A DNA stretch of 43,117 nucleotides from Deltaproteobacteria bacterium. GTDB taxonomy: Bacteria > Myxococcota > Myxococcia > Myxococcales > JAHFDP01. The notes below the pieces were generated by a model. That model was not told where the DNA came from. It was given only the letters and a program-made list of their open reading frames with translations, and ran no database searches. Location of the stretch: positions 6,485 to 49,601 of the forward strand of contig JAHFDP010000017.1 of assembly GCA_023248955.1 (NCBI GenBank), read 5' to 3'. Made by a program: the position numbers and the translations under genes. Shown piece by piece: positions 1 through 43,117 of this stretch. Every line of letters starts with the position of its first letter. The first letter of the stretch is position 1.

Positions 1-119
1 GGCCACGAAAAGCTGGCAACCTCGCTCTCTATTGGACCAAGGGCATCCTCGATGGCATCGTGCCGCTCCTGCCATGTACGCTGCCACCAATGCCGCCACA
101 GATCGTCTGCCTCACTCAT
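1..119 (-). CDS. Hypothetical protein, 3' end beyond the window
   Basis: An open frame runs from an ATG at 117-119 on the minus strand to the left edge with no stop, giving 39 visible residues that begin MSEADDLWRHWWQRTWQERH. It is acidic and tryptophan-rich, as an N-terminus of a soluble protein might be. An AGGG lies about 8 nt before the ATG. It would be divergent from the toxin-antitoxin pair, with about 115 bp of shared upstream DNA. No family is recognisable from this fragment. A chance open frame of this length in GC-rich DNA is possible, so the call is tentative. Confidence 0.4.
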   Translation of the reverse strand, partial: MSEADDLWRHWWQRTWQERHDAIEDALGPIESEVASFSW

Positions 120-233
120 GACAACGACCCTGGTACAACGTGCTCGGGAGCCGGTGCAACCACAACGTCACTCTCCGCCATAAAAATTCGGCGGGCGGTT
201 GAATTAAGTAGGATAAAAAGTAAGCTGAAAGGT

Positions 234-497
234 ATGGCAATCACAAAACGTAAAATTAGCCTCTCGCTCGCAACGGATTTGGTTGCCTTGATCGATCGCC
301 GCGCAACCAAGCAGGGAGGTGCAACTCGGAGCGCGATCATTGATGCGGCTGTACGGGCATGGGCTACGCGGTCGACCGCCAAGGAGATCGACGACGCGAC
401 AGCTGCCTATTACCAGTCGCTCACACCCGCTGAGCGCGACGAAGACGCAACCTGGGCGCGGCTCGGTAACGCGAATGTTCGCTCGGAGAAAGCGTGA
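234..497 (+). CDS. Ribbon-helix-helix antitoxin of a MazEF-type module
   Basis: An 87-residue protein. Residues 4-46 look like a CopG/MetJ-type ribbon-helix-helix DNA-binding fold: a short beta strand (KRKISLSLATDL) and two helices ending TRSAIIDAAVRAWATRS. The acidic C-terminus (about 50-87, with AYYQSLTPAERDED) resembles the toxin-neutralising tail of such antitoxins. The ATG at 234 is preceded by GAAAGG, and the frame upstream of it reads as non-protein, so the longer open frame from 60 is not the gene. Its stop overlaps the GTG start of the toxin (GTGA, 494-497), indicating coupled translation. Such antitoxins normally autorepress; the AT-rich stretch at 179-230 is the likely promoter/operator region. 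Confidence 0.85.
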   Translation: MAITKRKISLSLATDLVALIDRRATKQGGATRSAIIDAAVRAWATRSTAKEIDDATAAYYQSLTPAERDEDATWARLGNANVRSEKA

Positions 498-844
498 ATT
501 CGCTTCGACGCGGGCACATCTACTGGGTCACGATTCCCGACGAGCCGGGACGCAAACGCCGTCCCGCCCTGGTCCTCTCTCCCGACATTCGCAACGCGCT
601 CGCGGGCGATGTCATCGTAGTGCCGCTGTCGAGTGTGATTCGCGACGCACCGACGCACGTTCGACTCCGGGCGGGTGACGGTGGCATCAAAGTGTTGTCG
701 GTCGTGAAGTGCGAGCAGATCACGACGCTGCAGAAAGAACGGCTCGTTCCGATACCGATCGGTGGGCCGCTCTCATCAGGGCGCATGCAAGAAATCGAGA
801 GAGCGGTGCTCCGCGCTGTCGGCGTGATGATTCCTCTCGAGTAA
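494..844 (+). CDS. MazF/PemK family endoribonuclease toxin
   Basis: 116 residues with the PemK/MazF layout: RRGHIYWVTIPDEPGRKRRP at the N-terminus, then ALVLSPDIRN, VIVVPLSSVIRDAPTHVRL, VVKCEQITTLQKERL and a C-terminal helix with MQEIERAVLRAVGV. Family members are sequence-specific, ribosome-independent mRNA interferases held inactive by the cognate antitoxin. Length is normal (about 110-120). It starts at a GTG inside the antitoxin stop (GTGA overlap). It runs convergently toward topA with only 16 bp between the stop codons, so there is no room for a conventional terminator. Confidence 0.92.
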   Translation: MNSLRRGHIYWVTIPDEPGRKRRPALVLSPDIRNALAGDVIVVPLSSVIRDAPTHVRLRAGDGGIKVLSVVKCEQITTLQKERLVPIPIGGPLSSGRMQEIERAVLRAVGVMIPLE

Positions 845-860
845 CGCCAAATCACGCCGA

Positions 861-3191
861 TTACGAAGCCACCACCGCGTCGCCGGTCGTCTCCGTCGCT
901 AGCCGGTACCCACACTCTTTATCCGCGCACGCCAAAAACGTCCCGTCACGCTTGCTGTACTTCGAGAGCAGATAGGGCTTCGCGCACTGCGGACACGGCT
1001 GCGGCACCGGGCGATCCCACGCGGCGAATTTGCAATTCGGATAATTCACGCAACCGTAAAATGTCTTCCCGCGCTTGGTGCGCCGCTCCGCCAAACCGCC
1101 GCCGTCATCGGGACAGACGATTCCTTCGAGCGTAATGGGCTTGCTGGTCTTGCACGTCGGATAGTCCGTGCATGCGAGGAATCGCCCGAACCGGCCGCGG
1201 CGATTGGCCATCGGCTTTCCGCAGGTCGGGCAAATTTCATTGGTCGGAATCTCCTCGACCGGACGAATCTCACCGTCCACCTCGACGAAGTCCTTCGTAT
1301 TCTTGCAGTCGGGATACGCGGAGCAGGCCAGAAACCGCCCCATGCGGCCCCACTTGATCACCATCGCCGAGCCACATTTTTCACAGTTGAGCTCGGTCTT
1401 CTGCTCTTCGCGCTTCACGTCGCGCATCGACGCTTCGGCCTTTTCGAGCGTCTCGGCGAACGGCCCGTAGAACGCCGTCATCACCTTCACCCAATTGATA
1501 TTGCCGGCTTCGATCTCGTCGAGCTCGTCTTCCATCTTCGCGGTGAAGGCGTAATCGAGCACGTTCGGAAATGATTCCACCAGCAGGTCCGTCACAATGT
1601 CGCCGAGCTCCGTAGGGAAGAAATTTCGCGTGTCCTTCTTCTCGACGTACTCCTTGTCCACGATGGTCGACATGATCGCCGCGTAGGTCGACGGTCGGCC
1701 GATGCCACGCTCTTCGAGCTCCTTCACCAGTGACGCTTCCGTGTAGCGCGGCGGCGGCGCGGTGAAATGCTGCTCGGGCAGGATCTTCTGAAGCTCCACC
1801 ACTTCGCCTTTCTCGAGTGGCGGCAACGCTTTCTTGCCATCGCTTTCATCACTTCCTTCATTGTCTTTCGATTCCAACTCCTGACCGGCTTCCATCTCCG
1901 GCTCGGCCGTGTCGGCGGTGAATCCATACGTCGCGAGGTAACCCGCAAACTTCAGCGTCTGCCCGGTCGCGCGGAACACCGCTTCCTTGGCCGTGATGTC
2001 CGCGGCGGTCTGATCGAAAATCGCCGGCAGCATCTGGCACGCGATAAAGCGATTCCAAATCAGCTCGTAGAGCCGAAATTCGTCGCGCGGCAAGATCGAC
2101 TTCACCCGCTCGGGCGGATAGTCCGCGCTCGTTGGCCGAATCGCCTCGTGCGCGTCCTGCGCGGCTTTGCGGCTCTTGAAGACCACCGGCGTCGGCGGGA
2201 GGTGATCTTTGCCCCAAGTCTTCTGAATGTATTCGCGCGCGAAGGCCACCGCGTCGTCACTGATGCGCACCGAGTCCGTGCGCATGTACGTGATCAGCGC
2301 GACCGGTCCGTCCTCGCCGAGATCCACGCCCTCGTACAGCGCCTGCGCAATGCCCATCGTCCGCTTGGCCGTGTAGCCAAGCCGGTTGGCCGCTTCCTGC
2401 TGAAGCTTGCTCGTAATGAACGGCGGCGGCGCGGTGCGGCGACGCTCTTTTTTCTGGACGCTGTCGACGATCCAGCGCGCGCCCTGGATTCCGCTCAGCA
2501 CCGTGTCCGCATCATCCTTGGTGGAGAGCTCCGCTTTGGCACCACGCCACTTCGAGAGCTTCGCGCGGAACTGCGGCGGCAACCGCGCCGCGAGTTCCGC
2601 TTCGATCGACCAATACTCGACCGGCACGAACTTCCCGATCTCCCGCTCACGCTCCACGACGAGGCGTACCGCGACGCTCTGCACACGCCCCGCGCTGATG
2701 CCGCGCCGCACTTTCTTCCAGAGAATCGGCGAAATCTGATACCCGACCAGCCGGTCCAACACGCGCCGCGCCTGCTGCGCATCGAACTTGTCCTTGTTCA
2801 GCTCGAGCGGATGCCCAATGGCCTCGAGGATGGCCTTTTTCGTAATCTCGTTGAAGAGCACCCGCTGCACATCGGGGCCGCCCTTGGCTTTGCGCAGCTC
2901 CTCGGCGATGTGCCAAGCGATGGCCTCTCCCTCGCGATCGGGGTCGGTTGCCAGAAAGACGTGGTCAGCCTTCTTCGCGGCGGCTTTGATCTCCGCCATG
3001 ACCTTGGCCTTGGTCTTCAAAATTTCGTAAGTCGGCTTGAATTTCTTTTTAATATCGACGCCAATTTTCGACTTGGGCAGATCCTTCACGTGCCCCACGG
3101 ACGCCTTCACCGTGTAGCGCGCGCCCAGGTATTTCTTGATGGTCTTCGCCTTTGCGGGCGACTCCACAATCACGAGCGAATTGGTAGCCAT
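861..3191 (-). CDS. topA: DNA topoisomerase I (type IA)
   Basis: 776 residues. It relaxes negatively supercoiled DNA through a transient 5'-phosphotyrosine break. The Toprim domain opens with SLVIVESPAKAKTIKKYL and has the metal-binding LATDPDREGEAIAWH block near residues 80-94. The catalytic tyrosine is Tyr302 in LITYMRTDS. From about residue 590 there are four C-terminal topoisomerase zinc-ribbon modules (CEKCG, CPTCG, CPDDG, CPQCA). In the third, the second cysteine is replaced by Asp, so that ribbon probably does not bind zinc. The ATG is 9 nt from the dprA stop, with an AGAGGA ribosome-binding site next to that stop. It is the last gene of the dprA-topA unit. Confidence 0.97.
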   Translation of the reverse strand: MATNSLVIVESPAKAKTIKKYLGARYTVKASVGHVKDLPKSKIGVDIKKKFKPTYEILKTKAKVMAEIKAAAKKADHVFLATDPDREGEAIAWHIAEELRKAKGGPDVQRVLFNEITKKAILEAIGHPLELNKDKFDAQQARRVLDRLVGYQISPILWKKVRRGISAGRVQSVAVRLVVEREREIGKFVPVEYWSIEAELAARLPPQFRAKLSKWRGAKAELSTKDDADTVLSGIQGARWIVDSVQKKERRRTAPPPFITSKLQQEAANRLGYTAKRTMGIAQALYEGVDLGEDGPVALITYMRTDSVRISDDAVAFAREYIQKTWGKDHLPPTPVVFKSRKAAQDAHEAIRPTSADYPPERVKSILPRDEFRLYELIWNRFIACQMLPAIFDQTAADITAKEAVFRATGQTLKFAGYLATYGFTADTAEPEMEAGQELESKDNEGSDESDGKKALPPLEKGEVVELQKILPEQHFTAPPPRYTEASLVKELEERGIGRPSTYAAIMSTIVDKEYVEKKDTRNFFPTELGDIVTDLLVESFPNVLDYAFTAKMEDELDEIEAGNINWVKVMTAFYGPFAETLEKAEASMRDVKREEQKTELNCEKCGSAMVIKWGRMGRFLACSAYPDCKNTKDFVEVDGEIRPVEEIPTNEICPTCGKPMANRRGRFGRFLACTDYPTCKTSKPITLEGIVCPDDGGGLAERRTKRGKTFYGCVNYPNCKFAAWDRPVPQPCPQCAKPYLLSKYSKRDGTFLACADKECGYRLATETTGDAVVAS

Positions 3192-3200
3192 TTTTTCCTC

Positions 3201-4100
3201 TTAGACCCGCAGAAAATATTTGCCCGGCTGCTGCACACACAGCCCTTGTAATTCCAAAGTCGTCAGCAGCCGCGCCAGCGCCGGCGCAGGAACCGCCAGC
3301 GTTTCCACCAATTCATCAAACTGCTTCGGGGCACGATGATCGAGCGCAGCAAACAGCCGCGCACAATCCCCCTCTAATTGCGGACCAGGTCTCTCCTCGT
3401 AACCGTGAACGTCGACGTGGACATCGCCGGCCTTTCCCTCGATCCCGCAAACCCGCAAGATATCCCCTGCATCACGAACCGCCCGCGCGCCCTTCCCGAA
3501 CAGCTCCATCGCCCCCGCAGAAAGCGCATCCCGCACATCCCCCGGCACTGTCATCACGGGCCGATCCATCTCCCGCGCAAACCGTGCGGTCACGAGCGAT
3601 CCCGACTTCACCTCGGCCCGCACGACAACCACGCCAAGAGACAATCCGGCAATAATCCGATTGCGCGCCGGAAAGCAGCCCCGCAACGGCCCAGTCCCCG
3701 GCTCCTGCTCGCTCACCAGCGCGCCACCCTTCGCCACCACCGCCTCAAAAAGTTCCCGATGCTCGCTCGGATAAACCACGTCGATCCCACATCCGAAAAC
3801 AACCACCGTCCGCCCGCCCGCCTGCAACGCTGCCCGGTGCGCAATCCCGTCAATGCCACGCGCCCCACCGCTCACCACGACCACGCCGGCCCGCGCCAAC
3901 CCGCCGGCAATCTGCGCGGCCAACTCATCACCATAGGAATCCGACGCGCGCGCCCCGACAACCCCCACCGCGGGCGTCCGCGCGTCCGGCAACGTGCCGC
4001 GAATCCAGAGCCGCTCCGGCGGCTGCGGCACGGACTTTAGCGCTGTGGGGTAGTCAGGATCGCCGAACGAAACGATCCGCACACCGTCGGAAGAGGGCAT
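3201..4100 (-). CDS. dprA: DNA-processing protein DprA
   Basis: 299 residues. DprA binds incoming single-stranded DNA during natural transformation and loads RecA. The Rossmann-like domain has VVGARASDSYGDELA, the signature SGGARGIDGIAHRAAL and GCGIDVVYPSEHREL, followed by FPARNRIIAGLS and EVKSGSLVTARFAREMDRPV. The last ~65 residues form a winged-helix segment (LFAALDHRAPKQFDELVETL) as in the DprA C-terminal domain. An N-terminal SAM/HhH domain is absent, so it is shorter than many homologues. Adjacency to topA is common in bacteria. A sigma70-like promoter lies directly upstream (see 4112-4140). Confidence 0.95.
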   Translation of the reverse strand: MPSSDGVRIVSFGDPDYPTALKSVPQPPERLWIRGTLPDARTPAVGVVGARASDSYGDELAAQIAGGLARAGVVVVSGGARGIDGIAHRAALQAGGRTVVVFGCGIDVVYPSEHRELFEAVVAKGGALVSEQEPGTGPLRGCFPARNRIIAGLSLGVVVVRAEVKSGSLVTARFAREMDRPVMTVPGDVRDALSAGAMELFGKGARAVRDAGDILRVCGIEGKAGDVHVDVHGYEERPGPQLEGDCARLFAALDHRAPKQFDELVETLAVPAPALARLLTTLELQGLCVQQPGKYFLRV

Positions 4101-4111
4101 TGGGGCGCGGG

Positions 4112-4140
4112 CTTATAAGGAGCGAATTTCAGAAAGTCAA
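4112..4140 (-). promoter_or_regulatory. Sigma70-type promoter for dprA-topA
   Basis: On the minus strand TTGACT (4135-4140) and TATAAG (4112-4117) are separated by exactly 17 bp; each hexamer differs from consensus at one position. They sit in the 42-bp gap between the LysM gene stop and the dprA ATG. The expected transcription start, about 7 nt past the -10, leaves a 5' leader of only ~4-6 nt. dprA-topA can therefore probably be transcribed independently of the upstream pgeF operon. Confidence 0.7.
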
Positions 4141-4142
4141 AA

Positions 4143-5312
4143 TTAAGGTTCGCTGGCGGGCGGCATCATCTCCACCCGATCACCGAGCACAATTTCTCGA
4201 ATCGAACGCTGAATCAGCCCCGTGCAGGCAGTGGTGTTCACACCGATCACGAGAATGGTGCCGATCTCCTCCGTCGGAAATTCCACGTGCTCGCTCGCCG
4301 TCGCAGACCCCGACTCGGCGTAGAGTCCTTGCAGCGCTTCCAGCCCGTCGCCGCGCCGCACTACCGAAAAAGTATTCCCAATCACCACGCCGTCTTTCGA
4401 GCCCTTGTCGATGAACACCAAGCTGTTCTCCCCCATGGTACCCAGCCGCCCCTGCGCCGAAGCCATGACCAGACCCGTCAGCGCCCGCGTATTCGGCTGC
4501 ACGGCCACGCGCTCATCCATGTGCAAATAGGGAATCAGCGGGTCGCCACGTTCGATGGTGTCCACCGCATTGTAAATTTCGCCGCGCGAAACGCCGTCAC
4601 CGACATCGACGATACGCACATTGCCCAAAATCTGGATCAGATAACCCGCCGGCTCGTGCGTGGACGGATGAATGATGACGTGATCGGTGCGGTAGGCGAT
4701 GAAAACGTCACCGAGCTTGGGCGTCGTCGTCAGCTTTAGATAGACGGAATCGCCGGTGGTGAGCAGCACCTTCTCCTCGAACGATCCGACCACGCGACCG
4801 GCGCCTTCCATCTCCGCGGCACTGACGAAGGGCGGATTCGAAACTTTCACCTCCGCGGGCGGCGGGACGTAGCCGATCTTCCCCACCACCGATACGGAAG
4901 CGGCGGTTTTTCCACTGGTAAACGTCCCCATCGAAACGTCCGCGGGCGCGACCAGCGGCGGCGCGATTCCAGGCTCGTCGCGGCTCGCTTCCCATTCGGC
5001 GGGATCGGTCTTGGCCTCCAGCTCCGCCGGCGTGCTTTCGCCCGCGAGCCGCACGTGGAGCTTGCTACCCGGATAGATCCAATGCGGATTTTCGATCTGC
5101 GGATTCTCGCTCCAGATCTTCGGCCAGTACCAGGGATTGTGCAGAAATTTTTGCGAGAGGTCCCACAACGTGTCGTTCTTCTGAATGGTGTACGAGTCGC
5201 CGTCCATTCCAACCGGTACCGAATCGATTGCTCTCGTCGTAGAGGTGGCCGTCGGCGGCCTTTCTGGAGCCTGCGCCGCCGCCACCAAAATCATCGCCGC
5301 TAGAATCGTCAC
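4143..5312 (-). CDS. Exported LysM-domain protein
   Basis: 389 residues. A short hydrophobic N-terminus (MTILAAMILVAAAQA) looks like a signal peptide. Residues ~38-88 form a LysM peptidoglycan-binding module (DGDSYTIQKNDTLWDLSQKF through IYPGSKLHV). The remaining ~300 residues are beta-rich with no family I can name; they include GDSVYLKLTTTPKLGDVFIA and repeated gly/val strands. The GTG start is embedded in the upstream gene's ATGTGA end (GTGA overlap, 5309-5312) and is preceded by GGGGGA. Position after a CpoB-like lipoprotein suggests a role at the cell wall or outer envelope. Confidence 0.85.
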   Translation of the reverse strand: MTILAAMILVAAAQAPERPPTATSTTRAIDSVPVGMDGDSYTIQKNDTLWDLSQKFLHNPWYWPKIWSENPQIENPHWIYPGSKLHVRLAGESTPAELEAKTDPAEWEASRDEPGIAPPLVAPADVSMGTFTSGKTAASVSVVGKIGYVPPPAEVKVSNPPFVSAAEMEGAGRVVGSFEEKVLLTTGDSVYLKLTTTPKLGDVFIAYRTDHVIIHPSTHEPAGYLIQILGNVRIVDVGDGVSRGEIYNAVDTIERGDPLIPYLHMDERVAVQPNTRALTGLVMASAQGRLGTMGENSLVFIDKGSKDGVVIGNTFSVVRRGDGLEALQGLYAESGSATASEHVEFPTEEIGTILVIGVNTTACTGLIQRSIREIVLGDRVEMMPPASEP

Positions 5313-6031
5313 ATTCCCCCCAACGCCAACCGTGCCTGCGCCGCTTCCGGCGATTCCGGAAACCGCTTCGACACCCGCTCAAACCGATCCCGCGCCTCGC
5401 TGATCCGCTTCAACCGCTGCGCACACCGAGCCTGCTCCAAGAGCGCCCCGGCCACCGCATCTCCGGTCGGATAACGCTTCTCTACTTTCTCAAACCACGG
5501 CAGCGCGCTCGCGCAATCGCCCTGCGCGACATGCGCCAGCCCGCAGAGGTAGAGCGCCTTCCCAGCTGCTAAGTGTTTTGGAAACCGCTCTGCAAAAACC
5601 TCGAAGTCCCTCGCCGCGCCCGCGTGATCGCCCTCGTTGAACCGCTGCACCGCCGAGGCGAATTGCGCGTCGGCATCCACGACCGGCGACGTTTTCGGAA
5701 CCGTAGCGGCCTCGAGATCCGCCGGCGGATCTTCGAGCGTCTGCTCCGTGGGCAGCCGGGGTGCCGTCAACACGGGATTGGCCGAGGGCGCGAGCTTGGT
5801 GGTCGGCAACGAGACGCGCGGATCCGCGGAAACGGCCGGTCGCGCCTCGCGCTGCGACGACAGTAATCCGACCCGATTCTCGAGGAAGGCGATGCGCTTT
5901 TGCTGATCCCCGTCGCGAGCGTGCAGCCGTTCCACTTCACCGCGCAGCGATTCGTTTTCTTGCCGCAACGCCCGATCGGTCGCGCAGGCAAGCGCAAGCG
6001 GCAAAGCGGCGAGAGGAAGAAGACGGCGCAT
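5309..6031 (-). CDS. CpoB/YbgF-like TPR lipoprotein
   Basis: 240 residues from the ATG at 6031. The signal peptide ends in a lipobox (MRRLLPLAALPLALAC). A coiled coil follows (about 22-60: LRQENESLRGEVERLHARDG, LENRVGLLSS), then a proline/threonine-rich linker, then three TPR-like helical pairs with spacing typical of the Tol-Pal accessory protein YbgF/CpoB (QFASAVQRFNEGDHAGAARD, ALYLCGLAHVAQGDCASALP, ALLEQARCAQRLKRISEARD). The frame is open for 41 codons upstream but that stretch has no signal-peptide character. Known CpoB proteins sit next to tol-pal; here the only Pal-like gene is about 6 kb away, so the functional link is inference. Confidence 0.82.
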   Translation of the reverse strand: MRRLLPLAALPLALACATDRALRQENESLRGEVERLHARDGDQQKRIAFLENRVGLLSSQREARPAVSADPRVSLPTTKLAPSANPVLTAPRLPTEQTLEDPPADLEAATVPKTSPVVDADAQFASAVQRFNEGDHAGAARDFEVFAERFPKHLAAGKALYLCGLAHVAQGDCASALPWFEKVEKRYPTGDAVAGALLEQARCAQRLKRISEARDRFERVSKRFPESPEAAQARLALGGM

Positions 6032-6069
6032 GTTGTCAATTAGAAAGTCTAGCCCGAGTCGGCCCGAAA

Positions 6070-6810
6070 TCAATTTGGCGGAAAGATGAAAGCCACATGC
6101 CGCCCCGTTTGGCCCCGATCGCGGCGATGGCTGAAAAAGCGGGAGGCGTCGCAACTCGTGCAGGCGTCCAGCACGTCGATGTGCGCGTCGGCGACCCCGG
6201 CGGAGCGCAACGCGGCGCGAACGGCAAAGGGCAAATCGACACGCGGGCTCGCGGCGTTCAGCTCAGCGGCGCCCGGCCCAAACGTCTCCGCAAAGTCGCG
6301 GGCCAATTCGGGTGAGACCGCGTAACAGCAACGGCGGATGCAAGGCCCGATGGCGGCGAGAATTTCATGCGGCTCAGCCCCGAGCGCCACCAACGCTTCG
6401 ACCCCGCGCGCCGCAATGGAAAGCCGTGCGCCGCGCCACCCGGAATGAACGGCGGCAACTGCCCCAATGCGCGGTGCGCAAAGGAGGAGCGGTGCACAGT
6501 CCGCGACGCGAACAGCCGCGGCCAGCCCACGCTCCGAAGAGACAACCCCATCCGCTTCTGGCCTGCTAGTCCAATGCCGATCCGCACGAACGATTCGATC
6601 GCCATGAACCTGCTTGGCCAACACGAAATCGGACGGCGCCGCGGAAGCGGCTTGCGCCAAGGTCCGCCACGGATCATTCGGGACCTGCCGAGCCGGTTCA
6701 AAAAATGAATCTAGATTCAGATTTTGAAATGGAGGTTCACCATTTGAGCGCTGCGTAAACCCATGCGCGATTCCGTTTGAGGCAAAGAGCGGCGAGGTCA
6801 GCCAAAGCAT
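6070..6810 (-). CDS. pgeF: PgeF/YfiH (LACC1-type) multicopper-like enzyme
   Basis: 246 residues from the ATG at 6810. It carries the family metal-site motifs: VLAKQVHGDRIV, VRVADCAPLLLCAP and AAVHSGWRGARLS, plus GPCIRRCCYAVSPELA. Bacterial YfiH/PgeF proteins act as purine nucleoside phosphorylase/adenosine deaminase-like enzymes or clear cell-wall synthesis errors; which applies here is not visible. Three in-frame start options exist (6864, 6819, 6810). I prefer 6810 because TATGAT lies 7 nt upstream, matching the leaderless pattern seen elsewhere in the window. It is the first gene of the minus-strand operon through the LysM gene. Confidence 0.93.
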   Translation of the reverse strand: MLWLTSPLFASNGIAHGFTQRSNGEPPFQNLNLDSFFEPARQVPNDPWRTLAQAASAAPSDFVLAKQVHGDRIVRADRHWTSRPEADGVVSSERGLAAAVRVADCAPLLLCAPRIGAVAAVHSGWRGARLSIAARGVEALVALGAEPHEILAAIGPCIRRCCYAVSPELARDFAETFGPGAAELNAASPRVDLPFAVRAALRSAGVADAHIDVLDACTSCDASRFFSHRRDRGQTGRHVAFIFPPN

Positions 6811-6817
6811 GGTGCTC

Positions 6818-6823
6818 ATCATA
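6818..6823 (-). promoter_or_regulatory. Candidate -10 of a leaderless pgeF transcript
   Basis: TATGAT on the minus strand lies 7 nt before the pgeF ATG at 6810, where transcription would begin at or beside the A of ATG. There is no Shine-Dalgarno sequence and no convincing -35. It is one of five similar TANNNT-N6/7-start arrangements in the window. Confidence 0.4.
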
Positions 6824-6883
6824 ACCACGCCGTCGTCGCGCGTGTCCCTTGACCTCCGCGCCACGCGGCGCTACGCCCACGCT

Positions 6884-7630
6884 ATGCCTACCGTCCCCGC
6901 CGGCACTCGCGTCTGCTCCAGCTGCGGCGTTCCGCTCGCCGCGGGCTTCCAATTCTGCCCCGGCTGCGGCAAGCCGGTCCCCGCTATCGCCAAGGTGGCC
7001 CGTCCGCGTGCACGCCTCTCTACCATCGCGCGCGACGGCAGTGCGTCGGCCGTCTACGATCTCGTCAAAGACGAAACGACGCTCGGCAAGGACGCCCAAA
7101 TCTCGCTGCCCGATCTCTACTTGGCGCCGCTGCACGCACGCTTCGTGTTCAAGGACGGCCAGCTGATCTTCGCGGACGCCGGAGCGCTCAACGGCATTTA
7201 CGTTCAGGTTCCCGCGCAGACCGACGTGCCGCTCGCACCGAACGACGAAATCCGCGTCGGCCGCCAGCTCTTGCGCGTCGCCGAAATGCCGCCCTACCCC
7301 GACGTCGAGGCACAACCGACGCAAGGCAGTCCTGATCCAGGCTATGTCGCTCGGCTCGAGCAGATCCTCGAAGGGGGCGAACTGGGCGATGCCTTTCCGC
7401 TCCGCGACGGCGACAACACGTTGGGCCGCACTGCTGCCGATATCCACTTTCCAACAGACGGATACGTCTCTTCCCGCCACGCGGTCGTGAAGCTCAGCGC
7501 CGGCACGGTGAGCATTCGAGACCTGGGCAGCGCCAATGGAACCTTCCTGCGTGTCCGCGGCGAAGCAGCGGTAAAGGCTGGCGATCTGTTGCTAGTCGGC
7601 GAGCAGCTCCTCCGCGTCGAACCGGCGTAA
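6884..7630 (+). CDS. Zinc-ribbon protein with two FHA domains
   Basis: 248 residues. Residues 10-27 form a zinc ribbon with two CxxC knuckles (CSSCG, CPGCG). A degenerate first FHA domain follows (about 45-130: TTLGKDAQISLPD, LHARFVFKDG, LNGIYVQVP). A canonical second FHA domain is at about 155-245 with NTLGRTAADIHFP, YVSSRHAVVKL and LGSANGTFLRV, the phosphothreonine-contacting G-R, S-R-H and N-G-T positions. FHA domains read Ser/Thr-kinase signals; no kinase is in the window. The ATG at 6884 is preceded by TTGACC (6849-6854) and, 17 bp on, a poor TACGCC -10 ending 6 nt before the ATG. It lies 61 bp upstream of the sigma-factor gene and may or may not be co-transcribed with it. Confidence 0.9.
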   Translation: MPTVPAGTRVCSSCGVPLAAGFQFCPGCGKPVPAIAKVARPRARLSTIARDGSASAVYDLVKDETTLGKDAQISLPDLYLAPLHARFVFKDGQLIFADAGALNGIYVQVPAQTDVPLAPNDEIRVGRQLLRVAEMPPYPDVEAQPTQGSPDPGYVARLEQILEGGELGDAFPLRDGDNTLGRTAADIHFPTDGYVSSRHAVVKLSAGTVSIRDLGSANGTFLRVRGEAAVKAGDLLLVGEQLLRVEPA

Positions 7631-7691
7631 TGCCCGTATCCCCGCTTCCCGACACTCGTTTTCTCCGCAGATTGACGTGGAGTGAGAGCTT

Positions 7692-8288
7692 TTGTCGGTG
7701 AGCGCACCACCGATGGAAGATGAAGCGCTACTCGCGGCTTTTGCGTCCGCGGGCGACGGGTCTGTGCGTGAGCTGGAGGCCGAGCGGCGCCGCACTTTTC
7801 GGGCGGTGGTCGAGCGGTATCAGGACAACGTTTTCAGGCTGGCGTTTCACCTAACCGGAAGCGCCGAAGAGGCGGAGGACATCGCGCAAGAAACCTTCGT
7901 GGCAGCATACGGGACGCTCGGAAAATTGCGCCCCGGATCGTCCATCGAAGCCTGGCTCACCAGCATCGCGGTCAATCGGGCGCGCGACTTTTTGAAGTCG
8001 CACCGCCACGCCAAAACCGAGGTGGTGGCGCCAGACGAGATGCCACAGCAGGCCGACCGGGACCGCAATCCCGAGGAGGTTGCCAGCGAAGGACAGCGGG
8101 AACAGCTTTTGCGCGAGGCCATCGAGCACCTTCCTCCCGCGTACCGAACGGTGGTCGTGCTCAGGGACATCGAGGACAAGAGTTACGAGGAGATTCGCGA
8201 GGTGTTGCCGCTGCCGCTGACGACTTTGAAGATGCGCGTCATCCGCGGACGACTGATGCTTCGCAAGTACTTGGAAGGACGGCTGTAG
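7692..8288 (+). CDS. ECF-family RNA polymerase sigma factor
   Basis: 198 residues. Region 2 is at about 35-85 (RYQDNVFRLAFHLTGSAEEA, EDIAQETFVAAYGTL, SIEAWLTSIAVNRARDFLKS). A variable linker follows, then region 4 at about 135-190 with LPPAYRTVVVLRDIEDKSYE and a helix-turn-helix ending LTTLKMRVIRGRLMLRKYL. ECF sigma factors direct RNA polymerase to a small regulon when released from a membrane anti-sigma factor, and the next gene encodes such a protein. The start is uncertain: TTG at 7692, GTG at 7698 or ATG at 7713; GGAG/GAGAG at 7679-7688 is better spaced for 7698. Confidence 0.93.
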   Translation: MSVSAPPMEDEALLAAFASAGDGSVRELEAERRRTFRAVVERYQDNVFRLAFHLTGSAEEAEDIAQETFVAAYGTLGKLRPGSSIEAWLTSIAVNRARDFLKSHRHAKTEVVAPDEMPQQADRDRNPEEVASEGQREQLLREAIEHLPPAYRTVVVLRDIEDKSYEEIREVLPLPLTTLKMRVIRGRLMLRKYLEGRL

Positions 8289-8364
8289 GTTTGGGTATGT
8301 CTTGTTTTTAACGTTAGATTCTGTTTCCTTAGGCTTTCGATTTTTCGAAAACAACGGAGTTTTC
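8289..8364. other. AT-rich spacer between sigma and anti-sigma genes
   Basis: A 76-bp spacer, markedly AT-richer than its surroundings. It includes the 10-bp palindrome TTTTCGAAAA (8342-8351) just upstream of the anti-sigma ribosome-binding site ACGGAG (8353-8358). It could be a regulatory or RNA-processing site; no clear promoter hexamers are visible. Confidence 0.3.
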
Positions 8365-9039
8365 ATGCGGGCGATGAACGAGCTGATGCGCCAAGCGGTC
8401 GACGGGGAGCTTTCCGAGACGGAAGCTGCGGAGCTTTTGCGCGACACGTCCCTCGCTGACGAGCTTCACAAGACCGCCGAGCTGCGCGCCGCGCTGCGCG
8501 GTCTCTCGGCGCCCAAAGTGCGTCCTGGATTTTCGGCGCGTGTTCTGGCGCGGCTTCCTGCCAAACGCTCTCTTTTTGAGCGCGTTTTCGAGGCGCTTGC
8601 GACGCCCCGTTTTACGCTTCGTTTTTCCGCCGGAACCCTGACCGCCGCCTGCGCAGGACTCGCCGTCATTGCGTTGACTTTGCCGCGCGCTTCCGCACCG
8701 GCGCAGCAAATCCAAATGGCACAAGCGGTCCAGACGCCCGCAACGCTCATCCCGGCAGCTTACGCGCCTTCTTCCGACGAAGTGCCGGTGCGGTTTGTGG
8801 TGGTTCAGCCTGACGCGAAGGACGTGGCGCTGGCCGGCGATTTCAACGGCTGGAAGACCAACGCGCTACACTTGACGCCCGCCGCGGAGCCAGGTCTTTG
8901 GACGGTCACCGTGAAGCTCCCACGCGGCCACCATCGCTACATGTTCGTGGTGGATGGGAAGCGTTGGGAGACCGACCCTCTCGCCGAGGAACACCACCGC
9001 GACGGGTTCGGCCACGAAAACGCCGTTCTCGATTTGTAA
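8365..9039 (+). CDS. Membrane anti-sigma factor with periplasmic glycogen-binding (CBM48-type) domain
   Basis: 224 residues from the ATG at 8365 (ACGGAG 7 nt upstream). Residues 1-48 are helical and RseA-like (MNELMRQAVDGELSETEAAE, then DELHKTAELRAALRGL). There is no HxxxCxxC zinc motif. A membrane helix spans about 86-108 (GTLTAACAGLAVIALTLP), then a Gln/Ala/Pro linker. Residues ~140-224 form an AMPK/CBM48-type module: VALAGDFNGWKTNALHLTP, GLWTVTVKLPRGHHRYMFVV, DGKRWETDP, ending DGFGHENAVLDL. Genetic pairing with the sigma factor supports the anti-sigma role (inference). The same domain ends the next protein. It may sense polysaccharide, or the barrel, in the periplasm. Confidence 0.82.
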   Translation: MRAMNELMRQAVDGELSETEAAELLRDTSLADELHKTAELRAALRGLSAPKVRPGFSARVLARLPAKRSLFERVFEALATPRFTLRFSAGTLTAACAGLAVIALTLPRASAPAQQIQMAQAVQTPATLIPAAYAPSSDEVPVRFVVVQPDAKDVALAGDFNGWKTNALHLTPAAEPGLWTVTVKLPRGHHRYMFVVDGKRWETDPLAEEHHRDGFGHENAVLDL

Positions 9040-9087
9040 CACTCCCCTCTCGCCAGTAGGGCCAGCGCTGGTATATTCCTGCGCTTC

Positions 9088-10407
9088 GTGCCTCCTCGCA
9101 TCACCGCTGTCATCTGTTGCTACCTTTGGGCTGGCACGGCCCGAGCGGAGCCGTGGCTGCACCTCGACCTTTCCGCGTCGGGTGGCTACGACGACAACAT
9201 CTTCCTCGATGCCAACCGTCCGCACGACCGCTCGGTCCGCACGCCCCGTGCCGACCTCACGGAAATCGCCACTGGAACGTTTGAAGCGGACCTCGTTTCG
9301 GAGTCGATCGATCGCGTCGAGCTGCGCTACGAACCACTGCTCGTCAACTTCGCCGATCCATTCAATGGATGGATTACCGACCACCTCGCCACGCTCAGTT
9401 TTACGAAAGCCTTGAGCAAACGCGTGGCGACCGTCTTTGATCTGGGAGGTGAGTTTTACGACATCGCCGCCTTCCGAGAAGACCTCTTCCTCCTGGCCCG
9501 CGGCGCGCTAGGCCTCCGCTACCGGGGTGACAACTTTTCGCTCTTGGCCCAGTACGGCGCGGGCTTCCGGAGTTACCCGCGACGAACTATCAGCGCCCAC
9601 AGCGAAAAACATCAGCTGGATCTCGAGTCGGCGCCGTCCGTCGAGGGCAGGTGGAACATCTTTTCATCCTTCGCGATCTTCGCCAGCTATCGCTTTCTCC
9701 TGCGGTCCAGCGACAACATCATTCAGCTTCAGAAGCAGACGCTCCACCCGCTTGATGGCTGGGAGCATGGCGGCACGGTCGCGGCCGCCCTTGACCTCCC
9801 GTGGAGTCTCTCGATCACCGGCGGCGTCTTTGCCGCGCTTCGCGCCCTACCCGGCTTTCCCTCCGCCGGAGGAGGCGGAAGCACTTTTGTCGGCCGCAAC
9901 GACGTCGCCCGAGGCGCAATCGCTACACTCCGATGGGGCGCGCTCCGGCCCTTCGCTCTGCGCCTAAACGCAACGACCTTTTTGAACACCTCGGACGATG
10001 CCGCCGCCATTTTCAACAAAACCACGCTTTCCTTCGGTGTGGAGTACGCGTGGGACGGCGGCAACGCGAAAGCGCGCCGTTCGATGTCCGAAGGCGCCTC
10101 GACCCTCGCCCCGGAACAGACACCCGAAGGATGGCGATTCGCGGTGCTTGCTACCGGGGCGCGCGAGGTCTACCTGGTCGGAAGCTTCAACCACTGGAGC
10201 CGTCACGCGAGCCCGATGCCCTGCGACGCGGCGGGGCTCTGCACGGCGGTCTTGCCACTTTCGCCCGGCCACTACCGCTACCTCTTTTTGGTCGACGGAA
10301 CCTGGGTATCACCCGAGGGTGCCGCCGGTAGCGCGGACGAAGGATTTGGCAAGGAAAATGGCCTTCTCGAGGTGCCAGCCACGGAAAACAGTCTCACGGA
10401 AAGGTGA
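9088..10407 (+). CDS. Outer-membrane beta-barrel with C-terminal glycogen-binding domain
   Basis: 439 residues. The signal peptide ends ARA|EPW (about residue 20). Residues ~25-330 are alternating amphipathic beta strands typical of an outer-membrane barrel (LHLDLSASGGYDDNIFLDAN, LRYEPLLVNFADPFNGWITD, LATLSFTKALSKRVATVFDL, LSFGVEYAWDGG). Residues ~345-430 form an AMPK/CBM48-type domain: REVYLVGSFNHWSRHASPM, LSPGHYRYLFLVDGTWVSP, ending EGFGKENGLLEV. This closely parallels the anti-sigma factor. Carrying a soluble carbohydrate-binding domain after the barrel is unusual. The start is GTG, with an extended -10-like TGGTATATT (9070-9077: TG at 9069-9070, hexamer 9072-9077) just upstream. Barrel function (porin, export or scaffold) is unknown. 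Confidence 0.82.
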   Translation: MPPRITAVICCYLWAGTARAEPWLHLDLSASGGYDDNIFLDANRPHDRSVRTPRADLTEIATGTFEADLVSESIDRVELRYEPLLVNFADPFNGWITDHLATLSFTKALSKRVATVFDLGGEFYDIAAFREDLFLLARGALGLRYRGDNFSLLAQYGAGFRSYPRRTISAHSEKHQLDLESAPSVEGRWNIFSSFAIFASYRFLLRSSDNIIQLQKQTLHPLDGWEHGGTVAAALDLPWSLSITGGVFAALRALPGFPSAGGGGSTFVGRNDVARGAIATLRWGALRPFALRLNATTFLNTSDDAAAIFNKTTLSFGVEYAWDGGNAKARRSMSEGASTLAPEQTPEGWRFAVLATGAREVYLVGSFNHWSRHASPMPCDAAGLCTAVLPLSPGHYRYLFLVDGTWVSPEGAAGSADEGFGKENGLLEVPATENSLTER

Positions 10408-10483
10408 CGCGCTGTGTTGACCGAAAAAAGGACAGTAGGGCGTATCGCACCGCCCCCAAGCTCGTTTTCGCGGTAGAAAGGTA

Positions 10484-11293
10484 ATGAATATGCGCGGCTT
10501 TCTTGCAAAATTGACGATCTTGGTGTTGGCCGGCGCGACCGCTGGTCGGGCTCGAGCGGATGGGCTCGACGATCAGGCAATGCGCGATCTCTCTTCCGAT
10601 GAACGTCTGCCGCTGCTAATGCGCCAGGCGTTGGCAAGTGAAGTTGCGGCGGCCCAGCAGGAAGGCGTTCCAGCGACGTTGCTCGTGGATCGGGTCGAAG
10701 AGGGCCTCGCCAAAGGGGCCGCCCCCAGTGAGATTGAACAGCTCGTGCGGCGCCAACATGCGACGTTCGCGCAGGCCGCGCGTCTTCTGAAAACGGCGGC
10801 ACCAGGTGTTTTGAATGGCGCCGACGGCCGCAGCGCGCTGGAAGCAACGGGCGAGGCGTTAGCGTCCGGCGTCCAGGCCGAAAAACTCGGCACTTTCCTA
10901 GGCCATCCTTCTCAGCTGCGCCAAGGCCAATCGCCGCTCGCCACGGAAGTTCGGGCGCGCGCCGAAGCAGCAGCCAACTTGGCCGAGCATGGGTTTCCGA
11001 CGGAAGGGGCCGTGGCGCTTCTTTTCAGCGCCGTGGATCGTGGCCATGAGCGGCAGGCTCTGCGTGCGGTCACCGGAGCTGCGGAACGGCTTGATCGCGA
11101 AGGTCGTGGACCGCGTGAACCGCTCTTGGGACGCCTCCACGAAGAGATCCTCCGCGGTCGTTCGCCAGCGGACCTCTACAACACCGTCGCGGCGCAGCTG
11201 CCGCAGGCACGGACCGAGAAGCGCGCGCTTCGTCACGGCGAGCAGCGCGGTCCGGATCGCGACGAGGCTTACGCTCACGCGCCTGGGAAGTAG
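10484..11293 (+). CDS. Exported helical protein of unknown function
   Basis: 269 residues. A signal peptide ends near ARA|DGL (about residue 25). The mature part is almost entirely helical, Ala/Glu/Arg-rich, with three loosely similar segments (GVPATLLVDRVEEGLAKGAA, ALEATGEALASGVQAEKLG, GFPTEGAVALLFSAVDRGHE), suggesting internal repeats. The tail is basic and His-rich. No catalytic motif is visible and I do not recognise the family. AGAAAGG precedes the ATG. TTGACC occurs at 10417-10422 but without a good -10. Same-strand position suggests it belongs with the sigma-factor cluster. Confidence 0.7.
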   Translation: MNMRGFLAKLTILVLAGATAGRARADGLDDQAMRDLSSDERLPLLMRQALASEVAAAQQEGVPATLLVDRVEEGLAKGAAPSEIEQLVRRQHATFAQAARLLKTAAPGVLNGADGRSALEATGEALASGVQAEKLGTFLGHPSQLRQGQSPLATEVRARAEAAANLAEHGFPTEGAVALLFSAVDRGHERQALRAVTGAAERLDREGRGPREPLLGRLHEEILRGRSPADLYNTVAAQLPQARTEKRALRHGEQRGPDRDEAYAHAPGK

Positions 11294-11400
11294 GGCGGGT
11301 CGGCCATGCCCGATTGGTGGCGCTGGAAGCGCCCGATCAGATAGCGGCCTTCTCCTGAGCTTCGGAGCCGACCGACGCTCGACCGCCTCGGCTCCCGGTT
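11294..11400. repeat. Decayed copy of the miniature element found at 26709-27082
   Basis: This intergenic stretch is explained by homology to the 374-bp element, in inverted orientation. Positions 11308-11347 match the reverse complement of 26951-26990 at 37 of 40 bases. Positions 11377-11391 match the reverse complement of 26739-26753 at 14 of 15. The order is conserved, with about 170 bp missing between the two blocks. The outermost terminal repeats are lost. A hairpin with 8-bp arms (GGAGCCGA at 11364-11371, TCGGCTCC at 11388-11395) lies at its right end and could act as a terminator for the gene at 10484-11293. Confidence 0.65.
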
Positions 11401-11409
11401 CAAGCTAGA

Positions 11410-12096
11410 ATGACGGCGATGCGGAACCCATTCCTTGTCGCCGTCATTTTTTTCGCCAGCACCGGTTGCGTGATTCTTCCGGTAGCGATTCCGCCGCTGC
11501 AAGTTCAGCTGGGCAAAGGAGCGCAATCGCTCTCGTCCGCTGACGCCACGACGGGTGAATCGCCGGTGCAGTTTCGAATCGCCGCACGGACGCCGCAGCC
11601 GTTGCACCAAGCGCTCTTTGGAAATGATCTCGACCTCGGCGTGGGTTTTCTCTCGGAAGCGCGCAGTCTCGGCTTGCTCCAAGGCGGATACCTCGAAGGC
11701 GGTGCAGTTCTCCTCGGGAGGTCCGTGGCGGAGGGAGTGATCGGCCGTCTCAGCGCCCGCGCTCAGGCGCGAATTATTCACACCGATCCCGAGCAGCGTT
11801 GGGGGCCGGGCGGCGCCCTGCAATTGGGCTGGGACTTCATCTTTCCGGTTGACGGCCAGGTGCGCCCCGATCCCGACTCATCCGATGGAAGCGGGTTTCT
11901 GGGGTACGCCTACGGAGAGTACGGACTGGGTGTGTACGCGGAAGGAAGCACATTTGCCGCTGGAGCGCTCACGGGCTGGGCGGTGTCCGGTGGGGTCTCC
12001 CTACGGCTTCCCTTTTTGGCCGGAATCGTCTGGTTCCCGCTGGGGCATCACGAAGGCGAGAAGCACAAGCACGAGGCGGTGCCGGCGAAGAAATGA
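11410..12096 (+). CDS. Predicted lipoprotein of unknown function
   Basis: 228 residues. The signal peptide ends in the lipobox ASTGC (Cys20). The mature region has gly-rich beta strands (LDLGVGFLSEARSLGLLQGG, GPGGALQLGWDFIFPVDGQV, FLGYAYGEYGLGVYAEGS, GALTGWAVSGGVSLRLPF) resembling a small barrel or beta-sandwich, and a Lys/His-rich tail. I recognise no family. The start is ATG 11410 or ATG 11419, the latter giving a more typical lipoprotein leader. It is the last gene of the plus-strand run from the sigma factor and is separated from the preceding gene by the decayed repeat. Confidence 0.72.
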   Translation: MTAMRNPFLVAVIFFASTGCVILPVAIPPLQVQLGKGAQSLSSADATTGESPVQFRIAARTPQPLHQALFGNDLDLGVGFLSEARSLGLLQGGYLEGGAVLLGRSVAEGVIGRLSARAQARIIHTDPEQRWGPGGALQLGWDFIFPVDGQVRPDPDSSDGSGFLGYAYGEYGLGVYAEGSTFAAGALTGWAVSGGVSLRLPFLAGIVWFPLGHHEGEKHKHEAVPAKK

Positions 12097-12261
12097 TGGT
12101 CGTCACCCGTTCCCGAGGACGATCCCTACGTTATCTGGATCCACGGACCCCAGTGCTAATCATGACCTTTCTGGTTCCCAGACGCGGCGAACGGGGTCGT
12201 TCGTGACACGAACGCAGAGTGTCGCTCCTCTTCCTCGAAGCAGAGCGGCGGCGCCATGACC
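12097..12261. other. Convergent intergenic spacer
   Basis: 165 bp between the convergent ends of the lipoprotein and Pal-like genes. It contains one 17-bp inverted repeat (see 12198-12214). I see no gene, no promoter and no U-tract terminator. Confidence 0.5.
12198..12214. repeat. 17-bp inverted repeat (CGTTCGTG A CACGAACG)
   Basis: Two perfect 8-bp arms flank a single central A, between convergent genes. As RNA it would fold as a shorter stem with a loop of about 5 nt. The symmetry also fits a dimeric-regulator operator, although no promoter lies next to it. A bidirectional terminator without a U-tract is the simplest reading. Confidence 0.45.
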
Positions 12262-12942
12262 CTACCGCTGCGGCTTCACTTCACCGCGGCGGTTCTTGGC
12301 CCAGCAAGCTTCGTCGTGCTCAGTGCAGACCGGCCGCTCGAAGCCATACGACAGCGTTTTGACTTGCTCCTCGTTCACGCCCAGCGCCTCGAGATACTTC
12401 GCCACCGTCGTGGCGCGCCGGGAGCCCAGCGCCAAGTTGTAGTCCTCGGTCCCACGCTCGTCGGCGTGGCCTTCGATGGTGACGTGAAGCCCCTTGTTGT
12501 TGCGGAAGCAGCGCACGCGACCCTGCAACGTGGTCTTGTCCTCGTCGCTGAGCTCGGACTTGTCGAGATCGAAATGCACGCGAACGTCGGTGCATTCCGG
12601 AAGTTCGGACGTGGCCTTCACGCACTGGCCGCGGATGCAGAGTGAAGCGGGATCGCACTCGTCGTCGGTTTTGCAAAGCGTGGCCTGGGACGAAGCGAGT
12701 GTCGAGCCGCTGCTCGGCGCAGGCGTCGCCACCGTCTTGTCGCCGCAAACGAAATCCTTGCAAACCTTGCCCGCGGCGCAGTCGGCGTCCTTGCCGCACT
12801 GACGGCATTGGCCCGTCAGACACAGCAGAGCGCCGCCGTTGTTCTCGGCCGCCTTACAGTCCGCGTCGGTTTTGCACTCGGGAAATTTCGGGTTGCAGGC
12901 AGCGAACGAGACGAGAATCAGCACGGCACCAAGCGAACGCAT
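12262..12942 (-). CDS. Pal-type OmpA-domain lipoprotein with Cys-rich N-terminus
   Basis: 226 residues. The signal peptide ends in a lipobox (VSFAAC). Next come cysteine-rich repeats (CKTDADCKA, CGKDADCAAGKVCKDFVCG, CKTDDECDPASLCIRGQC), a pattern common in deltaproteobacterial surface lipoproteins. A peptidoglycan-binding OmpA/Pal domain covers about 118-215 (VRVHFDLDKSELSDEDKTTL; HADERGTEDYNLALGSRRA, with the conserved Asp and Arg that grip diaminopimelate). It probably links the outer membrane to the cell wall. GGAGG sits 8 nt before the ATG. It lies downstream of the polyprenyl synthetase gene after a 98-bp gap that could hold its own promoter. Confidence 0.9.
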   Translation of the reverse strand: MRSLGAVLILVSFAACNPKFPECKTDADCKAAENNGGALLCLTGQCRQCGKDADCAAGKVCKDFVCGDKTVATPAPSSGSTLASSQATLCKTDDECDPASLCIRGQCVKATSELPECTDVRVHFDLDKSELSDEDKTTLQGRVRCFRNNKGLHVTIEGHADERGTEDYNLALGSRRATTVAKYLEALGVNEEQVKTLSYGFERPVCTEHDEACWAKNRRGEVKPQR

Positions 12943-13040
12943 CGGAAAACCTCCGAGAGGGGAGAGAAGAATCCGCGTTCATCGACGTGGGGTCAACCGG
13001 GAAAATTCACGCCTCCGTCATTTAGATGGGATCCCATACA

Positions 13041-14081
13041 TTAGGCGGCGCGGGCCAGGACCAGATCCGCGATGCCAGCAAGTCTTATTTGAGCTTCCTT
13101 GTTGAGGCTGGTTCGGCCGAGCGCGGCAACGGCCGCATCGACCCGACTGCGCACCCTGTTTTGCGTCTCAGTCCTCGCGCCGGTGGATTCTAGAATCGCT
13201 CGCAAATGGGCCACGTCTCCGTCGGACAAATCGCGGCGGCCCAAGCCAGCGGCGAGTACGGCGCGATCCTTTTCAAGCGCGCGCTCCCAGGCCAGCGCAA
13301 CGAGCAGTGTCTGCTTTCCCTCTCGTAAATCACCGCCAGCGGGTTTTCCTGTGATCGCGGGATCGGCGAACGCACCCTGCAGATCATCGGCCAGTTGAAA
13401 GGCCTCGCCCAGCGGACCGGCATACGCTTGGAGACCGTCGACCTGCGATTGGGACGCACCCGCGAGCACAGCCCCCACGGCGAGCGGCAGCTCAAACGTG
13501 TAGCGGCCGGTTTTGAGCTGCTCGATCTTTTGAACCCCCTCGGCGGCAAGCGGAGGACCCAACGGCGCAAGCACGTCCAAGCCCTGACCCAGATTGGTGT
13601 CCTCAAGCGCGTCGAAGAGGAGTCGCAGCGCTCGCAGCTCTCGCTCGGCGGGGAAGATTCCGGAGGCGACGCACTGCGCGGCATAACTTTGCAAGAGGCC
13701 GCCCAGGACCAGCGTGAGCGAAAGGCCGCGGTGATCGTCCTTCGCCTCTCGCGCCGCCGCGAGGTGCAACGCGGGCCCGCCGCGTCGCGTCTCATCGCGG
13801 TCCATGACGTCGTCGTAGGCGAGAAGCCAAGCGTGGGTGAGCTCGAGACCCATGGCCGCGTCTAGGACGTCGCTCGGGCGACCGCCGAAACCTTCGTGGG
13901 CAATGGTGCAGAGCGCGCCGCGAAGGCGCTTTCCGCCGCGCAGCACATAGTCTCGCAAGTGGCGATGAAAACGCGCGAGGTCAACCGGCATGGCTGCCAA
14001 TCGACGCTCGCGGCCGAGAAGCAACGCCGTGAGCCGCGTGTCGCAAGCGCGGGCGAATTCGTCGAGGTAGGCGGTGATCAT
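13041..14081 (-). CDS. Polyprenyl diphosphate synthase (trans-isoprenyl transferase)
   Basis: 346 residues of the FPP/GGPP synthase fold. RGGKRLRGALC is the diphosphate-binding region. The first Asp-rich motif is DDVMD in HAWLLAYDDVMDRDETRRG. LKTGRYTFELPLAVGA is typical. The second Asp-rich motif is AFQLADDLQGAFADP, where the third Asp of DDxxD is Gly, as in the DDLLG-type motif of many geranylgeranyl/long-chain synthases. It condenses isopentenyl diphosphate with allylic diphosphates. It lies directly downstream of HMG-CoA reductase, so it probably uses mevalonate-derived units. A 60-bp palindromic element separates the two genes. Product chain length cannot be read here. Confidence 0.93.
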   Translation of the reverse strand: MITAYLDEFARACDTRLTALLLGRERRLAAMPVDLARFHRHLRDYVLRGGKRLRGALCTIAHEGFGGRPSDVLDAAMGLELTHAWLLAYDDVMDRDETRRGGPALHLAAAREAKDDHRGLSLTLVLGGLLQSYAAQCVASGIFPAERELRALRLLFDALEDTNLGQGLDVLAPLGPPLAAEGVQKIEQLKTGRYTFELPLAVGAVLAGASQSQVDGLQAYAGPLGEAFQLADDLQGAFADPAITGKPAGGDLREGKQTLLVALAWERALEKDRAVLAAGLGRRDLSDGDVAHLRAILESTGARTETQNRVRSRVDAAVAALGRTSLNKEAQIRLAGIADLVLARAA

Positions 14082-14091
14082 TTACCCGTCA

Positions 14092-14151
14092 CTAAGCGGA
14101 AATTCACCATGGCCGTCTTAAGGTAACGGCAATTGTGGTTTTTTAGCTAAG
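14092..14151. repeat. 60-bp palindromic mini-element, solo terminal repeats flanked by CTAAG
   Basis: Flanked by direct repeats CTAAG (14092-14096 and 14147-14151). Inside, the left end GCGGAAATTCACCATGGCCG and the inverted right end CTAAAAAACCACAATTGCCG form an imperfect palindrome around CTTAAGG. The right half (GGCCGTC, three bases, AGGTAACGGCA, two bases, TGTGG) matches the right terminal repeat of the 374-bp element at 27046-27068. It fills the gap between HMG-CoA reductase and polyprenyl synthetase, and the right CTAAG supplies the HMG-CoA reductase stop codon (TAG on the minus strand). Confidence 0.75.
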
Positions 14152-15418
14152 TCATTTCGCGCAAGAGCGCTTCCGCGCGCGACAGTTTGATCTCACCACA
14201 AGCGATGAGCGCTTCCGCTAGCCGCTCGACCGCGCCGCCCGTGGCACCCGCCGCGTGAGCCACGGCGCGAGCGTGCAGCGCCATGTGGCCCTCTTGAATT
14301 CCCACGGTGGCAAGCGCGCGCAGCGCCGCCAGATTTTGCGCGAGCCCCACGGCCGCCATCACCGCGGCCAGATCGCGCGCATCGGGGCAACGCAAGACTT
14401 TCGTCAGCAAAAACTTCGCCAGCGGATTGCCACGCACGGCGCCGCCGACTGTCCCGACTTGAATCGGCAATTCGATTTGTCCGACCAGCGCGCCATCGAC
14501 AAAGCGCCAGGTGGAGAGCGGCGAATAGCGTCCGGACCGCGCGGCGAACGCGTGCGCACCGGCCTCAATCGCGCGCCAGTCGTTCCCCGTGGCAATGGCC
14601 AGCGCGTCGACGCCGTTCATCACACCCTTGTTGTGGGTGCACGCGCGGTAAGGATCCTGCTCGGCGAATCGGCTGGCCGCTTCGATGCCACGCGCGACTT
14701 CTTCGCCCGATCGTCCAAAGCAGGAGAGCGCCTCGGCAGGAATACGGCAGCGGGCGCGCGCCAGTCGATGGTCGGCCAGGTTGGAGAGAATTTTCAAACC
14801 GACGCGGCCGCGCGCGAGGATCGCCACGCGGGGCGCGATTCCCTCGACCATGGTGTTGATGAGATTCGCACCCATGGCATCGCGGGTGTCCACGAGCAGA
14901 TGGACCACCAGTTCGAGTGGCCGCCCCTCACCAGGATCGAGCACGCGAACTTCCAAATCGCGCGCGCCGCCGCCACGCTCAGCGAGTTGCGGATGAAAGG
15001 AATCCGCGAGCGCGAGGAGCTCCGCCTTGCTCGCGATCAGCGCCGCTCGCCCGGCTTCGATATTTTCAATTCGCGCGATCTGAATCTGCCCGATCATCAC
15101 CGGCGGATCGGCCTCGGCGTCGAAGCCTCCGGCGCCACGCGCAATTTTGGCAGCAAGCGAACAGGCCGCGACGACGCTGGCCTCCTCCACCGCCAGTGGA
15201 ATCAAACGGTCGCGGCCGTTGATGCGAAAATTGAGCGCCAGCCCTACGGGAAGGCCCATCACGCCGACGGCGTTTTCGATCATCGCGTTGGCGGAAGCGA
15301 TCGGCAACGAAGCGTCCGCCATCAACGGCTCGAGATCGCGCACCGACAGATCGAGCTCGCGTGCGAGCGTCTCCCATCGCTCGTTAACCGAGAGCTTTTG
15401 AAAGCCGGGGAGGCGCAT
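14147..15418 (-). CDS. mvaA: Hydroxymethylglutaryl-CoA reductase, class II
   Basis: 423 residues, the usual class II length. It makes or consumes mevalonate by four-electron transfer between HMG-CoA and NAD(P)H. Catalytic residues are all visible: Glu in AVEEASVVAAC (78-79), Lys264 in THNKGVMNG, Asp280 in ATGNDWRAIEAG and His378 in IQEGHMALHAR. DTRDAMGANLINTMVEG is the class II signature. Neighbouring polyprenyl synthetase favours a biosynthetic (isoprenoid) role over mevalonate catabolism. No other mevalonate-pathway gene is in the window. The stop codon lies within the CTNAG repeat of the adjacent palindromic element. Confidence 0.95.
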   Translation of the reverse strand: MRLPGFQKLSVNERWETLARELDLSVRDLEPLMADASLPIASANAMIENAVGVMGLPVGLALNFRINGRDRLIPLAVEEASVVAACSLAAKIARGAGGFDAEADPPVMIGQIQIARIENIEAGRAALIASKAELLALADSFHPQLAERGGGARDLEVRVLDPGEGRPLELVVHLLVDTRDAMGANLINTMVEGIAPRVAILARGRVGLKILSNLADHRLARARCRIPAEALSCFGRSGEEVARGIEAASRFAEQDPYRACTHNKGVMNGVDALAIATGNDWRAIEAGAHAFAARSGRYSPLSTWRFVDGALVGQIELPIQVGTVGGAVRGNPLAKFLLTKVLRCPDARDLAAVMAAVGLAQNLAALRALATVGIQEGHMALHARAVAHAAGATGGAVERLAEALIACGEIKLSRAEALLREMT

Positions 15419-15486
15419 GACTTCGAGGTTTTAGCAAATCCCAAAAACGGCGTCGAGGACGCGGTCGGGACGCCTTGCTTCGAGGT

Positions 15487-16005
15487 CTAAACCAGCCCGC
15501 GGTTGCGGCGAATGATCTCCACTGTCTTCATGTACTCGACGTCCCAAGCCTGCGTGCCTTCCGCCAAGTGCTTGAGCCGCGCCCGCGCTTCGCGATCGAT
15601 CTCTTCGTCCACGTCGAGGAACTTCTTGAAGACCTGGTATATCCGCCGCCGCATGGCGTGATCCTCGGCGTACACTTCTTCCACATTGCGACTGATCAGC
15701 AAGAACTCGATCATCTGATTGATGATGTAGTCGATGCCATCGTCGCCCATCTTGAATCCGCGAACGTCGGCCATCTCACGCTTGACCTGATTGAACTTGG
15801 AGTGGTCGTAGCCGCGCCGCTCGAGCGCCTCACGCGTGGCCGTGTTCACCCGCTCCTCGTTGGCCAGGTACTCCTTGAGGATGGCCGCCATGTCCATTTC
15901 GGCGTCGGCGATGCGCAGCGTTTCGACCTCGACATCGCCCTCTTGCATGAGGGACGCAACCACGTCGCGGGCGATCTGGGGAATGACCTTTGGGTAGAGC
16001 TTCAT
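15487..16005 (-). CDS. DUF507 family protein with internal duplication
   Basis: 172 residues from ATG 16005 (GGAG 9 nt upstream), beginning MKLYPKVIPQIARDVVASLM. All helical, charged, no membrane segment. The second half ends LAEGTQAWDVEYMKTVEII, the characteristic DUF507 ending. The halves (about 5-65 and 90-150) look duplicated: each has IxxLL/SLM, a VE pair, a helix, then L.N/DxEExxxxxxREALE-like segments. The function of the family is unknown. It is encoded between the giant lipoprotein and HMG-CoA reductase with gaps of 78 and 68 bp. Confidence 0.82.
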   Translation of the reverse strand: MKLYPKVIPQIARDVVASLMQEGDVEVETLRIADAEMDMAAILKEYLANEERVNTATREALERRGYDHSKFNQVKREMADVRGFKMGDDGIDYIINQMIEFLLISRNVEEVYAEDHAMRRRIYQVFKKFLDVDEEIDREARARLKHLAEGTQAWDVEYMKTVEIIRRNRGLV

Positions 16006-16083
16006 CGGGCTTCGCTCCGAGTCTTCACAATGGGAATGAACTTTGTAAGGCGAAGCGCCGTGTACGCGCAAGAAAAAGTGCGC

Positions 16084-19000
16084 CTACTGGTGAAAAGAGT
16101 AGAGGCCGGCCGACGTCGTGAAATAGACGGTTTTCTGTCCGCCGACGAACGCCGTGCCCACCGCGGTTGGATCAAAACCGCTTGGAAGGCCCGCGGAGCC
16201 TGCCTTGTAGGCGAGAAAATTTTTCGCGGCGCGCTTGTAACGGTAGATGCCGCCCGCGACGGCCATCCAGATGTCACCCGCAGCGTCTACAGCGATGCCG
16301 CGCACGTCGTTGGAGGGCATGGGCACGGAAGATCCCGTGCTAAGATGGTCGAATCTGGTTGACGCCCACGGCTGATTGATGCCGGGATTGAGGTGTGCGG
16401 CACCGTTGGCCGCCACGCTGGCGCCGGCCGCATTCACCGAGACGCCGCTGCCGATCCAGAGCTCGCTCGAAAGGTAGGGCGCGATGGCGCGGACCTGGTC
16501 GTTCACATTTTGGAAAACGTCGTCGGTCTGCTTGTCGCCCCAGGTGAGCGCGGTGGTTTCGAAGAGGCTCACGTCATTCGCCGCATAGAGATGGCCTGCG
16601 CCGTCGAAGCCGATGGCGTAGTAGCTGTCGACGCACGGCGCGTAGGGCAATGCGCCCGATCCGGCGGGGAAGAGGCAGCTGGCGCCTGAGCGGGATCCCG
16701 CTGGAGAGAAGCGCTGCACGGTGCCGGGATTGGCAGCGGGCATGAGCCACACGTCGCGTTCGGAAGCGACCCAGAGATCGGTGACCGTCGACGCGTTGGA
16801 ACCCGGAGCGAGCGCCAGGGCAGCAATGCCCGCGGGATCGCTGCCACCGCTCGTGTGCAGCGCAAACGGCTCGACCGTGTCGTTGCCACCCGTCCAGTCG
16901 ACGGTGAATCGCCTGAGCGCGTTGGAATTCGCGGCGCCAAACCAGACTCGGCCTTGCTGATCGAACAACGCCGCGCGTACCGCGGACCCTTGTCCCTGAG
17001 ACAGCGTGCGCCAAATCGCGCCATCGTAAACATAGCCGCCGCCGTCGGTGGCCAAGGCCAGCCGGCCACTCGCGTCGACAGAAATGCCGTGCTGGCCCGA
17101 CCAGGCCGAATCGCTGACACCGTTCGTGCCGAAGGCTTGGAGATCGTTGACCGTCACCTGCACGCTAGCCGTCGACGAGCGCGCCGGATTGGACTGACTG
17201 ACCGTGACATCGAACGTGAGTGGCGTGCTGCTCCCGCCTAGCGCCTCGAACGTGGGTGAGGCGCTGGACACTCCGGAAAGTGCCACCGCGTAGGGAGTGC
17301 CGCTGGTTTGCGTCCAATGGTAGTTGAGGTTCGCGTCGCAGTCGGTGGAAACCGATCCGCTTCCGTCGAGCGTCACGTGATCGTCTCGGAACACTTGGAA
17401 CGATGAGCCGGCGTTGGCGCTGGGCGAGCGCTTGATCGTTACCGCCGACGAGGTAACCGCCGCCGTAATGGCCGCTGCTCCGGTGTTGTGATCCGTTCCC
17501 GTGGCGTTCCCGCGAAAGGCCACGGCGCACGGATTGGTTGCGACATAGGTCCAGGTGAAACTCCGCGAGCTGCCGCCGCTGATGGACGCGCGCGTGCTGG
17601 GTTGCGCCGACAGCGTCGCCGAACCGCTTCCCGAAAGTGTCAAGGCGCTCGGCAAAACGTTGTCGGCGGTGGATGCGCCGCTGGCGTTGGAGACCGCCAT
17701 GGTGACGGTGATGGTGTTGTTCGAGGCGTTGTCGGTCTGCACGATGGAAGGACCAACAGCGAGGATCGCAGTCAGCGCCGGCGGTGACTGCACGAGGAGC
17801 GTCCCGGCTTGCGACACCGTGCCCGCGCTTGTTCCGGAGTTGGCGTCGACCGCGGTCGCGCTGGCGCTGATCACCACGTTGCCGAGCGTCGCGGCCTTGG
17901 AAACCGCGACCGTAAAGGCCAACTGTGCCGTGGCGCCGCTGGCGAGCGATGGCAGCGCGCCCGAGAGCGTGGATGTATATTGAGTGGATACATCACCTCC
18001 ACTCAGTGTAAAGAGAAGCCCCGCGGCAGTGACGTTGGCGTTGGCCCCGCCGGTGTTGCGAATCTGCGCCACCACCGAAAGGCCCTGCTGCCCCACTGTC
18101 GCCGAGAGCGGAACGGCGACGCTGGTCATGGAGAATTTGGCCGGCGTCTGCACGATCCACTGTCCCTTGCTGGACACGGTGGCTGCCGGCGATCCCACGG
18201 CGGCGGCGCCGGTGTTGTCATCGCTGCCCGTCGCCATGGCATCGAGGGTAATCACGCCGGTTGGCGCCGAAGCAGACACGGCCACGGAGTAGGCCAACGC
18301 AACGCTTTTGTTGCCGCTCACACTCGATGGATTTCCAGCGACCGGCGTCGCTGTAAAAGCGCTCCCGACCGAAACGCCGCTGCTTTTGAAAATTGGCGTC
18401 ACCGACAAAAGATCAAGTTTGGCCTCGCCCACATTCGTGACCGTGACGGTCAATGCCGCCGTGTTTTGCCCTTGGCTGACCGTGGCGTTCGCCGTAGGAG
18501 AAGGCCCCACCGCGCTCAGCACCAACTGCGCGCGGCTCTGCACCATCCAGTTGCCCGGCGACTCGGGACCTGTAACCACGAGTATGTTGCTCTGGGAATC
18601 GTGCGCGGAAATCGCCGCGCCCACGGTGACCGCGCCGCTCGTTGCGCCACTGGAAACGCCGACGGTATAGCCAAGCGTGACCGATCCGCCCGCCGGAACG
18701 GTGGTGGCGTTGTTGGAATCTGCGGTGACCGTAAAATCGCTCTGCGCATCGTTGGTCGCCGCGCGCGTGAAGGTTAGCGCCGCCGACTGGATGGTCGCGT
18801 CCAGCGCTTTGCTGTTGCTGGCCGTCACCGTCACGCGCAAGTTTTGTTGCCCCTTGCTGACGAACGCCTGTGGAACCGTCACTGCGCCGATGGCCACCTG
18901 GGCATTGGGCGACACCGTCCAACTGGCGGTGTGCGGCGCAGCAGTTGGTGCGTCGATCGTGGACTTGGAATTGTCGTCCAACGCGGCTATCGCGCCGTCA

Positions 19001-22000
19001 AGAATCACCGCGGTGTTGGCCAGCGCGCCCGCGTGAACTTGGACCGCAAGCTGCACCGACGCAGTCGTTCCGCCCAAGATGGTCACGTTCTGACTAGTTG
19101 TGGTTACCGTGTAGTCACCACTCCGATCGGCTCCGGAAGCCTTGAACGAGAGCGTCGCGGCCGTCACATCCGCCAGCGCGCCGCCCAGATTCTGCACCTG
19201 CGCGGTGACCACCACTGCTGATTGTCCTTGGGTCACCGACGTGGGCGCGCTGAGCGAAGCAAGCACAATCTGCGCCGGCGACTGCACGGCCCAGCTGGCC
19301 ACGAAGCCCGACGCCACCGCCGCCGTGGTCGAGGAATTTTTATCGGCCCCCGAAACGCTCGCGGAGAGACTTACGGTGCGCGGCGCCGCGGTGGCGCTGA
19401 CGGCGCATAAGTACACGAGCGTCACGGGATTTCCGCTGGTGACGAATCCAGCGTTGCTGGCGTCCGCCGTGCAGACATAGTCGCTCGTCACATCCGCCTT
19501 CGTGTCCGCGGCTTGGAAGCTGAGCGTCACCGGCTTCGCTGCATCGAGCACAAACGTTGCTTCGCCGCTGTTGGTCACGGTCACGGCGACTCGGGCGGCC
19601 GCTTCACCGCTGCTCACGCTGGCATCGGCGACGATGGACGAGACGGAGTGCTTCGCCGCCGTCTGCACCGTCCACATCGCGGCAACACCGGTCGGAAACG
19701 TGGGCGATGCATCCGTCCCCGCGTTGGCGTCGGTGGCGGAAATGCGCGGATCGATGCTGGTCAGTCCGGACGCCGCATTGGCGTGCACCGCGACTTGAAA
19801 GCTCACCGTGGCAACGCCGTCGTTTCCGGAGACCGCCGCGTCCACTGTCGTTGGATTCTTGGCCGACGGCGTGACGTCGTAGTCACTCGTGGCGTCCACG
19901 CTCCCGCGCGTGAACGTCAACTTCGTCGCGGTGAGATTCGCTGCGGCGCCTCCTGCGTTCGTCACTTTGACCAGCACGGTGGCCACCTGTCCCTGCGAAA
20001 CAGCACCGGTGGCCGAGGTGGTCACTGTGGACACAACGAGGCTGGGTGGCGATTGAATGAGCAGCGTTGCCGCGCTGGTGGCGTCCGTGGACGCGGCGAG
20101 TTGGGTCGAGGTGTCGTTGTTGTCGGTGGCAGAAATCGTCGCGTTGAGGGTGTCGGCCTGCAGCGTCGCGCCAGCCTTAACCAGCACGGTGAAATGGAGC
20201 GTGGTGACTTTTCCACCGGGAGCCGCCAGCGGCAACGAGTCGATCGGCGTGATAACGAAATCGTTATCGGCCCCTTTGCTCCCGGCGGTGAACCCCAGCG
20301 TGGCGGCGGTGAGCTGCGCGCCCGCTTCGCCGCTGTTTTGCACATCGATGCTCACGTCGGTGTTGGTACCCGCCGTTGCGGAGGACGGAGCATGAATCGC
20401 GAGCACCTGAATTTGCGCCGCCGATTGAATCGTGAGGAGCGCCGATCGCGATCCGTTGGCGGTGACCGGCTGAATCGCGGCATCTTGCAGCGTAGCGTTT
20501 CCGATAAGCGCCAGCGCGCCCCGCTGCGTCGCCGAGTAGGTCCACGTAAACGTCGCCGCACCGCCCGACGAGAGCGAAGCAATGCTGGCGGGATTCGGAC
20601 CAGACACCAACGAGGCCTTGGCGTTGCCGTCGGTCGTGAGTGGACTCGGGCTCACCGTGGTAATGGCCCCAGCGCTTTGGTTGGTCACCGTCATGGTGAC
20701 GTTGAAGTTCTGACCGACGTTGGCAGCGCAAGCACCGGCGCAACGTTCGGGAGCAACGGCGAGCGCGGTGAATACTTTCGTGATCGGTTGCAATACAAGC
20801 GGCGCGGAGGTGGTGTTGGCCTGCTTGGGCGTCCGATCCGCATGATCGAGACCCACCACCGCCGCGGACAGCACCACGGTCCCGGCGGCCTGCGCGGTGT
20901 AGGTGAAGGCGAAATCTTGCGCGGAACCTGCGGCGATCGAGACCGCCGGAGGAACAACACCCTTGCGCGAAACGATGCCATCGCCGCTGTTTTTAGAGAG
21001 CGTCACAGTCACGTTGTCGGCCGCCACGCCACCGGGATTGGCCACGTGCACCACCACGCCAAAGTCGCGCCCCACATCGACGGGCGACGGCGTGGCCAGG
21101 AAGGTGGCCACCAGCGTGGCCGACTTGGCGATGGTCACGTCCTGCGATTGCGCACCTGCGGGGCTGGCCACCGCGGCGTTGTTGTTGGCGTCTACGCCGG
21201 CCACGCCGTCGAGCGAAAAATGGAGCGTGCCCGGCGCGCGCGCTTGAAAAATCCATTTGAGCTGCTGCGTTTTTCCGCTCTCGACATCCACCGTTGCGGG
21301 GATTGGCCCAGTGCCGGCATCGATGAGCGACGTGTCGCTCGGGGTGAGTGTTCCGGGCGTGACGGCTTTCGCCGTGGCCCCGCCGCTGTTGGTCACCAGC
21401 GCCACGACTTCGAACGTCTGCCCAGTTGCTACGACGTTGTCGGACGGCGCGAGGAGCGTCACCGTCAATGCCGGCGACGCCTCTACCGTGACCTGTGTTG
21501 TCACGGTTGCGGTTGCGCCATCCGAATCCGTCAGCGTCAGCGTCAGCTTGTGTTTGCCGCTCGCCAGATGAACGGTAACCGGATTTGCTGGGTCGAGGTT
21601 GCCTATCTTGAGCGCGGTGGTGTTGCCCTCCTCGCTCCAATTGAACTGCACGGGATCACCGTCCACGTCGCCGCAGGCCGACATGTCGAGCGTAACGGCC
21701 GCGGCGCCGCTGGAATCGGCGGTCGCGAAAAGCGTGTCGTGGACTTTGGCGAAGGGCACAGCATTGTTGATCTGCACGTCGAGCGGTTTCTCGTCTTGCG
21801 CCTTGCCGTCGCTGACGGTGAGCAGCAAATGATGCAACCCCTTGGGCAGCCCGACGGTTGACTTGACATTATTCGAGAGCGTGGTTTCGCCCTCCTTCCA
21901 CGCATACGTCAGCGGATCGCCGTCCGGATCACTCGACGCACTGCCGTCGAGCAGCACAGACGTCTTCGGTGCATTGGCGGTCAGCGTCTGATTCGCGCCC

Positions 22001-22188
22001 GGCACGGCGAGCGGCGCCTGGTTGAGCACAGAGCCGTTCGCCACGCACGTGTCGGTCGCGGTGTCGCAAAAAAATCCGGCGGCGCATTGGCGCGCGGCAT
22101 CGCATTTCTTGCCGGTGAGTTGCGTGGAAGCGAGGCGCGTTCCGCACGCGGTCAGCGCCAGTGCAACGAGGAGTAAATTTTTCATCAC
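16084..22188 (-). CDS. Giant repetitive surface lipoprotein (PKD, CARDB-like repeats, propeller)
   Basis: 2034 residues. The signal peptide ends in the lipobox LALTAC. A small Cys-rich knot follows (CDAARQCAAGFFCDTATDTC), then two PKD-like domains (about 58-240; LLDGSASSDPDGDPLTYAWK). Eleven CARDB-like immunoglobulin repeats of ~122 residues span about 240-1590, each opening like SPAQIVLASLSAP with VTVTNxG and ISATDxN motifs. A further PKD/REJ-like domain (VTLDGSGSVSTDCDANLNYH) precedes a C-terminal ~330-residue propeller resembling sensor 'two-component propeller' blades (DVRGIAVDAAGDIWMAVAGG). Likely an adhesin or scaffold on the outer surface. Its ATG overlaps the upstream stop by 4 nt (ATGA). 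Confidence 0.88.
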   Translation of the reverse strand: MMKNLLLVALALTACGTRLASTQLTGKKCDAARQCAAGFFCDTATDTCVANGSVLNQAPLAVPGANQTLTANAPKTSVLLDGSASSDPDGDPLTYAWKEGETTLSNNVKSTVGLPKGLHHLLLTVSDGKAQDEKPLDVQINNAVPFAKVHDTLFATADSSGAAAVTLDMSACGDVDGDPVQFNWSEEGNTTALKIGNLDPANPVTVHLASGKHKLTLTLTDSDGATATVTTQVTVEASPALTVTLLAPSDNVVATGQTFEVVALVTNSGGATAKAVTPGTLTPSDTSLIDAGTGPIPATVDVESGKTQQLKWIFQARAPGTLHFSLDGVAGVDANNNAAVASPAGAQSQDVTIAKSATLVATFLATPSPVDVGRDFGVVVHVANPGGVAADNVTVTLSKNSGDGIVSRKGVVPPAVSIAAGSAQDFAFTYTAQAAGTVVLSAAVVGLDHADRTPKQANTTSAPLVLQPITKVFTALAVAPERCAGACAANVGQNFNVTMTVTNQSAGAITTVSPSPLTTDGNAKASLVSGPNPASIASLSSGGAATFTWTYSATQRGALALIGNATLQDAAIQPVTANGSRSALLTIQSAAQIQVLAIHAPSSATAGTNTDVSIDVQNSGEAGAQLTAATLGFTAGSKGADNDFVITPIDSLPLAAPGGKVTTLHFTVLVKAGATLQADTLNATISATDNNDTSTQLAASTDATSAATLLIQSPPSLVVSTVTTSATGAVSQGQVATVLVKVTNAGGAAANLTATKLTFTRGSVDATSDYDVTPSAKNPTTVDAAVSGNDGVATVSFQVAVHANAASGLTSIDPRISATDANAGTDASPTFPTGVAAMWTVQTAAKHSVSSIVADASVSSGEAAARVAVTVTNSGEATFVLDAAKPVTLSFQAADTKADVTSDYVCTADASNAGFVTSGNPVTLVYLCAVSATAAPRTVSLSASVSGADKNSSTTAAVASGFVASWAVQSPAQIVLASLSAPTSVTQGQSAVVVTAQVQNLGGALADVTAATLSFKASGADRSGDYTVTTTSQNVTILGGTTASVQLAVQVHAGALANTAVILDGAIAALDDNSKSTIDAPTAAPHTASWTVSPNAQVAIGAVTVPQAFVSKGQQNLRVTVTASNSKALDATIQSAALTFTRAATNDAQSDFTVTADSNNATTVPAGGSVTLGYTVGVSSGATSGAVTVGAAISAHDSQSNILVVTGPESPGNWMVQSRAQLVLSAVGPSPTANATVSQGQNTAALTVTVTNVGEAKLDLLSVTPIFKSSGVSVGSAFTATPVAGNPSSVSGNKSVALAYSVAVSASAPTGVITLDAMATGSDDNTGAAAVGSPAATVSSKGQWIVQTPAKFSMTSVAVPLSATVGQQGLSVVAQIRNTGGANANVTAAGLLFTLSGGDVSTQYTSTLSGALPSLASGATAQLAFTVAVSKAATLGNVVISASATAVDANSGTSAGTVSQAGTLLVQSPPALTAILAVGPSIVQTDNASNNTITVTMAVSNASGASTADNVLPSALTLSGSGSATLSAQPSTRASISGGSSRSFTWTYVATNPCAVAFRGNATGTDHNTGAAAITAAVTSSAVTIKRSPSANAGSSFQVFRDDHVTLDGSGSVSTDCDANLNYHWTQTSGTPYAVALSGVSSASPTFEALGGSSTPLTFDVTVSQSNPARSSTASVQVTVNDLQAFGTNGVSDSAWSGQHGISVDASGRLALATDGGGYVYDGAIWRTLSQGQGSAVRAALFDQQGRVWFGAANSNALRRFTVDWTGGNDTVEPFALHTSGGSDPAGIAALALAPGSNASTVTDLWVASERDVWLMPAANPGTVQRFSPAGSRSGASCLFPAGSGALPYAPCVDSYYAIGFDGAGHLYAANDVSLFETTALTWGDKQTDDVFQNVNDQVRAIAPYLSSELWIGSGVSVNAAGASVAANGAAHLNPGINQPWASTRFDHLSTGSSVPMPSNDVRGIAVDAAGDIWMAVAGGIYRYKRAAKNFLAYKAGSAGLPSGFDPTAVGTAFVGGQKTVYFTTSAGLYSFHQ
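17440..21480 (-). repeat. Eleven tandem CARDB-like repeat units in the giant lipoprotein gene
   Basis: About 4 kb encoding eleven consecutive ~122-residue units. Similarity is clear in protein but diverged in DNA: unit heads include SPALTV, SATLVA, AAQIQV, PPSLVV, AAKHSV, PAQIVL, NAQVAI, RAQLVL, PAKFSM and PPALTA. This indicates old duplication rather than recent slippage. Boundaries are approximate. Confidence 0.75.
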
Positions 22189-23186
22189 GGACTCCCAGCG
22201 AGATCGAAGCCGACCAGGACAAGCCCCAGGGCGCCGAGGCCAGCACTGGCGCCAAACGTGATGCGCGAAGCCGTGGCCAACGTTTGTGCTTGATTCAAAT
22301 CATTGGCGTAGTCGACTTGGATGTCGGTGCTGTCCGCTTGGTGCTCGTAGGTCTGTTTCGACATCTGCAATCCGGCCCCCGTACCTGCGAGCGCGGCGGC
22401 GACACCGAGGCAAGTCCAGGTGGGCCAACGAATACGCGCCAACCTGCCGGGCCTGGCGGCCGCGGATTCGGGGGCAGGAATCGGCGCCGGTTCGGCAGGA
22501 ATCGGCTCCGGCGCCACGACTACTTTCGGCGGCGGCGGATCGGGCAACTGCACCAAAACCGGCGCCTCGCCGATGTGTGGCGCCTGCACGGTACCGCTAC
22601 CCGATTCGAGGTGAATGTCGATGTCGAGCGATCGCCCCGACGAAAGTCCAAAGGTGCGCTCGACGGTTTTGCGGCCCTTCATGGTCACGCGCAACGTGTG
22701 CTGCCCGGGCGGCAACTCTTGCGCCGCCGGCGTCGCACCGACGCTCTTGTCGTCGATCTCCACGCGCGCACCGTTCGGCGTCGAGTAGATGGCCACCTGC
22801 GACAACCCCTTCGCCGCCAGCGCGACTTCCAGGTTCTTCACCGCGATTCCTATTTCAGTACGCTCGGCCGCGCTCTTCGGTAACGCCCGCACGTAGTCGC
22901 GGTAGGTGCGCAGGGCTCCGGAAATGTCGCCCATTTTTTCATACGCCTGCGCAATGTTGAAGAGCAGCTTCGGGTTGGGATCGTACGCATAGGCGTCTTG
23001 AAATTCGCGGATGGCGTCTTGGTAACGCGCCTCGCGATAAAACGTTTTCCCAGCGGAGAAGTGAATTTTGGCGCGGGCCTTGGCGTCTTCACCCGCGTGC
23101 GCGGCACCGGAAAAAGAAAACGCAAGGAGGCCGGCGAAAAGAAGTCCCCAACTACTTTTCTGCAGCGTACGGATCCTGGAGATCAT
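22185..23186 (-). CDS. TPR-PEGA envelope protein
   Basis: 333 residues from ATG 23186. The signal peptide ends AHA|GED. Two or three TPR units span about 33-100 (FSAGKTFYREARYQDAIREF; LLFNIAQAYEKMGDISGALR). A PEGA domain follows (about 130-195: VAIYSTPNGARVEIDDKSVG, LPPGQHTLRVTMKG), then a Pro/Ala/Glu linker and two hydrophobic helices (TWTCLGVAAALAGTGAGLQ and ASAGLGALGLVLVGF). PEGA domains are common in myxobacterial surface and S-layer-linked proteins. It starts inside the 3' end of the upstream PEGA lipoprotein gene (35-nt overlap) and its stop overlaps the giant lipoprotein start, so the three genes form one translation-coupled unit. Confidence 0.86.
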   Translation of the reverse strand: MISRIRTLQKSSWGLLFAGLLAFSFSGAAHAGEDAKARAKIHFSAGKTFYREARYQDAIREFQDAYAYDPNPKLLFNIAQAYEKMGDISGALRTYRDYVRALPKSAAERTEIGIAVKNLEVALAAKGLSQVAIYSTPNGARVEIDDKSVGATPAAQELPPGQHTLRVTMKGRKTVERTFGLSSGRSLDIDIHLESGSGTVQAPHIGEAPVLVQLPDPPPPKVVVAPEPIPAEPAPIPAPESAAARPGRLARIRWPTWTCLGVAAALAGTGAGLQMSKQTYEHQADSTDIQVDYANDLNQAQTLATASRITFGASAGLGALGLVLVGFDLAGSP

Positions 23187-23598
23187 CGAGTTTGTAATCC
23201 TCGGCAGGTTCGGGCGTTGGCGCCACCGCGTGCGACGCTTTGGCGAGGGCGAGAGTAATGCGCTGATCGCGATCGAAGTGGACGATGCGTTCGATGGGCT
23301 GGTAGCCGGCCAAGGTAACGCGCAACTTGGCCGAAGCAATTTCCGAGTGCGGCTCTTTGACCGAAATGGGCGTGACCCCGAGCGACTGCGTATCGAGTTG
23401 CACCGCTGCACCCTGCGGCTCGGTCTCCACGGAGAGCTGAATGCGGCGAGGTTGTGCTGCCGCGGGCCGCGCGGGTTCTGGAACTACTGGGGCGGCGCTA
23501 CCGGAAAGATGCAACGTCACCTCTTCGCCGTTGCGATCGGAATGCGTGCACCCAAGCACCGTGAATCCGAGCGCGAAGAGTGGCCATGCGATGCGCAT
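23152..23598 (-). CDS. PEGA-domain lipoprotein
   Basis: 148 residues from ATG 23598 (alternatives 23610 and 23637). The signal peptide MRIAWPLFALGFTVLGC ends in a lipobox Cys. After a Pro/Ala-rich linker, residues ~57-120 form a PEGA domain (VETEPQGAAVQLDTQSLGVT, LRVTLAGYQPIERIVHF). The C-terminus is acidic (EDYKLDDLQDPYAAEK). First gene of the PEGA lipoprotein / TPR-PEGA / giant lipoprotein unit. It is divergent from the TMTC-like glycosyltransferase gene; the ~92 bp between them must hold both promoters. Confidence 0.8.
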   Translation of the reverse strand: MRIAWPLFALGFTVLGCTHSDRNGEEVTLHLSGSAAPVVPEPARPAAAQPRRIQLSVETEPQGAAVQLDTQSLGVTPISVKEPHSEIASAKLRVTLAGYQPIERIVHFDRDQRITLALAKASHAVAPTPEPAEDYKLDDLQDPYAAEK

Positions 23599-23676
23599 CC
23601 AGTCCACCATGATCAGGCCACAAACCGCTCGACGCAAGCAATGCGCCCGCCAAGCTCCGAGGTGTGTAGGTGGGTG

Positions 23677-23682
23677 TAGACT
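23677..23682 (+). promoter_or_regulatory. Candidate -10 of a leaderless transcript (TMTC-like gene)
   Basis: TAGACT ends 7 nt before the ATG at 23690. No Shine-Dalgarno sequence is present between them, and no good -35 is seen. It fits the TANNNT-N6/7-start pattern. Confidence 0.35.
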
Positions 23683-23689
23683 CGCTAAA

Positions 23690-25336
23690 ATGCAAGGTCG
23701 CCGCGGACTTTATGCAGCGCTTCTCGTCGCCGCGGTGTTTGCCGTCTACGCGCGGAGCGTCTTCGCCGAGTTTGTTTGGGACGACGAACATTTTGTCCGC
23801 AGCAATCTCACGCTCGCCTCGTGGCACACCTTGCCGCGCATTTTCCTCGAGAGCACCACCAGCGGCGCGGGGCTCAAGAGCGATTTCTATCGACCGTCGC
23901 AATCGATCACGCACTTCTTCGACCTGCACCTGTGGGGCGCCGATCCGCGTGGCCATCACCTCACCAACGTGCTGCTCCAAGCGGCGACGACCTTGGCGGT
24001 CTTTTTTTGGCTCAGCACGCTCGCACCGTTGGAAGGCGCGCTGGCGGCGGCCGCGCTGTGGGCTCTGCATCCGCTGCAAGTCGAAGCGGTGGCCTACATC
24101 TCGGGTCGCGGCGATATCCTGGCGGTCTTTTTTTTGTGCGCTGGATTGGCGCTTTCGGGGCGATCGCTCATCTTGACATTTTGTTGTGCGGTGCTCGGAC
24201 TGCTTTCCAAGGAAAGTCTGGTCACTTTTCCGGCGCTGCTCTTCTTGCACGACCGCGCGCTGAGCCGTCCGCTACGCTGGCCACGCTACGTGCCGTTCGC
24301 GGCGCTGCTGATCGTCTACGTCACGCTGCGCCTCACCCTGCTCAACTTTCACGACCTCCTCAATTTCAACGGATTCCAGAGCGTCCTCACCGAACACAAA
24401 ATTTCGCGGCTCTTCACCTACCTGCCGACGCTGCCCGAGGGATTGCGGCTCTGGTTGTGGCCGAGCGATCTGCACCACGATCGCGCTTGGCAAATCTATG
24501 CGTCGTTGGCAACACCGCGCGTGTGGCTCTCGGCGCTCTTCGTCGCGGCCTGGCTTGGCGCCGCGGCCTTTTTTTGGAAACGCAACCGCACCGTGAGCGT
24601 GGGCCTTTTGTGGTTCATTGTGGCTACAGCGCCGACTTCGAATTTGGTCATTCTGGTCAATTCACTTTTCTTCGATCATTGGTTTCTGCTGCCGGGACTC
24701 GGTCTCGCGTTGGTGCTGGCTCAGGTTCCGATCCTCACATCGCGCACGCGGCCATATGCGATCGGCGCCACGCTTCTTCTTTGCGCCGCGTGCGGCACGG
24801 TGTCGCAAAAGCTCATCGACACTTGGCACGATCCGGTGGCCTTCAACACCTATCTGCGCACCTACGAACCGCACAACACGCGCGTGCTGGCGAACTTGGC
24901 CGGCGCGCTGGCCGAGCGCGGCGGACTCGGGGATTCAGAGGAGTCGATCAGCATTTGGCGCGAAGCGATTGCCACCGAAGATCATCCTGGCTTTCACGCC
25001 GGGTTAGCCCGCGTGCTCGAGTCCCAGGGCGATCTTTCCGGCGCCGACACTGAATATCGAAGTGCGGTGCAGATGGATCCGCGCTACCACGAAGGCTGGA
25101 TCGCGCTGGCCATGTTCGAATCGAAAAATGGAAATCACGAAGGCGCGCGGCAGGCGGCGGAACGCGACTTGCTGCTCTTTCCGAAGCGCGCGGAGGCGTA
25201 TCTCGTGCTGGCGCAGATGGCGCTTGAGCAAGGCGATACAGCCAGGGCGCTGGCGCAGTTGCAGCACGGAATCGAGCAGGTAGAGGATCCGCGTCTGCGA
25301 GCCGGGCTCGAAAAAGTACGGGCGCGGCTGAAATAG
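23690..25336 (+). CDS. TMTC-like membrane glycosyltransferase with C-terminal TPRs
   Basis: 548 residues. About ten membrane helices fill residues 1-430. An acidic first-loop motif (WDDEHF, D31-D32-E33) resembles the catalytic DD/DE of GT-C glycosyltransferases. YRPSQSITHFFDLHLWG, HHLTNVLLQAATT and LHPLQVEAVAYISGRGDILA match the TMTC/TPR-O-mannosyltransferase family, as do LGLLSKESLVTFPALL and ATAPTSNLVILV. The C-terminal ~110 residues carry TPR-like helices (ANLAGALAERG, GLARVLESQGDLSGADTEYR, VLAQMALEQGDTARALAQL). It probably transfers a lipid-linked sugar to exported proteins; its neighbours encode abundant lipoproteins that could be substrates (inference). The frame extends upstream, but only ATG 23690 precedes the first membrane helix sensibly. 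Confidence 0.85.
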   Translation: MQGRRGLYAALLVAAVFAVYARSVFAEFVWDDEHFVRSNLTLASWHTLPRIFLESTTSGAGLKSDFYRPSQSITHFFDLHLWGADPRGHHLTNVLLQAATTLAVFFWLSTLAPLEGALAAAALWALHPLQVEAVAYISGRGDILAVFFLCAGLALSGRSLILTFCCAVLGLLSKESLVTFPALLFLHDRALSRPLRWPRYVPFAALLIVYVTLRLTLLNFHDLLNFNGFQSVLTEHKISRLFTYLPTLPEGLRLWLWPSDLHHDRAWQIYASLATPRVWLSALFVAAWLGAAAFFWKRNRTVSVGLLWFIVATAPTSNLVILVNSLFFDHWFLLPGLGLALVLAQVPILTSRTRPYAIGATLLLCAACGTVSQKLIDTWHDPVAFNTYLRTYEPHNTRVLANLAGALAERGGLGDSEESISIWREAIATEDHPGFHAGLARVLESQGDLSGADTEYRSAVQMDPRYHEGWIALAMFESKNGNHEGARQAAERDLLLFPKRAEAYLVLAQMALEQGDTARALAQLQHGIEQVEDPRLRAGLEKVRARLK

Positions 25337-25338
25337 TT

Positions 25339-26646
25339 TCACGCGACGCGTGGCAAAACATTTTCCGCCAAAAGATACAGTGGCCGCGACCCACGCTTTC
25401 CCTTGAGCTCGAACGATCCGATCGGTTCAAACACCGCCGCACCGACGGTGACTTCCACCACTTGCTCCGAGCAGAGCACCACCACGTCTTGCGCGCGCCT
25501 GCTGCCAAAGAGCGTCTTGGTGGCCGATTCGATTCGCTGCGTGACATTCACCGTGTCGCCGATCACGGTGTAGTCCATGCGATCGGGTGAGCCGATGTTA
25601 CCGGCTACAACGTCGCCGGTGTGCACGCCGATCCCGACGCGAAGCGGCTTCGCACCCGCGGTCACCCGCTTGGCATTGAGCTGCCGAATCGCCGCGCGCA
25701 TCTGCACCGCCGCATTCACGGCCGCTAGCTCATGCGCGCCAATGGCGTTGGGCGCGTTGAACACCGCCATCAGGGCATCGCCGATAAATTTATCGATGGT
25801 GCCGCCCTGTTTGAACACCGCGTCGACGAGCAGCGCGAAATATTGGTTGAGCAGCTCGACCACCTGCTCCGGCGGCAGTTCGCTGGAGAGCGGCGTGAAC
25901 TCGCGCAAATCGGCAAATAGCACGGTCACGCGGCGACGCTCGCCGGAAAGCTGCACTGGAATCTGACCCGACAAAATGTCTTCCGCCACCTGCCGCGACA
26001 CGTAGCGCGCAAACGCGTGGTGCGCCTGCGCCAAGCCGGCGACCATGGTGTTGAAGGATCGCGCCATCTGTTTGACTTCCAGGTCGCCGATGTTTTCGTC
26101 GACGCGCGCGGTGAGATCATCACGCTGCACCAGCGCCATGGCGGCCGAGACATTCTCGATACCACGCGTGATCCCGCGCGAAATAAAAAGCCCGAGCAGT
26201 GCGCCAGCGACGGCGAGTGCCAGTCCGATCAAAGTGGTCTGAGCAACGGCTGCGGCGTAAGCCCGATCGGCTCTCTCGAGGGAAAACGCCACCCGCACGG
26301 TGCCGATGGATCGGCCTTCGTGATCGAGATTCACCGTGTCGGTCCAAACGTGCGCGTTCTCGTGGTAGCGCTTTCCCGCCACAGTTTTTCCGTCGGCATC
26401 GAGCACCGTGATCTCCTCGAGATCCGGAAACACCTGCGCCAGACCGTCCGCCAGCCGTTGCAAATCGAGAAGGTTCTGCTCATAGGCCCGCTGCATGGCC
26501 ACCGACAGCGCCACCGCGCGCGCACGCTGCTCCTGCTCCTGCCGCGTTTCGCGGTAATGGTTTTCACGTTGCAAGAGGACCACAGCCAACACGGTGGCGA
26601 GCGAGAGGCCCGTGAAGAGGATCAGCAGGCGCGTGCGGAGCCGCAT
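25339..26646 (-). CDS. Membrane-bound class III adenylate cyclase with HAMP domain
   Basis: 435 residues from ATG 26646. Layout: membrane helix (about 6-26), periplasmic sensor region (about 27-135, with VFPDLEEITVLDADGKTVAG), second helix (about 136-160), HAMP (about 160-215) and a class III cyclase domain (about 235-415). The two metal aspartates are in VLFADLREFTPL and FIGDALMAVFNAP. Lys in GTIDKFIGD and Asp in RMDYTVIGDTVNV indicate ATP specificity, and the Asn/Arg transition-state pair is in VNVTQRIE, so it should be active. The last codons are 2 bp from the convergent TMTC-like gene. An in-frame TTG at 26664 is a less likely start. Confidence 0.93.
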   Translation of the reverse strand: MRLRTRLLILFTGLSLATVLAVVLLQRENHYRETRQEQEQRARAVALSVAMQRAYEQNLLDLQRLADGLAQVFPDLEEITVLDADGKTVAGKRYHENAHVWTDTVNLDHEGRSIGTVRVAFSLERADRAYAAAVAQTTLIGLALAVAGALLGLFISRGITRGIENVSAAMALVQRDDLTARVDENIGDLEVKQMARSFNTMVAGLAQAHHAFARYVSRQVAEDILSGQIPVQLSGERRRVTVLFADLREFTPLSSELPPEQVVELLNQYFALLVDAVFKQGGTIDKFIGDALMAVFNAPNAIGAHELAAVNAAVQMRAAIRQLNAKRVTAGAKPLRVGIGVHTGDVVAGNIGSPDRMDYTVIGDTVNVTQRIESATKTLFGSRRAQDVVVLCSEQVVEVTVGAAVFEPIGSFELKGKRGSRPLYLLAENVLPRVA

Positions 26647-26652
26647 GGTGCG

Positions 26653-26658
26653 ATTGTA
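26653..26658 (-). promoter_or_regulatory. Candidate -10 of a leaderless cyclase transcript
   Basis: On the minus strand TACAAT (one mismatch to TATAAT) is followed by 6 nt and then the ATG at 26646. Transcription would start at the ATG itself. No ribosome-binding site is present. The -35 is unclear. Confidence 0.45.
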
Positions 26659-26708
26659 GTGCAATTGACAATTTCGTTGCCGAAACGGGCGTACCGGGAC
26701 TGCGCGAC

Positions 26709-27082
26709 CTTAGCCGGAAATCCACAGTTGCCGTGGTACCGAGACGGTCGAGCGCGGCCCGGATGCTGGCCTTCCGCTACGCGCAACAGCGCGAGCCGTG
26801 CCGCGGCTACAGGAGCCGTGGCCGAGGCGCGGACGAGGGGACTCCCCCGGTGCCGGAGGAGATGTCGCGCAGCGACAGAGGGGGGCCGCTTGCGGCGAGC
26901 AAGCCCCCGGAAGCGCACTTTTCGGTGCGCTGAGGAGGCACCGGAGGAGCCCGCTATGCGATCGGGCGCATCCAGCGCCACCAATCGGGCCGGCCGAGCT
27001 TTCAACATGCGCGGCAAGCACTGAAGCAGCCGGGCTGCGATCGGCCGTCGCAGGTAACGGCAGCTGTGGTTTTCCGGCTTAG
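26709..27082. mobile_element. 374-bp miniature inverted-repeat element between uvrC and the cyclase gene
   Basis: This fills the only gene-free gap over 300 bp. Direct repeats CTTAG (26709-26713, 27078-27082) flank long imperfect inverted repeats of ~60 bp. The left end reads CCGGAAATCCACAGTTGCCG and the right end, inverted, CCGGAAAACCACAGCTGCCG; both continue into ACC-GAGACGG/ACCTGCGACGG and GCCCGG. No transposase or credible ORF lies inside: the short frames on both strands lack protein character. Sequence is shared with 11294-11400 and with the palindrome at 14092-14151. It resembles a MITE mobilised in trans. The right CTTAG contains the uvrC stop codon. Confidence 0.72.
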
Positions 27083-29067
27083 TTCTCCTCCAACGCCGCG
27101 AGCTCATCCGCCGTCGCATCTTCCGCGACGTCCGTTTTTTCATGCGGCGGCTCGCTCTTCGCGAGGGAGTCCCGCACACGCTCCGCCAGCGCTTCGTCAA
27201 ATCCCTCTACCCGCGCGATCTCCTCGGCGCTCGCGGCGCGCACCGCTTTGAGCGATCCGAACGAAGTCAGCAGCGCGCGCCGTCGCCGCGGACCGATGCC
27301 GGAAATGTCCTCCAGCACCGAGCGCAATGTGCGCCGCGACCGGAGCTTGCGGTGAAATTCAATCGCAAATCGGTGTGCCTCGTCGCGCAGACGCTGCAGC
27401 AGAAAAAGCTCGCTGGTATTCTGCCGCAACACGACGGGATTTTTCCGCCCCGGCAAGAAAACGCGCTCGGGACTCCGCTCGACAGTACCCTTCTCGCGCG
27501 CACCTTCGTCTTCCGCCCACGCCTCGCTGACATCAAATCCTTGGCGCGACGCAAATCGTTTTTCGTTCTCCACCACGCGGCTCTTCGCGAGCGCCGCTAG
27601 CGCGACGTCCGCACCAGTCACCCGCAGCGCTTCCCGCGCCACCGAAAGCTGGCCGAGACCACCGTCTACAATCAATAGATTCGGCAAACCGCCCGCGGCG
27701 AGCCCGCGACGAAACCGCCGCGTGAGCACTTCCAACATCGAGGCGAAGTCGTCTTGGCCGGAGACTTCCTTCACGCGGTAGTGGCGATAGAGCGATTGGT
27801 CGGGCTCGCCGTCCATGAACACCACTTGCGACGCCACCGTAAATTGGCCCTGAAACGTGGAGATGTCGAAGCACTCGATCCGCTTCGGAGGCGCCGTGAG
27901 GTTCAGTTTTTCGGCGAGTCGCGCCAGCGTCTGCTCGGCGTTGGCGCGCGTGCGCTGCCGCTCTTCGAACCGCTGCCGCGCGTTGCCCACGGCCATCTCC
28001 ACCAGTCGCCGCTTGTCGCCGCGCTCGGGCGCCAAGACATGGACGCGTTCACCTTTGCGCTCACCGAGCCACGTTTCCAGCGCAGCCACTTCGTCCTCGC
28101 CCGCGAGCGGTTCGCACAAGAGCACTTCCTTCGGCACGAACGCGGCTTCGTAATATTGGCTCACGAAGGAGCGCAGAATTTCCGCGGTGGGAAATTCCTG
28201 TTGCTTGAACGAAAGCGACCGACCGCCCTGCAACCGACCGCCGCGCAAGAAGAGCAGCTGCACCTCGAGCAGCGCACCCTCGCGGTAAAGCCCAATCACG
28301 TCGGAATCGAGCGCATCGCCAGTGACCACGCGCTGTTTCTCGAGGGACGCAGTCAACGCGCGAAGCTGATCGCGCACCCGCGCGGCCTCTTCGAATCGCT
28401 CGGCCGTGGCCGCGGCGTTCATGCGCGTTTCTAAATGATCGTGCAGCGCATCGCCTTTCCCCTCGAGAAAAAGCGAAACCTCGTCAACGGAGCGTTTGTA
28501 ATCCTCAGTCGGAATGTCGAACACACACGGGGCCGGGCAGCGGTGAATCTGATACTGCAAGCAGGGTCGCGAACGATTTTCGAGCACGTGATCGCTGCAG
28601 GTGCGCAGTTGAAAATGGCGATTCACCACATGCAACGTTTCGCGAATCGCGCTGGCGCTTGCGTACGGACCAAAGTATTGCGCGCCGTCTTTGCGCACGC
28701 GGCCCGCGCGAACGACCTCGAGTCGTGGATAGGGATGCGTCGACGAAAGTCGCAGACAAATAAAATTCTTGTCGTCGCGCAACATCACATTGAAGCGCGG
28801 ACGGTGACGCTTAATCAGCTCGTTCTCGAGGAGAATGGCCTCTTTTTCGCTGCTGACGAGAATCGTTTCGATGTCCCCGAGCAGCTCTTCGAGGAGCGGG
28901 ACGAAGGCCCGAACATCGCCGCCAGAGCGCGCGAAATAGGAGCGCACGCGCGAGCGAAGATTCGCGGCTTTGCCGATGTAGACGATGGTGCCGACGCGGT
29001 CCTTCATGAGGTACACGCCGGGCGAGGTGGGGAGTTGATCGAGCTTGGCGCGGAGCGCGTCGGTCAT
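27079..29067 (-). CDS. uvrC: Excinuclease ABC subunit C
   Basis: 662 residues. UvrC makes the dual incisions in nucleotide-excision repair. The N-terminal GIY-YIG nuclease is at 1-95 (SPGVYLMKD, VYIGKAANLRSRVRSYF). A four-cysteine cluster (RTCSDHVLENRSRPCLQYQ, then HRCPAPC) fits the iron-sulfur site known in UvrC. The UVR helix pair that contacts UvrB is at about 200-235 (ERFEEAARVRDQLRAL). The RNase H-like nuclease contains ECFDISTFQG and LLIVDGGLGQL. C-terminal helix-hairpin-helix motifs include ISGIGPRRRRALLTSFGS. The C-terminal tail is acidic. Downstream of uvrB in the same unit. Confidence 0.97.
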   Translation of the reverse strand: MTDALRAKLDQLPTSPGVYLMKDRVGTIVYIGKAANLRSRVRSYFARSGGDVRAFVPLLEELLGDIETILVSSEKEAILLENELIKRHRPRFNVMLRDDKNFICLRLSSTHPYPRLEVVRAGRVRKDGAQYFGPYASASAIRETLHVVNRHFQLRTCSDHVLENRSRPCLQYQIHRCPAPCVFDIPTEDYKRSVDEVSLFLEGKGDALHDHLETRMNAAATAERFEEAARVRDQLRALTASLEKQRVVTGDALDSDVIGLYREGALLEVQLLFLRGGRLQGGRSLSFKQQEFPTAEILRSFVSQYYEAAFVPKEVLLCEPLAGEDEVAALETWLGERKGERVHVLAPERGDKRRLVEMAVGNARQRFEERQRTRANAEQTLARLAEKLNLTAPPKRIECFDISTFQGQFTVASQVVFMDGEPDQSLYRHYRVKEVSGQDDFASMLEVLTRRFRRGLAAGGLPNLLIVDGGLGQLSVAREALRVTGADVALAALAKSRVVENEKRFASRQGFDVSEAWAEDEGAREKGTVERSPERVFLPGRKNPVVLRQNTSELFLLQRLRDEAHRFAIEFHRKLRSRRTLRSVLEDISGIGPRRRRALLTSFGSLKAVRAASAEEIARVEGFDEALAERVRDSLAKSEPPHEKTDVAEDATADELAALEEN

Positions 29068-29071
29068 GTTC

Positions 29072-29166
29072 TTTCCCTCCCGCTTGACGGGGGAGGGTTA
29101 GGGTGGGGGTACACGTAACTCTCTCGATCCCCCCACCCTAACCCTCCTCCGCAAAGGGGGGAGGGG
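29072..29166. repeat. REP-like double hairpin between uvrB and uvrC
   Basis: A 21-bp arm at 29089-29109 (GGGGGAGGGTTAGGGTGGGG plus G) is the inverse of 29130-29150 with one mismatch, separated by a 20-nt loop. Each arm also pairs locally with flanking CCCTCCC (left) and GGGGGGAGGGG (right), giving a cruciform of nested hairpins as in dispersed REP/BIME-type elements. It sits in the 116-bp gap between uvrB and uvrC and could attenuate transcription or protect mRNA ends. Confidence 0.75.
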
Positions 29167-29183
29167 AAAATCTGGCGAACCGA

Positions 29184-31367
29184 CTACCGCCTCGTCCTTC
29201 TCCTCCCTGCTTCGCCACCGCGTTTCGACTTTTCCGCCCCACCCGCTATCCCCGCCCCAGCCTTCGCCGCCGTCAAGCTCCGTACCGACAGCGACAGCGG
29301 CAATCCCAACTCCACATCCTGCAGCGCCTTGATGCGATCCCGCAGCTCTGCGGCACGCTCAAAATCCAGGTCGCCTGCCGCATCCTTCATCTGCTTGCGC
29401 AGCTCGGCAACGAGCTTCGGAATCTCCTCTGCACTCGGCACCAGCCCCGCCGCTTCCGCCGCCATCATCGGACCGGCGCTAGAGAGGGGGCCCCACCCCC
29501 CTCCGCCACCCAGCGAAGCTGGGCTGGCTCCTCCCCCAGGGGCACCCTCCAGATAGTCACTAATCCCACTCGCCGCCGCTTCCGACAGATCGAGAATCGC
29601 CCGCTGCACACTCTGCGGCGTGATGCCGTGTATTCGGTTGTATTCCGTTTGTATCGCACGCCGCCGATCGGTCTCGCTGATGGCCCGCTTCATCGACGCG
29701 GTCATGGTGTCCGCATACAGAATCACGCGCCCGTGAAGATTGCGCGCGGCACGGCCGATGGTCTGAATCAACGCCACCGCGCTGCGCAGAAATCCCTCTT
29801 TGTCGGCGTCCATGATCCCGATCAGCGACACCTCGGGAATGTCGAGACCCTCGCGAAGCAGGTTGATGCCCACCAGCACGTCAAACCCGCCCCGGCGCAG
29901 ATCTCGAATCAGATCGGCGCGTTCCAAGGTTTCGATGTCCGAGTGCAGGTAGCGCACGCGCACGCCAAGTTCCGCATAGTACTCAGTGAGATCCTCGGCC
30001 ATGCGCTTGGTCAGCGTGGTGACCAACGTGCGCTCGCCCTTCGCCGTGCGGAGCCGAATTTCGCTGAGCAGATCGTCAACCTGCGACAGCGCGGGCCGCA
30101 CTTCCACCGCGGGATCAACCAGCCCCGTCGGCCGAATGATCTGCTCGACCACCACCCCGTTGCTCTTTTGAATTTCGTACTCCGACGGCGTGGCCGAAAT
30201 GTAGATGCCCTGCCCCACCATCCGCTCGAACTCCTCGAATCGCAGCGGCCGGTTGTCGAGCGCGCTCGGCAGACGAAAACCGAATTCCACCAGCGTCTGC
30301 TTGCGCGACTGATCGCCGCGAAACATGGCGCCAATCTGCGGAATGGTCTGGTGCGATTCGTCGATGGCCAGCAAGAAATCTTTCGGAAAATAATCGATGA
30401 GCGTCGGCGGCGGCTCACCACTGCGACGGCCCGAAAGATGGCGCGAATAATTTTCGATGCCGCTGCAAAAACCCATCTGCTCGATCATCTCGAGATCGAA
30501 CAGGGTGCGCTGCTCGAGCCGCTGCGCTTCGAGCAATTTATTTCCCGCGTGCAGTTGCGTTAGCCGCTCGCGCAGCTCGGCACGAATGCCGGTCATCGCT
30601 TCCTGCCGCCGCTCCGGTCCCGTCACGTAGTGGCTGCCTGGAAAAACGGTGGCCTTGTCCAGCGTGGCCAGCGTTCGGCCACGAAGCGGATCAAACTCCG
30701 TCAATCGCTCGATGGTGTCGCCGAAAAATTCCACGCGGATGGCGCGCGACTCTTCGTACGCTGGAAAAATTTCGACGGTGTCGCCGCGCGCGCGAAACGT
30801 CCCGCGGTGAAAATCGAGGTCGTTGCGCTGGTATTGAATCTCCACCAGATTCGCGAGCAACTTTTCGCGCGCGAATTCCTGACCAACGCCCAGCGAAATC
30901 TTCATTCCGAAATAGGACTCCGAAGTGCCGAGGCCGTAAATGCACGACACCGACGCGACGATCAGCACGTCGTTTCGCGTAAGCAACGCGTGCGTGGCCG
31001 CGTGGCGCATGCGGTCGATCTCGTCGTTGATCGACGAATCTTTCTCGATGAAAGTGTCGGTCGACGGAACGTACGCTTCGGGTTGGTAGTAGTCGTAGTA
31101 GCTGACGAAGTAGTGCACGGCCGAGGTCGGAAAGAGATCCTTGAACTCGCCGTACAGCTGAGCGGCCAGCAGCTTGTTGTGCGCGATGACCAGCGTGGGC
31201 CGCTGCACTTGCGCGACGACGTTGGCGAGCGTGAAAGTTTTTCCAGACCCGGTAACACCGAGCAGCGTCTGGTGCTTGTCCTTGCGGCGGAGCCCCTCGA
31301 CCAGTTCCTTGATCGCCCGGGGCTGATCGCCTTGCGGCGTGAAGCCGGATTTCAGCTCGAAAGACAT
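29184..31367 (-). CDS. uvrB: Excinuclease ABC subunit B
   Basis: 727 residues. UvrB is the damage-verifying helicase-fold subunit. The N-terminus reads [18 protein letters not shown] with Walker [16 protein letters not shown]. The beta-hairpin that clamps DNA is [18 protein letters not shown]. Helicase motif II is [10 protein letters not shown] and motif VI is [12 protein letters not shown]. The C-terminal UVR domain reads [20 protein letters not shown]. Between helicase and UVR domain (about residues 603-629) lies a Gly/Ser/Pro-rich insert encoded by a GC-rich palindromic element (29484-29545). The basic C-terminal tail also extends beyond the usual end. Confidence 0.97.
29484..29545. repeat. 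GC-rich palindromic element inserted in-frame within uvrB
   Basis: It contains a perfect hairpin CCCAGC-GAA-GCTGGG (29509-29523) flanked by the small palindromes GGGGCCCC and CCCCCAGGGG in C-rich tracts. It is composed like the REP-type element 400 bp away. It is read in frame and adds the Gly-rich linker [19 protein letters not shown] to UvrB between conserved domains. Confidence 0.5.
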
Positions 31368-31371
31368 CGGT

Positions 31372-31384
31372 GGTGTTTAACACC
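31372..31384. promoter_or_regulatory. Palindrome upstream of uvrB
   Basis: GGTGTTTAACACC: 6-bp arms with one central base, ending 5 bp before the uvrB ATG (31367), in the 33-bp gap after the small Cys-rich gene. It could be an operator (for example of an SOS-type repressor) or an RNA hairpin masking the start. It matches no LexA box that I can identify with confidence. Confidence 0.35.
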
Positions 31385-31400
31385 GCCCGACGTGACGCGC

Positions 31401-31637
31401 TTACCGACGCTGCGTCGCGTAGAGCTCGATACCGCCGGTCTTCTTGCCGACCGTTTTCGCAAGCGGGCAGCGCGCGCAGGTCCAGCTGTTCCAGCCGCGC
31501 TTCACCGCTTCATTGAGACAACCGTCGTAGTGCACGCAAAAAAGCTGGCGCGGACTTTCGCAGACACCCTCAGCGCTGATCGGTGCGTTCAATTCCGTGG
31601 GGGTCGGGCGGGTAAGTTCACGCAGGGCGATGGCCAT
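31401..31637 (-). CDS. Small cysteine-rich protein upstream of uvrB
   Basis: 78 residues from ATG 31637, preceded by GAGGAG at good spacing. Cysteines occur in CESPRQLFC, VHYDGCLNEAVKRGW and WTCARCPLAK, enough to bind zinc or an iron-sulfur cluster. The layout (a CxHYDxCL...W..W.CxxC pattern) resembles small uncharacterised proteins I associate with deltaproteobacteria. It is the first gene of a unit with uvrB and uvrC. The function is unknown; linkage with excision repair is by position only. Confidence 0.78.
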   Translation of the reverse strand: MAIALRELTRPTPTELNAPISAEGVCESPRQLFCVHYDGCLNEAVKRGWNSWTCARCPLAKTVGKKTGGIELYATQRR

Positions 31638-31788
31638 GTTTCGCTCCTCATTCCTGCTCTGGAAGATCGCGCTGTCGGCAGTCAAAAAACCCGCCAAAGT
31701 CGACCCACCGTACGGTCGCGCCTTCTGCCACTTATCCGACAGATCGTCAAGCCACCCTCTGAAAAGCCGGTGGTGCTACTTTGGCGCA
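31638..31788. other. Divergent intergenic region
   Basis: 151 bp between the divergent Cys-rich/uvrB unit and the lytic transglycosylase gene. The plus-strand frame is open here but reads as non-protein. TTGACT occurs on the minus strand about 40 bp before the Cys-rich gene but lacks a matching -10. Promoters for both units must be here. Confidence 0.4.
31777..31782 (+). promoter_or_regulatory. Candidate -10 of a leaderless transglycosylase transcript
   Basis: TACTTT lies 6 nt before the GTG at 31789, with no ribosome-binding site between. The match to TATAAT is weak (TA...T), so this is suggestive only. Confidence 0.28.
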
Positions 31789-33723
31789 GTGACAATTTTT
31801 TTTGGCGCCGCGGCGAGCGCTCTCTTGGCAGGATCGGTGGCGACGAACGATCGATCCATCGCTATTGCCAGAGACGAAATTGCCGCGGGCGATCCGGCGG
31901 CGGCGGCGAAAACGATCTGCCAACACGCCGACCCATCCGAAGTGTTGGGAGCCTACGCCCTTCTCTTTTGCGGGCAAGCCCTGCTCCATTCCGGCAAACC
32001 TTCCGCGGCTGTTCTCCCTCTCGAGAAGGCGCGAAAGCGAACCGATGATCCACCCGTCGCGCGGCGAGCGGCGGCGCTCCTGGTCGACGCGTATTACAAT
32101 GCAATGCAATGGAAATCCGCTGCCGCGCTGGCGGATTCTCTCCTCGCTGCGCATCCGCGGGCTGAAGCAGAGTTGATGTTGACCTCGGCACGCGCAACGT
32201 TGGCGGCCGGCGATGCGCGCAAAGCAAACGAGCGCTTTCTTGCGTTCTGGTTGCACCATCCTGAACATCCAGCGGCGGCCTGGTCACTCGATCAAATTGG
32301 CATCCTTCGCCATCGTCGCATTGCCGTCCGCGTGCCGACGTGGCCAGAGCTGCTCGATCGCGCACGGCGGCTCGACGCAGCAGGATTCGTCGCGGAGGCA
32401 CGCACGGAAGCGAGCACGATTCTAGCCGCCACGCAGGACGGTCCGACGCGGCTCGACTGCTTGATGCTCGTCGCCAACGAAACGTCGCTGACTGAAGTGT
32501 GGAACGCCAATGATGCATCGCGATCGCCCAGGGCTGGACTTCTCGTTGCACGCGCGATGGCACGACGTGACGACAGCGCCGGTGCCATCGCGCAGCTCGA
32601 CGAAATTTTGGCGCGCTATCCGAAAAGCCATGAGGCGGCGGAGGGTCAGCTGCTCGCCGCGGCGCTCACGCGCGAGATCGATCGCGCCGAGGCATTGCCG
32701 CGTTACGACGCGATCGCTGAGGCCTTCGTCCATCGACCAGAAGCCGACGAAGCGCTCTGGGCTAAGGCGTGGACGCTGCGAACGCTCGAGCGGACGGAAG
32801 AATCGGAGGTTGCGCTGGATGCGCTCGCCAGCCGGACGGAGGATCCGGAGCGGCGGGCGCAAGCGCTGTACTGGCGCGGGAAAGCGCTCGAGTCGGCTGC
32901 CGAAAACGGTGACGGCTTCTACGCGGCGCTCGTCACCGCCAAGCAAAACACCAACCCCACAGTGTCTAGCAAATTAGACACTTCGAGAATTCCACTGCCG
33001 TCGATTCCAGTTGCCGCGCCGCTTGCGTTGAAGCGCGCCGCCGCGCTCCTTGCGATCGGCCTCAAGACCGAGGCCGCGGAGGAGCTCGAGGACGTGCGTT
33101 CGACGTCATCTCTTTTGCCACTCCTGATCGTGCTCTACGAATCCGCGGATCGATTCGATCGCGCGATGCAGTTGGCGCAACGGGATCCCACGACTCTCGC
33201 ACGGCACGCTTATCCGCTGGCCTATGCGTCGACGCTCATTCCGGCCGCGCAGGGTGCGGGAGTTGATCCACTTTTTCTGCTCGCGCTGATGCGCAACGAA
33301 TCGGCGTTTCGTCCCGAGGTGCGATCGAATGCGGATGCGCGTGGGCTCATGCAGCTGCTTCCGACGACCGCGCAAAAGATCGCGGCCGCTCGAGGAGAAA
33401 CGGCACCGGATGCGTTGGAATTGGCGGAGCCGAAAACAGAGCTTCCGCTTGCGGCCTGGTACGTCGGACAACTGCTCAAGCGATTTCACGGGGACGTTGC
33501 GGTGGCGGCGGCGGCGTACAACGCGGGGCCGCGGGTGGTTGCGACGTGGGTCGTGGGAGGTGAAGCGCGGGACGAATGGATTGAAAATATTCCGTACCGG
33601 GAGACGAGACGGTACGTGAAGAGTGTGGTCGCGGCTTATGCGAATTACGTGAGAATTTACGGTGGGGCAGCGGTGAAATTGGAGGGGCGGCTGCTGAAGG
33701 CGGATTCGGGAATTGATTTTTAG
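31789..33723 (+). CDS. Soluble lytic murein transglycosylase (Slt70-like)
   Basis: 644 residues from GTG 31789. A short hydrophobic leader (TIFFGAAASALLAGSVA) suggests export. Residues ~30-470 are an alpha-helical superhelix of TPR-like repeats as in Slt70. The C-terminal SLT domain is at about 485-625: catalytic Glu504 in LLALMRNESAFRPE, then SNADARGLMQLLPTTA, AAAAYNAGPRVVATWV and IPYRETRRYVKSV. It cleaves MurNAc-GlcNAc bonds to form 1,6-anhydro ends during wall turnover. Upstream in-frame starts exist to 31597 but add sequence with no signal-peptide character and overlap the divergent gene. Confidence 0.92.
   Translation: MTIFFGAAASALLAGSVATNDRSIAIARDEIAAGDPAAAAKTICQHADPSEVLGAYALLFCGQALLHSGKPSAAVLPLEKARKRTDDPPVARRAAALLVDAYYNAMQWKSAAALADSLLAAHPRAEAELMLTSARATLAAGDARKANERFLAFWLHHPEHPAAAWSLDQIGILRHRRIAVRVPTWPELLDRARRLDAAGFVAEARTEASTILAATQDGPTRLDCLMLVANETSLTEVWNANDASRSPRAGLLVARAMARRDDSAGAIAQLDEILARYPKSHEAAEGQLLAAALTREIDRAEALPRYDAIAEAFVHRPEADEALWAKAWTLRTLERTEESEVALDALASRTEDPERRAQALYWRGKALESAAENGDGFYAALVTAKQNTNPTVSSKLDTSRIPLPSIPVAAPLALKRAAALLAIGLKTEAAEELEDVRSTSSLLPLLIVLYESADRFDRAMQLAQRDPTTLARHAYPLAYASTLIPAAQGAGVDPLFLLALMRNESAFRPEVRSNADARGLMQLLPTTAQKIAAARGETAPDALELAEPKTELPLAAWYVGQLLKRFHGDVAVAAAAYNAGPRVVATWVVGGEARDEWIENIPYRETRRYVKSVVAAYANYVRIYGGAAVKLEGRLLKADSGIDF
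32961..32982. repeat. Perfect 8-bp-arm inverted repeat inside the transglycosylase gene
   Basis: AGTGTCTA and TAGACACT are separated by GCAAAT. It is strikingly AT-rich within a GC-rich gene and falls in a low-complexity linker (NTNPTVSSKLDTSRIPLPS) of the protein. It may be a small inserted palindrome or a regulator-binding site. Confidence 0.45.
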
Positions 33724-33727
33724 TGCG

Positions 33728-33745
33728 GTGGACAAAGCCGTCCAC
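33728..33745. terminator. Possible bidirectional terminator hairpin
   Basis: GTGGAC-AAAGCC-GTCCAC forms a 6-bp stem with a 6-nt loop in the 30-bp gap between the convergent transglycosylase and RNase D genes. No U-tract follows on either strand, so intrinsic termination would be weak. Confidence 0.4.
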
Positions 33746-33753
33746 GTTCACAG

Positions 33754-34887
33754 CTACGAAGTTGCGGAGAGCGCGGCCAGGATCGCGGTGGCGTAGGTTT
33801 CCACGCGGTAGCGGTCCATCCCATCGACCGACTGCAGTTGCTCCGCGCTCGTCGGAAACACGCGCGCGACCGCCATCAGCGTCGCGTTGGGAAGAATCAC
33901 CTGCACCTCGACAGCACGTTCAGCGGCGACCTTTTTCCGCCAGGCGCGCAGTTTTTCGAAACGCTCCAGCACTTCCTGCGGCGGCGGCGGGAGCGGAGTT
34001 GGCCACGCTTCTTCAGGCGCGGCCTCGCCCGCAGCGACGGCGGCGAGCAACTCCGTTGCAAATCGGCGCGCCAGCGCAGGCGGAAAACGCCGCACGGATT
34101 CCAATGCAGTCTGCGTTTGCGGCCGCGCGCGCGCCAATTCGAGAAGCGATTCGTCGCTGACGACTTTGAAGAGCGGACGATCAATTTTTCGCGCGATCAC
34201 TTCACGTGCGGCAACGAGGGCTTTGAGCACTGCCCGTTCCCGTGTCGTTAGCGCCTTCGCTTGCGCGATGCGGGTCCACGCTTGCGGATCGACTTCACGT
34301 GGCCGCGCGCTCTTGGTCGTCAGGCGCGCAAACTCCGCTTCCGCTTCCACGAGTCGATTTTTGGCGACCAACTCCGCGTGCAGCACGTCACGCAGCGCCA
34401 GCAGATGCCGCGCATCGCTAAACGCGTACGTGAGTTGCGAAGCGCTGAGCGGTCGGCGGCCCCAGTCGGACCGCTGCTCGTCTTTCGACAACTCGATTCC
34501 GAGCAATTCCTTCGCCAGCGTCTGCAAACCCACGCCAGTGCGGCCCAAAATTTTGGCGGCGGCCATGGTGTCGAAAATGCGGCCGAACGAAAAATCGAAA
34601 TCGCGGCGCAGCCCAACGACGTCGCCTTCGGCCGCGTGAAAAACCGCCATTCGCCCGGGATCCGAAAAACGTGGCGCGAGAATGCGCAGATCGGTTGCCA
34701 ACGGATCGATGACGTAGTCCGCGCTCGGCGTGGAGAGTTGAACCAGACACACGCGCTCGGTGTAGGCGTGAAAGCTGTTCGATTCCGTGTCGGCCGCAAA
34801 GAGCGGCTCCACCGCAAGCGTCTCGGCCAACGCCTGCAGCGCCGAGTCGGTCTCGATGTAGATCTGCCTTCGGTCCACGTTGCTCAC
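33754..34887 (-). CDS. rnd: Ribonuclease D-type 3'-5' exonuclease
   Basis: 377 residues from GTG 34887, which overlaps the psuG stop (GTGA). The DEDDy exonuclease domain is at about 10-175: DxE in FAADTESNSFHAYTER, the middle Asp in FHAAEGDVVGLRRDFDF, and the Tyr/Asp pair in LTYAFSDARHLLAL. An HRDC domain follows (about 205-280: RERAVLKALVAAREVIARK) and a second HRDC-like region is near the C-terminus. It trims 3' ends of tRNA precursors and other RNAs. The frame is open for 89 codons upstream, but that sequence is antisense to psuG and not protein-like. Last gene of the four-gene chain that begins at 38616. Confidence 0.94.
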   Translation of the reverse strand: MSNVDRRQIYIETDSALQALAETLAVEPLFAADTESNSFHAYTERVCLVQLSTPSADYVIDPLATDLRILAPRFSDPGRMAVFHAAEGDVVGLRRDFDFSFGRIFDTMAAAKILGRTGVGLQTLAKELLGIELSKDEQRSDWGRRPLSASQLTYAFSDARHLLALRDVLHAELVAKNRLVEAEAEFARLTTKSARPREVDPQAWTRIAQAKALTTRERAVLKALVAAREVIARKIDRPLFKVVSDESLLELARARPQTQTALESVRRFPPALARRFATELLAAVAAGEAAPEEAWPTPLPPPPQEVLERFEKLRAWRKKVAAERAVEVQVILPNATLMAVARVFPTSAEQLQSVDGMDRYRVETYATAILAALSATS

Positions 34888-35807
34888 GCTGAGGCGAGAA
34901 GGCAGGCCAACCGCGCCGCCGCTCGGGCGTTGCTTTCTAACACGGCCACGTTGGTTTGCAGCGTACGGCCAGCGGCGCGCGCGGCCACTTCCTTGAGAAG
35001 ATATGGCGTGACCGCGGCGCCACGAATGCCTTCGCGGCTCGCCGACGCAAGGGCCGATTCGATCGCTTCTTCGACCAGCGTTCGAGGCAACGCCACTTCG
35101 CTGGGAACGGGATTGGCCACCAGCGCGCCGCCCGTTTGAGCGATTGGGCCCCAACGCAGCAGCAGCGCGGCGGCCGTTTCCTCGAGAGAAACGTTCGCGA
35201 TCGGCAAACCACTTTCGTTGTGGAAGAAGGCCGGCACTTGCGAGACACCGAGACCAAACAGCGGCACGCCGAGCGTCTCCAGCGTTTCCATGGTTGATAA
35301 AAGATCAAGAATAGATTTCGCGCCCGCGCAGACGACAGCGGTCTTCGTGGCGGCCATTTCCGCGAGATCCGCGGAGACGTCCAACGGCTCCAGCGCGGAG
35401 AGTCGGCGGTGAACACCCCCAATTCCCCCAGTAGCGAAGACGCGAATGCCCGCCAATCGGCAAGCCACGAGCGTTCCCGAAACAGTGGTTCCCGCATTCT
35501 CCCCGCGCGCGCAAATCAGCGCGAGCTCGCGCGCGCCGGCTTTGGCCACCGCACCCGTGCGCGCGAGGTCCGCAAGCCGCTCCACTTCGTGCGGCGTCGC
35601 ACCCACCCTGAGCTGGCCGTTCAACACGGCCACCGTCGCCGGCACCGCACCCGCTTGACGAATCGCCGTTTCGCAAAGCGCCGCGGCTCGTACATTGTGT
35701 GGTGCCGGAAGTCCCTGCGCGACAACGCTCGTCTCCAGCGCAACGACCGCCCGATTTTCCGCGAGCGCGGTTCGAACTTCCTCAGCGATGAAAAATGCGC
35801 TGCTCAA
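34884..35807 (-). CDS. psuG: Pseudouridine-5'-phosphate glycosidase
   Basis: 307 residues, the family's usual length. PsuG reversibly splits pseudouridine 5'-phosphate into uracil and ribose 5-phosphate. Conserved blocks are visible: VVALETSVVAQGLPAPHNVR, VGATPHEVERL, TVSGTLVACRLAGIRVFATG, GGIGGVHR, CAGAKSILDLLSTMETLETL, GVSQVPAFFHNESGLP and the end GIRGAAVTPYLLKEVA. No PsuK kinase is adjacent. The start overlaps the FadL-like stop (ATGA) and the stop overlaps the RNase D start, so a nucleotide-salvage enzyme is coupled to an RNA-degrading one (inference of a shared RNA-turnover role). Confidence 0.95.
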   Translation of the reverse strand: MSSAFFIAEEVRTALAENRAVVALETSVVAQGLPAPHNVRAAALCETAIRQAGAVPATVAVLNGQLRVGATPHEVERLADLARTGAVAKAGARELALICARGENAGTTVSGTLVACRLAGIRVFATGGIGGVHRRLSALEPLDVSADLAEMAATKTAVVCAGAKSILDLLSTMETLETLGVPLFGLGVSQVPAFFHNESGLPIANVSLEETAAALLLRWGPIAQTGGALVANPVPSEVALPRTLVEEAIESALASASREGIRGAAVTPYLLKEVAARAAGRTLQTNVAVLESNARAAARLACLLASA

Positions 35808-37141
35808 AACGCGTAGTGAACCATCGCCGCAGCGTTGAGCACCCCGCCACCGAAGCTATACCCACCGAGCGGATCGATGGGCGACTCTTTGCTCACATGC
35901 CGCGTTCGCGCCGCCAAATACTCCACGCCGATCGAAGCGGTAATCGGTCGCGCGAAAATCTCGAGCGGATCGGAAAAGCTGTAGTCCGCGCCGCCACCGA
36001 ACGTGAAGGTCATGTTGTCCAAATAGTTCGTGGTGGAAACCTGATCGGGAACCGGACTCGGCCGCCATCCCACGCCCGCACGCAGTTGCCACTCGGCGGA
36101 GAGTTGCCACCGTGTTGAAGCACGCGCGACGATGATGTCCGAAAATCCCATCGGCGCATCTTTCGAGTCGAACGCCAGTTGATCGGCAAGCCCCAACTTC
36201 GTCAGCACGTCGCCACCGAGTCGGCTGCTCACGATCAGCTGATCATTCGGCATGCGGCTCCACATCTCGTAAGCAAGGTCGAGATCGATCCAGAACGAAT
36301 CCGTGAGGGCGTAAGCGCCGGCGAGATTGAAGATGTGCGGCGTCCAGTGTGCGATGCCGTGAATGTCGAGTTGCAACGAGCCGACGTCGCCCATGTCGAT
36401 GGTGGCCGGCAACGTGTATGCGATCTTGAGCTCACCGCGCCACTCGAATCCGATTTGCGCGTGCGGCAACCGCACCAGCCACGACACCACCGGCGCTGCC
36501 GCGCTGTTGAAATCCATGTTGAGCTCGCGGCGTGTAAACCGCTTGTCGAAGATTTCCATGCCCACGTTCACGGAGCCGGTTTCGGCGACGAGGGTCTGCA
36601 CGCCGCCACTCACCGAAAGCATTTCGTTCACGCTCACGGCCAGCGAAGCGAGGACCGCCAAACGATCGGGCCGCGACTGGTACATGAAAAATTGCGGCTC
36701 AGTTCCATCGAGCGACTGCATGCGCACCAGCGTGTTCATCGGCAAATTCGCCACCACCGAAAGCGCCGCGCGATCGTTCACTTTGCCGCCAAGCGGCAAT
36801 ACCGCGGCGATCGCCATCTGGCCGACACCGCCGGGCAGATGTTTGCATGGCGCTCCGGAAGTCGCGCTACACGGAGAGATGGCCTTGTTTCCCGGATCAG
36901 ACTCGACCGAGAAAAAGGGCACGCCGTAGGAGAGGCCAAGTCCGAGCAGCCGATCGTGTCCGCCAACCGATGCCGACGGATTGTAGTAGGCGCCGGTCAG
37001 CGGATCGGCGAGCGCAGTCAATCCTCCCGCGGCGGCCACACCCGAGGCACCGAATCCGTAAACGTCGAGCGGACTCGCTGCTCCCGGAGACGCCGCCAAA
37101 AGGAAAAATGTAATCGTCCGAAACGCGCAGCGCATCGTCAC
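35804..37141 (-). CDS. FadL/OmpP1-like outer-membrane protein
   Basis: 445 residues. The signal peptide ends near PGAAS|PLD. The mature start (DVYGFGASGVAAAGGLTALA, then DPLTGAYYNPSAS) is the FadL/TodX N-terminal hatch pattern. Long amphipathic strands follow, with a terminal aromatic strand ending AMVHYAF. FadL-type barrels import hydrophobic compounds. The GTG start sits within the preceding lipoprotein's stop (GTGA), so the two are likely made together. An ATG at 37135 is an alternative start. Confidence 0.86.
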   Translation of the reverse strand: MTMRCAFRTITFFLLAASPGAASPLDVYGFGASGVAAAGGLTALADPLTGAYYNPSASVGGHDRLLGLGLSYGVPFFSVESDPGNKAISPCSATSGAPCKHLPGGVGQMAIAAVLPLGGKVNDRAALSVVANLPMNTLVRMQSLDGTEPQFFMYQSRPDRLAVLASLAVSVNEMLSVSGGVQTLVAETGSVNVGMEIFDKRFTRRELNMDFNSAAAPVVSWLVRLPHAQIGFEWRGELKIAYTLPATIDMGDVGSLQLDIHGIAHWTPHIFNLAGAYALTDSFWIDLDLAYEMWSRMPNDQLIVSSRLGGDVLTKLGLADQLAFDSKDAPMGFSDIIVARASTRWQLSAEWQLRAGVGWRPSPVPDQVSTTNYLDNMTFTFGGGADYSFSDPLEIFARPITASIGVEYLAARTRHVSKESPIDPLGGYSFGGGVLNAAAMVHYAF

Positions 37142-38616
37142 AGAGCCCCCTGCTTGCAGCCGTACAAAAGATTGTCCGCGAGCGTGAGGAACTCGATCAT
37201 CACACCCCGATCGATGAGCGTCTCCACCACCGGGAGCCCAGTCGGCAAAAGATTTTTGTCGAGCGACTTCTGCACCAGCCGGCTAATCGCGTCGACCGCG
37301 CGATCGTCGTCCGGATTGTTGACCGATCGCAAAATGTTGACGGTCATGCGCGCCAACCCGCCTTGCGAATCTTCCTTCCAATAGCTCGAAATCGCATCGA
37401 CCAATTCAAGCGCCAGCGCGGCTTGGTCCGACGACTCGGTCTGCGTGAGATCGTAAATCGCCCCCGGAATGTCGCCGTTCTTATCGACGGTCAGCATGCA
37501 GTTGAGCTGCGCCTGAATGTGGCGAAGCATGTCCGGGCCAACTTTCGTGGCGAACGTGGCGCGCGCCGCCGCGACCAACGTTTTGAGATCGGACTCCAGA
37601 CTCGATCCAGGATATTTTTTCTCGATGAAGGGATAGACGACGTTGGTCATCAGGCCCTCGATGGAATCAAAGAGCTTGCCGGTGTCGCGTGGATCTTGCT
37701 CGATGATGATCTTGGTGAGCAGCTGCGCCAATTGAATAAACGCGTCGCGCGAAACCAATACTGTGTTGTCCTTGCTCGTCGTGAAGTCGCCGAGAAAACG
37801 GTTGAGATCGGGATCGGCGAGCACATTGTGCACGGCCGTGAGTTGAAGCGCCGCCAGCTGCGGCGTCTGCGAGATCAAGAGATCCTCGGCCAAACCGTAG
37901 AAGTGGTGTGGATCGCAAACGCTGTTCGGACCGGTGTTCTGCGCCATCAGCCGCAACACCGCGCCGAGATCGTCGTAGTGCGGCCCCGTTTCTCCCGGCA
38001 ATTTTCCTTCAAAGTAGCGCAAAATCTTGACCGTCAGCGGCCGCAGTTTGTCGAGAATATTTCGCGCGGAATCTTGCTTGAGCGAAAGATCCAGCGCGCG
38101 GCGCGTTTCGCAGAGGCGATTCAAATTGCAACGGCCGGGCTCCGCGTTGGGGCCGTGGTCGGAACAAGTCGTGTCTTCGGCGCGTCGCGAGGCCGTTTTG
38201 AGATCCAGACAACCCCTGCTGTCGGCGATGCAACCCGGATCCGAATCGCTGCACTCGGGGGCGTCATTGGCGAAGAGGCGCAGACCGTAAAACGCGAGAT
38301 CGAGCACATTCGGCAGCGGCGCGCCCTCGATGGCATTTTCTTCGCCCAAGGCCGCCACCACGGTGCGCAGCGGTGCAAGATCGCCCTGGTCCAGCAACAA
38401 GAAAAAGTGGGGCAGAAGGCGACGCAAGTTGCACGCGCCCGCCGGGGTCTCTTCGCCCGCAGGCGCTGCCGTTCCTTCCCCGCCACAGAAAAGCGCGCCA
38501 GCGCCCGACTGTGAATCACGACAGGCATCGGAAGCGCAGGCGCCAAACAAGGACAACAGCGCCATAGTCAGCAGGACATGGCGAGCGAACGAGCGGCGAG
38601 GTTTGGCGTTCCGCAT
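37138..38616 (-). CDS. Large lipoprotein paired with the FadL-like barrel
   Basis: 492 residues from ATG 38616. The signal peptide ends in the lipobox LFGAC. The N-terminal ~150 residues have paired cysteines (CNLRRLL, CSDSDPGCIADSRGC, CSDHGPNAEPGRCNLNRLC). The rest is helical, with HEAT-like hydrophobic spacing (LAALQLTAVHNVLADPDLNR, AFIQLAQLLTKIIIEQDPRD, RAVDAISRLVQKSLDKNL). I recognise no family. First gene of the chain lipoprotein / FadL-like / psuG / rnd, with every junction overlapping by 4 nt. An upstream in-frame start at 38748 gives no signal peptide. Confidence 0.8.
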   Translation of the reverse strand: MRNAKPRRSFARHVLLTMALLSLFGACASDACRDSQSGAGALFCGGEGTAAPAGEETPAGACNLRRLLPHFFLLLDQGDLAPLRTVVAALGEENAIEGAPLPNVLDLAFYGLRLFANDAPECSDSDPGCIADSRGCLDLKTASRRAEDTTCSDHGPNAEPGRCNLNRLCETRRALDLSLKQDSARNILDKLRPLTVKILRYFEGKLPGETGPHYDDLGAVLRLMAQNTGPNSVCDPHHFYGLAEDLLISQTPQLAALQLTAVHNVLADPDLNRFLGDFTTSKDNTVLVSRDAFIQLAQLLTKIIIEQDPRDTGKLFDSIEGLMTNVVYPFIEKKYPGSSLESDLKTLVAAARATFATKVGPDMLRHIQAQLNCMLTVDKNGDIPGAIYDLTQTESSDQAALALELVDAISSYWKEDSQGGLARMTVNILRSVNNPDDDRAVDAISRLVQKSLDKNLLPTGLPVVETLIDRGVMIEFLTLADNLLYGCKQGAL

Positions 38617-38623
38617 GGCGCGG

Positions 38624-38629
38624 ACTCTA
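38624..38629 (-). promoter_or_regulatory. Candidate -10 of a leaderless lipoprotein transcript
   Basis: On the minus strand TAGAGT is followed by 7 nt and the ATG at 38616, with no ribosome-binding site. It is a partial match to TATAAT and fits the TANNNT-N6/7-start pattern. Confidence 0.33.
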
Positions 38630-38690
38630 CTGGCGATGCGCGTGGCGAGAAGTTCCCACAGTGTTAGGTGCGTGCTATCGAACGTCGCCC

Positions 38691-39899
38691 ATGTCGCCTG
38701 CCGAGCAAAAGCGCTGCGCGAGCTGTGGTGATGACTCGTTTGAGACACGGCGCGCGCCGCTCCTTCAAAAACCGATTGGTACTTTTGCGCTTGGGCTCAC
38801 CGTGTCGATCGCCGCGCTTTCCCTCTTGGCGCTGCAACCGCGCGGCACCACGGCGGCATCGCACGCGGCGATCGCAGCCACGGCGCTCACTTTCGCCGCA
38901 CTTCTCATTTTGTTGATTTTGCGCACCGCCGTGCAGCGCTGCCAGGCGTGCGGCTATCGCGCGATTTCAGATCCCCCTTCTCTCGCCAGCGCCTCCGGTG
39001 TTCACGCGTTGGCCTTCGCCGCGCATCGGCCTGCGTTTCGACTTTTCGCCGTTTGTCTGGCGCTCTTTCTCACCGCCGGCGCCGCCGCGCAGACCGCCAA
39101 CATTCCCTGGGGCCTCTGGTACACGGAGGCGTTTCTCTTTTTCGCACCGGCCGCGCTCGCCGCACGTCTGGCGGGACTTTCCGCCCGCCGCTTTCTGCGT
39201 TTCGAGTGGCCCGGTGCACTGACGCTCGTTGCCGCCGCGCTCTTGGCGTTGGCCAACTTTCCTCTGGTCAATCTCCTCGTGCTGCTGTCGCATCGCGCGT
39301 TCGCGGCCATCGGTTGGCAGGATGTCGTCGAACGATCGAACGTGGCTGTGAAACTTTTGCGCGATCTCTCCGGCGCGCAGGCGGTCATCGCCGTGGCCGC
39401 CGTTTCCATCGCCGCACCGCTCGGGGAGGAGACGCTCTTTCGCGGCTATCTCCTGACGACGTTGCGCGCACGCCTCGGCGACAAGTGGGCCATCGCCACC
39501 GTGGCCGTGCTCTTTGCCGCGCTGCATCTCGACCTGGTCAACTTCGTCGGGCTCGTCGAGTTGGCCGTGCTCTTCGCGGTGATTTCGCTTCGCGCGCGAT
39601 CGCTGTGGCCCGCCATCGTCGCGCATGGCGTCCACAATTTTTCGTCGAGCTTGGTGCTCTACTTTTCGAACGATCCCGAGGTCGACCCACCCATGTCCGA
39701 GGCCTTGGGTTGGGCCGCGCTGGGTGCCGTGGCATTCGTGGCGTGTATTGCTTTGTATCGCTTTGCAACACAAACGCGATCGGTCCAACACGCGGCGCCG
39801 GTCCAGGTGGAGGGAAGTCGCGGAGCGTGGCGGATGACCATTGGCGTGAGCGTAACCGCGCTGGTGCTGCTCGGCGTGCTTTGGGCCACGAGGCGTTAG
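38691..39899 (+). CDS. CPBP (CAAX/Abi) family intramembrane protease
   Basis: 402 residues from ATG 38691. An N-terminal CASCG knuckle (about 9-13) and a later CQACG after two membrane helices could form a split zinc ribbon facing the cytoplasm. About eight to ten membrane helices follow. The CPBP catalytic motifs are present in order: APLGEETLFRGYLLTTLR (EExxxR), VLFAALHLDLVNF (FxxxH) and VAHGVHNFSSSLV (HxxxN/D). Bacterial members cleave membrane or prenylated proteins or act in bacteriocin self-immunity; the substrate is unknown. A GTG at 38661 is an alternative start. The stop overlaps the convergent PHP gene's stop by 3 nt (39897-39899 with 39896-39898 on the other strand). Confidence 0.88.
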   Translation: MSPAEQKRCASCGDDSFETRRAPLLQKPIGTFALGLTVSIAALSLLALQPRGTTAASHAAIAATALTFAALLILLILRTAVQRCQACGYRAISDPPSLASASGVHALAFAAHRPAFRLFAVCLALFLTAGAAAQTANIPWGLWYTEAFLFFAPAALAARLAGLSARRFLRFEWPGALTLVAAALLALANFPLVNLLVLLSHRAFAAIGWQDVVERSNVAVKLLRDLSGAQAVIAVAAVSIAAPLGEETLFRGYLLTTLRARLGDKWAIATVAVLFAALHLDLVNFVGLVELAVLFAVISLRARSLWPAIVAHGVHNFSSSLVLYFSNDPEVDPPMSEALGWAALGAVAFVACIALYRFATQTRSVQHAAPVQVEGSRGAWRMTIGVSVTALVLLGVLWATRR

Positions 39900-42800
39900 T
39901 GCGCGTCTTCTGTCCAATTGCGGAGCAGCCGTCGTAGATCGCTCCCCCTCGCTGAGCGGGCGTCCGTCGTTCCCGTCAATGGCTGCGAGATCGTCTCCAG
40001 CCCTTCCGCGCCACGGCCAAAAGAAACGCCATCGCCGTCCGCCTCGATCCAGATCGGATTCGTGATCGCCAGTGCCGTCATCGCACCGAGCGCGTTGGGC
40101 CGCAGTGATCCGAGCGCATCGCCATCCAATCCGATGTTTCCGGCAACCGCCTTCACCGCGTCGCTCACCGTGAGTGGCGGCACTACCATCGGCGTGAGTA
40201 CCGGCCACAGATTTCGCGCTTTGGAATCGGTCGCGATCACAAGCATCCAAGCATCTTTCGAAATCGCTACGTCGCGCTCAAACGCAAACGTTTGCGGACC
40301 CGTTTTCGGCTCTGGCACCGCGATGGTTGCGATGTCCACGCCGTTCTGCACCAGCGTAAGCGTGTCGACGCGCATCCAACTCGCCGCACGAACTTCACCC
40401 GTTAGATGAACTTGATTTCCCGTGGCCTTCACCAGCGCGCCGATTCCCGCGCCATCCACATGGAGATCGAGCATCGGGCCGGTCGTAACCACATTGCGGT
40501 GCGCGCGAAGCGCGGCCGATACCTCGCGGGCATCGAGCGTGCGCGCGGTGTCGTGGCCCTCGGGAACCTGCACCCAGTTGCGCGGAGTGCCGGCTTCGTC
40601 GAGCACCATGCCGTGCGAATCGGAGTTGCCCGTTCCCGTGATGGGAACGCCGTTGTTCAGGAGATGAAACCAGTCCTCGACCGCTCCGGGAAATGCGACG
40701 TCTTGCTTGGCGTAGTTACAATGGGGATTCGCGGTCGGACACGGCACCCGCACAATCGCGCCGCTGGGCAAATCGCTCGGTACTCCTGGCGGGAGTACAG
40801 CGCCCGCTGGAACGCGAAAGGTGCGCAACAGATCGGTGCGCTTGCCCGTGAGAATTTCCATGGCATCGAACCGGGTGCTGAAGGCCGCGTTCGAGCAGGA
40901 GAGTGAAACGTGCGCGGGATCGGGACAACCCCATGCCTCGCCGGTTGGCTTCACGAGGCCCGTTGCTGGACGAGAAACGCCGCGATCGCCGTCGACGTTG
41001 AACGCGTTGAAGTAGCCGATGATTGAATCGCGCGGATGGTTGACCTGCACCACCACGTCGCTCGGCGATCGGCCAAGATTGCGCAGCCCGTCGAAGATCG
41101 CGTCGGGCGTTGCGCGCACCCAATCGAAGGATCCGTGCGTGATTGCGCCAGGCGCGTAGGCGAGCGGGAAACCATTGAAGTGGCCCATCTCGAGAGTGGT
41201 CAGCTCGAGGCCGACGGAGGTGGCGAGAAAATCGGAGAGACCCGCGGCTTCGATCGACGGCGCGAGATCGGTTAGAAAATTGTGATCGGTGGAGACGAGA
41301 TAGTCGACGCCCTCCGCAGCATAACTCGCCACGCGATCGCGCAACGAGATGCCGCTGTCGAGCGACTGGCCACTGTGCACGTGGAGATCCGCGCCGATCC
41401 AACCTGGGCGCGCGAGCTCGTGTATCAGCGTGAATCTGAGCGTGGTCAAAGCACCGGAACGCAGCGAGACGTTTTCGATCCGAGCGAGGCTCCACGCGGG
41501 GCCGCGCGACGCATACGCCGTGTAAACACCGGGCCGCACTTCCGCCGAGACGCGACCGTCCGTGGCGAGGAGATACCGCTCCTGATAACCAGTTTCGCTG
41601 GCGCTCGCCGTGACGGATTCCGTGGGGAGCCAACGTTCGCCGCGCTTCAGATCGAACAGAAACGAACGAAACGAATCGCCCGCGCGGGACGGATCAGTGT
41701 GACCGACCAGCGTCACACGCGCTGGAACGAGAACACCGCGCGCGTCGCGAACTTCCGCATTGAAGCGAGCGCTTCGCGCAACGGAGAGAATGTGCGCACC
41801 CGGATCGGAAACGCGCGTAGTCCGTCCGACCGCGATGGAAAAAGAGACGGGCGTGGACGTCGGCCGGCGTGCGTCATCGACGACGCGCAGCGTGTAGTCG
41901 CCCGGCTCCAACGTTCCCGTAAAAACGCCGTGCGCGTCGGTGAAATATTGCGCGAACGGGCCGGTTCCCACGCGATCGACGACCACGCTGAGATTGGCCA
42001 GCGGCGCATCGCTCACCGATTCGCGAATTTCGCCAATCACGCGGCCTGTATTCGTTTGCATTGCTTCGTAATACGCATCGCGCACGGAGCCGACGTCGCC
42101 GTGACCGATGAAGAAGAGCCCCGTCGAGGTGAAACGTTGGCCTGGCGCCAACGAGGATGGCAATTCATCGGTGAACGCGCCCGTCAATCCCGAAGCGAAA
42201 AAGGGCACGAGCAGTGACGCAGTCGTCGGCGCGCGGCCGAGCGAAGTGGCGTACTGATCGCGGTGGCGAAAAACAAAATTCTGTGGGCTGGGCAGCGAGG
42301 CATACCCGTAGCTCACGCCCTCGCCGTCTCTCGCCGCGGTGGCGAGAAGATCCGGCGTCAGCGCGGGAATCGCAGGCGCAGCAAGCGTTTGCCGAGCGGC
42401 GTCCTGCAACGAGAAGAGCAGATCGAAACCGGCGCCGGGCGAGAAGACGGCGTTGTGTGCGCCGAAGAGCAGCACCGCACCAACGGGAATTGGAAACTGC
42501 GCGATGGGAAAAGCGTGCGCGGAATCGCGCGGATCGCTGACCTCCACGCGGCTCGTGACGCGCACCCACGCCGCGCGCGGATCGAGCGCGTACTCCACCG
42601 AAAAGGCCAACTTGGCCGGATCGAGGTTGAGTCCGTTGACCGCTAAGAAATCGGTCTCGGTGAGAAACGCCGCGCCGTTTCCCTCGACGCGCACCTGCGC
42701 GGGGCAACCGCCCTTGCGCCGTTCGGAAACGGGGCAAGACGGCGATCCATCCGCCACGGGATCGAGATCGGGATCGGCGCGGCCGTGCGGGCAGGCGAGC

Positions 42801-43117
42801 GCAGCGGGCGCACGGCCTCCGCAATAACGCGGCACACCGATTCCGGTGGGATCGAGTCCCTCGAGGAAGAAAGCAGGAAAGAGCTCGCCGAACGCATCGT
42901 GTCCGCCGGACCCGGAGGAGTCGCCGTCGGCGCGCGGCCTTTCGAGATCGGCGTCGAGCAATGAGCCGGTGAAGACGCCCCAACCGCGACTGGGACGCGC
43001 CAGGTGACCATCGACGCGCTTAACACTGCCCGGTCCCTGGACGATGATGCGCACGCGGCCGTTGGACAATTTGAAGTCGCCGAGGTCACCAAGTGCGCTA
43101 GGGCCGCCGATGAGCGC
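39896..43117 (-). CDS. PHP-domain surface metallohydrolase (CehA/McbA-like), 5' end beyond the window
   Basis: 1073 residues visible. The frame stays open to the right edge (ALIGGPSALGDLGDFKLSNG), so the start lies outside; the TTG at 43069 is not a real start. The first ~340 residues are beta-rich. A carboxypeptidase-regulatory-like domain follows (about 355-420: GRVIGEIRESVSDAPLANLS, EPGDYTLRVVDD). A PHP metallohydrolase domain then carries ligands in GADLHVHSGQSLD, VDYLVSTDHNFLTD, TSVGLELTTLEMGHFNGFP, VVVQVNHPRDSI and ITGTGNSDSHGM. PHP/CehA proteins hydrolyse phosphoester or carbamate substrates. Size and composition suggest an exported protein; no signal peptide is visible because the N-terminus is missing. 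Confidence 0.88.
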   Translation of the reverse strand, partial: ALIGGPSALGDLGDFKLSNGRVRIIVQGPGSVKRVDGHLARPSRGWGVFTGSLLDADLERPRADGDSSGSGGHDAFGELFPAFFLEGLDPTGIGVPRYCGGRAPAALACPHGRADPDLDPVADGSPSCPVSERRKGGCPAQVRVEGNGAAFLTETDFLAVNGLNLDPAKLAFSVEYALDPRAAWVRVTSRVEVSDPRDSAHAFPIAQFPIPVGAVLLFGAHNAVFSPGAGFDLLFSLQDAARQTLAAPAIPALTPDLLATAARDGEGVSYGYASLPSPQNFVFRHRDQYATSLGRAPTTASLLVPFFASGLTGAFTDELPSSLAPGQRFTSTGLFFIGHGDVGSVRDAYYEAMQTNTGRVIGEIRESVSDAPLANLSVVVDRVGTGPFAQYFTDAHGVFTGTLEPGDYTLRVVDDARRPTSTPVSFSIAVGRTTRVSDPGAHILSVARSARFNAEVRDARGVLVPARVTLVGHTDPSRAGDSFRSFLFDLKRGERWLPTESVTASASETGYQERYLLATDGRVSAEVRPGVYTAYASRGPAWSLARIENVSLRSGALTTLRFTLIHELARPGWIGADLHVHSGQSLDSGISLRDRVASYAAEGVDYLVSTDHNFLTDLAPSIEAAGLSDFLATSVGLELTTLEMGHFNGFPLAYAPGAITHGSFDWVRATPDAIFDGLRNLGRSPSDVVVQVNHPRDSIIGYFNAFNVDGDRGVSRPATGLVKPTGEAWGCPDPAHVSLSCSNAAFSTRFDAMEILTGKRTDLLRTFRVPAGAVLPPGVPSDLPSGAIVRVPCPTANPHCNYAKQDVAFPGAVEDWFHLLNNGVPITGTGNSDSHGMVLDEAGTPRNWVQVPEGHDTARTLDAREVSAALRAHRNVVTTGPMLDLHVDGAGIGALVKATGNQVHLTGEVRAASWMRVDTLTLVQNGVDIATIAVPEPKTGPQTFAFERDVAISKDAWMLVIATDSKARNLWPVLTPMVVPPLTVSDAVKAVAGNIGLDGDALGSLRPNALGAMTALAITNPIWIEADGDGVSFGRGAEGLETISQPLTGTTDARSARGSDLRRLLRNWTEDAH

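Follow-up and report, generated by a model that had tools for sequence, protein, structure and literature searches.

The window, a stretch of 43,117 nucleotides from a Myxococcota genome of 3.83 Mb (contig JAHFDP010000017.1), carries at positions 7692-10407 the genes for an ECF sigma factor, an anti-sigma factor and an outer-membrane barrel protein, exactly at the coordinates that the original prediction had given for them. This set of three genes stands but is not complete, as a fourth gene (d1, 10484-11293) and two promoter-like sites had been overlooked. The features of the locus, all on the plus strand, are given below in order of position.

7635-7663, plus strand: promoter-like site 1, CGTATC-N14-CTCGTTTTC, 29 nt upstream of the sigma start
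7692-8288, plus strand: ECF sigma factor, matching Sigma70_r2 (E 1.7e-17) and r4_2 (E 1.7e-11) in Pfam; TTG start, with an ATG at 7713 as the alternative
8365-9039, plus strand: class I anti-sigma factor, with the anti-sigma domain at residues ~1-80, a predicted membrane helix at ~88-106 and then a CBM48 domain predicted to be periplasmic
8785-9033, plus strand: CBM48/AMPK1_CBM domain of the anti-sigma factor (A type), PF16561, E 7.7e-12 at residues 141-223; both AMPK stacking-Trp positions are present
9088-10407, plus strand: outer-membrane beta-barrel with a C-terminal CBM48 domain; 12-strand model with fold matches; PF16561 (AMPK1_CBM), E 6.6e-10 at residues 356-432
10120-10383, plus strand: CBM48 domain of the barrel protein (B type), expected to be periplasmic, with Pfam and structural matches
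10441-10469, plus strand: promoter-like site 2, with a bipartite motif identical to that of site 1, 15 nt upstream of the d1 start
10484-11293, plus strand: d1, a putative secreted protein, all-helical in its model and without a Pfam family

The sigma factor consists of regions 2 and 4 (PF04542, PF08281/PF04545), with no further sigma region among its Pfam matches. Sequence as well as position marks its neighbor as a class I anti-sigma factor, since a profile of the N-terminal region built from 17 relatives matched RsiW (E 1.7e-9), MucA (E 9e-4) and RseA (E 1.6e-3); the proposed pairing of an ECF sigma factor with an RseA-like anti-sigma factor is thereby supported. Hydropathy analysis found a single hydrophobic segment in the anti-sigma factor, at residues ~88-106, and one membrane helix is predicted between its cytoplasmic and external parts. 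Its C-terminus additionally matches CBM_48 in Pfam (E 4.9e-9), its CBM48 domain has the AMPK beta subunits as top sequence matches in the PDB, and an AMPK1_CBM/CBM48 domain was present in all 25 anti-sigma factors scanned with Pfam. At a Rokubacteria locus (L097, 3880-5118) sigma regions 2 and 4, the anti-sigma region, a membrane segment and CBM48 lie in one frame of 413 amino acids, a possible sigma-anti-sigma fusion that would fit a cognate pair. Another fusion, at locus L161, was set aside, as sigma region 4 is missing from it and assembly error or decay may explain it. The genome of the window encodes three candidate M50 site-2 proteases, and at one locus elsewhere (L035, 10685-11791) an M50-CBS membrane protease that may serve the pathway as site-2 protease is encoded directly 3' of d1.

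The third gene had been described as encoding a barrel that ends in a module related to that of the anti-sigma factor, and the structure model, with a mean pLDDT of 69.5, agrees, starting with a signal-like helix at the N-terminus and showing 12 long strands over residues 23-323. It aligned best to KdgM, CymA, NanC and autotransporter barrels (Z ~15-16), and its C-terminal domain to the solved CBM48 domains of feruloyl esterases (Z ~12). The confidence of the barrel model is modest, and a porin-like fold would say little about the substrate. Given the even number of strands, both ends of the barrel, and hence its CBM48 domain, should face the periplasm. A reading of the barrel as a TonB-dependent receptor was rejected, with no TonB receptor or plug family found by Pfam and 12 strands in the model. 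Pfam cut-offs, the AMPK beta matches in the PDB and the structural alignment of the barrel-protein domain together support the CBM48 fold on both proteins, contrary to the refuting outcome of another fold that the original prediction had named, and the motifs GxFNxW, G-H-[HY]-R-Y-x-F-x-VDG and [DE]GFGxEN are common to the two modules, as claimed.

The fusion of barrel and CBM48 holds for the window but is one of two ways in which the partner CBM48 is anchored, the second being a separate CBM48 lipoprotein beside a barrel. The one-protein form was found in the window and at one G137 locus, and the partner in Gemmatimonadota, other Myxococcota and Eisenbacteria is a protein of 360-480 amino acids with CBM48 at its C-terminus. 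Anaeromyxobacter and related genera have the order sigma factor, CBM48 anti-sigma factor, barrel of ~297 amino acids, CBM48 lipoprotein of ~120 amino acids and d1. Nitrospira combines a lipoprotein as partner CBM48 with a different barrel (Phenol_MetA_deg-like), which is encoded directly upstream of the sigma gene. Whether fused or a lipoprotein, the partner would therefore belong to the outer membrane, provided that the lipoproteins are sorted there.

The protein encoded by d1 has a signal-peptide-like start and an all-helical model (pLDDT 88) with a C-terminal tail of low confidence. Pfam and NCBIfam gave no match for it, and a fold search gave none at E<=0.001, its top rows being designed helical repeats, which does not show that the fold is new. 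Among Myxococcota, d1 is present in all 11 genomes that have the anti-sigma factor, and weak matches to it occur in 3 of the 184 others. At L059 (6722-8147), where no sigma gene adjoins, a d1 homologue lies beside the gene for a membrane-anchored CBM48 protein whose N-terminal part is shortened.

Conservation of the module was assessed over 85 loci with the anti-sigma factor, mainly from Nitrospirota, Gemmatimonadota and Myxococcota and also from several further phyla. In this sample, which is biased to the best matches and dominated by related Nitrospira, a sigma gene adjoins the anti-sigma gene at 82 loci, a second CBM48 is encoded nearby at 79 and a d1 homologue adjoins at 84, and two of the three loci without an adjoining sigma gene are contig ends. 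This adjacency is far beyond chance, and a rare association of the genes is refuted. Scanning a single genome of each species yielded 80 loci, mostly from Nitrospira (Candidatus N. defluvii and N. moscoviensis included) and otherwise from Gemmatimonadota, Myxococcota, Eisenbacteria, Acidobacteriota, Rokubacteria, Spirochaetota and Lentisphaerota. The module is thus present in Myxococcota, where it had been expected, but its occurrence there is patchy, as 11 of 195 genomes match the anti-sigma factor strongly, and it was far more often retrieved from Nitrospira. It is absent from Myxococcus itself, whose CBM48 matches were rejected as members, being esterase- or amylase-like proteins without a neighboring sigma gene. 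Many Nitrospira loci encode a protein of five DUF5666 repeats upstream of the module (L078, 3404-4657, and relatives), and DUF4382 or DUF4382-like lipoproteins are encoded by the module at L034 and L040.

The motif CGTATC-N14-CTCGTTTTC has exact copies only at 7635 and 10441 in the whole genome; it was found by comparing the two upstream regions and was therefore chosen after the fact; its support comes from other genomes. The two sites can alternatively be read as GTATC-N17-GTTTTC, with the same spacing as in GTAAC-N17-GTCTAA, which lies upstream of the sigma gene in other phyla. Eight sites at six loci, none of them in the window, gave a weight matrix of the latter type; when held-out loci were scored with it, 47 of 76 sigma upstream regions reached at least 10, against 1 of 76 when reversed and 0 of 76 when shuffled. 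The same score was reached by 11 of the 76 sigma upstream regions as reverse complements, by 4 of 82 anti-sigma upstream regions and by 10 of 76 d1 upstream regions (0-2 in controls). The site in Nitrospira reads TTTAC and then CGTCTAATGA, ~91 nt upstream of the nominal sigma start. The natural reading of these promoter-like sites is that the sigma factor would regulate its own gene. A relaxed search of the genome of the window, with three mismatches allowed, gave 102 sites against 101 in the control, and as there is no excess, no wider regulon is visible. Counts of exact GTAAC-N-GTCTAA matches over whole loci were discarded as uninformative (66 against 85 in shuffled sequence), so that only the position of a site relative to the genes is informative.

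The CBM48 domains of the anti-sigma factors (A) and of their partners (B) largely form separate groups across phyla, according to a tree that required 4 label changes compared with 27 for shuffled labels and that, being built from only 95 columns, has limited support at its base. A DP pair is invariant in the A types, and PP stands at the same place in most B types. We take Trp100, Trp133, Asn150 and Lys126 to be the binding residues of AMPK beta1, with Trp100 and Trp133 stacking on the glucan. The position of Trp100 is Trp in 100% of A types and 98% of B types, that of Trp133 is Trp in 98% and 85%, and that of Asn150 is Asn in 93% and 80%, respectively, while Lys126 is not kept at its position, where 87% of the A types and 62% of the B types have Met. 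The 15% of B types that miss the second Trp include the lipoproteins of Anaeromyxobacter. The retention of the stacking residues favors a glycan ligand, without proving it, and glycogen or another alpha-glucan is an unproven candidate. A lack of glycogen metabolism, considered as an argument against an alpha-glucan, proved neutral, given the three GH13 matches and the GlgA-type synthase found in the genome; no glycan enzymes were recognized beside the module of the window. The two modules had been called glycogen-binding, of which the family assignment to CBM48 stands but the label is too specific, since CBM48 domains fused to CE1 (feruloyl) esterases do not bind starch (PMC8040265).

Based on these observations, we tentatively favor a self-contained trans-envelope cassette, in which joint recognition of a glycan by both CBM48 domains would trigger proteolysis of the anti-sigma factor, a scheme for which we see somewhat less than an even chance. 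In the resting state, the inner-membrane anti-sigma factor would bind the sigma factor through its N-terminal domain and would have its CBM48 domain in the periplasm. The partner CBM48 would sit on the periplasmic side of the outer membrane, where it would be part of a monomeric, porin-like barrel protein or a lipoprotein accompanied by a separate barrel. The most likely trigger would be a glycan or oligosaccharide, perhaps let in by the barrel and captured by both domains. Engagement of the anti-sigma CBM48 would lead to regulated proteolysis of the anti-sigma factor, as for RsgI and RseA. Once free, the sigma factor would transcribe the operon that encodes it and, in the genome of the window, also d1 with its matching promoter, so that the feedback would be positive. 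The broader proposal, a new class of envelope signaling in which a matched pair of CBM48 domains reads either a shared periplasmic ligand or each other and informs the sigma factor from both membranes, in many phyla including the nitrite oxidizers of Nitrospira, is plausible but still doubtful in our judgment.

The paired domains may instead bind each other and not a glycan, so that their contact would protect the anti-sigma factor (or expose it when lost) and report barrel assembly, lipoprotein delivery or membrane spacing. We regard this as rather unlikely, although it would suit a sensor linked to the inner membrane and a partner that, fused or as a lipoprotein, is linked to the outer one, and although the A and B types are distinct across phyla with signatures of their own, DP in A and PP in B. 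It also has a precedent in a CE1 esterase dimer, whose two CBM48 domains clasp each other in the crystal and did not bind the glycans tested (PMC8040265). Against it, both types mostly keep the Trp pair that stacks on glucan, which pure protein contact would not need, and at five loci (L116, L117, L119, L089 and L097) the anti-sigma factor has its CBM48 domain while a second CBM48 was not detected.

A less probable alternative is that the A-type domain senses a glycan of the cell's own envelope (lipopolysaccharide, exopolysaccharide or a peptidoglycan-linked glucan) when stress brings it into the periplasm, with barrel, lipoprotein and d1 as the repair output. RseB senses LPS in a comparable way, and Nitrospira, in which the module is found, are autotrophs that do not live on external polysaccharide; further, the module's own genes look like its regulon. 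Speaking against such sensing, no LPS or exopolysaccharide gene cluster was seen among the conserved neighbors, most clusters of which are without annotation, and Pfam found no RseB domain in the module genes scanned. That the genes of the window are chance neighbors, a reading to which the patchy distribution in Myxococcota lends some color, is practically discounted by the conserved adjacency over many phyla, the co-occurrence of d1 and the promoter-like site common to the sigma gene and d1.

The cassette would combine an ECF sigma/anti-sigma pair of a known sort with what appears to be a new paired sensor spanning two membranes. No description of it was found in the literature searched, in keeping with the original prediction, to which no described ECF group with such an arrangement was known; the 2021 ECF reclassification lay outside the search, so that a group number for the sigma factor may exist. 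Among known systems, the SigI/RsgI pair of Clostridium thermocellum has in RsgI a membrane-bound anti-sigma factor that bears a carbohydrate-binding-type module on the outside; it senses substrates, and RseP cleavage frees an anti-sigma fragment from it (PMC12203970; PMC4711584). However, RsgI and SigI belong to other anti-sigma and sigma families, their CBM families differ, and C. thermocellum, as a Gram-positive without an outer membrane, has no outer-membrane partner with a matching domain. Membership in RsgI was rejected, as Pfam found no RsgI family in 25 members and the N-terminal profile goes to RsiW/RseA. The SigmaE/RseA/RseB system of E. coli shares the ECF sigma factor, a single-pass class I anti-sigma factor with a related N-terminal domain, presumably RIP, and the reporting of envelope state, but its sensor is RseB together with the DegS-OMP signal, RseA has no CBM48 domain and an outer-membrane partner with the same domain is lacking. 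The glycogen-binding domain of AMPK beta and other CBM48 domains (PF16561, PF02922) are of one family with the cassette domains, which keep both stacking Trp positions, but AMPK beta is cytosolic and eukaryotic, whereas the cassette domain is predicted to be periplasmic, is borne by an anti-sigma factor and does not keep the Lys126 position. FecI/FecR/FecA likewise has an outer-membrane barrel encoded alongside a sigma/anti-sigma pair, but the barrel of the cassette is porin-like with 12 strands in its model, with no TonB-dependent receptor or plug found. The monomeric porins KdgM, NanC and CymA are the best structural matches of the barrel fold, but with an identity of 6-12% no sequence relationship is apparent, and their solved structures have no attached CBM48.

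The analysis thus defines a cassette of four parts, namely the sigma factor, the CBM48 anti-sigma factor, the outer-membrane CBM48 partner with its barrel, and d1, with a predicted promoter, in bacteria whose envelope signaling is largely unstudied, among them Nitrospira, Gemmatimonadota and Anaeromyxobacter. Should the ligand prove to be a glycan, the cassette would play in Gram-negatives the part that RsgI plays as a sensor of carbohydrates, and if the CBM48 domains pair, it would represent a new way of gauging the outer membrane from the inner membrane. An unnamed protein family, d1, gains a genomic context, and the proteins of the cassette should not be annotated as glycogen enzymes.

Further genes around the module were also noted. 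A zinc-ribbon protein with two FHA domains is encoded just upstream of it in the window (6809-7627), and genes for FHA and Ser/Thr kinase proteins lie just downstream of it at Anaeromyxobacter loci (L037). Farther along the window, a polyprenyl synthetase gene adjoins one for HMG-CoA reductase (13041-15418), pointing to a mevalonate-type isoprenoid route, and 16087-22185 encodes a protein of ~2033 amino acids with PKD-type and CARDB repeats that is probably surface-exposed.
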